A DNA stretch of 40,418 nt, taken from positions 1 through 40,418 of the forward strand of contig JABHNB010000002.1 of assembly GCA_018694115.1 (NCBI GenBank). The letters are read 5' to 3'. This document shows, piece by piece, positions 1 through 40,418 of this stretch. The position numbers and the translations under genes are program-made. Positions within the stretch are counted from its first letter, which is position 1. The number at the start of each line of letters is the position of its first letter. The notes beneath the pieces were generated by a model. The model worked only from the letters and a program-made list of their open reading frames with translations, did not search any database and was not told the DNA's origin. This stretch comes from an archaeon (GTDB taxonomy: Archaea > Nanobdellota > Nanobdellia > Pacearchaeales > GW2011-AR1).

Positions 1-456
1 ATTGTAGGCTACCCAAATATTGGAAAATCAACCCTAATTAACCTCTTAGCTCCACAAACTAGAGCAAAAGTTTCTGCAGTCTCTGGGACCACTAAGAAGA
101 CGCAATGGGTGAGGACTGGAAGGCTCAGAATCATGGATTCGCCAGGAGTCGTCCCATTCGGAGATCGAAATGTCCAAATCGGTATGACCGCCTCAAAAGA
201 CCCACATAAAATCAAAAATCCAGAAAAAGTAGCCATCAGAATAATCGAGTTCCTCATAAAGAAAAACCGAGCACTTCTAAGGAAATTCTATGATATTGAT
301 GTCGAAGGCGAATCAAGGGATAAAGATGCCTACGAAGTCTTCGAAGATATCGCAAGAAAGAAAGGATTTCTCCTAAAGGGCGGAATTGTTGATGAAAATA
401 GAACCTCCATCAAGATAATCGATGATTGGCAAAGGGGCCGAATCAAACTGAAATAA
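1..456 (+). CDS. Circularly permuted GTPase (YlqF/NOG-like), 3' part only
   Basis: The reading frame is open from base 1 and ends at a TAA at 454-456, giving the last 151 residues of a protein that begins before the window. It starts on the P-loop (G1) GYPNIGKST, then has a Ser/Thr-rich G2 region (SGTTKKTQ) and G3 DSPG, followed by a helical C-terminal region. No G4 (NKxD) follows G3, as expected for circularly permuted GTPases of the YlqF/RbgA/NOG group, where G4-G5 come before G1. Family members act in ribosome assembly; that role is inferred here. The missing N-terminus should carry G4/G5. Confidence 0.85.
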   Translation: MVGYPNIGKSTLINLLAPQTRAKVSAVSGTTKKTQWVRTGRLRIMDSPGVVPFGDRNVQIGMTASKDPHKIKNPEKVAIRIIEFLIKKNRALLRKFYDIDVEGESRDKDAYEVFEDIARKKGFLLKGGIVDENRTSIKIIDDWQRGRIKLK

Positions 457-460
457 AAAT

Positions 461-527
461 CTAAGAAACTAGGGATCGAAACCGTGCCCGAAGACACGGC
501 CTGATTAAAATAAAAAATAATTCTTAG
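461..527 (-). ncRNA. Candidate structured RNA or 3' hairpin with UUCG tetraloop
   Basis: On the minus strand 482-499 folds into a 7-bp stem (CCGTGTC/GGCACGG, one G-U) closed by a TTCG tetraloop, one of the most stable RNA hairpin caps. A second 7-bp outer helix pairs CTAAGAA (521-527) with TTCTTAG (461-467). The element lies 17 nt after the stop of the 544-714 gene and converges on the GTPase gene. It may be a 3'-end structure or a small RNA. No C/D or H/ACA signature was recognised. Confidence 0.4.
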
Positions 528-543
528 TTTAAAAACCTATTCA

Positions 544-714
544 TTACTTACTCTTTAAGTTTGGGATCGAAGTAGCTATCACAAACACAGCTAATAACAA
601 TTCCATCCATGAACTCAATGAAAATCTAACCCCTTCAACTGGCGCAAAAAGCCAGACTCCTAGAAAGATTAAACCAATTATCAATTGAATAGCACCTAAT
701 ATTTTTCCTTTCAT
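544..714 (-). CDS. Small membrane protein (56 aa)
   Basis: This 56-residue reading frame starts at ATG 714 with an excellent Shine-Dalgarno AGGAGGT (721-727) six bases upstream. A TATA box sits at about 753-763, predicting a ~17-nt leader, unlike the leaderless neighbours. The protein starts MKGKILGAIQ and has two hydrophobic segments, roughly residues 6-24 and 36-50, separated by a short polar turn, so it is probably a two-helix membrane protein. I do not recognise the family. The strong ribosome-binding site and separate promoter make it a credible real gene despite its length. Confidence 0.65.
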   Translation of the reverse strand: MKGKILGAIQLIIGLIFLGVWLFAPVEGVRFSLSSWMELLLAVFVIATSIPNLKSK

Positions 715-720
715 ATTTTA

Positions 721-727
721 ACCTCCT
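721..727 (-). promoter_or_regulatory. Strong Shine-Dalgarno of the 56-aa membrane protein gene
   Basis: Minus-strand AGGAGGT lies 6 nt before ATG 714. It supports translation of the short frame and shows that some genes here use leadered initiation. Confidence 0.75.
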
Positions 728-769
728 TTTTACAAAAATAATAACTCAAAGGATTATATAAAACTAACG

Positions 770-1300
770 TCACTTTATCTCAAACACTTTATGAATTTCC
801 CAAGCGTCTTTCGGTTTCCGGAGAATAGTAATATTATCAAATTTTAAGTCAAAGATTGGTTTTTCTAGTGAATTGAGATATTTCCATATCAACTTAAATT
901 TTTCTTTAGTACTTCCAAGTATGAGAGTTGAGTGTGGCTTATAATCTAAATCTCTTGAATGAATCTCAACCCCAATAGCCTTCAATCCATCAATAAGTCT
1001 CTTTTGTATATCCAAACTTCCCTCAGATAACTCATTTTTTGAAACTGCAGCAATTCCATTAAACTCCTTAAAGTCTCCAAATCTTATTTTTTCAGGTTTT
1101 GACTCCATAGTCACCTTTTTCACCACCTCTTCAACCTGCCCAATGTCGTCTATAAAAAAGTTGAATTTTAAAGTTACGTGGACCGGAACATTTCTATCCA
1201 GAACTTTCATCTCACCAAACTTGAGTCCCGCACTCTTAACAAGATTTTGATGATATTCTGCAGCATCTCCACGAACAAGATAAACTATTCCATATTTCAT
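770..1300 (-). CDS. 2H phosphoesterase (2'-5' RNA ligase/LigT-like)
   Basis: The 176-residue protein carries the two HxTx motifs of the 2H superfamily: HVTL at residues 41-44 and HSTL at 123-126, each ending a beta-strand as in LigT/cyclic phosphodiesterase folds. These enzymes hydrolyse or form 2',5'- or cyclic phosphodiester bonds in RNA or nucleotides; the substrate cannot be told. The frame extends upstream to 1369, but a TATA box at 1321-1329 centred 25 nt before ATG 1300 points to a leaderless start there. It lies just beyond the outermost copy of the tRNA-Tyr 3' end (1343-1359). Confidence 0.8.
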   Translation of the reverse strand: MKYGIVYLVRGDAAEYHQNLVKSAGLKFGEMKVLDRNVPVHVTLKFNFFIDDIGQVEEVVKKVTMESKPEKIRFGDFKEFNGIAAVSKNELSEGSLDIQKRLIDGLKAIGVEIHSRDLDYKPHSTLILGSTKEKFKLIWKYLNSLEKPIFDLKFDNITILRKPKDAWEIHKVFEIK

Positions 1301-1320
1301 AAATAAAAAAGAAATTGTAA

Positions 1321-1329
1321 GTATATAAA
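1321..1329 (-). promoter_or_regulatory. TATA box deciding the 2H phosphoesterase start
   Basis: TTTATATAC on the minus strand, centred 25 nt upstream of ATG 1300, places the transcription start on the initiation codon and excludes the 23-residue upstream extension. Confidence 0.6.
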
Positions 1330-1342
1330 TTTCTCCTAGATC

Positions 1343-1359
1343 AAAAAATCCCCCACCAG
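1343..1359 (-). repeat. Partial copy of tRNA-Tyr 3' end (copy 1, outermost)
   Basis: The plus-strand string AAAAAATCCCCCACCAG matches the 3' acceptor end plus downstream T-run of tRNA-Tyr (3978-3994), with one C fewer. No tRNA precedes it. Such orphan tRNA 3' ends are typical att remnants at the far end of elements inserted at a tRNA. Confidence 0.5.
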
Positions 1360-1399
1360 AAGGCCGCAAGTTTTGTCTAACTCTTGGAGCATAATCTTC

Positions 1400-2287
1400 C
1401 TATTTCAAATATTTTTTATATTCTGCCAAATATCTTCTAAAAAACCATTGGATGAAAATGTTGTCATCTTCCTTCAGGTTAGATCTTTCCAGAGCATTAT
1501 AATAACTAGTTCTTTTAATATATTGAATATCTAATAGCGGAAAATTGTTATCCTTTAATGCGAAGTTCATCATTAGCCGAGATATCCTCCCGTTTCCGTC
1601 AGTGAATGGATGAATTGTTACAAATTTCAAATGAACCAGCGCTGCCAGTTCTACTGGATGAGTATTTTTCTTTTCCTTATTATACCAGTCGAAAAATTCT
1701 TTCAGTAAGGTATCTAATTCTAAATGCATGGGGGGCTTGAATTTTGATTGGGCAATAGCCACATTGTGATTTCTAATTTTACCTGCAATATCTTCATAAG
1801 TACTTTGCATCAAGTCTTTGTGCCATTTTAGAACAATTTGTAAATTCATATTTTTATCATGATCCAACATTTCAAAAAATACTTTTCTATGCGACTCTGC
1901 CTCTTTCGCATCCCTAAGGGGTTTAGAGTTGGGAGATATACCATTTTCCAGGAGATTTGCGGTTTCCTTTAACGTCAATGTCGACCCTTCAATCTTCTGG
2001 GAATTATATGTAAACTTAATCGCAAAATTCTCTTTAGATTTTTCCTTAGCAGATTTAGGCATTGCCTTATATTCTGTATTGAAATTCTTTTTTATTTTTT
2101 CTATATTGTTTAGAAATTTTTCTTTGTAAAACTCTTGTATAAATTCTTTTTTCTTTTTGTCTAGGTTTTCTGGAATTGAATCCCCCAGGTACAATTGCTT
2201 TTTCTTGACTGCCTTTCCATCCCGATAACTATGGACAAGATAAAAATAATCTTTCTTTCCTTTTCTAATTTTCTTTAATTCTACCAT
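1400..2287 (-). CDS. Fic-domain protein (putative AMPylase), autoinhibited class
   Basis: The 295-residue protein has the full Fic catalytic motif HPFTDGNGRISR at 226-237, with His226 and both Arg residues. An N-terminal inhibitory-helix motif fitting (S/T)xxxE(G/N) is at 96-101 (SQKIEG), where Glu100 would block ATP until displaced. Fic enzymes transfer AMP or related groups to hydroxyls on target proteins; the target is unknown. Residues 1-70 are a Lys-rich N-terminal extension. A TATA box at 2307-2316 lies 24-25 nt before ATG 2287. The gene is flanked on both sides by copies of the tRNA-Tyr 3' end, suggesting island cargo. No separate antitoxin partner is visible. Confidence 0.93.
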   Translation of the reverse strand: MVELKKIRKGKKDYFYLVHSYRDGKAVKKKQLYLGDSIPENLDKKKKEFIQEFYKEKFLNNIEKIKKNFNTEYKAMPKSAKEKSKENFAIKFTYNSQKIEGSTLTLKETANLLENGISPNSKPLRDAKEAESHRKVFFEMLDHDKNMNLQIVLKWHKDLMQSTYEDIAGKIRNHNVAIAQSKFKPPMHLELDTLLKEFFDWYNKEKKNTHPVELAALVHLKFVTIHPFTDGNGRISRLMMNFALKDNNFPLLDIQYIKRTSYYNALERSNLKEDDNIFIQWFFRRYLAEYKKYLK

Positions 2288-2306
2288 AGAAAAGAGTATA
2301 CCTACA

Positions 2307-2316
2307 TATTTATAAA
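2307..2316 (-). promoter_or_regulatory. TATA box of the Fic gene
   Basis: TTTATAAATA on the minus strand, centred about 24-25 nt upstream of ATG 2287, consistent with a leaderless transcript. Confidence 0.6.
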
Positions 2317-2344
2317 GTTATTGTTTTTGTTAAAATGTAGGGTT

Positions 2345-2363
2345 AAAATCCCCCCACCAGGAA
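2345..2363 (-). repeat. Partial copy of tRNA-Tyr 3' end (copy 2)
   Basis: Nineteen bases, AAAATCCCCCCACCAGGAA on the plus strand, are identical to the tRNA-Tyr 3' end and its T-run (3979-3997). The match stops inside the T-loop region and no tRNA body follows. It separates the Fic gene from the next two genes and looks like an attachment-site remnant. Confidence 0.6.
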
Positions 2364-2468
2364 CGGAATAAAAGTGTTCATTTAGAAATAGAATTATTCA
2401 AATTATTCTTCCTCAAAAATCAAAGGAAGAGAAAAAATTATTTTGGGGTTAAGGGTCTTAATTCTCTT

Positions 2469-2741
2469 TTATTTCCGTTCTTTTAGCTCCATGTATAGGA
2501 CCGGTGCTTCATACATCATACCTCCCCTCCTGACACCTGAGGCTCTTCGGGATTTTCCAAAGCTATAAGCATTCGCCCATTCAGGAGCCCATTCCTGTAT
2601 ATCCTTTCTTAAGCTAGCTTCGTGGCCTTCGCCATTAGAAAAACCCGTACGAGTAGCCAATGCTTGCCTAAGAATTCTTGAATTAAACTCCGGGTAATTT
2701 AAATTCACGCTCCCAATTGCTTCTAATTCTTTTTTTGCCAT
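2469..2741 (-). CDS. Unrecognised small basic protein (90 aa)
   Basis: I do not recognise this protein. ATG 2741 is chosen because a Shine-Dalgarno AAGGAGG (2752-2758) lies 10 nt upstream; the frame could extend to 2789 without support. The product begins MAKKELEAIG, is soluble, and its C-terminal half is rich in Arg and Gly (SRRASGVRRGGMM). It lies between copy 2 of the tRNA-Tyr end and the divergent Lrp-like regulator, so the regulator may control it. The 105 bases after its stop hold only AT-rich sequence and the tRNA fragment. Confidence 0.55.
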   Translation of the reverse strand: MAKKELEAIGSVNLNYPEFNSRILRQALATRTGFSNGEGHEASLRKDIQEWAPEWANAYSFGKSRRASGVRRGGMMYEAPVLYMELKERK

Positions 2742-2751
2742 ATTATCTATG

Positions 2752-2758
2752 CCTCCTT
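2752..2758 (-). promoter_or_regulatory. Shine-Dalgarno fixing the start of the 90-aa gene
   Basis: AAGGAGG on the minus strand, 10 nt before ATG 2741; the longer alternative start at 2789 has no such site. Confidence 0.55.
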
Positions 2759-2913
2759 TCAGAACGATTAAATCTAAAGTTAAGTACACTTTCTCTCTTG
2801 TTGTTTCTATTTTGTTTTTGTTTGTTCATTTTATGTTACCCCCTTAAGGTAATAATATATAGGAATAGATGTATATTAAAGTTCTTATTAAATTTTAAGC
2901 ATAAATAAGAAGA

Positions 2914-2921
2914 TTTATAAA
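2914..2921 (+). promoter_or_regulatory. TATA box of the double Lrp regulator
   Basis: TTTATAAA centred at 2917.5 is 26-27 nt before ATG 2944 but only 17-18 nt before ATG 2935. With the spacing seen at other genes here, transcription should begin at the second ATG. Confidence 0.55.
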
Positions 2922-2943
2922 GTATTTCTTATATATGTCTAAA

Positions 2944-3918
2944 ATGGAGAAAACACTTGGATATAATTTAGATAAGATCGATCGTAAGATTCTTTTTGAA
3001 TTAGATAAAAACTGCCGGGTTTCTTCAACTAAGCTTGCAAGATTAGTGAATAAATCAAGGCAAACTGTGGAGTACAGAATAAATAATCTAGTAAAGAATG
3101 GAATCATTACAGGGTTTAAGGCTTCAGTTAATCCCCACAAGCTTGGAAAAAAGCTTTACAAAATTTATCTTAATTTAAAGAATATAAAACAAAAAAAAGT
3201 AGAATTATTTGAATTTTTAAGAAGATCAAATCAAGTTTATTGGATTGGAGAATGTTCGGGGATGTGGGATATGATTTTTGGAATTTTTGCAGAAGACAAT
3301 ATTGATTTTTGGAATTTTAAAAATCGTCTAATTTCAAATTTTAGAGATATTATTTTAGAAGAAAAGGGGGATGAGATTGTAGAAGTAAACCAATTTCCAA
3401 AAATGTATTTCACTGGAGAACAAAGTGATTCGACTACCTTTGGTGGAAAAGTTATAACAAATATTTTAGACAAAAAAGATATGGAAATTCTTTCAGTAAT
3501 CTCGAGAGAAGCAAGATCTAATGTTGTGGAAATTGCAGAAAAGACTAATACAACACCCTCAATTGTAATGACTAGCTTAAAGAAAATGGAAGAGAAAAAA
3601 ATAATTATTCAGTACCGTCTAGAGGTGGATATAGATAAACTGGGCCTAGAGAACTACAAAATATTGATTGAATTAAATAAATTTAGCCATAGTGATGCGT
3701 TAAGGCTGATAGGTTTTTGTTCAAGACACAAAGAGGTGCAATATTTAATTAGGGACATGTGGAATATAGAAATAGAAATTGTAGTTGGGAACTCCCAAGA
3801 TTATTACGCCTTTGTAGAAGAATTAAAAACACAATTTCCAAATGTAATTAAAACACTAAATAACGCTTTAATCATTAGAGATGAATGGACAACTGGTTTT
3901 GAAAATTTGTTTAAATGA
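2944..3918 (+). CDS. Double Lrp/AsnC-family transcription regulator
   Basis: The protein is about twice the usual Lrp/AsnC length (324 aa) and contains two tandem units. Unit one: AsnC-type helix-turn-helix near residues 8-57 (LDKIDRKIL, then a recognition helix around SRQTVEYRI), followed by a ligand-binding RAM-like domain to about 150. Unit two: HTH near 175-235 (DKKDMEILSVISREARS), then a second RAM-like domain. It probably folds as an intramolecular pseudodimer that binds DNA in response to a small ligand; the ligand is unknown. ATG 2944 is preferred over 2935 from TATA spacing. It is divergent from the 90-aa gene and directly downstream of tRNA-Tyr, within the putative island. Confidence 0.88.
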   Translation: MEKTLGYNLDKIDRKILFELDKNCRVSSTKLARLVNKSRQTVEYRINNLVKNGIITGFKASVNPHKLGKKLYKIYLNLKNIKQKKVELFEFLRRSNQVYWIGECSGMWDMIFGIFAEDNIDFWNFKNRLISNFRDIILEEKGDEIVEVNQFPKMYFTGEQSDSTTFGGKVITNILDKKDMEILSVISREARSNVVEIAEKTNTTPSIVMTSLKKMEEKKIIIQYRLEVDIDKLGLENYKILIELNKFSHSDALRLIGFCSRHKEVQYLIRDMWNIEIEIVVGNSQDYYAFVEELKTQFPNVIKTLNNALIIRDEWTTGFENLFK

Positions 3919-3982
3919 GGACTATTTATATTTTAGTTTATGTCCAATAATATTTATTTTCTAAAGTATATAAAATCAAAAA

Positions 3983-4053
3983 TCCCCCCACCAGGAATCG
4001 AACCGGGCCACAGCGGGCTACAACCGCCTGCTCTACCAATGAGCTATGGGGGG
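3983..4053 (-). tRNA. tRNA-Tyr (GUA)
   Basis: The 71-nt cloverleaf has acceptor CCCCCCA/TGGGGGG with C1-G72, the archaeal/eukaryotic tRNA-Tyr identity pair, and discriminator A. The D arm is GCTC/GAGC and the anticodon stem GGCGG/CCGCT with loop TTGTAGC (anticodon GTA). The T arm is CCCGG-TTCGATT-CCTGG with one C-U mismatch. There is no intron and CCA is not encoded. A T-run follows the 3' end. Its 3' terminus is repeated at 2345-2363 and 1343-1359, marking it as a probable integration target. Confidence 0.95.
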
Positions 4054-4075
4054 ACTTAATTGACTAATAAAAATT

Positions 4076-4085
4076 CTTTATAAAA
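4076..4085 (-). promoter_or_regulatory. TATA box of tRNA-Tyr
   Basis: TTTTATAAAG on the minus strand is centred about 27 nt upstream of the mature tRNA 5' end at 4053, so little 5' leader is expected. Confidence 0.6.
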
Positions 4086-4100
4086 CTTCCTCTATCAGAA

Positions 4101-4577
4101 TTATCCAAACCAAATTCCAATCATTCGCCCAACATAATTAGCTAAAATGATTACTACAATCGCGATTAAAACATGCTCTCCGATTACCCTAATTGGTGAA
4201 TCTCCGCGAGATCTAGCGAGGAAATAATTGAAGGTAATTAACAGTAAAAGTCCCCAACAAATACTAACAGCTAAAGCCATCTTCAGGTCAAATAATAAAA
4301 CAGGTACAATGAAACTTAATGCAACAAAAAGCTTGACAAAGAATGTTGTAATCGTTGCCTCCCAAATAGCACGTTCATTATTTCGTTTACTAGATTCTTC
4401 TGCAATATGGATCCCCAAAGCATCAGAAAATGCGTCAGCAACAGCAATCGTAATTATTCCGCCAATAACTGCCAATCTCAGCCCAGTTCCAACTCCTAAA
4501 CCAATCATCAAACCCAATGTCGTAATAATCCCTGATGTCAAACCAAAACTCAAACCAACTTTTATTGAACCTCTCAT
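4101..4577 (-). CDS. VIT/CCC1-like membrane transporter
   Basis: The 158-residue protein has about five hydrophobic segments and the VIT1/CCC1 signature: a conserved N-terminal region (FGLTSGIITTLG) and the motif DAFSDALGIHIAEES at about 48-62, where Asp and Glu residues line the metal path in this family. Members move Fe2+ or Mn2+ by H+ exchange; the substrate here is inferred. It is shorter than the usual 220-250 residues and lacks the long cytosolic metal-binding loop. A TATA-like TTTATTAAA (4599-4607) is 26 nt before ATG 4577, and a GGGAGGAG also lies 10 nt upstream. Confidence 0.75.
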   Translation of the reverse strand: MRGSIKVGLSFGLTSGIITTLGLMIGLGVGTGLRLAVIGGIITIAVADAFSDALGIHIAEESSKRNNERAIWEATITTFFVKLFVALSFIVPVLLFDLKMALAVSICWGLLLLITFNYFLARSRGDSPIRVIGEHVLIAIVVIILANYVGRMIGIWFG

Positions 4578-4658
4578 ACAATTTTATCTCCTCCCGCTTT
4601 AATAAACTTACTATCTCCCAACCACAACGTTTAAAAGACGATTTTTTTTCAATTAACT

Positions 4659-4937
4659 ATGGTAAAGAAAAATTTAGTAAAGAGATTAAGACTAATGGGA
4701 ATTCCAATTATCGATGAAAAATCCTCCCTAAGGCGTACTACAGAGATTACTCCAAAGGTAGAAGTAGCTCCAGGAATATTTGTAAGCAAATCGGATGTCC
4801 ATGCTTATCACAGAGCACAGGCACAAAAAGAAGATCAATCTAAAGAAAAAGGATATGCTTGTCCAATGGCAGTGGCACAACACCGAAAAAACACTGCAAG
4901 AACAACAATTGGATCAGCACACTACCCTAATCATTAA
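4659..4937 (+). CDS. Unrecognised basic protein (92 aa)
   Basis: I do not recognise this protein. It is soluble and basic at the N-terminus (MVKKNLVKRLR). The last third contains CPMAVAQHRKNTART, and His residues are frequent (AYHRAQ, SAHYPNH). A TATA box at 4629-4637 lies 26 nt before ATG 4659, supporting a leaderless gene. It is divergent from the VIT-like gene and its last 11 bp overlap the 3' end of the convergent truD gene. Confidence 0.6.
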   Translation: MVKKNLVKRLRLMGIPIIDEKSSLRRTTEITPKVEVAPGIFVSKSDVHAYHRAQAQKEDQSKEKGYACPMAVAQHRKNTARTTIGSAHYPNH

Positions 4938-6114
4938 GAGCAAAAAATTGATCCAAAAATGTAGTTGCATAAACACCAGAAGGCAATACAAACGATAAAA
5001 TCATCTTCTTTGATCCACTAAACTCTTCATCATCTTCTACAGAAACACTTAAATCAGAAACTTCTACAAGTGCCTTCCTAAAAGAACCTTTCATTCTAAG
5101 ATAAGGAATTTCCTTCAAATCAAAATCAGAAAGCTCTAATCCATGAGCTCTCAAAATCTCCTGTTCAAACTCTCCAAGTCTTCCCTTAGAAAACCTTGTC
5201 TTAAATCCCATCAAAGGACAACTTCTCTGACCTTCCTTTGAAAAATCTAATTCATCATCAAGCCCCATTTCCAAAATATCATTGAATATCTTACTCTGAA
5301 CAGAATGAATATACATCAAAAGATTCTTTCTCTCAGCACTTTTTAAGGCCCCCAACCAATCTTCTGGTTTCCGAATCAAATATCGAATAAGGTGCATCTC
5401 AAGTTTCAGATATGTCGGGAAATAGTTTTCTGCTTCATTGAAATCCTTTTCCTTACGAAGTCTCTCTCGAACCTCACGAAAATCAGCCCTTTCCATCATA
5501 GAACTATCGGTCAAAATTGTCCAAACCGCATCCTTAAATTTTTTCTTCAAAATTAGTCTTCCAATCTTAACATTATTGCCCCTCAATGATCCAAACCTTT
5601 GAGATCCAAAATAATTGGGGAATGCCTTAATTTTTCGTATACGATTTCCAGAAACTGCCGCACCTTTTTTATCCAAATCCCGCAAAATGATTCTAAATCG
5701 ATTACCCTCAAGGTAACCCATCTTAATCTTCCGTTTAACCCACTTAAAATTCTTCAAATTAATATTCGGATGACTGAAATCTTTAACCTTCTCAAGATCA
5801 GGTTTAAACACCGAAATTCTCTGACAAGTCCATGCCTTCTTATCTTTTGATCCCGCATATCCCATAGCATGAACCCCCTTACCCAAACTCCTAGCCAAAT
5901 CCCGCATCATCTGAAAATGATCCAAATCCTTTTTCTCCAACTCAAAGGCCAAGAAATCTCGCGATTCATTCACACCAAGATTACTAAGATCAACAACCTT
6001 CCTAGAAACAAAATCATCAGAAACCTTACAGTCCCAATCAGGGCCGATTTCCTCAACAATAAAATCCCCAACAAAATGCTTCAATTTTGCAGAGACTTTT
6101 CCAATATCCTTCAT
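4927..6114 (-). CDS. truD: tRNA pseudouridine(13) synthase TruD
   Basis: TruD isomerises U13 in the D arm of tRNAs to pseudouridine; the archaeal enzyme also acts on tRNA-Tyr U35 in some species. The 395-residue protein has the TruD motif AGSKDKKAWTCQ with catalytic Asp91, preceded by the N-terminal DFIVEEI region and followed by NYFGSQRFGS, the conserved stretch after the TRUD insertion. Length fits archaeal TruD. A TATA box TTTTATAA (6135-6142) is about 25 nt upstream of ATG 6114. It is a single-gene unit convergent with the 4659-4937 gene. Confidence 0.95.
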   Translation of the reverse strand: MKDIGKVSAKLKHFVGDFIVEEIGPDWDCKVSDDFVSRKVVDLSNLGVNESRDFLAFELEKKDLDHFQMMRDLARSLGKGVHAMGYAGSKDKKAWTCQRISVFKPDLEKVKDFSHPNINLKNFKWVKRKIKMGYLEGNRFRIILRDLDKKGAAVSGNRIRKIKAFPNYFGSQRFGSLRGNNVKIGRLILKKKFKDAVWTILTDSSMMERADFREVRERLRKEKDFNEAENYFPTYLKLEMHLIRYLIRKPEDWLGALKSAERKNLLMYIHSVQSKIFNDILEMGLDDELDFSKEGQRSCPLMGFKTRFSKGRLGEFEQEILRAHGLELSDFDLKEIPYLRMKGSFRKALVEVSDLSVSVEDDEEFSGSKKMILSFVLPSGVYATTFLDQFFALND

Positions 6115-6149
6115 AAAAGATTGGAGAAATCAGGTTATAAAAATCTATC

Positions 6150-7511
6150 TTAAGCAGTCTTAACTTGATCGCTCAAAAAGAATACCGTGTTTGAATCAAC
6201 CTCATGGAGCTTTCCTTCCTTTTCAAAAACTGCTAAAGCTGCAGGTAATGAGAACTTCCCCATAACTCCAACTCTAGAATAAATAATATAGGTTAATATT
6301 CTCTCCTCGCCAGCCCTTAAATCTCCAAGATTCCACTGAAGCCTTCGATTATCAACATCAAACTTATCCGGTTTAATAATTCCAAATTTCTTGTAAACCT
6401 TAACCATTCCAGGAATTTTATCAATTAAGGAAAGATTCTCAACTCCCTTTTTAGCCCGAACAGAAACCTTAACCTTCAAGGCAAATTCTCGATTCTTAGT
6501 CTTAATATGTGAAACAGATTTTGTAACTTCAATCCTAGATTCAGTATATCTCTTAAATCCTACGATAATTAATCCCGCAAGTATAATAATCAAGAATGGA
6601 AAAATATAATTTGTTCTAATCTCAACAGTGAAGTCTTCTGTAGGATCAATTCTTCCTGTCCAAGAATAGTCCACAACAAATCCTTTCCTTTCAACAGAAG
6701 TAGGCTCAATACTAAAAGTACTAAATAACCTAGAGAAAATATTCTTTCGATCTTCAATTTCTACAGTTTCAGCAACATTTCCAACGTTGATTTTACTAAT
6801 AGTATTCGACCGAATTAAAAATCCAGCCTTTGTCTCTTTTGTCGTAATCCCTTTCTTTTCCCCAAGATACAGCTTACCGTTTGCCACTTTAGTTCCCCCT
6901 AAGGTTTCAATTTCCCCATCAATAATATAAGTTCCAGCTTTCGTAATCTTTAACTTCTCCTCATCAACATCTACATCAATCCAAGTAGTTCCCATTGGGC
7001 TAAGATCAAAAGTCTCTTCAACATCAAATAGAACCGAAGAAAACTTCCCGCTAATATTTTCTAAAGAGAAATTCTCTTTATTTTGAATATAAAACTTTAC
7101 TTTTCCAGAAGTCGGATCAATTGAATCTGAACCAATTTCAATAGCATCAGCAAGATTCATAACTTTCACGGTAAACTTTTTATCATATTTTTCAACATCC
7201 CTATGATTAAGAGTATATGTAAAAGTATAATACCCCTCGATATTCAAGTTTTCAGTTGGAAGAATAGTAAAATTTCTTTCAAAGTCGGGCTCACTGACAA
7301 TAAAAGTATCTGCAGGTGCAATAACTACATCCGAAAGGGTATAAACATTATAAAATCCAGATTCTGCTCCACCAACATTTAAAGTAAAATCAACAGAACT
7401 TTCCATATCTCGAATAAGCACATTTCCCTTATGTTCTTCACTAATTTCAATTGCCGAAACAACACTAAAAGCAAACAACATTAATATCAGAAATCCAAAT
7501 AGTTTTTTCAT
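6150..7511 (-). CDS. Surface/membrane protein with signal peptide and one TM helix
   Basis: The 453-residue protein starts with a signal peptide (MKKLFGFLILMLFAFSVVSA). A beta-rich ectodomain of about 280 residues follows, then one transmembrane helix near 302-320 (FPFLIIILAGLIIVGF), and a C-terminal domain with conserved-repeat (DUF11-like) character (NRRLQWNLGDLRAGEERILTY). The topology of the last domain is uncertain. ATG 7511 is preferred to an upstream start because TTTATAAAAT (7531-7541) is centred 25 nt away and it begins exactly at the signal peptide. The function is unknown; probably a cell-envelope component. Confidence 0.7.
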   Translation of the reverse strand: MKKLFGFLILMLFAFSVVSAIEISEEHKGNVLIRDMESSVDFTLNVGGAESGFYNVYTLSDVVIAPADTFIVSEPDFERNFTILPTENLNIEGYYTFTYTLNHRDVEKYDKKFTVKVMNLADAIEIGSDSIDPTSGKVKFYIQNKENFSLENISGKFSSVLFDVEETFDLSPMGTTWIDVDVDEEKLKITKAGTYIIDGEIETLGGTKVANGKLYLGEKKGITTKETKAGFLIRSNTISKINVGNVAETVEIEDRKNIFSRLFSTFSIEPTSVERKGFVVDYSWTGRIDPTEDFTVEIRTNYIFPFLIIILAGLIIVGFKRYTESRIEVTKSVSHIKTKNREFALKVKVSVRAKKGVENLSLIDKIPGMVKVYKKFGIIKPDKFDVDNRRLQWNLGDLRAGEERILTYIIYSRVGVMGKFSLPAALAVFEKEGKLHEVDSNTVFFLSDQVKTA

Positions 7512-7530
7512 GATTAAAAAACCCCAAAAT

Positions 7531-7541
7531 ATTTTATAAAG
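7531..7541 (-). promoter_or_regulatory. TATA box of the signal-peptide surface protein gene
   Basis: CTTTATAAAAT on the minus strand, centred about 25 nt before ATG 7511; decides the start against the longer frame reaching 7559. Confidence 0.6.
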
Positions 7542-7569
7542 ATTTGTGTGTTCAAACATCTATATCTCT

Positions 7570-8067
7570 CTACATCCCACTAACTTGTAGAAATGCCTTA
7601 ACATCCTTAACATAACTTTCAGCTTGACCACCTAATCTATCCTCATATTCATCAGTAGTTGTTCGAATAATATATTTGTCATAAACTCCCCGCATAAATT
7701 TCCAAAATGGCTTTGCTTCCCACTTTTCCTCATAATCTGTCTCAAGATCTGCACCAATACTAATCTTTATCTCACCCTTATTTGTACTCTCCTTCTTACC
7801 ATCCCTCTCAATCTCTGCATCCTTCATACCAAGAACATGCCATTCAACCTTAATCACGTTCCTATAATAGTCAGTCACCTTCTTTTTAGCTTCCCACTTA
7901 ATCTGGATCTCCTTACCAAATGAAGATAACTTCTCAGTATATTCGGACTCAGAAACACTATACCCCTCATCTTTCAACCAATTAAAACAATAATTATACA
8001 ACTCAGAAAAATTCCAATATCCTTTGTGTTTTAACTTTTCCTTAAAAACATTACTTTTTTGTGCCAT
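7570..8067 (-). CDS. Conserved-looking soluble protein of unknown function (165 aa)
   Basis: I cannot name this protein. It is soluble and rich in Trp, Tyr and Lys, with segments such as IQIKWEAKKKVTDYYRNVIKVEWHVLGMKD that suggest long alternating beta-strands, then a C-terminal helix (AESYVKDVKAFL). Nothing suggests secretion or membrane location. A TATA element TATATAAA (8097-8104) predicts a 5-8 nt leader before ATG 8067. Its stop is about 60 bp upstream of the surface-protein start, but the latter has its own promoter. Confidence 0.65.
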   Translation of the reverse strand: MAQKSNVFKEKLKHKGYWNFSELYNYCFNWLKDEGYSVSESEYTEKLSSFGKEIQIKWEAKKKVTDYYRNVIKVEWHVLGMKDAEIERDGKKESTNKGEIKISIGADLETDYEEKWEAKPFWKFMRGVYDKYIIRTTTDEYEDRLGGQAESYVKDVKAFLQVSGM

Positions 8068-8113
8068 CTTCTCTTTTTCATAATAGAATTAATACGTATA
8101 TAAATGTTGCTTC

Positions 8114-8674
8114 TCACCGTTTCTCATAACACGTTTCACATAACCACTGGGCCTCGTCATGGTATAGTAATTCAAACACCCCACACTCTTCACAAATCCC
8201 TTGCTTCCGAGGTACTCTCATTCGAGGACTATGTTTCATCTTAGCCGTCTCCTCACGAATCTTTTGTGTCTCAACAATAGATTCAAACAACCCGGGATCA
8301 ATTCTCAGAATATCTTTTATGGTTAGCATTCCAATCAACTTCTTCTTTTCAACAACCGGAAGTCGCCTAATTTTCTTCTTCTTAATCTTATTTAGAGCCA
8401 CAACAATATCTGCCTCGGGCCTTATCGTAACAACCTTTCTTTTCATTAAATCCTTAGCAAGGATCTTATCCAAATCTTTCTTAGATTTCTTAACTATTGC
8501 CCAAATAATATCTTTCTCGGTAAGGATTCCTTTCAGTTTGTCTCCCTCGGAGATAATCAAGCTTCCAACTCGCTTCTTGACCATCATTTTAGCACACTTC
8601 TTCAGGTCGGTCATAGGACCAGTACTAATAAAATTCCTCGTCATTAAATCCCCAACCTTAACACCTGTTTCCAT
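8114..8674 (-). CDS. CBS-domain pair protein with C-terminal zinc ribbon
   Basis: Two CBS domains occupy about residues 8-62 (VGDLMTRNFIS ... GILTEKDI) and 72-128 (DLMKRKVVTI ... GMLTIKDIL); such pairs bind adenosine nucleotides. A basic linker leads to a zinc ribbon with Cys161/Cys164 and Cys179/Cys182 (CEEC...CETC). CBS-plus-zinc-ribbon proteins are widespread in archaea and thought to be energy- or nucleotide-sensing regulators; the partner here is unknown. A TATA box at 8695-8703 is 25 nt before ATG 8674. It is divergent from the thermosome operon. Confidence 0.88.
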   Translation of the reverse strand: METGVKVGDLMTRNFISTGPMTDLKKCAKMMVKKRVGSLIISEGDKLKGILTEKDIIWAIVKKSKKDLDKILAKDLMKRKVVTIRPEADIVVALNKIKKKKIRRLPVVEKKKLIGMLTIKDILRIDPGLFESIVETQKIREETAKMKHSPRMRVPRKQGICEECGVFELLYHDEAQWLCETCYEKR

Positions 8675-8744
8675 ATCCTGTAAAGGCCCATTTTCTTTAT
8701 ATAATTATGGCACTTTTCCAAAATGACACTCGACCACAACAATT

Positions 8745-8753
8745 CTTATAAAG
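8745..8753 (+). promoter_or_regulatory. TATA box of the thermosome operon
   Basis: CTTATAAAG centred at 8749, 25 nt before ATG 8774, is the only good promoter before the thermosome gene, implying transcription with the 113-aa gene. Confidence 0.6.
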
Positions 8754-8773
8754 AAATATTCGATTAAATTCCC

Positions 8774-9115
8774 ATGGGAGATTATTTTATTGGGAAGACA
8801 TGTCAAGAAGGAGATGAATTCGATAACAGAGTTACACAGGGAGAATTCGGAGAATTCCTAAAACTTGTAGGAAAAGATCCGTGGGATTCACTAAAAATCT
8901 TTAATATCCCAGAATATAACTGCACATTTGTTTATTGTGACCCTAATCAAGAAGAAGGTTGTGGAGCAGATTTTATTGGAACCATCTTAAGAGAAAGAAC
9001 TTCCGAAATGTCTGCAAGATTTGCAGGTTCAATAACAGGAGTAGATGTTCCCGGAGCAATATCAAAATTAGAAGAGCTTTCTGGCATTAAATTTGAGGAA
9101 ATAAAACATGACTGA
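8774..9115 (+). CDS. Unrecognised acidic protein translationally coupled to the thermosome
   Basis: I do not recognise this 113-residue protein. It is acidic and has a Cys cluster (NCTFVYCDPNQEEGCGADF) that could bind metal or form disulphides, then a C-terminal helical region ([21 protein letters not shown]). There is no signal peptide. It is first in a leaderless transcript and its last 8 bp overlap the thermosome start, a sign of translational coupling. Position suggests a role in chaperonin function or its regulation, but that is only inference from context. Confidence 0.65.
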   Translation: MGDYFIGKTCQEGDEFDNRVTQGEFGEFLKLVGKDPWDSLKIFNIPEYNCTFVYCDPNQEEGCGADFIGTILRERTSEMSARFAGSITGVDVPGAISKLEELSGIKFEEIKHD

Positions 9116-10700
9116 GAACACAGTTATATCCGAGGACTCTCAAAGATATCTCGGAAGAGATGCACAAAGAAACAATATTCTTGCAGCAAGAGTCGTGGCT
9201 GAAACAGTAAAAACAACATTAGGTCCAAAGGGAATGGATAAAATGCTTGTTGACCGAGTAGGAAATATTATTGTCACAAACGACGGAGTTACAATTCTTG
9301 ATGAAATGGAAATAGAGCATCCTGCAGCAAAAATGGTTGTAGAAATTGCGAAAACTCAAGAAGAAGAGGTAGGAGATGGAACAACAACTGCAGTAATGCT
9401 TGCAGGAAAACTACTTGAAAATGCAGAAAGACTTCTAGATAAAAAAATCCATCCAACAATAATTACTAAGGGATATCGGTGGGCTGAAGAAAAAGCACAG
9501 CAACTTCTGAAAGAACTTTCAGTAGAAATTGACTCGGAAGAAGAACTTGCAAAGGTTGCACAAACTGCAATGACTGGGAAGGGTGCAGAGTACATGAAAG
9601 AAAAATTCGGCGCAATAGTGGTAGAAGCAATCAAACTTGTCTCAGAAAATGGAAAGGCAAACCTCGACGATATAAAGATAGAAAAGCAAAAAGGACAATC
9701 CATCGAAGATACTGAACTAATCAAGGGAGTAGTCATAGACAAGGAGAGAGTTTCGATGGAAATGCCTCAAAAAGTAGAAAATGCAAAAATCGCACTAATT
9801 GAGGAAGCACTAGAAATTAGGGGACCTGAAACTGAAGCAAAAATTTCCATTTCTTCACCCGAACAACTTCAGGGATTCATTAATCAAGAAGATTCAATTT
9901 TGAAATCGAAAGTTGAAAAAGTAAAACTATCTGGAGCAAATGTTCTAATGTGTCAGAAGGGTATTGATGAAGTAGTCCAATTTTATCTTGCAAAGGCAGG
10001 AATCTATACAATCAGAAGAGTAGCAAAAACAGATATGCAAAAATTAGCAAAAGCAACAGGGGCCAAGATCGTTTCAAAACTTAATGATCTTACAACCGAA
10101 GACCTAGGATTCGCACAGTCAGTAGAAGAAAAGAAAGAGGGGGAAGAAGGAATGACTTACGTTCTAGGATGTAAGAATCCAAAAGCATTAACAATTTTAA
10201 TCAGGGGCGGAACAGATCATGTTATCGATGAAATCGAAAGAGCTCTCCGTGATGCACTTGGAGATGTTGCAGCAACGCTAAAAGATTCAAAAGTTGTAGC
10301 AGGCGGAGGAGCGATTGAAATGGAAGTTTCAAGGAGATTGAGAGAGTTTGCACAGACGCTAAAAGGTCGAGAAAGACTCGCAGTAGAAGAATTTGCAGAA
10401 ACATTAGAATTTATCCCAACAACTCTTGCAGAAAATGCTGGAATGGACCCAATTGACGTTCTAACTGAGCTAAAGGCAAGTCATGACGCAAATAATAGAA
10501 ATACTGGACTAAATCTTTTCACAGGAAAGGTAGAAGATACTCTAATGAAAGGAATTCTAGAACCACTAAAGGTAAAAACCCAAGCAATTGCATCCGCAAC
10601 AGAAGTAGCCATAATGATTCTAAGAATCGATGATGTTGTAGCAGCAAAAAAGACAAAGGGAAATTCTGCAACTCCTAGCGCAATGCATGGTTTCGATTAA
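9108..10700 (+). CDS. Thermosome subunit (group II chaperonin)
   Basis: The thermosome is the archaeal cytosolic double-ring ATP-dependent folding chamber. The 530-residue protein has the group II hallmarks: [11 protein letters not shown] at about 37-47, NDG with Asp59-Gly60 in the ATP site, the GDGTTT phosphate-binding motif at 89-94, and the late [15 protein letters not shown] segment of the equatorial domain. Only one subunit gene is in the window. The C-terminus ends in AMHGFD and lacks the Gly-Gly-Met tail of many thermosomes. The start overlaps the preceding 113-aa gene by 8 bp. Confidence 0.97.
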
Positions 10701-10703
10701 AAA

Positions 10704-10943
10704 CTATTTTTTATCCGCCAATTTATCACCTAAATCTCTTCTCAATCCAAGTTCACTCGGCCTACTAGTAGCATAACCCTTAGGATATTCCTTATTAACA
10801 ACTTCAACCCTAGGCACGGGTTTCTCAACCTCTTCAAACATACAATGATTAAACGCATAATAAAAACCAATCATTGCAGCAATCCCAATAACATAATTAA
10901 TTACAGGCTTAATTGCGGATCGCACCTTGGCATTCATAACCAT
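10704..10943 (-). CDS. Small single-TM membrane protein (79 aa)
   Basis: The protein has one hydrophobic segment at about residues 14-31 (VINYVIGIAAMIGFYYAF) after a short basic N-terminus, then a charged tail (RPSELGLRRDLGDKLADKK), giving an N-in or C-in single-pass protein. I do not recognise the family. A TATA box (CTTATAAGG on the minus strand, 10964-10972) is 25 nt from ATG 10943, favouring the first of two Met codons. It converges on the thermosome gene with 3 bp between them. Confidence 0.55.
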   Translation of the reverse strand: MVMNAKVRSAIKPVINYVIGIAAMIGFYYAFNHCMFEEVEKPVPRVEVVNKEYPKGYATSRPSELGLRRDLGDKLADKK

Positions 10944-11004
10944 GCGCTTAGACGATTAATTGACCTTATAAGAACTTATATTCTAAAGAACATAAATAAT
11001 AAAA

Positions 11005-11076
11005 TGCGCGGGCGGGGACTCGAACCCCGGTCCCATCGTTGGCAACGACAGATTCTAACCACTAAACTACCCACGC
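11005..11076 (-). tRNA. tRNA-Gly (GCC)
   Basis: A 72-nt cloverleaf with acceptor GCGTGGG/CCCGCGC (one G-U), D arm GTTT/GAAT, anticodon stem TGTCG/CGATG with loop TTGCCAA (anticodon GCC), a perfect T arm CGGGG-TTCGAGT-CCCCG, and discriminator A. There is no intron and no encoded CCA. A T-rich stretch follows the 3' end. A TATA-like run at about 11108-11119 would give a leader of roughly 12 nt for RNase P. Confidence 0.96.
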
Positions 11077-11135
11077 ATTTTGAAACATGTAATTCTTACA
11101 TAGAGTTGATTTAAAAAAGTTTTGAGTCTGTTTTT

Positions 11136-13064
11136 CTACCCTGCAATAGCAAATGCAGGTAAATATTCCTTTCCAGCGATTCTTTCCCTAAGATTAATCA
11201 ATGCATTCAATGCAGCACCTTCCCTAAAAGAATCATGAAGTTTATGATATTTCTTCTCTGCAGATCGAACAACCTTCTCTGCAATTCCAGCCATCTTTAT
11301 CTTAGCTCGATCAATAGCCTCTTGTCCCTTATCCTTACAATTATCATATATTTTTCCAGCCTTTCCAACTAATTGGGAATACAAAGATTCTACCTTCGGA
11401 GCATATGCATCCGCATCAAGAGCCGCCGTTGTTACATCCTTAAAATGTTGATGCCTAACTACTTGCGCTGCAGCCTCGGGAAACTGGTCTCGATGATTTC
11501 GAATTACCCAAGAAAGATATTCCATAGACTTAGAATTAGCAGCCCCATCCCCACCAAGCCATTTAGGAGCAAGGCATTTCATAAATCTGCCCATCGTAGC
11601 AAGCTTCTCAAGACTAAATCCAGATTTCCCAACGTGAGGATTGGGGGTTATCAAATCATGATTATTCTTACATCTCTGATAATAATTTCCCTCATCAAGA
11701 AAAAGTCTTCCAAGAAGATCCTTATATCCATTTACAATTTCTGCTTCATCCATCTCCCCATTTGGGATAAAATCTAAATAAAAATTATGAGTATTTGTTC
11801 CATCCGTCTCTTCTTTAACCTTTAACCTTCCCTCTCTCCTCAATCTCTCATATAATGCAGTTCCAACACCATCGCTTCCCTCACCAATTGCCACCAATCC
11901 CACCATCGGATCAGGAATACCTGCATCCTCAATAAGTTCATACATCTGATTAAAAATTGTTTTCTTTTCACCATCAACACCCAACATAAATCCTGCAGTA
12001 ATTCCCATTCCAGATTTTTTTATAACCTTACAAGCCTCAAGTGGATCCATCTTAGTATTCTGGCCCTTATTCATAGCAGAAGCAACATCAGGATCAGGAG
12101 TCTCAATACCTAAGAAAACAGAATTACATCCAGATTCAACCATCGCTTCCCTCAAATCCTTGTTCCCCGGCCACGCAAGGTTCATACTAGCCTCAGTAAA
12201 CCAATTAAAAGGATAACCATGCTCCTTTTGCCACTTAATCAACTCAGGAAGAAATTCCATGGCATTTCGTTTATTTCCAATAAAATTGTCATCCACAATA
12301 AAAAGTTCCCCCCTAAATCCCGCGTCATAAATTGCTTGCACTTCTCCGACCATCTGATCCGGAGTCTTTGTTCTAGGAGTGTGGCCATATAAAACCGGAA
12401 TGTCACAAAATTCACAATGGTGGGGACATCCCCGAGAATATTGTATTCCAATAGAAAAATATTTTGACATGTCAACTAAATCCCAACGAGGAATCGGGAT
12501 CCCCTCAATAGATGGCTTTAGCTCCTTAGTAAGATCAACATTAATCCTATCTAAACACTCTCCTTCAGTATAAATTCTATTTGCAGTACCAGTCATCAAA
12601 TCGTCAAGAAAAGGCCCCAAAGTTATCTCTGCTTCTCCCGAAACAATATAATCAACTCCCGGAACCCTCTTCGAAAATGAGGTGGGTAGTGGGCCTCCTG
12701 CGAGTATTGCAGGACCATTCTCCATTCCAGAAACCATGTCAATAACCTGTTGATGAGATCTTTGTTGGGGAACCATTGCAGATGTAACAACCAAATCTAC
12801 TCCCTTCAATTTGTCAGGACTTAAGGACTCAACATTCATATCAACGATCTGCTCAAAATCAAATCTGTCTGAGTAAGGACTATCAGACATCATCTTAAGA
12901 ACAAGGGGTAGCCCATTTGGAGGCATTGTTGCCTTCTTTCCCATAACTGCCAAAGGCTTTTTCATGTTCCAAAAGCCCAACTTAAACTCCGGGTATACTC
13001 CAAGAACTTTCAATTTCTTTCCTGAAGAAATCTTCTCTTGCAAGGTTTCTCGACGATTATTCAT
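11136..13064 (-). CDS. B12-binding-type radical SAM protein (DUF4070-like)
   Basis: The 642-residue protein has an N-terminal B12-binding-like Rossmann domain (about 18-165), then a radical SAM domain with the 4Fe-4S motif Cys213-x3-Cys217-x2-Cys220 (CPHHCEFC) and downstream TIM-barrel features (FIVDDNFIGNKR). A C-terminal region of the DUF4070 type contains NGEMDEAEIVNGYKDL. Families of this build do radical methylations or rearrangements; the substrate is unknown. The N-terminal domain lacks an obvious DxHxxG motif, so it may not bind cobalamin. TATATATT at 13083-13091 is 24 nt before ATG 13064, preferred over ATG 13076. Confidence 0.88.
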   Translation of the reverse strand: MNNRRETLQEKISSGKKLKVLGVYPEFKLGFWNMKKPLAVMGKKATMPPNGLPLVLKMMSDSPYSDRFDFEQIVDMNVESLSPDKLKGVDLVVTSAMVPQQRSHQQVIDMVSGMENGPAILAGGPLPTSFSKRVPGVDYIVSGEAEITLGPFLDDLMTGTANRIYTEGECLDRINVDLTKELKPSIEGIPIPRWDLVDMSKYFSIGIQYSRGCPHHCEFCDIPVLYGHTPRTKTPDQMVGEVQAIYDAGFRGELFIVDDNFIGNKRNAMEFLPELIKWQKEHGYPFNWFTEASMNLAWPGNKDLREAMVESGCNSVFLGIETPDPDVASAMNKGQNTKMDPLEACKVIKKSGMGITAGFMLGVDGEKKTIFNQMYELIEDAGIPDPMVGLVAIGEGSDGVGTALYERLRREGRLKVKEETDGTNTHNFYLDFIPNGEMDEAEIVNGYKDLLGRLFLDEGNYYQRCKNNHDLITPNPHVGKSGFSLEKLATMGRFMKCLAPKWLGGDGAANSKSMEYLSWVIRNHRDQFPEAAAQVVRHQHFKDVTTAALDADAYAPKVESLYSQLVGKAGKIYDNCKDKGQEAIDRAKIKMAGIAEKVVRSAEKKYHKLHDSFREGAALNALINLRERIAGKEYLPAFAIAG

Positions 13065-13082
13065 GAAAAATAACAAAAAAGG

Positions 13083-13091
13083 AAATATATA
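13083..13091 (-). promoter_or_regulatory. TATA box of the radical SAM gene
   Basis: TTATATATT on the minus strand, about 24 nt before ATG 13064 and only 12 nt before ATG 13076, so the downstream Met is the better start. Confidence 0.55.
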
Positions 13092-13115
13092 ACATTATCT
13101 ATACTCGAGAAGGAC

Positions 13116-13529
13116 CTATTTTGAGGGTCTTTTATCTCTCATCAGCTCAGCCATATAAACTTTTTCGGGAAGTTCAACACGACTATTGCGACCCACCAAA
13201 AAAACCCTGTAATTCCAGATCCCATCTCTTCGTTTATTTTGTCTAATAAATTCATTAGTGGCTTCATTAAAAACTGCCCTCAATCCTCCCCTAGCCTTAA
13301 CCTCAACGTCTTCCTCCCCATACCCTGCCCAAAGAGAATAAACACGGACACAGAATATTGGATTTCCCTCATCAAGACTATCAAGAATTTTTTCATAATC
13401 AGAGAATTTTAATTGTGATTTCGCGATAAATGCCTCTTGATCTCCCAAAACTATTTTCTTCAGATCAGGATACTTACAATTCTTTTCTTTCTCGTCCTCT
13501 TTCCTCAAAAGCCCCCAATCATCCACCAT
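13116..13529 (-). CDS. Unrecognised soluble protein (137 aa)
   Basis: I do not recognise this protein. It is soluble and mixed in charge, with a central segment of likely beta-strands (GNPIFCVRVYSLWAGYG) and a C-terminal part with RDGIWNYRVFLVGRNSR. No catalytic motif is apparent. A TATA box (TATATAAAC read on the plus strand, 13551-13559) is 26 nt before ATG 13529, so the gene is probably a single leaderless unit. Confidence 0.6.
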   Translation of the reverse strand: MVDDWGLLRKEDEKEKNCKYPDLKKIVLGDQEAFIAKSQLKFSDYEKILDSLDEGNPIFCVRVYSLWAGYGEEDVEVKARGGLRAVFNEATNEFIRQNKRRDGIWNYRVFLVGRNSRVELPEKVYMAELMRDKRPSK

Positions 13530-13560
13530 ATTGTGATTAAGTAATCCAGATATATAAACA

Positions 13561-13941
13561 CTATGCCGCTAGACTTTCACAAGCTTCTCCATCCTTATCC
13601 CCATCAAGTCGGTGCACATCATTTCCAACTCCGCCACACGCATCAAACACTATCTGAGCATCTTCAATACTAGCAAAATCTCCACAATTATATGCATCAG
13701 AGCTACAAACATACCCTGGAACGCTTCTTCCCGAATCATTTTGATTAGTCACTAAATCCCCCTCACCATTCCCATCATCCATATAAACAGTATCTCCCCC
13801 ATCATCACTCCCCCCATAAAAGAAATATCCAATAATCCCCATCAAAATAAAAACAATACAAACCAACATCACCGAAGCTAAAATGATAAACCAAATAGGA
13901 TGTTCATCAAACTGCTCACCAACCCAATCATCACCACTCAT
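13561..13941 (-). CDS. Membrane-anchored protein with Excalibur-type Ca-binding domain
   Basis: The 126-residue protein has a short N-terminus, one TM helix at about residues 17-40 (WFIILASVMLVCIVFILMGIIGYFF), a Gly/Asp-rich linker, and a C-terminal Excalibur-like module: YNCGDFAS, then a Cys-containing stretch, ending DGDKDGEACE, the DxDxDGxxCE signature of extracellular calcium-binding modules. Four Cys suggest two disulphides outside the cell. Excalibur modules are mainly bacterial, so transfer is possible. ATG 13941 is chosen because TTTTTATAGT (13961-13970) is 25 nt upstream; the longer frame begins at TTG. Confidence 0.72.
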   Translation of the reverse strand: MSGDDWVGEQFDEHPIWFIILASVMLVCIVFILMGIIGYFFYGGSDDGGDTVYMDDGNGEGDLVTNQNDSGRSVPGYVCSSDAYNCGDFASIEDAQIVFDACGGVGNDVHRLDGDKDGEACESLAA

Positions 13942-13960
13942 AGATATAACACTCAAAAGA

Positions 13961-13970
13961 ACTATAAAAA
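13961..13970 (-). promoter_or_regulatory. TATA box of the Excalibur protein gene
   Basis: TTTTTATAGT on the minus strand, centred 25 nt upstream of ATG 13941; supports this ATG against the TTG 15 nt further upstream. Confidence 0.5.
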
Positions 13971-13972
13971 TA

Positions 13973-14182
13973 TTACCACTGACAGATCAATCCCAATCTG
14001 AACAAGGCACTTCCAACCCACAACACCAAAACTAAGTAAAGTAAAGTCCACCAACCACTCATTGGCAAAACCTTATGGAATTTCTTTTTCTTCCACCATT
14101 TCTTTCCAAATACCGCTACAAAGTTAGCTCCCAAAGCATCAAGCAAAAATAAAAACCATATCACTCCCTCAACTGTCACCAT
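13973..14182 (-). CDS. Small two-helix membrane protein (69 aa)
   Basis: Two hydrophobic segments (about residues 6-24 and 44-64) flank a strongly basic loop (KKWWKKKKFHK), which should lie in the cytoplasm by the positive-inside rule. I do not recognise the family. A TATA element TATTTAAAG read on the plus strand (14204-14212) is 26 nt before ATG 14182. The downstream Excalibur gene has its own promoter overlapping this gene's 3' end region. Confidence 0.55.
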   Translation of the reverse strand: MVTVEGVIWFLFLLDALGANFVAVFGKKWWKKKKFHKVLPMSGWWTLLYLVLVLWVGSALFRLGLICQW

Positions 14183-14220
14183 ATTATATCTAAGTGAAAG
14201 GATTATTTAAAGGTTGTCAA

Positions 14221-16446
14221 TCACCACTCCAAAAATCCAATTCTATCCAAGTCATCCAGTCCATTCATCTGCAATCGAGTGTTTGAAAAAGTATAAAGAA
14301 CATCGTCAATATACAAACTCCTTTTGATATCTGAATTTCCTCTGAAATAATATCCAGACTTCTCGTAAACAGATTCATCGTCGTAATGGCTGATTTTCCC
14401 ACTTAGATCAAATCCGCCTTCAAGAGTGAGATCATAAACATAAGCTCCTTGGAAAACAAATTCTCCATATTGATTGTCTTTACTCTTCTCTCCCTTAATC
14501 TCCGCTAAGGTAATTGGTAAGACTAACAAATCCTTCTCTCTATCAAATAAGAATGCCTTATGATCATGAAGTGCTGGGCTGTCAGTTCCTCTATCCCCAA
14601 TAACAACCTTGTGCATCTCGACAGGATTCTCGACGTCACTGACATCAAAGATCGCCATCTTCACTCCCTGATACCAAGCAAAGTCCAAATTCCGACTATC
14701 TTTAAGGTCCTCATCGGCCTCGACAGTATCCTTTCCAATTCCAATAATATGATTCTCATCATAAGGATGCAAATAATCCGAGTATCCCGGAATCTTTAAT
14801 TTACCAAGAATCTCTGGATTCTCCGGACTAGACAAATCAATAACAAACAAAGGATCAACCTTCTTGAATGTCACAACATAACCTCGCCCACCCATAAACC
14901 TCACAGAATAAATTTTCTCCCCCGGTGCCATATCTTCCAATTCACCCACAACTTCTAAATCTTCATCCAAAACATAAACATTATTTCTAGAATCTCCAAT
15001 TTCGGAATCTCTTGAAGTTGTCGCAATCCTAAAATTGCCTTCATGTTCATCCATCGAGAACTGATTCAGAATATGTCCTCGAACTTCTCCGATTCCATCA
15101 AATTCAATCTCCCCATCATCCAAATTAAACTTTGTAATGATAGTTTTCTCTTCGTAATCTTCTTCCGGTCCAGCAAAGGAACTATATCCTCCCCATTTTG
15201 TCTGAGCAATATACATATTTTCTAAAGAAGCATAGATATTCTGTCCACTTCCTACAACAACTTCCTTCTCAACATCAGCATCCTCATCAGTCATAGAAAT
15301 CGAAGCAATCGTTATAAAATTATTAGCCTTCAGGGGTGCAACATACCCAATGTCTGTACAGGCTGCAATCGGTTCGAATTCTTCTTCATCAGCCAAAAGC
15401 TCTTCACCCTCACGATACTGGGGAACAAGCTCTAAACAATCTGAATTACCTCCAGAGTAATCCGGATAAGAGTTTATAACAAAATATGTATCCGCACCAA
15501 TCTTTCTAGAACTAATATAATTTCCTTCAAAATCAACAGCCCTCAAAAGTTCAGGATTTTCCCTATCTGAAATATCATATAGCCTTACTGAGAATGCATA
15601 TATCGCAGGATAGTGCCTGTAGAGTGAACCAACTTCTCCGCCATCAAACAGAGAATTATATCCCATTCCACCAAAGACCATCAATCTATCTTCTTCAATA
15701 AATAATCCCCTCGCATCAAACTTGTCTAAGTTTATTGTCGAGAGAATCTCCGCTTCGTCCGAAGGATAAGCCTTCATTATAATCAATTTACCTTCAGCAA
15801 CAGCATAAATGAATTCGCCATCTGTCTTAATAATATCTGCCTCATCAACACCCGCTACCTGAATATTTGTATCCGAATAGTCTGCTGATTTGCTTGAACC
15901 TGCCGCAGAAGGACTACCAATACTACTAATCGTCTCCATAACCGCACCATCACGTCCAAAATAACGATTATCACTCTTCACTTTTTCAAATGCATCCAGC
16001 AACTCTTGATCCGAACCAAACCTATGAAATCCTTCTTCATAAACAATAGTTTGATCAGAAGGTAAAAATAAAACTGCCCCAAGAAGAATAAGTATTACCG
16101 CAGCAACTGGAAGAATACCCCTTAACAGATTAGCACTTGGCTTACTCTTCTTTGGGGAGATAATAATATGCTTCTTAGCAAGTTTGTACATCTTAATTTT
16201 CTTACCTTTAACACTCCAGAAAAAATTCTTAACCTTCTCAACAAGCCCTGCACTGATTAATTTCTTAAGATTATATTCAACAGTATTAATCGGGACGCTC
16301 AAAGCCTGAGCAATATCATTCTCACTCGCTTCTTTTTCATCAGCCAAAAAGTCCAAGATCTTTTTACAAGTCTTATTCTGAAGAACTCCTGCAAGATGCT
16401 TCGATCTATCATCATCAAGATCCATCAGTATGAACTTATCTGCCAT
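14221..16446 (-). CDS. Membrane-anchored winged-HTH / extracellular beta-propeller protein
   Basis: The 741-residue protein begins with a winged helix domain of the ArsR/MarR kind (about 20-90: KKILDFLADEKEASENDIAQ, then VPINTVEYNLKKL as recognition helix). A basic stretch and one TM helix (about 108-128) follow. The remaining ~600 residues are a secreted beta-propeller domain (Beta_propel type), with DEADIIKTDGEFIYAV near its start and repeated DxS/PE-L blades (LYDISDRENPELL, VIDLSSPENPEIL, IFDVSDVENPVEM). The arrangement suggests a one-component transmembrane regulator in which an outside sensor controls a cytoplasmic DNA-binding domain. TTTATAAA (16468-16475) precedes ATG 16446 by 25-26 nt. 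Confidence 0.88.
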   Translation of the reverse strand: MADKFILMDLDDDRSKHLAGVLQNKTCKKILDFLADEKEASENDIAQALSVPINTVEYNLKKLISAGLVEKVKNFFWSVKGKKIKMYKLAKKHIIISPKKSKPSANLLRGILPVAAVILILLGAVLFLPSDQTIVYEEGFHRFGSDQELLDAFEKVKSDNRYFGRDGAVMETISSIGSPSAAGSSKSADYSDTNIQVAGVDEADIIKTDGEFIYAVAEGKLIIMKAYPSDEAEILSTINLDKFDARGLFIEEDRLMVFGGMGYNSLFDGGEVGSLYRHYPAIYAFSVRLYDISDRENPELLRAVDFEGNYISSRKIGADTYFVINSYPDYSGGNSDCLELVPQYREGEELLADEEEFEPIAACTDIGYVAPLKANNFITIASISMTDEDADVEKEVVVGSGQNIYASLENMYIAQTKWGGYSSFAGPEEDYEEKTIITKFNLDDGEIEFDGIGEVRGHILNQFSMDEHEGNFRIATTSRDSEIGDSRNNVYVLDEDLEVVGELEDMAPGEKIYSVRFMGGRGYVVTFKKVDPLFVIDLSSPENPEILGKLKIPGYSDYLHPYDENHIIGIGKDTVEADEDLKDSRNLDFAWYQGVKMAIFDVSDVENPVEMHKVVIGDRGTDSPALHDHKAFLFDREKDLLVLPITLAEIKGEKSKDNQYGEFVFQGAYVYDLTLEGGFDLSGKISHYDDESVYEKSGYYFRGNSDIKRSLYIDDVLYTFSNTRLQMNGLDDLDRIGFLEW

Positions 16447-16516
16447 GTAATACTAATAAAAAAGATATTTATAAAGAGTTTCATGGCTTCGAAAACGTTT
16501 GAAGCTATTGGAGAAA

Positions 16517-17071
16517 TCAATAACGCCCAAACAGAAAAAATCCTTCTGGTTTAACAATCCTTTCCAACTGAGGCATTAACTTTTCCCTCAAATTCTCATG
16601 ACAGCCAAGGTGTTTTATCAAATAAGGTGAATTAAAAAACTGGCCAGCATGTGCGACATCCACAGAATGATCTGGAATAAAATCAAGCACACTTGGATCT
16701 CTTAGATCAGCTTGATGAAAATTAAAGCGTTCTGCCGCATTACCTCCAATATCGATTCCAAGATGTCCCATTCCCAATTCATTCATAGTCCTGCAAAGCC
16801 AAGGCTCATAATCATATCCATAAATAGCAGAATGCTCTTCCCCAATTTGCTCAGTACATCCACATCCAAGATCTAAAACCATTTTATCCTCAAAAGAATC
16901 TCCTTCAAGAGCCATAACCATCCATAACTGACTAAGCAAAATAGACCATTTATTTCCAATGCCCCACCCATACTTTTCTCCCATTTGAACGCCAATGCTA
17001 TTCAACTTTTCACGAGCTAAATTATAATGAGGAACCGATCTTTCCATCAAACTATATCCTTTTGTTTTCAT
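16517..17071 (-). CDS. SAM-dependent methyltransferase-like protein, copy A
   Basis: The 184-residue protein has a class I methyltransferase motif I (VLDLGCGC at about 65-72), an acidic/turn region (YGYDYEPWLCRTMNELG), a motif IV-like FNFHQADLRDPSVLDFIPDHSVD, and a late GFFLFGRY strand. The substrate is unknown. ATG 17071 is chosen; the longer frame would overlap the next gene. It is closely related to the gene at 17094-17672 (shared PWLCR-M-ELG, HLGID-GGN, FNFHQADL, PQLERIVK-EGFFL), so the pair arose by tandem duplication. The two are 22 bp apart and probably cotranscribed. Confidence 0.8.
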   Translation of the reverse strand: MKTKGYSLMERSVPHYNLAREKLNSIGVQMGEKYGWGIGNKWSILLSQLWMVMALEGDSFEDKMVLDLGCGCTEQIGEEHSAIYGYDYEPWLCRTMNELGMGHLGIDIGGNAAERFNFHQADLRDPSVLDFIPDHSVDVAHAGQFFNSPYLIKHLGCHENLREKLMPQLERIVKPEGFFLFGRY

Positions 17072-17093
17072 TTTTAGTATCTCTTCTTCAAAA

Positions 17094-17672
17094 TCAAAGT
17101 TGTGAATAAAGAAAAAAGCCCTCCTGTTTAACAACCCTTTCCAGCTGAGGAAGCAAATTATCCCAGATACGTCTATTCCCCGGCATACCTGCTAAATTAG
17201 GAGAACTAAAAAACATACTAGCATTAGCAATGTCAATAGAATGATCTCCAATAAAGTCCAATGAACCAGGTTGTATCAAATCTGCTTGATGGAAATTAAA
17301 TTCCTCCCCCGGATTTCCCCCAACATCTATTCCCAAATGATCAATTCCTAGCTCATGCATTGCCCTACAAAGCCAAGGCTCAAATCCCCTCCGACCAGGA
17401 CCCGAATATTCTCCCCCAGTTGAATTTATACTCCCACATCCAAGATCTAGAATTTTCCTACCTTCCAAAGATCCTTTAGCCAATTTAAGGATATTTCCCA
17501 TTTGACATTCTGCCGCACCCCATCCAGTCCTACTCTCACTCCATCCCCCAATTAACTTATACAAAATATCATATTTCTCCTTAGCTAAATCATGAATCTC
17601 TCCAAACATTTGACTAGCCATCTTCCTATAGGCCCCAGATACCTGAAGGTTTTCATACATTCGTGTTTTCAT
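17094..17672 (-). CDS. SAM-dependent methyltransferase-like protein, copy B
   Basis: This 192-residue paralogue of the gene at 16517-17071 has motif I ILDLGCGS (about 74-81), PWLCRAMHELG, FNFHQADLIQPGSLDF and the terminal GFFLYSQL. In both copies the residue after motif II is part of GIDVGGN/GIDIGGN. The start ATG 17672 gives MKTRMYENL, matching MKTKGYSLM of copy A. It begins 30 bp after the stop of the OB-DHH gene, so the three may form one transcript. Confidence 0.8.
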   Translation of the reverse strand: MKTRMYENLQVSGAYRKMASQMFGEIHDLAKEKYDILYKLIGGWSESRTGWGAAECQMGNILKLAKGSLEGRKILDLGCGSINSTGGEYSGPGRRGFEPWLCRAMHELGIDHLGIDVGGNPGEEFNFHQADLIQPGSLDFIGDHSIDIANASMFFSSPNLAGMPGNRRIWDNLLPQLERVVKQEGFFLYSQL

Positions 17673-17702
17673 CTTAAATGTTATCAGAACTCTTCTTCTC
17701 AA

Positions 17703-19352
17703 CTACTTACCAATAAATCCCTTAACAATATCAAGGACATCGTCCTTCATTTTAGGAATAAAATTAATCGCACCAGCATTCTTATGTCCGCCACCCTCAA
17801 CAAAAGCATTAGGTAATTTCTTTCTTAACAAGGCAATCAAATCATGCATCGAAAAGTTAGCCTCATCAGTTGCTCTAAATGTCATTGCAGTATTCATAAT
17901 TCCAATCGAAACTAAACTCTTAACTCCGTCTTCTTTCTGCAAATTATCATGTAACAGACTAACACTTCGACCAGGCTTTGGAAAGAATCCAAATCCAGGA
18001 AAACTAGTCTCAATAATAACTGTCTGCAATGTAACATCTCCAATCTTTTCAATATTTGCAGAAGACTTTCCAATAGCAAGACCCTTAGCATCTAAATCTC
18101 GAATGTGCGGTGCCATCAAAGAAACTAATTTCTTCTGCTGTGCTCTTGGCTCACCAAATAAAACTTCAATATACTCTCTAGCTTCCATAAACCGAACTTT
18201 AGTAGAAACATATTCAATAACTAACGAAATCTCTCGAAGTAATTCCTTAGAATATCCTTCAGCCTTAGCAACCTTCAAATATTCATCCACCAACTTTGGA
18301 TTAGCTAAATCAATTCTATCAGCAAAACCAGCAAGAGCCGGAATTTGTTCAATGTTTCCAACATTTTCATTAATATATCTAGCAACTTCTGCACAAAGCA
18401 TTCCAGCAGACATATGAGAACCAGATTCCTCAACTAAATGTGGATTAATATGTGCCAAAACTTCTGAACTAATAACATCTTCATTGAAAATATGATGATC
18501 AATAACAATAATATCAGAACCATGAACCTTAGCTTGCTTAATCGCCATTAAATCTTCTGGAGAAGAACCATTATCTGCAATAATTATCAAAGGCATCTTA
18601 TTTGAAAACTTAGAAACATTCCTCAAGGACATAGCAGTATCTTTAATCGAATCTTCAATCTCATAATATGGGGCAGAACATGGAGCTCTCTTAAAATATT
18701 CCCAAGCTGCCTTAGGTGCAGTGTGATGTTTCTCAATCAAAGGCAAAATCGCCCTTTCCAAAGCAAAACCAGAACAATAACCATCAGTATCATTATGATG
18801 TCTTACAATAATTGGCCTACTTTGCAATACTGCAAGTCGAATCTCTGTAGCTGCCTTAATAATTGAAGGTTTCAACTTCTCAATTATTTCACTATCCACA
18901 ATAAAATCATTAGTTTTCACTGCAGCCCTAGCTCTCATTAAATCTTCAATCCCTTTCTTAAGAGAAGCCTCAGCCTCACCAGTTTGCTTATCAATTTTCT
19001 CAATATTTCCTTCCATCTCTCCATTAAACTCATCAATCTTAACAACTGCCTCAACATAATCTCCAGAATCAATCTTTGGGAAAGCTCTCTCTCCAGGAGC
19101 AATAAATCCCTTCAAAGCAAGATTCCCAGTTCCATCAGCTAAAGAAAATACTGTAGGTCCTCCGGTCTGAACAACCTTATCAATTAAACCTCTAACTACA
19201 ACAATTTTTCGAAGATAACTAGTTCCGAGTTCCTCAATCACAACATGTGGCCCACCATCAACTCGTCCACCGCCTCGTTTTCCGCCTCTGCCGCCATCTC
19301 GATCCATCTCTTCACTACCTTTTCCTCGCTTACTTCTGTTTCTTTTATCCAT
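17703..19352 (-). CDS. Archaeal OB-fold/DHH-DHHA1 phosphoesterase (RecJ-like)
   Basis: The 549-residue protein has an Arg/Gly-rich N-terminus (1-34), an OB-fold nucleic acid-binding domain (about 35-120), a DHH domain with HHNDTDG (185-191; metal-binding Asp188 and Asp190), DNGSS and the IDHH motif, then a DHHA1 domain with GGGHKNAGA near the C-terminus. Archaeal relatives are RecJ-like ssDNA/ssRNA exonucleases, including GINS-associated forms; which one applies here is unknown. All metal-binding motifs are intact. A TATA-like TTTTTAAAG (19376-19384) lies about 28 nt upstream of ATG 19352. Confidence 0.93.
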   Translation of the reverse strand: MDKRNRSKRGKGSEEMDRDGGRGGKRGGGRVDGGPHVVIEELGTSYLRKIVVVRGLIDKVVQTGGPTVFSLADGTGNLALKGFIAPGERAFPKIDSGDYVEAVVKIDEFNGEMEGNIEKIDKQTGEAEASLKKGIEDLMRARAAVKTNDFIVDSEIIEKLKPSIIKAATEIRLAVLQSRPIIVRHHNDTDGYCSGFALERAILPLIEKHHTAPKAAWEYFKRAPCSAPYYEIEDSIKDTAMSLRNVSKFSNKMPLIIIADNGSSPEDLMAIKQAKVHGSDIIVIDHHIFNEDVISSEVLAHINPHLVEESGSHMSAGMLCAEVARYINENVGNIEQIPALAGFADRIDLANPKLVDEYLKVAKAEGYSKELLREISLVIEYVSTKVRFMEAREYIEVLFGEPRAQQKKLVSLMAPHIRDLDAKGLAIGKSSANIEKIGDVTLQTVIIETSFPGFGFFPKPGRSVSLLHDNLQKEDGVKSLVSIGIMNTAMTFRATDEANFSMHDLIALLRKKLPNAFVEGGGHKNAGAINFIPKMKDDVLDIVKGFIGK

Positions 19353-19416
19353 ATTAATACAATGAAATATTCACCCTTTAAAAACCTCTCTAAGAGAAGA
19401 AATCCGTCCTAAATTC

Positions 19417-20133
19417 TTACCCAAATACTCCCCATTCGCCCCTAATTATTGTGTCAACTAAACTTTTAGGAACAGAGCAAGTACTCTCCATCTCAACTCC
19501 AAAAAAAGGAGCCCTCTTTCCAGTTAAAGTCCCAAATGCCCCGCGAACTCCAATATCATAGAGAATTCCATTATGAGAAAACAAGTTCCATATCCAGTCT
19601 CCCCTTGAGGCCACAGGATCCCCACTGAAGGTGTCAAAGACCTGTCCATCTTTTACTGAGTCATATAATTTTCCCTCATGAGAACATAGTCCCCAAATCC
19701 AATCTTCCCTAGTGGCTATATCTTCGCCACTAAATGTATCGAATACTTTTTGGGAACTTCCAGCATCATAGAGCTTTCCATTATGGGAACACATGGCCCA
19801 AATCCACTTGTCTCTTGAAGCAACCTCAGGAATACCAAAGGTATCTGCTACCTTCTTACTCTCACCAGCATCATAAAGAACTCCCTCGTGAGAACATAGA
19901 GTTTTGACTTGTAAGGGACGTAAGATATTTGATCTAGAAGCAATAACTTCTCCACTGAGAGTATCAGTTATATTACCAGCTATCCCCCCATCATACAATC
20001 TTCCATCATGATAGGCAAGAGTATCAATTCTTCCATCTCTTTCAACAATTAAAACGTCGTCTTCATCCTCTCGATAAAGATAGATCTCCTTATTCTTAGA
20101 ATAAACCAATCCATTTTCCCCATTCCCTGCCAT
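19417..20133 (-). CDS. Cytoplasmic repeat protein (five ~35-residue LYD/WIW repeats)
   Basis: The 238-residue protein is built of repeats centred on LYD at residues 46, 87, 121, 156 and 191. A typical unit is [L/M]CSHxGxLYDxG...VFDTFSGExxASRxDWIW. The spacing (34-35, with one of 41) and alternating strands suggest a beta-propeller or beta-barrel. There is no signal peptide, so it is probably cytosolic. Cys80, Cys115 and Cys150 recur at the same repeat position; the last repeat has Phe instead. I cannot assign a function. A TATA box (20152-20161) is about 24 nt before ATG 20133. Confidence 0.75.
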   Translation of the reverse strand: MAGNGENGLVYSKNKEIYLYREDEDDVLIVERDGRIDTLAYHDGRLYDGGIAGNITDTLSGEVIASRSNILRPLQVKTLCSHEGVLYDAGESKKVADTFGIPEVASRDKWIWAMCSHNGKLYDAGSSQKVFDTFSGEDIATREDWIWGLCSHEGKLYDSVKDGQVFDTFSGDPVASRGDWIWNLFSHNGILYDIGVRGAFGTLTGKRAPFFGVEMESTCSVPKSLVDTIIRGEWGVFG

Positions 20134-20174
20134 ACTAATGGGACCAATAAAACCTTTAAAAGAATTTATGTGAT

Positions 20175-20393
20175 TTAATCACGTGGTTCTGCATTTTGAT
20201 TCTCCAAGAACTCTTGAGACACAATATCATATTCAAACGCACCGCAAGTATGCCGAATAGAAGGAATTACATCAACTCCGCTTTCATCATTATGGCAATC
20301 AAGCCGAATTCCAGAAAAATAAGATTTATATTCACAGTTATAACAAACCCGGGCATCTAGGGGTATCTCATGGGGCCTTTCATCTTTAATCAT
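20175..20393 (-). CDS. Small Cys-rich putative zinc-binding protein (72 aa)
   Basis: The protein has CYNC near residues 17-20, then LDCHNDE and HTCGAF, giving four Cys plus His residues that could ligate zinc or an iron-sulphur cluster. I do not recognise the family. A TATA box (20413-20424) is 25 nt before ATG 20393. Its C-terminus is acidic and polar. No partner gene is apparent. Confidence 0.55.
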   Translation of the reverse strand: MIKDERPHEIPLDARVCYNCEYKSYFSGIRLDCHNDESGVDVIPSIRHTCGAFEYDIVSQEFLENQNAEPRD

Positions 20394-20489
20394 AATAGGA
20401 AAAGAGAAAAATGGATATTTAAGGATTATTGTGATACAATAATCAAAACAGAAAATTTAATCCCACAGAATCTACCCTCCCAAGAATAA

Positions 20490-20711
20490 TTAATCCTTAT
20501 ACTTATTCGCGATTCTTAAAGCATCATCTAAGTATTTCCGAGTTTCTTCCATTTGAGCTTCTTCAGAAACTAGCCTTTCATGAGGACGAGGTTCATAGTT
20601 GTGAATTTCCCGTGAAATCTCCAGAAGTCTAGTAAATCTATCCCAACGCTCTCCACATCCAACTAAGGCCGTAGATGCAACTAATAGAGGAACCAATAAT
20701 AATTTTTTCAT
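20490..20711 (-). CDS. Small putative lipoprotein (73 aa)
   Basis: A lipoprotein signal peptide is evident: MKK, a hydrophobic core, and a lipobox LVGC with Cys19. The mature part of about 54 residues is highly charged and helical (ERLVSEEAQMEETRKYLDDALRIANKYKD). It would be anchored on the outer face of the cytoplasmic membrane. The function is unknown. A TATA box (20731-20740) is 25 nt from ATG 20711, consistent with a leaderless transcript. Confidence 0.65.
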   Translation of the reverse strand: MKKLLLVPLLVASTALVGCGERWDRFTRLLEISREIHNYEPRPHERLVSEEAQMEETRKYLDDALRIANKYKD

Positions 20712-20775
20712 AAAAATATTGAGAAAGGTGAATTTATAAGTCTTACGATGAGTACTATTCTAAAGTGGTATTAAT

Positions 20776-21144
20776 CTATTCCAATTCATTATACTTCCTA
20801 GCAGTTCCCCTAGATTTCTCAATAGGATACTTCTCAACGTTCTTCACCATCTTTCTTTCTAACGCCTCACTCAAATCAATATCATATAACTGTGCAAACC
20901 GCATCAACGTTTGTAAAACGTCAGCCAGCTCATCACTAACCTTTTCTCTTCCCTTTTCATCCTCAAGCAGTGCCTTAACTTCATCAGGATTCTTAAATCG
21001 AAAAAGTTCTAGTAACTCAGAAGCCTCGATAGAAATAGCAATAGCCAAATCTTTCGCATTATGAAACTGTTCCCAATCTCTTTCCTCACAGAATACTCTT
21101 ACTATCTCTTTCAGCTCATGAACCTTTATTTCGTGGTCTGCCAT
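20776..21144 (-). CDS. MazG-like nucleotide pyrophosphohydrolase (dCTPase/RS21-C6 type)
   Basis: The 122-residue all-alpha protein matches single-domain MazG-like NTP pyrophosphohydrolases: N-terminal ERDWEQFHNAKDLAIAISIEASELLELF with the acidic ExxE helix, then DELADVLQTLMRFA with the second metal-binding acidic pair, and a C-terminal KYPIEKSRGTARKYNEL tail typical of the RS21-C6/dCTPase subgroup. Such enzymes hydrolyse non-canonical or excess dNTPs to the monophosphate plus PPi. A TATA box ATATAAAAA (21165-21173) is 25 nt before ATG 21144. Confidence 0.9.
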   Translation of the reverse strand: MADHEIKVHELKEIVRVFCEERDWEQFHNAKDLAIAISIEASELLELFRFKNPDEVKALLEDEKGREKVSDELADVLQTLMRFAQLYDIDLSEALERKMVKNVEKYPIEKSRGTARKYNELE

Positions 21145-21223
21145 AGATTATTTATCAATTTACCATATAAAAACATTCTCAATCACATAAATATTTTTAA
21201 ATCGGTCTCAAGATAAAAATACC

Positions 21224-21478
21224 ATGACTCCACCACAATGTGATCCACATAAAATATCTCCTGCAGCAAAAAGTGCAAGAAAAGAAGCCTACAAGGCAGA
21301 ATTTGATAAAGGATATAGGTTTAGAACAAACACTCCTGAAGATCAAGTTAATGAAAGAACAACAAAATTCAGGACAGAAGGTCTTCATGTTCTTGTTAGT
21401 GACGTAGCTTTTAATGAAGAAGGAACAGAATTACAGGGATATAAAGCACATCTTGTAAAAAAGAATTATAGAAAATAA
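21224..21478 (+). CDS. Unrecognised small soluble protein (84 aa)
   Basis: I do not recognise this 84-residue basic protein. It has a Lys/Ala-rich N-terminal helix (AAKSARKEAYKAEFDKGYRF) and a C-terminal part of likely strands (GLHVLVSDVAFNEEGTELQGYKAHLVKK). A TATA box TTTTTAAAT (21194-21202) is 26 nt from ATG 21224. It is divergent from the MazG-like gene and convergent with the gene ending at 21529. Confidence 0.55.
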   Translation: MTPPQCDPHKISPAAKSARKEAYKAEFDKGYRFRTNTPEDQVNERTTKFRTEGLHVLVSDVAFNEEGTELQGYKAHLVKKNYRK

Positions 21479-21528
21479 AAATGGAAAACTAATCACGGCC
21501 CCCATTCAAATCTAGAAATCCTCCAGAA

Positions 21529-21888
21529 CTAACAACCCAATATTAATCGTAAATTTGCTTCATGAAAAAATCGTCTAACCAATCCATATCCCAATTCCTT
21601 TCCCGCCTCACTCCGAACCCCGCGATACTCTTTTCCAAACATACCATAAGCTTCCTGCAATACTTCTTCCGCCCACAATGTTCCACCAGCATTATTAATT
21701 TTTCCAGCTTCTCTAACTGCCCCTAATGCTCCAGCAATATCTGGAGTTCTTACTTCAACCGGAACTTCCCGAAGTTCGGTTTCTGTCATCCACGCACTAC
21801 CTTCAACAAAAAATTCACGAAAATCCTTTTTCAATGTAATAGTTACAGCATATAGCTTGTCCCTAAGTGTTTTCCCTTCAGGATCCAT
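21529..21888 (-). CDS. Unrecognised soluble protein (119 aa)
   Basis: I do not recognise this protein. It looks alpha/beta, with likely strands MDPEGKTLRDKLYAVTITL and helices such as TPDIAGALGAVREAGKI. ATG 21888 is chosen over ATG 21903: a TATA box TTTATAAA (21910-21917 on the plus strand; symmetric) is centred 25-26 nt from 21888 but only 10-11 nt from 21903. No motif suggests a function, and it has no evident operon partner. Confidence 0.5.
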   Translation of the reverse strand: MDPEGKTLRDKLYAVTITLKKDFREFFVEGSAWMTETELREVPVEVRTPDIAGALGAVREAGKINNAGGTLWAEEVLQEAYGMFGKEYRGVRSEAGKELGYGLVRRFFHEANLRLILGC

Positions 21889-21909
21889 AAGAATCTCAAT
21901 CATTCAAAG

Positions 21910-21917
21910 TTTATAAA
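21910..21917 (-). promoter_or_regulatory. TATA box that moves the start of the 119-aa gene to 21888
   Basis: The symmetric TTTATAAA lies 25-26 nt before ATG 21888. A start at ATG 21903 would be upstream of the expected transcription start. Confidence 0.55.
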
Positions 21918-21932
21918 AATTATTGTATCAAA

Positions 21933-22274
21933 TCACATTACCTTCTCAACATCAACCCTACAATAATCTGGACTTTCCCCATCAAATTCTAGCTTAACTC
22001 TAACTCTCCGATTAGGTTTAAGCCCGTCATTAGTATAAAACTCTAAATATTCTCCCCCGTCGTCAGTAATACCATCCATCCACTTATTACGATAATGTGA
22101 TCGAATTCTTTTAACTATATCCTTCCGAGTCACATCCGGATTCATATCAAGGATCTTAAAAGACTCAATAATTGAAATGGGTCTTGCCGGAGCACCAAAC
22201 GATCCCGTTCCAGTAGCATTTCCTCCAGTAATCCCCCACAAAAAAGTTCTAAGCGACGTATCTTTTCTTCCCAT
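21933..22274 (-). CDS. Unrecognised soluble protein (113 aa)
   Basis: I do not recognise this protein. The N-terminus is Gly/Thr-rich (WGITGGNATGTGSFG) and the middle is basic and helical (TRKDIVKRIRSHYRNKW). The C-terminal half is strand-rich (GLKPNRRVRVKLEFDGE, YCRVDVEKVM). ATG 22274 is chosen over the TTG at 22277; a TATA box (22295-22303) is 25 nt upstream. The function is unknown. Confidence 0.5.
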   Translation of the reverse strand: MGRKDTSLRTFLWGITGGNATGTGSFGAPARPISIIESFKILDMNPDVTRKDIVKRIRSHYRNKWMDGITDDGGEYLEFYTNDGLKPNRRVRVKLEFDGESPDYCRVDVEKVM

Positions 22275-22308
22275 CAAATTTAGTGAGATAAAGAGTATAA
22301 AAATTTAA

Positions 22309-22548
22309 TCAAACGGCAACAGGGATCCCATTCTTAGAAAAAATCTTCTTTCGACTAACAATATCCACACCATCAATCTTTCGGGGCCGACCTTTCTTAA
22401 CTCCAGGTGCACTTTCCCGAAAAAACTTATCTCTCAAAAGCTCATTAATTATCTCCTGGATCGTAGAATACCCAAACTTATCTCTTTCAGATTTCAGTTT
22501 ATCAAAAACCGGACCAGACAACGTCAAAATTATTTTCTTACTTTCCAT
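22309..22548 (-). CDS. Ribbon-helix-helix (CopG-like) DNA-binding protein
   Basis: The 79-residue protein opens with a short beta-strand (KKIILTLSGPVF), then helix DKLKSERDKFGYS and helix TIQEIINELLRDKFF, the layout of ribbon-helix-helix repressors. A basic tail (KKGRPRKIDG) could contact the DNA backbone or minor groove. Its promoter region contains an inverted repeat (22562-22603) that overlaps the likely TATA box, pointing to autorepression. No toxin-like partner is adjacent; the next genes downstream are orphans with their own promoters. Confidence 0.7.
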   Translation of the reverse strand: MESKKIILTLSGPVFDKLKSERDKFGYSTIQEIINELLRDKFFRESAPGVKKGRPRKIDGVDIVSRKKIFSKNGIPVAV

Positions 22549-22561
22549 CTCATTAAATGAT

Positions 22562-22603
22562 ATACCAATCTATATCAATATATATTTATAGATATCTTGG
22601 TAT
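22562..22603. promoter_or_regulatory. Inverted-repeat operator at the ribbon-helix-helix gene promoter
   Basis: ATACCAA (22562-22568) and its exact complement TTGGTAT (22597-22603) flank further dyad-like TATATC (22571-22576) and GATATC (22591-22596). The expected TATA element of the gene starting at 22548 (centre about 22573) lies in the left arm, so a bound repressor would block TBP. This is inferred from position and symmetry. Confidence 0.55.
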
Positions 22604-22643
22604 TTAAACCTTCCTAAAACAGCGACGCTGTAAAAAACTCAAA

Positions 22644-22925
22644 TCACTTCCCAACTTTAACCTTCGTTTTCATAAAAGTCTTATAATAACCCTCAATCAA
22701 ATCAAGTCCAGCATAACCAGCTAAGAAACTCAGAACACTTCCAAAGTTAAGTACAACACCAGAGAACGCCCCAACAGCGATAACTATCACAGCATAAATC
22801 CAAAACCCATTCCAAGATATTCTTCTAAACTGGAATGCCTTTAAGCTAACTACTAGCAACCTAACAATACCTCCAAGCATACCAAAACCTGAAGCAACTA
22901 AGATAGCGATTGTTTCAGGCATCAT
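22644..22925 (-). CDS. Small three-helix membrane protein, paralogue A
   Basis: The 93-residue protein has three hydrophobic segments (about 5-25, 40-58, 60-76). It shares LGG-[IL]-VR, LKA, LAGY-x-G-x-D and a final E...K pattern with the protein at 23547-23828, so the two are paralogues. Its ATGATG start overlaps the upstream stop by ATGA (22922-22925), a translationally coupled arrangement. It is the last gene of a four-gene operon. I do not recognise the family; its size and layout resemble holin-like proteins, but that is weak evidence. Confidence 0.6.
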   Translation of the reverse strand: MMPETIAILVASGFGMLGGIVRLLVVSLKAFQFRRISWNGFWIYAVIVIAVGAFSGVVLNFGSVLSFLAGYAGLDLIEGYYKTFMKTKVKVGK

Positions 22926-23194
22926 TTTTTAGTTACCTCCACTTTTTTAGATTTAACAGCCTTAATTATCCAACCAATAATAAATCCTAGGGCCGCACCA
23001 ATTAAAAAGTACGTTGCAAGAGAACCAAACATCCCAAATAGCAGGATAGGATTGTCAAAGATTGACGCAAGTAATGCACAAGAAAGACAGCCCAATTCAA
23101 CACAAGATCCAAAAGAACAATTCAAAATTAAAATTAAAATCACAGCTACCCATACGCCTATTCCAATCAATCCGCCTTTCAACCAAGATTTCAT
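22922..23194 (-). CDS. Small membrane protein with Cys cluster (90 aa)
   Basis: The protein has an N-terminal TM segment (LIGIGVWVAVILILIL), a loop with four Cys (NCSFGSCVELGCLSC), and one or two further hydrophobic segments ending in a basic tail (KSKKVEVTKK). The Cys cluster could form disulphides outside or bind metal. The start overlaps the stop of the upstream gene by ATGA (23191-23194), and the stop overlaps the next start likewise. Function unknown. Confidence 0.6.
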   Translation of the reverse strand: MKSWLKGGLIGIGVWVAVILILILNCSFGSCVELGCLSCALLASIFDNPILLFGMFGSLATYFLIGAALGFIIGWIIKAVKSKKVEVTKK

Positions 23195-23550
23195 TCTTCG
23201 TCCTCCCAGTTCTCCGGAACATTTCCTTGATTTAATCCAATTTTCGTAGCCGCTTCTAGCACCCGAATAGCTGCCGCTTCCTTAGCTTTGTTCCAATCAT
23301 CCCAGACAATAAGACTAACCAAACTCTTTCCTGATTCAATTGCTTCAGGGGCAGGGATAGTTGCAACCACATTATCCACCAAATAATGATATCTCTCTCC
23401 CTCCGGATCCATATCAATGTAAAGTATTCCGTATTTTTTAAGATCCTCAGAATATACTAATCCATCTAGAATCTTCTGACAAAATTCCCTTTCACTTCCC
23501 TGTTCAGCAGTATATTCCCCAGGACCATTTGTCTCATTTTGTTCGTTCAT
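23191..23550 (-). CDS. Acidic soluble protein in membrane-protein operon (119 aa)
   Basis: I do not recognise this acidic protein. It starts with a polar, probably disordered stretch (MNEQNETNGPGEYTAEQGSE), continues with strand-rich sequence (YGILYIDMDPEGERYHYLVDN) and ends in a helix plus acidic tail (PENWEDEE). It is the only soluble product of the four-gene operon and is ATGA-coupled on both sides, so it probably works with the membrane proteins. Confidence 0.6.
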   Translation of the reverse strand: MNEQNETNGPGEYTAEQGSEREFCQKILDGLVYSEDLKKYGILYIDMDPEGERYHYLVDNVVATIPAPEAIESGKSLVSLIVWDDWNKAKEAAAIRVLEAATKIGLNQGNVPENWEDEE

Positions 23551-23828
23551 TTTCTTATCATCACACTCTTTCCAATTGATCCTTTGAACACATTCTCCAA
23601 GATATCTGTTCCAACATAACCTGCCAAAGCAGCTATTCGATAATCTGAATTAAATACAATCCCCAACAAACCTCCAATGATAGCAGAAACAACCAGAGTA
23701 ATTAAGAAATGCCAAGGATGTATCTCAAATCCCTTAGAAGTTGCCTTTAATAAACCATAAAGTGCTCGAACAAGCCCCCCAAGAACTCCAACTAACATAG
23801 CCACAAAAATCACCTCAGTCATCACCAT
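23547..23828 (-). CDS. Small three-helix membrane protein, paralogue B
   Basis: The 93-residue protein is the first gene of the operon and a paralogue of the last (22644-22925): VLGGLVRALYGLLKA, WHFLITLVVSAIIGGLLGIVF, and LAGYVGTDILENVFK correspond segment by segment. ATG 23828 is preferred because a TATA element (23850-23857) is 25-26 nt upstream; the longer frame begins at TTG. Function unknown. Confidence 0.6.
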   Translation of the reverse strand: MVMTEVIFVAMLVGVLGGLVRALYGLLKATSKGFEIHPWHFLITLVVSAIIGGLLGIVFNSDYRIAALAGYVGTDILENVFKGSIGKSVMIRK

Positions 23829-23849
23829 TAACAAAACACGGTTAAGATG

Positions 23850-23857
23850 TATTTAAG
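23850..23857 (-). promoter_or_regulatory. TATA box of the four-gene membrane operon
   Basis: CTTAAATA on the minus strand, 25-26 nt upstream of ATG 23828; the only promoter-like element for the ATGA-coupled genes. Confidence 0.5.
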
Positions 23858-24449
23858 AGTTTTGATAAATTTCAAGGTCCCGAATCTCCCCCTTCAAATT
23901 AACCCTGGCTTGTTCTTCATACTTTTTCTGAAAATATTCCGTATGATAAATTTCTGGTCGATCAAGGAAACCTTTCAGTACAGCAGCCCTTCTCTCACGA
24001 TATTCTCCTTCAGAAACCCAAGAATACTCCTTTCGGATTCCATTACAATAATCTGTAAAAGCGTCTGCCGGATTTCCAAATATAGAAAGATCAATGTCTG
24101 TGGCTAAGGCCTCATCAATATTCTCGACAGGAGTCATATGATCCGTTGCGAGAATTATTCTTTTCACATGACTAATAAAAGAGCTAGGAGCCTCCTGCCA
24201 TAACAAAACTCGGGCCATATACTTTGCACTTTTCTGCTCATTATCTTTCGCCCCAGTATCATAGATAACATCATGCCCAATAAGCGCTACCTCTAACGCC
24301 AATGGATCCTCAGACAAATACTTAATCTTTTCAAAGCCCCTTAAACACTCCCCAACATGATCAAGATTATGGTAATGTCTATCCTTCTCCATATATCTCC
24401 TAAAAATATCCAGGAATGAATACTTTTGAAACGCGGCAGAGAACCTCAT
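23853..24449 (-). CDS. HD-superfamily metal-dependent phosphohydrolase (COG4339-like)
   Basis: The 198-residue protein shows the COG4339-type pattern: RHYHNLDHV near 24-32, the HD pair in ALIGHDVIYD (about 55-64), a helix DNEQKSAKYM, and a late ATDIDLSIFG. HD enzymes hydrolyse phosphate esters using one or two metals; the substrate for this group is not settled. Its ATG overlaps the coaD-coaE stop by ATGA (24446-24449), making it the last gene of the CoA operon. It may act on a CoA-related phosphoester, but that is only a context-based guess. Confidence 0.82.
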   Translation of the reverse strand: MRFSAAFQKYSFLDIFRRYMEKDRHYHNLDHVGECLRGFEKIKYLSEDPLALEVALIGHDVIYDTGAKDNEQKSAKYMARVLLWQEAPSSFISHVKRIILATDHMTPVENIDEALATDIDLSIFGNPADAFTDYCNGIRKEYSWVSEGEYRERRAAVLKGFLDRPEIYHTEYFQKKYEEQARVNLKGEIRDLEIYQNS

Positions 24450-25624
24450 TCACTCGCCTCAGATTTAAACAAGGGAAAATATTTCTCTAATTCTTTCATT
24501 GCCGCCCCATAATCTACTTCTCCAGTCGTATCCACTTCGTAAAGAAATCCGTGATCAAATTTTTCTTGTCCTTGCAAGATTAATTTCTTCTTAAGGTCTT
24601 GAGGTTGCTGTGCCTGAAATCTTATTTTGGTTTCTTCCTCAGATAAGCCATCTCGTTTTGATACTCTTGATAGTCTTTCATCTTCATCACAGCCAACTAA
24701 AATAGCATTATAATTTACCACAGAAAGCAACCCATATTTTGTAAGATATGCCGCATCCAATAAGACAACTCCTTTCATTTCTCTAACCGAATCTTCAATT
24801 CCCATCAAGGCAGGAGCCCTTAAAGTTTCCGAGAGTTGCTCCATTTTATCTGGATCCCTGAATACTCTTCTTGCTAGTTTTTTCTTATTCAAAACATCTC
24901 CATCAAAGACCACTCTTCCAAAATTCTTTTTTATCTGTTCCCTTACTTCCAAATTCACCGGAGAATTCCCAGTATACTGGGCCTGAATCAACTTATCAAA
25001 ATCTATATGATGGGCATCCTTTCCCTGGGCCCTAAGATGATCCACAAGCCCCCCACAAAATGTCGATTTTCCCGCACCCATATTCCCCGTAACTCCAACC
25101 AAACTCACGTTATTCATTCTTTCTTCAAGTGCCTGTTTCACAGCAGGATGAACATATTTGTCTACCATTCCCCCTTCAGAGACAACTGCCTTAACCATAC
25201 TTGAACTTGTAGTCCTGTTTCCTTCTGCAGCTGGTAAAATCACAGTTTGCAAGCCATACTCTGCGTTAAAATCGGCAAGGGTCATCTCATAATCAAAATC
25301 TTGAGCGTTACGAGAACCACGAACAACAAAATCCGCCCCAATTCGCCTTGCATAATTTCTTAATAATCCAGAAAATGGTTCTATAATAACTTTTGAGGGA
25401 TCAACTCCTGCAGAATAAACAGATTTCTTAGCTAGCTCTAATCTTTCATCCAAACTAAATAGATAATTCTTCTTGGAATTCTTACCCATAGCAAAATATA
25501 CCTTGTCAAAAAATCCGGTGTTAACGGCGGAAGCTAAACTCTGAACATGCCCATTATGTACCGGGTCTCCCGAAAGGGGATAAACAGCAAACTTCTTTTC
25601 TCTTGTCTCCTCAGGCCACCACAT
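24446..25624 (-). CDS. coaDE: Bifunctional phosphopantetheine adenylyltransferase / dephospho-CoA kinase (CoaD-CoaE fusion)
   Basis: The N-terminal domain (1-165) is a bacterial-type CoaD: YPLSGDPVHNGH with the HxGH nucleotidyltransferase motif (23-26), FVVRGSRNAQDFDYEMTLADFN typical of bacterial PPAT, and RTTSSS (137-142) in place of the ISSTxxR signature. The C-terminal domain (about 172-392) is an ATP-dependent CoaE with Walker A GNMGAGKST (180-188) and a DFDKL segment. It converts 4'-phosphopantetheine to CoA in two steps. Most archaea instead use an unrelated-class PPAT and a GTP-dependent kinase, so acquisition from bacteria or a eukaryote-like fusion (COASY has the same order) is notable. 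It overlaps coaB by 14 bp. Confidence 0.93.
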   Translation of the reverse strand: MWWPEETREKKFAVYPLSGDPVHNGHVQSLASAVNTGFFDKVYFAMGKNSKKNYLFSLDERLELAKKSVYSAGVDPSKVIIEPFSGLLRNYARRIGADFVVRGSRNAQDFDYEMTLADFNAEYGLQTVILPAAEGNRTTSSSMVKAVVSEGGMVDKYVHPAVKQALEERMNNVSLVGVTGNMGAGKSTFCGGLVDHLRAQGKDAHHIDFDKLIQAQYTGNSPVNLEVREQIKKNFGRVVFDGDVLNKKKLARRVFRDPDKMEQLSETLRAPALMGIEDSVREMKGVVLLDAAYLTKYGLLSVVNYNAILVGCDEDERLSRVSKRDGLSEEETKIRFQAQQPQDLKKKLILQGQEKFDHGFLYEVDTTGEVDYGAAMKELEKYFPLFKSEASE

Positions 25625-26369
25625 TTTCTTTCACCTCCAAACCATCATAAACCAAATCAACAAGTTTCCCGGCCAATTCATCCCGAGTAACTTCAGTTGC
25701 ACGCGTTGAGTCCTTATCCTTATGCAAAATAAGAGTCATGCTCTCTTTTCCCAATGAAGGCATCGTATTCGCAACAGTCATATCAGATCCGTTCTTATAT
25801 CCATGATTATACGATTTTTGCACAAGCTTCTCTTTACTTACATCTGCCAACAATTTGAATCCGACTTGAAAAACTTCAGGTCTCCATTTCTTAACTTCAG
25901 AGATCACCTTAGCATTCCTTTTTAGTTTAACATTCATCTCATCAAGATCCGAACTTAGTTTTCCATCTTGCTTGTCCGCAGAATAATCTCCAACCGCTGC
26001 AGCGAGCACAACAACATCAATATCCCGTGTCATCAAATCCTGCAATGTAGAATGGTAATCCTCAAAAGCCGCAGCACTATATTCTGAAAGATTAGCCCCG
26101 TACTCTCCAAATTCCTTATGAACCATCCTTAATCTTTCTAATTCTCCATCAAGCTCCTTTTCAGGGTCAAGATCCATAGATCTCCTAAATGGCCTTCTCG
26201 CCTGATGACCATACACATAGTGTACTTTGGCTCCTCGTTTCAAAAACTCTTCAGCTATTTTGGCACCAGTTTCCCCAGTACTAAAATTTCCTATATGACG
26301 CACATCATCAACTCGAGAGACAGTTCCACCACTTGTCACAACAACTTCTAATGGTTTTTTATTTTCCAT
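25611..26369 (-). CDS. coaB: Phosphopantothenoylcysteine synthetase (CoaB domain protein)
   Basis: The 252-residue protein begins with the CoaB nucleotide-binding loop TSGGTVSRVDDVRHIGNFSTGETG, followed by GAKIAEEFLKRGAKVHYVYG. It later has VVVLAAAVGDYSADK and VGFKLLADV, which match the DFP C-terminal domain. It condenses 4'-phosphopantothenate with cysteine. In most prokaryotes CoaB is fused to CoaC; here the two are separate genes with a Nudix gene between them. Start ATG 26369 overlaps the Nudix stop by 11 bp and the stop overlaps coaDE by 14 bp. Confidence 0.9.
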   Translation of the reverse strand: MENKKPLEVVVTSGGTVSRVDDVRHIGNFSTGETGAKIAEEFLKRGAKVHYVYGHQARRPFRRSMDLDPEKELDGELERLRMVHKEFGEYGANLSEYSAAAFEDYHSTLQDLMTRDIDVVVLAAAVGDYSADKQDGKLSSDLDEMNVKLKRNAKVISEVKKWRPEVFQVGFKLLADVSKEKLVQKSYNHGYKNGSDMTVANTMPSLGKESMTLILHKDKDSTRATEVTRDELAGKLVDLVYDGLEVKENVVA

Positions 26370-26889
26370 TTAATAAAAATTCCAAGGCATTTAATGTTTG
26401 ATGAGGAAATTTTCGTGAAGTGACTTTGTGAGGGCCATATTTTTCATTACCTAAGTCGTACCGAGAATACCAATTCAAAAGCCCTGCTTCAAATGTATCC
26501 GAAGTTATAAGGGCTATTGCATCCTTTGGAAAAAACCATCTCAAATCAACTACTTCACCACTATGGGGGCGAAATGGGCCTTCAGTAAATTCAAGTGCCG
26601 CAGAATAAAAATGGATCAAATACTGCTTGCCATAAAGAACAGGTTTACTTTCAAACATAAGCTTCTGAGAATGTATTCCTTCCTCATAACCAGTCTCCTC
26701 ACGAAACTCACGTTCCGCAGTCGCAATTAAATCTTTATCCCCCGGTGAATAGTGCCCTCCAGCAAAAGTCCACTCTCCAGGAAATCTTTCAGGAATATTC
26801 AATTTCTCATTGAAAAAACTTCTCTCAATCATGAACACTTCCCCTGAATGACTAACCGGGCACAATAACGCTGCTTTCTCAACTTCCAT
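26359..26889 (-). CDS. Nudix hydrolase, possible CoA pyrophosphatase
   Basis: The 176-residue protein has a Nudix box with variant spacing: GG (44-45), five residues, Asp51, eight residues, then REFREETGY (60-68). An acid after GGx5 followed by eight rather than seven residues is the pattern of CoA pyrophosphatase Nudix enzymes (NudL/NUDT7 group). The additional upstream UPF0035 signature is not clear, so substrate assignment rests on box spacing and the operon. It may recycle or limit CoA by cutting it to phosphopantetheine. ATG 26889 follows a GGGGGC stretch; the upstream TTG at 26901 is less likely. It overlaps coaC by 11 bp. Confidence 0.85.
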   Translation of the reverse strand: MEVEKAALLCPVSHSGEVFMIERSFFNEKLNIPERFPGEWTFAGGHYSPGDKDLIATAEREFREETGYEEGIHSQKLMFESKPVLYGKQYLIHFYSAALEFTEGPFRPHSGEVVDLRWFFPKDAIALITSDTFEAGLLNWYSRYDLGNEKYGPHKVTSRKFPHQTLNALEFLLNGK

Positions 26890-27445
26890 CTTCGCCCCCA
26901 AAATATTTTATTACTTCATTTACTAACGTTTCAGTCAATGGCATCTTGGCTTTTCCCTCACCGCCCCGCGGTTCAACCAATGTTATCCCATATTCTTCTG
27001 CCTGCGAAAGATTCTTTTTAAAAAAAGGATTGTTGTAAAGAGATTCGTGCATTGTTGGAGCCAAGTATACAGGTATATCTGACCCCAGAGCACTCGCAAC
27101 AAGAGAGGTGACATTATTATCTGCCACACCATTGAATATCTTATTTATTGTATTCATCGTTGCAGGAGCTACAACCACCATATCTTCCTTACATATATGT
27201 TCAGCTAAACCACTTAGTTCGACTACAACAGATCTTTCAGTAGCCCATTCAAGAGAAGCCCTGCCAACAAACTTAAGCGCTGACGGAGTCATGTATGCAT
27301 TAACTGTCGCACCATATCTCCGAAGATGTCTAGCAATTTTTGGAGTTTCTATCGCAGCTATTCCACCCGTTATCGCTAAGGCAATAGTCTTTCCTTCAAG
27401 TTGGTCACCAATTCTATCTACTTGATGATCTTGATTTTTCTTCAT
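26879..27445 (-). CDS. coaC: Phosphopantothenoylcysteine decarboxylase (CoaC, flavoprotein)
   Basis: The 188-residue HFCD-family flavoprotein has ITGGIAAIETPKIARHLRRYG for FMN binding, the catalytic His83 region (GLAEHICKED), VVAPATMNTINKIFNGVADN (the PASANT-like motif with Asn98), and a substrate clamp region APTMHESLYNN. It decarboxylates phosphopantothenoylcysteine to 4'-phosphopantetheine. It is separate from CoaB, unlike the usual Dfp fusion. The start overlaps the amidohydrolase stop by ATGA (27442-27445). Confidence 0.92.
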   Translation of the reverse strand: MKKNQDHQVDRIGDQLEGKTIALAITGGIAAIETPKIARHLRRYGATVNAYMTPSALKFVGRASLEWATERSVVVELSGLAEHICKEDMVVVAPATMNTINKIFNGVADNNVTSLVASALGSDIPVYLAPTMHESLYNNPFFKKNLSQAEEYGITLVEPRGGEGKAKMPLTETLVNEVIKYFGGEDGS

Positions 27446-28293
27446 TTCAAAAACCTCCGAGCATTATTGTAATAGACATCCTGCTTATCCTTGTCCGAAA
27501 AGTCCTTCATTGCTTCTTCAACAAAGTATACCGAGTCTTCGTGAGTCTGAACTGGAAAATCCGTTCCAAACATAAGTCTCTTAGGACCACACTCTCCTAA
27601 AAATCTCTTAACTTCCTCAACCATTGCAGGCACTTGACCTTGATCGTACTTTGAAGAAACTAATCCACTAACATCTGTATAGATATTGGGATTTCTTTTC
27701 ACGGTTTTAACTAAATCCTCAAAGAAAGGTTTTGACATATGACTCGCCAAGAAATTCATCTCAGGATTATCTTCCGCAAGAAATTCTAAATCGCTTGCCT
27801 TGACCATATTCGCCACAGAAGATCTACCAAATTTCTTTTTAGTAGAATAAGATTGCCCACAATGAAACATCATTGGAAGAAAATTCCTTCGAGCAACAGA
27901 GACAACATCTGCAAATCTATCCGAATGAAGATCTATCTCTTGATAACTAGTATAAACCTTGACTCCCTTCAAGACACCCATATCATCCAATTCCTTAAGT
28001 TCATTTATCCCTTGAAATAAATAATTCTCGAAGTCTAAACTCCCAAATAACAAAAACTCAGGCCTATCCCTTATCCAATTGTAAAGTCTAAAGTTAGAAA
28101 CTCCACTAGACTTATGGGGAAAATATGTGGCTAGCAAAACTGTCTTTTCGATGTTATGTTTTTCCATTTCTCTCTTCAGAGCTTCAACATCTGCAGATTG
28201 AGGAACAACACCCTTCACTACACGATTTGTTGTGTGGGCATGAACATCTATCTTCTTCATTGGACTTGATTTTTTCTTTGTTTGTTCTTCCAT
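27442..28293 (-). CDS. Amidohydrolase-2 family metal-dependent hydrolase/decarboxylase
   Basis: The 283-residue TIM-barrel protein has the family metal ligands: HxH in IDVHAH (18, 20), MFHCG, ASHMSKPF and FGTDFP with the final Asp. Members include ACMSD and other decarboxylases as well as hydrolases; the reaction here is unknown. It heads the CoA operon (ATGA overlap with coaC), so a reaction on a CoA precursor such as beta-alanine or pantothenate metabolism is possible but not shown. A TATA box AATATAAGC (plus-strand reading, 28315-28323) is 25-26 nt before ATG 28293. Confidence 0.85.
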   Translation of the reverse strand: MEEQTKKKSSPMKKIDVHAHTTNRVVKGVVPQSADVEALKREMEKHNIEKTVLLATYFPHKSSGVSNFRLYNWIRDRPEFLLFGSLDFENYLFQGINELKELDDMGVLKGVKVYTSYQEIDLHSDRFADVVSVARRNFLPMMFHCGQSYSTKKKFGRSSVANMVKASDLEFLAEDNPEMNFLASHMSKPFFEDLVKTVKRNPNIYTDVSGLVSSKYDQGQVPAMVEEVKRFLGECGPKRLMFGTDFPVQTHEDSVYFVEEAMKDFSDKDKQDVYYNNARRFLK

Positions 28294-28314
28294 ACTAAAA
28301 AGACCAAATAACGA

Positions 28315-28374
28315 AATATAAGCTTTATCTATAAATCTTTAAAGAAGCTTATACTTTTAGAAAAGCTTATAAAA
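28315..28374. promoter_or_regulatory. Divergent promoters with three AAGCTT sites
   Basis: The two TATA boxes, 28315-28323 for the CoA operon and 28365-28374 for the AbrB-PhoU gene, each overlap a palindromic AAGCTT (28320-28325 and 28363-28368). A third AAGCTT lies between them (28345-28350). AAGCTTATA-like sites repeated over both promoters suggest a shared regulator, possibly the AbrB-PhoU protein itself. Confidence 0.5.
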
Positions 28375-28394
28375 ACCAATAACTAATAGAGACT

Positions 28395-29294
28395 ATGAAA
28401 ATAATTGAAAGAAACTTACAAGAAATAGGGAAATCGTTATTTGTAAGCTTGCCAAAGGATTGGACTCGGACTCTCAAGTTAAAGAAAGGATCAAAAATTA
28501 AAATGACCATGTCGGATCAAGGAAATCTGATAATCTCTCCAGAATTTCTAAAAAAAGATTCAAATAAAACTTCAACGATAGATTTTGATGAAAATTTCGG
28601 AAGGAATTTCTTCAGAGATTACTTCCATGGTAGCGGAAAGATAACGATCAACATCCCAACAGACATTAAAGAAAAAAGCTTGAAATCTATCTATTCATTT
28701 CTAGAAAAATTCATGAATACCCAGATAATTGAAGAAACAGCATCGAAGATTGTTGTCAAAAGTTTCAAGATAGAAGAGCTTTCAATCGAAGAATGCCTAA
28801 AGAGAATGCAGTATATTTCTTCAGATATGATTGATGAGGCCCTGGGGAAAAATAGCAAAACAAAAATTAACGAATTAGAAAAATCCCTAACTAAGTTTTA
28901 CTTTATTCTTGTAATGCAGATAAGAAGATTCCTTGATGAGGGAAAATTCACCCAAGAAAATCAAATATCGCTAACAAGGGCCCTAGATTTTAGAATGGCG
29001 GGAGAAAAAATAGAGCGAGTTTCAGATATAATCAAAGATTTCCCAGACATCACAAACAAAGAAGTCTCCAAAATCCTTGAAAGAACAAATGAACTTTATC
29101 AAAAATCATTCGCATCATTCGTAAATAAAAATTATGAAAAATCCCTAGAGCTATCAAACAAATCTGAACTTCAAGATCTTCAAAAACTGAAAAACAAAGC
29201 ATTAAAATCAAAAGACCTCGCACTTCAATCACAGGTAATCAATCTTGATAGGATTCTCGATTATGTGAAGGAAATATACTCACTGACTAGGTAA
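28395..29294 (+). CDS. AbrB/SpoVT-PhoU regulator (phosphate uptake regulator-like)
   Basis: The 299-residue protein has an N-terminal SpoVT/AbrB swapped-hairpin DNA-binding domain (about 1-50: SLFVSLPKDWTRTLKLKKGSK) and a C-terminal PhoU-like helical bundle (about 120-299), as in archaeal PhoU-family regulators. Such proteins are thought to regulate phosphate transport genes; no Pst transporter is present in the window. It is divergent from the CoA operon, and its own promoter carries AAGCTT sites. The TATA box is 25 nt from ATG 28395. Confidence 0.88.
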   Translation: MKIIERNLQEIGKSLFVSLPKDWTRTLKLKKGSKIKMTMSDQGNLIISPEFLKKDSNKTSTIDFDENFGRNFFRDYFHGSGKITINIPTDIKEKSLKSIYSFLEKFMNTQIIEETASKIVVKSFKIEELSIEECLKRMQYISSDMIDEALGKNSKTKINELEKSLTKFYFILVMQIRRFLDEGKFTQENQISLTRALDFRMAGEKIERVSDIIKDFPDITNKEVSKILERTNELYQKSFASFVNKNYEKSLELSNKSELQDLQKLKNKALKSKDLALQSQVINLDRILDYVKEIYSLTR

Positions 29295-29340
29295 AAATAA
29301 GAACCCAAACCAATATAAACCCATATTTCACAAACATAAT

Positions 29341-29652
29341 ATGCCAGCAAGAAGATATCTAAGAGCAGAAATGGATGAAGAATCAAAAACCTTCTTTAGA
29401 GGTAATGGAGATTATCGGGGGCCCCTAAAGGCAGAATTCACCTCAAGAGGAATAGATTTCATAGAATCCACAGCCCATCATTCGGGAATTGGTCCAGATA
29501 GCTTTATCTTGGGTTCAGGTCTTGAAACAGATCTTGGTGCAGCGTTTGTAGCGGCCATGAAAAAACTTGGAACAGAAAGACTATACATCATGAGGGATTT
29601 TTATTTACAAATATCTCAAGCAAAGAAGAAGAAGAAAGCAAAGAAGAAATAA
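29341..29652 (+). CDS. Unrecognised protein with Lys-rich tail (103 aa)
   Basis: I do not recognise this protein. A compact region (GPLKAEFTSRGIDFIESTAHHSGIGPDSFILGSGLETDLGAAFVAAMKKLG) is followed by a C-terminal tail of almost only Lys and Ala (KKKKKAKKK), which could bind nucleic acid. A TATA element ATATAAAC (29313-29320) is 24-25 nt before ATG 29341, so it has its own leaderless transcript. Confidence 0.55.
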   Translation: MPARRYLRAEMDEESKTFFRGNGDYRGPLKAEFTSRGIDFIESTAHHSGIGPDSFILGSGLETDLGAAFVAAMKKLGTERLYIMRDFYLQISQAKKKKKAKKK

Positions 29653-29692
29653 AGAACCTAACCTTTCTGAAATATATACTGCATCACAATAA

Positions 29693-29704
29693 GACTTATA
29701 AGTC
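29693..29704. promoter_or_regulatory. Perfect 12-bp palindrome upstream of the MopE-like gene
   Basis: GACTTATAAGTC is a perfect palindrome containing a TATA core. If used as the promoter it would give a ~30-nt leader for the gene at 29756; it could also be an operator. No other clear TATA element sits at the usual 25-nt distance, although TTTAAGTATA (29715-29724) is an alternative. Confidence 0.35.
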
Positions 29705-29755
29705 AAAAATAGAATTTAAGTATACCCGGAAAAAGAGTTAAGTGATTCAATAAAC

Positions 29756-31333
29756 ATGAACACAAAAAAGATACTCGGATTCGGATTAGTAGCATTATTC
29801 TTAGTTTTTAGTTTGAGTATTGTTCTTGCTGGTGGAGGAGTAAGGGATTTAGTCAGGGATATTGGTTTTGAAAATGCAGTATGTACTGATGCAAACACTT
29901 GTGTAGCAGATATTTTCATTGAAACTTGTGTTTGGGGAGATATAGTCATTAATAGTGCAACAATTGATGGAATCGACAGTGATACAAGTAGCGCAAGTTA
30001 TTCATGTGATAGCAAAGTCCTATGGTATCCTGGAACTGGAAAAAAATATTATCTCACCGGAGTTAGTCTTTCAGAAAAAGAAACAGACCATACTCTTTAT
30101 GTTGGAGGACCTTGTAGCGGTCATCACGGACAATCTTGTTGGGAAGGAGAAACTCGTTCAATAACTGTTGATCCAGAAATATATTGCATTTCCAAAATAG
30201 AGATTTGTGGGGATGATGTTGATAATAACTGTGATGGACAAGTTGATGAAGGATGTATAACCCCCCCAATACAGAATACTTACTACTTAGACTCAGACGG
30301 AGATAGTTTTGGAGACATTTCAAACAATGTAACCGGACCAACTCTCCCTTCAGGATATGTTACAAACACTGAAGATTGTGATGATGATGCCTCAATTAAT
30401 CCTAACGCTAATGACTCAAACTGTGATGGAATAGATAATAATTGTAATGATGATATTGATGAAGACTATGTCGCAACCACTACATCCTGCGGTATCGGTA
30501 CCTGTGGAGCTACAGGACAATTACAATGTATCAGTGGAATCGAAACAGACTCATGCATTATTGGAACTCCTACAAGCGAGATCTGCGGAGATGGCCTAGA
30601 TAATAATTGTAATAATCAAGTTGATGAGGGATGTACAACACAAGATACTTCCGCCCCAATAATTAATTTACTAGCACCATTGGATGGACAAATATTTACA
30701 GGGATTTCCCAGGTTATTAACTTCGTATTTAATGTAAATGATCAATCAGATATCGCCAGCTGTTATGTTGATCTTTCCGGGACCCAGTATCCGAATGCTA
30801 GCACAATAGATAAAACAATAAATAATACAATCACATTAAACCTAAACGAAGGAAATTACAGCGCAAAAATCTCTTGTAGTGATATCTTTGGTAACGGGGG
30901 AAATAGTTCAGAGATCGAATTCATCATTCAAGAACCTACAACCTGTTCAATAGATAGTGAATGTAACGGCGACTATTATGAAGACAGGTTCTGTTCCGGA
31001 AACGATGTCTACAAGAAATTTCATAATTTCAGTTGTGTTAGTGGAAGTTGTGTTGAAGAAATCACAAAGGAATTCGTAAAAGAATGTGATGACTATTGTA
31101 AAGATGGGAAATGCAAAAGAGATGACGACGATGACAAGGAAATTGAACCAGTCAATTATTTTACCGGAACAGATAACTTATCAATAGGAAATGTTGCAAT
31201 AGATAGTAAGGGTAGCATTCATCTTGTAGGATCCAGCACAGAAGGAACAAATCTGTTCTGGTTGTGGATTTTACTATTGTTCGCAGGAATTATACTACTG
31301 TTACTTCTAATTGTTTGGATGAGCGTAAGGTAA
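29756..31333 (+). CDS. Surface protein with MopE-type metal-binding repeats and C-terminal TM anchor
   Basis: The 525-residue protein has a signal peptide (ILGFGLVALFLVFSLSIVLA) and an ectodomain with MopE-like CGDxxDNNCxxxVDEGC motifs (twice), plus a related YYLDSDGDSFGD / DCDDDASINPN / NCDGIDNNCNDDIDEDY block. These Asp/Asn/Cys-rich repeats bind Ca2+ or other metals in related proteins. A second beta domain (TSAPIINLLAPLDGQIF) and a Cys-rich region follow, then a Lys/Asp stretch and a C-terminal TM helix at about 500-522. It is an outward-facing membrane protein; its role (adhesion or metal binding) is inferred. Confidence 0.85.
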   Translation: MNTKKILGFGLVALFLVFSLSIVLAGGGVRDLVRDIGFENAVCTDANTCVADIFIETCVWGDIVINSATIDGIDSDTSSASYSCDSKVLWYPGTGKKYYLTGVSLSEKETDHTLYVGGPCSGHHGQSCWEGETRSITVDPEIYCISKIEICGDDVDNNCDGQVDEGCITPPIQNTYYLDSDGDSFGDISNNVTGPTLPSGYVTNTEDCDDDASINPNANDSNCDGIDNNCNDDIDEDYVATTTSCGIGTCGATGQLQCISGIETDSCIIGTPTSEICGDGLDNNCNNQVDEGCTTQDTSAPIINLLAPLDGQIFTGISQVINFVFNVNDQSDIASCYVDLSGTQYPNASTIDKTINNTITLNLNEGNYSAKISCSDIFGNGGNSSEIEFIIQEPTTCSIDSECNGDYYEDRFCSGNDVYKKFHNFSCVSGSCVEEITKEFVKECDDYCKDGKCKRDDDDDKEIEPVNYFTGTDNLSIGNVAIDSKGSIHLVGSSTEGTNLFWLWILLLFAGIILLLLLIVWMSVR

Positions 31334-31422
31334 ACCTCCAATTGAGTTCTTAGATAATGAAGAATATGCAGAATAAATAATGACCTACAGTTTGAAAAAG
31401 AGATTGCCAAGAGCAAATAATT

Positions 31423-32322
31423 CTAATCAATAATTCTATTAATTGGAACTTCAACAATCCCCTCAGCGCCCGCCTCTTTGAGTAAAGGGATTATATCTCT
31501 AGCAACTTTCTTATCTATCACAGTAATTACATCACACCATTCAGGATCACTCAGTGTCGAAATTGTGGGGGTATTCATTGCAGGAAGGATATTCAATATC
31601 CCTTGGAGAGATGATTTTTTAACATTCATAAGCATCTCTACTTTAGATTCAGCAGTTAAAACGCCCTTCAATAACATGGCCAAATTCTCAATTTTCTTCT
31701 TTTTCCAAGAATCTTTAACAGATTCTTTGTTGGCAATAATTCTTGTAGTAGATTCTAGTAATGTATCAATTATTCTAAGATTATTTGCCCTAAGGGATGA
31801 GCCTGTCTCTGTAACGTCCACAATAGCGTCTGCGATACCCCTGGCTTTGATTTCAGTAGCTCCCCAAGAGAACTCCACCTTTGCATTTACGCCCTTGTTT
31901 CTGAGATACTCTTTAGTTATATTGATTACCTCTGTAGCAACAATTTTTCCGTTCAAATCTTGGACACTTTTGATATCAGATTCATCAGCTACTGCCAAAA
32001 CCCACTTCACAGGTTTCTTACTCTGCTTAGCATAAATCAATTCTTCAATTTCCACAACATCTGAATTAGTCTCCCTTACCCAATCATATCCAGTAATCCC
32101 CGCATCCAAAACTCCATCTTCAACATATCGCGCCATCTCTTGAGACCTTAGTAATACGCATTCAATCTCAGGATCATCAATTGTAGGAAAGTAAGATCTT
32201 CCGGGATTTCCCAGAGCATAACCTGCTTTTTTGAATAGTTCAAAGGTTGATTCTTGGAGACTACCTTTTGGTATCCCAATTACAATTTTCTTTTCATCAG
32301 ATGTTTTAGTTAGTTGAATCAT
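31423..32322 (-). CDS. hisG: ATP phosphoribosyltransferase HisG, long form
   Basis: HisG joins ATP and PRPP in the first step of histidine synthesis. The 299-residue protein has [16 protein letters not shown] at the N-terminus, the substrate loop [10 protein letters not shown] and [19 protein letters not shown]-terminal regulatory domain (about 215-299: [13 protein letters not shown]... [15 protein letters not shown]) marks the long, histidine-inhibited form that does not need HisZ. ATG 32322 is chosen because CCGGAGG (32329-32335) lies six bases upstream. It overlaps the end of hisS-hisI by 17 bp, so the two are translationally coupled. Confidence 0.93.
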
Positions 32323-33850
32323 ATACATCCTCCGGATTGAAGACTTTTTTGTCAACAATTTTTAATTCGCCACCATTATATTCCCTGAAGAAACAAGAAG
32401 GATATCCTTCATGACATGCAGCACCGCCAACTTGATTCACCCTTAGTAAAATAGTATCTCTATCACAATCCAATCTTATTTCCTTAACTTCTTGAAAATT
32501 TCCAGATTCCTCGCCCTTTAACCAAAGTTTATTTCGGCTCCTACTAAAATAGCACGCCTTACCACCATCAAGAGTTTTGTCCCAGGATTCCTTATTCATA
32601 TATGCCATCATTAATATTTTTCCAGTTTCAGCATCTTGGACGACAGTAGGAACTAATCCCCCCGCCTTAGAAAAATCGGGCTCTGAACCACTAGTTTCTC
32701 CCAAGATCTCTGATTCACTCACTGTTTTTTCTATCCCACTATTCAGGTCTTTTATTTTATAGGATTTATTTGAAACTTCTTTTTCTCCAACGAAAACTAC
32801 CTTGTCTATTTTGGTACTATTGGCATAATCTAGTGCTTTAGAGATTTTATTAGAACTTAAGATGCAAGGATATCCTTTATCCCTCATTTTTTCAACAACC
32901 TTTATTGCTTGTTCTTCTTGACCAATAGATAGTACCATATATCTTTCCACATCTTCTAATTTTTTATCTAATAGTATTGCTAATCTATCCAATCCAAGAG
33001 AAAGTCCAGTAGATTGTACGCCTTCAAACATGAAGCTTCCTCCCGCAGTAATTGTTTCCTTAATTTTCTTAGTTTTAACTTCAAATACAGAACCATTGTA
33101 ATAACTCAATCCCCTTGCAAGACTCGGCAAAAATGTAACTTCTACACCATACTGTTCGCAATAATCTTTCAATTCCTTGATTTCCTTGTAAGCCTCATAT
33201 TTTTCAAAATATTCTTCGGGCTGTTTAAAGATTTCCAATAAATCCTGTGCCATGTAATTTCTAAGATTATTGTAAACCTCATCCTCATCAAGTTTATCCA
33301 ATTTATCGATCTCCTTGATTACCTTATTCCAATCCATCTTTTCAATATTAGATTTTTCCAAAATTTCATTCAATAATTTTCTATTATTGATATTAATTAC
33401 AAATTCTATATCTAATTTAGTCAAAACCCTTTTTACAACTGCTAAAACTTCTGCTTCATCCCGAATTTCTGAACCCACCGTATCAACATCACACTGTACA
33501 AATTGTCTTAACCTATTTCCCGCTACCGGTTCATCCCTAAAAACAGGACCAATAGCATATCTTTTGTAAGGTCTTTTCTTACCCTGCATTAATCTTTTTA
33601 GCTGGAAAGTCATTTCATATCTTAATGCCAGGTCTCTTCCACCCTTATCGGTTAATTTGAAGACATCTGAAACAGCTTCATCACTTTCATTATCTCCTTT
33701 TACAAAATCTCTATATTCCACAACAGGAGCATCTGCAGGTTCAAAACCATAAAGTTCAAAACTCTCTACGAGAATTTTTCTAATCGCTTCTCTTTTCCTA
33801 GCTTCTTCGCCAGTAAATTCCTTGAAGCCCTTAACAAGAGGATATTCCAT
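32306..33850 (-). CDS. hisS-hisI: Histidyl-tRNA synthetase fused to phosphoribosyl-AMP cyclohydrolase (HisRS-HisI)
   Basis: Residues 1-390 are a class II HisRS: FRDEP motif 2 (104-108), QCDVDTVGS, the His motif as ARGLSYYNG (245-253, Ser in place of the usual Asp), GLDRL of motif 3 (286-290), and an anticodon-binding domain to about 385. The GGRYD motif is replaced by GGSFM. Residues about 395-514 are His[25 protein letters not shown], and [15 protein letters not shown] with the zinc Cys residues, catalysing ring opening of PR-AMP in histidine synthesis. This fusion is unusual. ATG 33850 is 10 nt after the tRNA-His 3' end, so it is probably read from the same transcript; a HisZ-like role is less likely because HisG here is long form. 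Confidence 0.93.
32329..32335 (-). promoter_or_regulatory. Shine-Dalgarno fixing the hisG start
   Basis: CCGGAGG, six bases before ATG 32322, within the hisI coding end; excludes the in-frame ATG 32328 and the longer start at 32358. Confidence 0.65.
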
Positions 33851-33860
33851 TTGAATATAA

Positions 33861-33932
33861 GGCGGAAGGGGGGAATTGAACTCCCGTCTTACGGACCACA
33901 ACCGCACATTCTACCATTGAACTACAACCGCC
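33861..33932 (-). tRNA. tRNA-His (GUG), upstream of hisS
   Basis: The cloverleaf runs from G-1 (33932) to C73 (33861). The encoded G-1 opposite C73 is the tRNA-His identity pair. The anticodon stem TGCGG/CCGTA with loop TTGTGGT gives anticodon GTG; the D arm is GTTC/GAAT. The acceptor GCGGTTG/CTTCCGC has two U-U mismatches (5-68, 6-67), and the T stem GGGAG/CCCCC has one A-C mismatch, so pairing is weaker than usual. No intron and no CCA are encoded. It is followed after 10 nt by the hisS-hisI ATG. Confidence 0.9.
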
Positions 33933-33988
33933 ATTAAGTTTAATTAAAAAATTAGATGATAGAAAATTAGAATTCGCAGAGTTCAAAC

Positions 33989-34024
33989 TAGGATTACTGA
34001 TTCCCACAATGGGGATAACTCCTA
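33989..34024 (-). other. Stem-loop between the 34091 gene and tRNA-His
   Basis: On the minus strand TAGGA pairs with TCCTA at the ends and TCCC/GGGA inside, with a five-base loop and an internal bulge. It lies about 70 nt after the stop of the 34091-34906 gene and about 60 nt before tRNA-His, so it may be a 3'-end structure. The remainder of 33933-34090 holds an AT-rich stretch that should include the tRNA-His promoter. Confidence 0.4.
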
Positions 34025-34090
34025 ATTTGGATAACCATGGAAGATTAGAACAAAGTGACTATTTAAAGATTTCTGTAATTTTGGGCGCAT

Positions 34091-34906
34091 TTAATCAACC
34101 TTCTGTAATTTTTTCCCATCGTAGAGAAATTTTCCACTAAAATTTGCTTCTTCACCGATATGCGAAATTGCGTATATGAAAGGTGTTTGAATTTTTCCAG
34201 AGGATTTCATTTGATGAAGTATAACTTGTGCAGATTCTATTGCATGAGATTCAGAATCATATAACGAGTCTGAGGAATGTAGGATCCCATCAAGACGACT
34301 GTGTGGAGTTCGATTAGAAATTAAATTAAATTCATTACAGATTACAGGGAGGATATTTAATCCGCCAATCTCGACGGGAGAAGTTACGATTTGTGAATCT
34401 CGATCACTTTTTACCATTTTCATTAATCCTTTTGTAGGTTCTTCATAAAATGTTTGTCCATAATGTTCATCTGGGTCAAATCTATCTCCCAAGAATATTT
34501 TCGCGAGTTCTTGATAATCCGCCACATAGATTGGAGAGGTTTGTTTGATTCTTATTTGAACTAATTCTCCTCCAAGGAATACTGGCATGGCAGGAACATA
34601 ATATCCTCCAAAATCTCTAAGAAATGTTCCGGGAAAGAAAGAGCAGTCTTTTCTTTTTTCCATTTTTTCCATCACTGCAAGAACATCCCGATTTCCAGAC
34701 ATCAATTCCAATTTAACAGACTCAGAAGCAATCCTCCCCGGAGGAGAGCTGCTAATACTTGGTGAATCAATTAAAGAGTTTTCATTAGCCAGAATTATTC
34801 CACTTGAAACATTATCGATATAATTTGGAAAGAAGCCTCTATTTTCTCCTTCCATCAAATATAATCTTAGATTATCTAAGAATCCGTGGATTCTATCGAT
34901 CCTCAT
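34091..34906 (-). CDS. Unrecognised protein, possibly nitrilase-fold (271 aa)
   Basis: I cannot place this protein firmly. The segment GGLNILPVICNEFNLI resembles the catalytic Cys strand of carbon-nitrogen hydrolases (ICxE/D), and an upstream LVQIRIKQTSPIY could hold the Lys. The expected first Glu is not clear and the remaining sequence does not match well. It is soluble, with a Ser/Pro-rich stretch (SPSISSSPPG) near residue 50. A TATA element (34928-34936) is 26 nt before ATG 34906. The nitrilase-like assignment is weak. Confidence 0.5.
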   Translation of the reverse strand: MRIDRIHGFLDNLRLYLMEGENRGFFPNYIDNVSSGIILANENSLIDSPSISSSPPGRIASESVKLELMSGNRDVLAVMEKMEKRKDCSFFPGTFLRDFGGYYVPAMPVFLGGELVQIRIKQTSPIYVADYQELAKIFLGDRFDPDEHYGQTFYEEPTKGLMKMVKSDRDSQIVTSPVEIGGLNILPVICNEFNLISNRTPHSRLDGILHSSDSLYDSESHAIESAQVILHQMKSSGKIQTPFIYAISHIGEEANFSGKFLYDGKKLQKVD

Positions 34907-34958
34907 GAAATATTAGATAAGAACGGGTAAATAAATCTTTGTGTTAAAATATTGAATC

Positions 34959-35144
34959 CTATAATTTCTCCAAAGACCCAATCGGAACTGAGAAACTATC
35001 TTGCATATTTCTTGCACCTTCTTCATAAATTACCCCCCCCTTAAAATTATCAGCATAATACCCAAAATCATATGTTTTACCTTCAGGAACAAAAACTACC
35101 TTCTCTCCATAAGTAAACTCCTGTTCTGTTTCATCTCTTTCCAT
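34959..35144 (-). CDS. Unrecognised acidic small protein (61 aa)
   Basis: I do not recognise this protein. It is acidic and probably strand-rich (EKVVFVPEGKTYDFGYYADNFKGGVIYEEGA). A TATA box CTTATAAAC (minus strand, 35164-35173) is 25 nt before ATG 35144, supporting expression. It lies between two larger minus-strand genes with separate promoters. Confidence 0.5.
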   Translation of the reverse strand: MERDETEQEFTYGEKVVFVPEGKTYDFGYYADNFKGGVIYEEGARNMQDSFSVPIGSLEKL

Positions 35145-35193
35145 AGATATAATATGCTTAGATTGTTTATAAGAATTTAGATAGTAGAAACAT

Positions 35194-36069
35194 TCACTTC
35201 AAAGCCAACTCAACTAACTGAATAATTCCTTCCCTTGATTTTGCAGCCATGAAGAATAGGGAAGCATGACAAAAAATGGCATCCTTAACACCACTCACCT
35301 TCTGAAATTCTTCATCAGTTAATCCGCCCCAAGTCTTAGGAAAGTCTCTTCGATTATCAAAGCTGCCAATTTCTACTGGAACGGCAACCGCACTCCACCT
35401 ATCTACCATAGAATTATACAATACCACATACTTCAAATCAGATTCATTTACGACAACTTCTTTCCACGGAACATAATTTTCAAGAACCATATAATCTCCA
35501 TTAGATTCCTTAATCTTGCCCCTAACAATCTCCCTAGCTGCAATCTTAATTTCTGCTTTTTGAATCTCCAAGGCAAGTAATTTAGTAATTATACTAACAG
35601 CCTCTTCAAAACACTTATCAAACTCCTCTTTAGAGTCAGACACCGGGTTCAATCCATGGATAAAATCCGCAACATCATAGGGCCTAACTTCCTTCACATC
35701 ATAAGTTTTAACACCAACATCAACTGCATCAATATACTGAATAATTCCCATTTCAATGGCCTTCCAAGCATCATCACTATTAACTAAATCCCTACCAAAA
35801 TGTTTCCAAATCAAACCAGCAGAGGCATAAAGAATATTATTATCCCGCTTTTCCTTAAACTCTTTCTGATGATGATCAAAGTCATTTGTTTTAACGTCAT
35901 ACTTACCTCCCACATCCACCCTAAAATCAACATTTTCCAAAACCTCTGCATCCATAGTCCGGGTAATCTCCAAATTTGGGTAAACTAGTCTTAGAATTGC
36001 TATTGCAAAAACCTCGTCCGCATGAAATGTTCCACCATGCACTGCAACCTTAATTTTATCTTTCTTCAT
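35194..36069 (-). CDS. MYG1-family (UPF0160) metal-dependent hydrolase
   Basis: The 291-residue protein has the MYG1 signature HGGTFHADEVFA (11-22) and FDHHQKEF (64-71), which combine DHH-like metal-binding His/Asp residues, and YIDAVDVG in the middle. Eukaryotic MYG1 is a 3'-5' RNA exonuclease; archaeal and bacterial members are less studied. ATG 36069 starts directly before the conserved domain; the frame continues upstream to a TTG at 36222 but TTTATAAG (36094-36102) about 29 nt before ATG 36069 supports the shorter form. Confidence 0.9.
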   Translation of the reverse strand: MKKDKIKVAVHGGTFHADEVFAIAILRLVYPNLEITRTMDAEVLENVDFRVDVGGKYDVKTNDFDHHQKEFKEKRDNNILYASAGLIWKHFGRDLVNSDDAWKAIEMGIIQYIDAVDVGVKTYDVKEVRPYDVADFIHGLNPVSDSKEEFDKCFEEAVSIITKLLALEIQKAEIKIAAREIVRGKIKESNGDYMVLENYVPWKEVVVNESDLKYVVLYNSMVDRWSAVAVPVEIGSFDNRRDFPKTWGGLTDEEFQKVSGVKDAIFCHASLFFMAAKSREGIIQLVELALK

Positions 36070-36312
36070 TGTATTGATTTCACCTGAAAGAATCTTATAA
36101 ACGTTCGTTTTGGAAAAAGTATTAGAGAATATAAAAGGAGAGTATTGATATTTTACGTCACCTCTCTCCAATTTGACCGAAGCCAAATATTCAACCAGGA
36201 TGAAGTTAACCGAAGTCAACAACGCATAAGTTGAATAATATATCTTAGGAAATGAACTATTTAAATATTTCGATTAAGACCACAGATCTTTGAAAGTAAC
36301 CAAAACCGTTTC
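36070..36312. other. Intergenic region between MYG1 and DEAD-box genes
   Basis: This 243-bp divergent region carries the MYG1 TATA box at 36094-36102. It also holds an imperfect direct repeat TTGACCGAAGCCAA (36173-36186) and TTAACCGAAGTCAA (36206-36219), 33 bp apart, that might be regulator sites. No gene is supported; the minus-strand frame across it lacks an ATG and a promoter. Confidence 0.35.
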
Positions 36313-36323
36313 CTTTATAAATA
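36313..36323 (+). promoter_or_regulatory. TATA box of the DEAD-box helicase gene
   Basis: CTTTATAAATA centred about 25 nt before ATG 36343, predicting a leaderless mRNA. Confidence 0.6.
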
Positions 36324-36342
36324 GTGTATTCACTCAAGAGTA

Positions 36343-37860
36343 ATGGAATTTGAAGAATTAAACATCATTAAACCAATATTAAAAGTACTTAAGGAAAAAG
36401 GTTACGTAGAGCCAACCCCAATCCAGGAAAAAACAATACCCCTACTTTTAGATCACAAAGATGTAATTGGAATCGCCCAAACAGGAACCGGGAAAACAGC
36501 AGCATTCGCTATACCCGTTTTACAAAAATTACACGAAAGATCACTAAAAACAACAACTCCGCGGGCACTAATTTTAGCCCCAACTAGAGAATTAGCTGCC
36601 CAAATTTCAGAAAGCTTCAAAATATATGGAAAATTCCTAAGTTTCAAACATCTAGCAATATATGGGGGTGTTAAAACCGTCCCACAAATAAGGGCACTCG
36701 AAAGAGGAGTAGATATACTAATTGCAACGCCAGGAAGATTAATCGACCTAATGAATCAAGGGAAGATAGATTTTAGAAAAATTGAATTCCTAGTATTTGA
36801 TGAAGCGGACAGAATGCTTGATATGGGATTCATGAAAGATGTCAAAAAAATCGCCTCTGCGTTACCTGTAGAAAAACAATCTCTATTCTTCTCGGCTACA
36901 ATGTCTAATCAAATTGCAGATTTAACAAGAGATTTTCTAAAAAATCCAACAAGAGTGGAGATAACACCTCAATCGACTCCTGTAGAAAAAATAGAACAAT
37001 GTGTATTTTATGTGGATCAAGAAAACAAAAATGAATTATTGTTAGATCTGATATCTCAGCAAAAAATGAGTTGTATCTTGATATTTGTAGCAATGAAGCA
37101 CAAAGCAGACAAGGTCGCAACAATGTTAAATAGGGCAGGGATAAATGCAGACGCAATCCACGGAAATAAATCCCAATTTCAAAGAACAAGGGCACTTAAC
37201 AATTTCAAAATAGGTAAGATAAAAGTCTTAGTCGCAACAGATATCGCAGCAAGAGGAATAGATATCAATAATATTAGTCATGTTATAAATTATGATTTAC
37301 CAAACGAACCAGAAAATTATGTTCATAGAATTGGTAGAACTGCAAGAGCAGGAAACGAAGGAACTGCATATTCATTTTGTGCAGCAGATGAAAGAAATTA
37401 TCTTCATCAAATAGAAAGAATAACAAAAAGAAAAATGGAACATGCCGAGCATAAATATCATTCCCTAAGGGCAAAGAATGCAACAGGAGCAGATGCAAAG
37501 CCTCGACCCAGAAGAAGAGGCGGAGGCGGGAGAGGAAGATCCGGAAGTCAGAGTCGTGAAAGAGATAGTAAGCCAAGAGGCAGAGACAGCAAGCCCAGAG
37601 GAAGATCCGACGGAGAAAGTTCAAGAGGAAGACCAAGAGGCAGAAAGTCAAGCGATTCTAGGGGAAGGTCCTCATCCGGGGCGAGAGGAAGAAGTTCAAG
37701 CAATTCTAGAGGTTCTGGTAGAAGTGGCTTTGGTGGCCCTCGAAGAAGACCTGGATCCCAAGACCGAGGAAGATCTAGAAGTAGGTCTGGTTCAGGAAAT
37801 GTTCGTGCTGGAAGAAGTAGGTCGGGTTCAAGTCCAAGAAGAACAAGAGCTAGAAGATAG
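36343..37860 (+). CDS. DEAD-box RNA helicase with RG/SR-rich C-terminal tail
   Basis: An ATP-dependent RNA helicase of 505 residues. It has a Q motif (GYVEPTPIQEK), Walker A AQTGTGKT (45-52), PTRELA, TPGR, DEAD, SAT, and in the second RecA domain VATDIAARGIDI and HRIGRTAR. The core ends at about 370. Residues about 387-505 form a low-complexity tail rich in Arg, Gly and Ser (RGRDSKPRGR, RGRSSSGARG, SRSRSGSG) that should be disordered and bind RNA, like RGG/RS tails of bacterial and eukaryotic relatives. It may aid mRNA or rRNA remodelling, and such tails often drive condensation; both roles are inferred. Confidence 0.96.
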   Translation: MEFEELNIIKPILKVLKEKGYVEPTPIQEKTIPLLLDHKDVIGIAQTGTGKTAAFAIPVLQKLHERSLKTTTPRALILAPTRELAAQISESFKIYGKFLSFKHLAIYGGVKTVPQIRALERGVDILIATPGRLIDLMNQGKIDFRKIEFLVFDEADRMLDMGFMKDVKKIASALPVEKQSLFFSATMSNQIADLTRDFLKNPTRVEITPQSTPVEKIEQCVFYVDQENKNELLLDLISQQKMSCILIFVAMKHKADKVATMLNRAGINADAIHGNKSQFQRTRALNNFKIGKIKVLVATDIAARGIDINNISHVINYDLPNEPENYVHRIGRTARAGNEGTAYSFCAADERNYLHQIERITKRKMEHAEHKYHSLRAKNATGADAKPRPRRRGGGGRGRSGSQSRERDSKPRGRDSKPRGRSDGESSRGRPRGRKSSDSRGRSSSGARGRSSSNSRGSGRSGFGGPRRRPGSQDRGRSRSRSGSGNVRAGRSRSGSSPRRTRARR

Positions 37861-37909
37861 TGATATATGGGGAATAAGCTTAGATTGTTTATATAAATTT
37901 CATCTCAAA

Positions 37910-38602
37910 TTAATTTAATCTTCTAAAAACAAACTTTCCCATAGAGCCTTGTAAGGCAGGATAATCCGATTTAGAAATCAATTTTCTTGGTGAAGTTTCA
38001 ACATTCACAGAAGTATAATCCACTCCACCATCGGTCCCTGCATCATAAGCAAAAAGTTCAATCTCTTTGCTATCGACCCAATTTTCATCTTCATACAAGG
38101 ATAATCCAGATACTCCCACAAACCAATCCGGACTTGGAGCAACCATAGAGACAAGAGTTACTAAAGGATAATTTTCAGACATATTAAAAACAATTCTAGC
38201 TTGCCCAGGGGATGGAGAAATTCCGCTACCAGAGAGTACCTGATTTGCATTTTGCCCCGCTATCTTCGTTTCAACTTCTTTAATCAAATCGCCTTTTCCT
38301 CCTGTTTCCGCCATCAATTTAATCCCATCACTAGAAATTCCACCCAAATCCCAAAAAATTACGTTTTCATTATGTGTTGCTCCAATAAGCCCCGACCAAT
38401 GAGCACTAGAAGGAAAATCGGATGGATGGCTCTCCCCACTCCAAGTTGCAGTAAATACGAGTTCATATGTTGCCCCCATCTCTGCATCCAAGACTATAGT
38501 TTCCGGGATATCGGATTCTTCAGGAATAAAAACATAGTACCCTCCAATAACTAGTGCAATAACAACTACACTTACAATCAAAATAACACCTCCCACATTC
38601 AT
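37910..38602 (-). CDS. Membrane-anchored spondin-domain protein
   Basis: The 230-residue protein has an N-terminal TM/signal-anchor (about 4-27) and a spondin-N-like domain: YELVFTATWSGESHPSDFPS, SSAHWSGLIGATHN, a central beta region, and PSPDWFVGVSGLSLYE. It then ends with strands leading to GKFVFRRLN. Spondin_N domains are extracellular, first known from animal F-spondin, with prokaryotic members of unknown role. It would sit outside the membrane. A TATA box CTTTTAAAG (38623-38631) is 25 nt before ATG 38602. It is convergent with the helicase gene. Confidence 0.85.
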   Translation of the reverse strand: MNVGGVILIVSVVVIALVIGGYYVFIPEESDIPETIVLDAEMGATYELVFTATWSGESHPSDFPSSAHWSGLIGATHNENVIFWDLGGISSDGIKLMAETGGKGDLIKEVETKIAGQNANQVLSGSGISPSPGQARIVFNMSENYPLVTLVSMVAPSPDWFVGVSGLSLYEDENWVDSKEIELFAYDAGTDGGVDYTSVNVETSPRKLISKSDYPALQGSMGKFVFRRLN

Positions 38603-38641
38603 AGAAAAATCAAGTGATCAAACTTTAAAAGTGTTTAGAAA

Positions 38642-38654
38642 AACGCCCCAACAG
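38642..38654 (-). repeat. 13-mer repeat, copy 1 (CTGTTGGGGCGTT)
   Basis: Minus-strand CTGTTGGGGCGTT lies about 40 nt after the stop of the ASCH gene. The same string on the same strand is at 40167-40179, a 12-base version at 39125-39136, and another 13-base copy inside a coding region at 22765-22777. Confidence 0.5.
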
Positions 38655-38695
38655 ATAGTAGTGGGAAAGTTTAATCCCCCATATTTCAAAAGAAA

Positions 38696-39067
38696 TCATT
38701 CAGATCTATCTCGTCCAAGGTATTCAAGAACTGCATCACGGCAAAATGTACGATATTCAAAACGAATTATTTTTACAGAATCCGACTTAGTTATGGGTCT
38801 TTTCTCCCAATTTGAATATATCTCAAACATTTTTACATCTGATGGAAATCTTTCATGACCTTCCCAATCCTCAGGAGTTAGGTCTTCAAATCGAGTCATC
38901 TTAGTTCCAGTACATTGAACCTCTGCGAAGGGAGTATCATCAGGTAATAAAAAAGAAATCAAGTCCCCCTGCCTAATGTTCTGAGAGTCACAAACCCTAA
39001 ATGTAGAATTTTTATTCCCTTCAACAAGTATTTCCGGGATCGGCTCACCAAAATATAAAACTTTCAT
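38696..39067 (-). CDS. ASCH-domain (PUA-like) protein
   Basis: The 123-residue protein fits the ASCH pattern: an N-terminal strand (KVLYFGEPIPEILVEG), KNSTFR (19-24) aligned with the K-x-x-T active or binding residues, QNIRQGDLISFL, and FEDLTPEDWEGHERF. ASCH domains resemble PUA and bind RNA or nucleosides; YqfB members hydrolyse N4-acetylcytidine. Lys and Thr match that enzyme's residues, but the activity here is unproved. A TATA-like TTTTAATAA (39090-39098) is about 27 nt upstream of ATG 39067. Confidence 0.72.
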   Translation of the reverse strand: MKVLYFGEPIPEILVEGNKNSTFRVCDSQNIRQGDLISFLLPDDTPFAEVQCTGTKMTRFEDLTPEDWEGHERFPSDVKMFEIYSNWEKRPITKSDSVKIIRFEYRTFCRDAVLEYLGRDRSE

Positions 39068-39124
39068 TTGATTGATTATGCTTCAGGTCTTTTAATAATT
39101 TGTATACTCTGGGAGAATATTTGG

Positions 39125-39136
39125 AACGCCCCAACA
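39125..39136 (-). repeat. 13-mer repeat, copy 2 (12 of 13 bases)
   Basis: TGTTGGGGCGTT on the minus strand, about 17 nt after the stop of the metallophosphoesterase gene (39153) and before the ASCH promoter. Confidence 0.45.
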
Positions 39137-39152
39137 AATAACAATAATCTAA

Positions 39153-40073
39153 CTATTTCAAATTATACTCTCCAACTTGTCTAACTTCTCCAACAGTTCT
39201 TCCTTGTTCTTGAACAGAATATTGAGTAACTTTTATTGGAGTCCCATCATCTTCAATGTCAACTCTTGCAAAAGTACCAAAATCAAATTCTCTAACAGGA
39301 GCCAAAGTATTTGTATCTAAAAGTCCAAACCTTCCAAGATTTCCGGGATTAACCACAATAGTTCTTTCACCGCTTGCTCTTTCTATGCCACTAACGCCAC
39401 ATACACCATTAGGGTTGCTTCCACCAGGCCCCGCTTCATGAATATGTCCGCTAATAACTAACTTTAATCCATCATTTTCTTGAAGATATTTAGTCATTGT
39501 AGGAGTTCCAACATGGGCCCCATTAAACATGTCATCACAAAGTCCCCTTGGGGGGCTATGGGTAACTGCAATTGCCGGATTCTCTCTAGCTAGTAAATCT
39601 GATAAATCTTTTGAATTAAACATTTGTATTTGACCCGCCTTAACCAGGGGCTGCATATGTTCTGGGCCAATCCAAGGTCCATCTCCATCTCCAGCACCAC
39701 CATATCCAACAACTTTAATTCCATCAAAATCCTCCGCCCTTCCGTGAATATCTGAACTGCCAAATACTCCTTCCAAATTTCCATCATAATTTCCCGGAAT
39801 TGCCATCCAGGGCATACCAGAAGCATCAAGAACTTCCTTATAAGAATTTAAAATATCTGCGGTATGTTCCTCTTTTGCTCTCCAAAATGAAGCCACATCT
39901 CCGGTTCCCTTCAAATTATCTAAAGCTTCCCTTGTATAAGGTTTTAAAGAAAAATCTCCAGCATGAATAATCCTGCTATTCCCCCTCCCTTCAGATTTAA
40001 CAAAATCAACTGCTCGTGCAACTGCCTCTACATCATCATGAGTATCTGACATTACATACAAATGTTTTACCAT
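39153..40073 (-). CDS. Calcineurin-like metallophosphoesterase
   Basis: The 306-residue protein has the metallophosphoesterase motifs in order: DTH (10-12), HAGD (37-40), GNYDG, THSPP, and SGHIH near the C-terminus. Family members hydrolyse phosphomono- or diesters with two metals; the substrate is unknown. ATG 40073 is chosen because TTTTTAAAC (40094-40102) is 25 nt upstream; the frame extends to a TTG at 40088. The gene is intact, and a 13-mer repeat copy follows its stop. Confidence 0.9.
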   Translation of the reverse strand: MVKHLYVMSDTHDDVEAVARAVDFVKSEGRGNSRIIHAGDFSLKPYTREALDNLKGTGDVASFWRAKEEHTADILNSYKEVLDASGMPWMAIPGNYDGNLEGVFGSSDIHGRAEDFDGIKVVGYGGAGDGDGPWIGPEHMQPLVKAGQIQMFNSKDLSDLLARENPAIAVTHSPPRGLCDDMFNGAHVGTPTMTKYLQENDGLKLVISGHIHEAGPGGSNPNGVCGVSGIERASGERTIVVNPGNLGRFGLLDTNTLAPVREFDFGTFARVDIEDDGTPIKVTQYSVQEQGRTVGEVRQVGEYNLK

Positions 40074-40093
40074 ATTGCTTCTTCTCAAAAGGG

Positions 40094-40102
40094 GTTTAAA
40101 AA
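40094..40102 (-). promoter_or_regulatory. TATA box of the metallophosphoesterase gene
   Basis: TTTTTAAAC on the minus strand, 25 nt before ATG 40073; rules out the TTG start at 40088. Confidence 0.5.
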
Positions 40103-40166
40103 ACTTTCTATTTTGATACTACTCAAAAGGGACATAACATCCCCTACTTCAGATTAGAATTTGCAA

Positions 40167-40179
40167 AACGCCCCAACAG
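40167..40179 (-). repeat. 13-mer repeat, copy 3 (CTGTTGGGGCGTT)
   Basis: An exact copy on the minus strand, 4 nt after the stop of the DUF2779-like gene at 40184. Confidence 0.5.
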
Positions 40180-40183
40180 AACC

Positions 40184-40418
40184 CTAACTATTAATTTTAT
40201 CCTGAGTCCCAAAAAGATTTCTTTTCCCCATCTCAGCAGACCCTATAATAAAATTTATTCTTTTAGCCCTCGTCTCTTCACTAACCGAAGGATCATAAGT
40301 AACTCTCTCATATTCCAAACTCGCAAACATTCCCTCGCTAATCTCCAAATCACTATATTTCAAATCACTCAAAACAGGCAACACTGCCTTAATCGAAGCC
40401 GACCCTTTCTGCTTAGGA
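40184..40418 (-). CDS. C-terminal end of a DUF2779-like protein (partial)
   Basis: The minus-strand frame is open from the window edge to the stop at 40184, giving about 77 residues of a longer protein. The segment KGSASIKAVLPVLSDLKYSDLEISEG resembles the conserved end of DUF2779 proteins (GSxSIKxVLPxL...), which are linked to RecB-like nuclease architectures. The N-terminal part is outside the window, so domain order and activity cannot be judged. It is likely transcribed from a promoter upstream of the window. Confidence 0.72.
   Translation of the reverse strand, partial: PKQKGSASIKAVLPVLSDLKYSDLEISEGMFASLEYERVTYDPSVSEETRAKRINFIIGSAEMGKRNLFGTQDKINS

Follow-up and report, generated by a model that had tools for sequence, protein, structure and literature searches.

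A coenzyme A operon in a small-genome archaeon, with a probable HD-superfamily partner of CoaD and a candidate divergent regulator

The window analysed here, a stretch of 40,418 nucleotides from an archaeon of the order Pacearchaeales (contig JABHNB010000002.1), carries on its minus strand six overlapping genes that run in the same direction and are tightly packed, in what is a small-genome organism. In the order in which they are read, their products are an Amidohydro_2 protein (AmH below), CoaC, a Nudix protein, CoaB, a CoaD-CoaE fusion and an HD protein. The features of the locus are as follows.

23853-24449, minus strand: HD-superfamily phosphohydrolase, partner of CoaD/CoaE, to which it is linked by fusion or adjacency in archaea, one bacterial MAG and phages
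24446-25120, minus strand: CoaE (dephospho-CoA kinase) domain of the fused CoaD-CoaE gene (PF01121, 1.4e-18)
25121-25624, minus strand: CoaD domain of the fused gene, a bacterial-type phosphopantetheine adenylyltransferase (TIGR01510, 6e-34)
25611-26369, minus strand: stand-alone CoaB, phosphopantothenate-cysteine ligase (PF04127, 3.2e-30; PRK06732, 1.5e-38; 2gk4, 1.9e-19)
26359-26889, minus strand: Nudix hydrolase, with an alternative TTG start at 26901 (PF00293, 1.2e-13)
26879-27445, minus strand: CoaC, a phosphopantothenoylcysteine decarboxylase-type flavoprotein (PF02441, 1.8e-25; TIGR00521, 2.8e-38)
27442-28293, minus strand: AmH, a TIM-barrel Amidohydro_2 protein whose orthologue group is linked to CoaC (PF04909, 7.7e-24)
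28294-28394, no strand assigned: putative control region in the spacer that separates the regulator gene from the operon, with AAGCTTATA/TATAAGCTT and TATA-like sequences
28328-28347, plus strand: conserved 20-mer TCTATAAATCTTTAAAGAAG, a putative operator, exact in three genomes
28395-29294, plus strand: AbrB/MazE-type DNA-binding and PhoU-like protein, a candidate operon regulator (PF04014, 1.8e-6)

The original prediction described a six-gene CoA operon in which every junction overlaps, and both the gene positions and the overlaps stand: 4 bp for AmH/CoaC, 11 bp for CoaC/Nudix, 11 bp for Nudix/CoaB, 14 bp for CoaB/CoaDE and 4 bp for CoaDE/HD, where the CoaC/Nudix figure is counted from the Nudix ATG at 26889 and becomes 23 bp if the TTG at 26901 is used. 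The six genes are presumably co-transcribed. The complete order occurs in the window only among the sampled genomes, and a CoaDE match is absent from all 15 of the same-genus genomes examined.

It had also been proposed that four of the enzymes complete CoA synthesis from phosphopantothenate, and a recognisable domain is indeed present for each of the steps catalysed by CoaB, CoaC, CoaD and CoaE. CoaD and CoaE form a single polypeptide of 392 amino acids, in which the TIGR01510 match is above cut-off and spans residues 13-169, with PDB phosphopantetheine adenylyltransferases (PPATs) matching at 1e-24, and in which the PF01121 match of CoaE, also above cut-off, is accompanied by the P-loop GNMGAGKS and by matches to solved dephospho-CoA kinases at 9e-13. 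CoaC has a variant PTMH motif and lacks the flap cysteine; the proteins of two other genomes (G159 and G195) carry PxMN together with that cysteine, and the histidine at the asparagine position of the motif is also found in the solved CoaBC chain 6tgv. No close relatives of the split CoaB were found in the class sample, where the others are mostly fused CoaBC. A fused CoaD-CoaE synthase, together with CoaB and CoaC, would turn 4'-phosphopantothenate into CoA. As for precursor supply, PF03309 and PF02006 were not found in the genome, whose assembly is 83% complete, and a search of this whole assembly that covered PanK of types II and III, PoK, PPS and PanB/C/D gave no match. A weak CoaE-like match elsewhere in the assembly (G000:C2, 14872-15165) was rejected as a second CoaE, as it falls in the N-terminal part of a protein with a C-terminal half that looks deaminase-like by eye.

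Upstream of the operon lie a divergent regulator gene and a conserved intergenic element, both of which the original prediction had overlooked. Archaeal regulators of the AbrB/PhoU type have an AbrB-like N-terminus and a PhoU-like C-terminus. The PhoU match of the regulator (E=0.095 in the window protein and 3e-4 in its homologue L233) is weak and in both cases below the Pfam cut-off. Homologues that are 62, 45 and 37% identical lie divergent to CoaBC or AmH in three other genomes (G036, G179 and G119), and a further homologue adjoins CoaBC in G392. Within the spacer, AAGCTTATA/TATAAGCTT occurs at 28317, 28345 and 28363 and is absent elsewhere in the window, while TATA-like sequences can be read about 27 nt upstream of both start codons. 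The 20-mer TCTATAAATCTTTAAAGAAG is found exactly in the equivalent spacers of G036 (L235) and G179 (L230); chance would give 0.03 copies in the window even if as many as 3 mismatches are allowed. The AbrB/PhoU-like protein probably controls the CoA operon.

The first gene of the operon encodes a protein in which the metal ligands HxH, H, H and D can be seen in the sequence (HAH, FHCG, SHMS and GTDF), and for which a sequence search returned no solved homologue. Close orthologues of AmH, among them two beside CoaBC that are 58% and 50% identical, adjoin CoaC or CoaBC in all four of the genomes where they are found, the partner being CoaBC in G119, G179 and G392. This arrangement suggests a CoaC-linked hydrolase that may act on some pantoyl, pantothenoyl or cysteine intermediate.

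The HD protein at the other end of the operon belongs to a family that we take to be COG4339, and for which no biochemistry was found in a literature search; none of the papers covered mentions COG4339 by name. A Pfam scan of the window protein gave no match at E<=0.01; PF01966 (HD) is matched by 9 of the 31 other members of the family, at best with 2e-5. The metal motif H...HD...D is intact, its residues H27, H31, H59, D60, D118 and D120 being conserved, and the AlphaFold model (pLDDT 94) has an all-helical HD/phosphodiesterase-like fold. A more specific fold assignment was dropped, since the Foldseek matches of this model to phosphodiesterase and HD structures are at the superfamily level only, with a best E of 0.012. 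No solved homologue was found by sequence; the matches of a profile search were all weak, and BH2835 and YedJ, both HD proteins, are examples of them.

The evidence that ties this protein to CoA synthesis comes from the distribution of its genomic linkage. A strong HD homologue occurs in 15 genomes of the class, and in 10 of these, the window's among them, it adjoins CoaD or CoaD-CoaE or is fused to it. CoaD itself is present in only 35 of 378 genomes, and the hypergeometric probability of the HD-CoaD co-occurrence is 3e-8, uncorrected for kinship. The arrangements include CoaD-HD fusions (L004, L090-L093, L095 and L102), one CoaD-CoaE-HD triple fusion (L121) and overlapping pairs; CoaDE precedes HD in the window, L119 and L120 and follows it in the viral contigs L340, L343 and L355. 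The linkage also extends to one bacterial MAG, and a CoaD-HD fusion is encoded by the 462-kb phage LR756500. A single clade of linked HD proteins is marginally rejected (p-AU 0.044). Six archaeal genomes (G052, G225, G294, G339, G393 and G407) retain CoaD-HD while lacking CoaBC, DUF359 and any CoaE above cut-off, which ties the HD protein to the CoaD step in particular; DUF359, presumably the arCOG04076 dephospho-CoA kinase family, was not found in the window's genome either. Most free-standing bacterial homologues have no coa neighbours, so the ancestral role of the family may differ, and clustering of the ORFs at 80 loci around such genes gave lineage-specific neighbours only, none of which reveals a function. 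We regard the HD protein as a partner dedicated to CoaD. As the HD protein, AmH and the regulator all recur beside or fused to CoA genes in distant archaea, they are probably real parts of CoA metabolism, and the proposal that the first two are undescribed CoA-pathway proteins is likely to be correct: fusion or adjacency to CoaD/CoaE recurs for HD in many distantly related genomes, and AmH likewise recurs at coa genes. The outcome that was to refute the proposal, an absence of the two extra genes from the coa neighbourhoods of relatives, is seen for neither protein.

Several known systems resemble parts of this locus. The eukaryotic CoA synthase COASY also combines a PPAT and a dephospho-CoA kinase in one chain, but the PPAT of the window is of the bacterial CoaD type (TIGR01510), and that of COASY belongs to another family. 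The archaeal dephospho-CoA kinase arCOG04076 was identified in 2019 through its fusion to PPAT (PMC6650551), and the same logic, in which a fusion exposes a CoA enzyme, is applied here to the HD protein, although the window has a bacterial-type CoaD, a P-loop CoaE and an HD partner instead. AcpH, like the window protein, is a metal-dependent phosphohydrolase of the HD superfamily; it is a phosphodiesterase that releases 4'-phosphopantetheine, which is the substrate of CoaD (PMC8557913). The window protein is not, however, a recognisable sequence relative of AcpH, and Pfam scans of it and of 31 family members gave no AcpH-family match at E<=1. We know of no AcpH-CoaD fusion.

The reading that we favour, with a probability of roughly 55%, is that of a regulated CoA operon in which the HD protein handles 4'-phosphopantetheine at the CoaD step and AmH is a CoaC-linked hydrolase. 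The HD protein would be a metal-dependent phosphodiesterase or phosphatase acting on this substrate of CoaD, and it may free phosphopantetheine from CoA or from holo-carrier proteins in the manner of AcpH, for reuse by CoaD. Sequence cannot tell supply of phosphopantetheine from its removal; we slightly favour supply.

Removal is the basis of a possible but rather doubtful alternative, in which the HD protein serves as a phosphatase for house-cleaning or for limiting the rate, and dephosphorylates 4'-phosphopantetheine, or oxidised dead-end forms of it, before CoaD can act. There is a precedent in PANK4, whose DUF89 phosphatase domain, fused to a CoA-pathway enzyme as HD is in the CoaD-HD fusions, controls flux by acting on 4'-phosphopantetheine and so limits CoA synthesis (PMC9352595), although DUF89 is a different family and is fused to pantothenate kinase rather than to PPAT. 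A gatekeeping phosphatase would fit a fusion to CoaD, the next enzyme, but it sits poorly with the retention of CoaD-HD in genomes that have no CoaBC to make phosphopantetheine, and with phages that carry HD together with CoaDE, where destruction of the substrate seems pointless.

The original prediction placed turnover in the operon through the Nudix protein, which would cleave CoA to 4'-phosphopantetheine, and this we also consider improbable. The box GGx5-D-x8-RE is present as described, with the same spacing as in the CoA diphosphatases NUDT7 and NudL, and it aligns without gaps to NUDT7, which is the best solved relative; but the similarity is weak (E=0.004), the scores of other Nudix enzymes, including those of the NUDT16 type, lie within a factor of about ten, and CoA enzymes are not the only ones with this spacing. 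The upstream motif of CoA diphosphatases, taken here as LLTxR..x3Gx3FPGG, is incomplete in the window protein (ERS..ERFPGEWTFAGG, with FAGG and an insertion); a specificity for CoA is tentative. In G410 and G179, Nudix-like ORFs lie next to coa loci but look like different families, and no orthologue of the window protein was found near coa genes in the neighbourhoods examined. The proposed coupling of synthesis and turnover is not supported, and the Nudix gene by itself is likely an incidental passenger.

Less probable again is a role for the HD protein at the nucleotide end of the pathway, where it would remove the 3'-phosphate of CoA or 3',5'-ADP, or hydrolyse the pyrophosphate from CoaD, and in this way pull or reverse the CoaDE steps. 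Hydrolysis of nucleotide phosphates is common among HD enzymes, which counts in favour of this role, as do the adjacency of HD to CoaE in the window, L119 and L120 and the presence of NAD-type nucleotide genes in the linked viral locus L355; against it, fusion to CoaD in genomes that have no CoaE above cut-off is the more frequent arrangement. That HD, AmH and Nudix are all unrelated passengers is very unlikely, for although neighbours overlap by default in compact genomes with short spacers, Nudix linkage is not conserved and most bacterial HD homologues lie away from coa genes, incidental adjacency is rejected for HD on account of the repeated in-frame fusions and overlaps with CoaD/CoaE, which are seen in archaea of different families as well as in a bacterium and in phages, and AmH keeps its place beside CoaC/CoaBC in 4/4 genomes.

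CoA synthesis is often considered solved, and the HD-CoaD fusions now point to an HD hydrolase within it. We tentatively entertain a joint reading of three new proteins, in which HD would be a new hydrolase that releases or removes phosphopantetheine and travels with CoaD(E), its family moving between reduced-genome archaea, bacteria and phages, while AmH would be a new enzyme that acts at the stage of CoaC, and archaeal CoA synthesis would have a dedicated regulator in the AbrB/PhoU-like protein. If confirmed, the HD protein would add an enzyme to CoA metabolism and would help to explain the use of CoaD by reduced-genome archaea without CoaBC or CoaE, its presence in phages would suggest that they may manipulate host phosphopantetheine, and the AbrB/PhoU-like protein would be a candidate for the transcriptional control of archaeal CoA synthesis.

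The six genes of the operon (23853-28293: amidohydrolase, CoaC, Nudix, CoaB, CoaD-CoaE and HD phosphohydrolase) were confirmed, all on the minus strand and overlapping by 4, 11, 11, 14 and 4 bp. Their contig is 40 kb long and belongs to an archaeal assembly of 0.9 Mb that is 82.7% complete. Domain and profile searches firmly assign CoaC, CoaB, CoaD, CoaE, Nudix and Amidohydro_2, the four Coa enzymes have relatives of solved structure, and CoaD and CoaE form a single 392-aa protein. No second instance of the complete six-gene order was found among the genomes sampled. The HD protein and the amidohydrolase, for which the original account suggested a place in the CoA pathway, are very probably CoA-associated, given their recurrent linkage to CoaD and to CoaBC in other genomes. 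The wider interpretation of that account stands only in part: the proposed coupling of synthesis to turnover through the Nudix enzyme is unproven, and the Nudix gene shows no conservation across the coa neighbourhoods examined. The closest homologues of this enzyme in the class (26-32%) do not lie near coa genes, and its Nudix box aligns without gaps to NUDT7 with an E-value of 0.004, other Nudix types following close behind.

The linkage of HD to CoaD was measured in a class survey of 378 genomes searched with an HD profile, and of an equal number, drawn alike, searched with the CoaD model TIGR01510. Strong HD homologues (E<1e-40) occur in 15 of the 378 genomes and CoaD in 35 (34 above the cut-off, and G194); CoaD is present in 10 of the 15 HD genomes, and in each of these one copy is fused or adjacent to HD (hypergeometric P = 3e-8, uncorrected for kinship). 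By their labels the ten linked genomes span eight families (f1, f22 twice, f35, f59, f64, f67 twice, f78 and f85), and two further family-level relatives are linked: G036, of the window's own family, through a CoaD-HD fusion, and G052 through overlapping genes. The linkage takes three forms. CoaD and HD may be fused into a protein of about 360-400 aa; the HD gene may overlap the CoaD-CoaE gene that it follows, by 4 bp in G410 just as in the window; or, in G396, CoaD, CoaE and HD are joined in one chain of 586 aa. G194 also has, after CoaD-CoaE and HD and oriented like them, a gene resembling type II pantothenate kinase (L119 1770-2546; Fumble, 2e-9), yet CoaB was not found in that genome.

Outside the archaea, CoaD and HD genes overlap in a bacterial metagenome-assembled genome (L036, with a bacterial L19-like ORF recognised nearby by eye) and in the viral contig L350, HD precedes a fused CoaDE in viral contigs L340/L341, L343, L355 and L356, and in the phage record LR756500 (462 kb) CoaD and HD are fused in one protein of 386 aa (L363 2851-4011). 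The viral status of the IMG/VR contigs comes from the collection itself and from nearby phage-type DNA ligase, exonuclease and RNA-binding-protein families; no capsid genes were seen in the stretches read. A single clade of CoaD-linked HD proteins was marginally rejected (p-AU 0.044), so repeated origin or repeated exchange of the linkage is possible. L355 also carries, within 5 kb, an ORF resembling an NMN adenylyltransferase-Nudix protein, which together with the viral CoaD-HD clusters suggests phage cofactor salvage.

The window HD protein has no Pfam match at E<=0.01. The H/HD/D pattern is invariant in 31 aligned family members and nearly so in 134, and the AlphaFold model (pLDDT 94) resembles the HD/cyclic-nucleotide phosphodiesterase superfamily, with a best E-value of only 0.012; a Y-H-x-x-x-H stretch resembles a motif of cyclic-nucleotide phosphodiesterases, a lead only. 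Pfam scans of the window protein and the 31 family members do not support membership in the AcpH sequence family, so any likeness to AcpH is at most one of working alike. A second, divergent paralogue lies in the window genome away from coa genes (G000:C3 914-1330; L138, ORF 815-1432; E 3e-13).

CoaD joins 4'-phosphopantetheine to ATP. Six assemblies (G052, G225, G294, G339, G393 and G407) have CoaD-HD without a CoaB domain, CoaE above the cut-off or DUF359, the archaeal kinase family; at 85-97% completeness a chance gap shared by all six is unlikely, though possible, and the retained pair ties HD to the CoaD step in particular, not to the whole pathway. The favoured reading, a tentative one by analogy (probability about 0.3), is that HD would release 4'-phosphopantetheine, as does AcpH, an HD-family phosphodiesterase that frees it from carrier proteins (PMC8557913). 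Only slightly less likely is that HD would instead remove 4'-phosphopantetheine by dephosphorylation, in the manner of the DUF89 domain of PANK4, a second known type of hydrolase acting on this substrate, which also limits CoA synthesis (PMC9352595). Two points favour release over removal: the CoaD-HD pair persists where the upstream enzyme that supplies the substrate is lacking, and it occurs in phages.

The amidohydrolase has few close orthologues. Among 300 genomes searched, the close matches stood at 58% (G119) and 50% (G179), the next falling to 27%; a further orthologue, in G392, was not in that list and came to light through the CoaBC locus of that genome. In these three genomes, much as in the window, the gene is next to CoaBC, with one gene between them in G119, and the same genomes also have the CoaC domains nearest to that of the window (56-64%). 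The window CoaC has PTMH in place of PxMN and lacks the flap cysteine, a residue seen in some other class members; since a solved mycobacterial CoaBC has His at the same motif position, the PTMH variant is not read as loss of function. CoaBC is overlapped in two genomes by an uncharacterised ORF, some 360 aa long (L233 8627-9712 and L235 2921-3991; MKTL[FY]VAG..., C-terminal Aldolase_II, E ~1e-6), which is possibly a further CoA-linked enzyme.

Absent from the original account was a divergent gene (28395..29294, plus strand) whose product combines an AbrB/MazE-type N-terminus with a weak PhoU-like C-terminus and is the sole match to its homologues across the window's whole assembly. In the window and in G036, G119 and G179 it is divergent from the operon; in G392, where it was recognised from the start of the reading frame, it stands beside the operon. 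The spacer (28294..28394) contains a 20-mer, TCTATAAATCTTTAAAGAAG, found again without mismatch in the G036 and G179 spacers and at no other independent locus among those searched; the surrounding sequence also matches and includes a palindrome, AAGTTTAAACTT in G036 and G179 and the variant AAGCTTATACTT in the window. On either side a TATA-like box overlaps AAGCTTATA, and the simplest reading of this arrangement is that the candidate regulator may control both its own gene and the CoA operon.

Other features of the window are as follows.
22644-23834, minus strand: several small ORFs after HD, three apparently membrane proteins and one with a weak holin-like match (PF16083, 9e-4, below the cut-off)
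31423-32358: HisG-like ORF (by eye), overlapping the next
32306-33907: 533-aa ORF, histidyl-tRNA synthetase- or HisZ-like, with a fused C-terminal HisI-like domain (by eye)
33860-33932: tRNA-His gene

Type II/III pantothenate kinase, PoK, PPS and PanB/C/D were not found in the window genome at its 82.7% completeness; PoK and PPS are missing in Nanoarchaeota and Nanohaloarchaeota, and the archaeal kinase in Nanoarchaeota and some other DPANN archaea (PMC6650551). In other class genomes (L236, L238, L239, L241 and L242) CoaBC is clustered with PanB-, PanC-, pantoate kinase-, PPS- or type II PanK-like ORFs, in what look like CoA pathways of different make-up. The window locus itself is a CoA operon with two uncharacterised, conserved partner families, those of the HD protein and the amidohydrolase.
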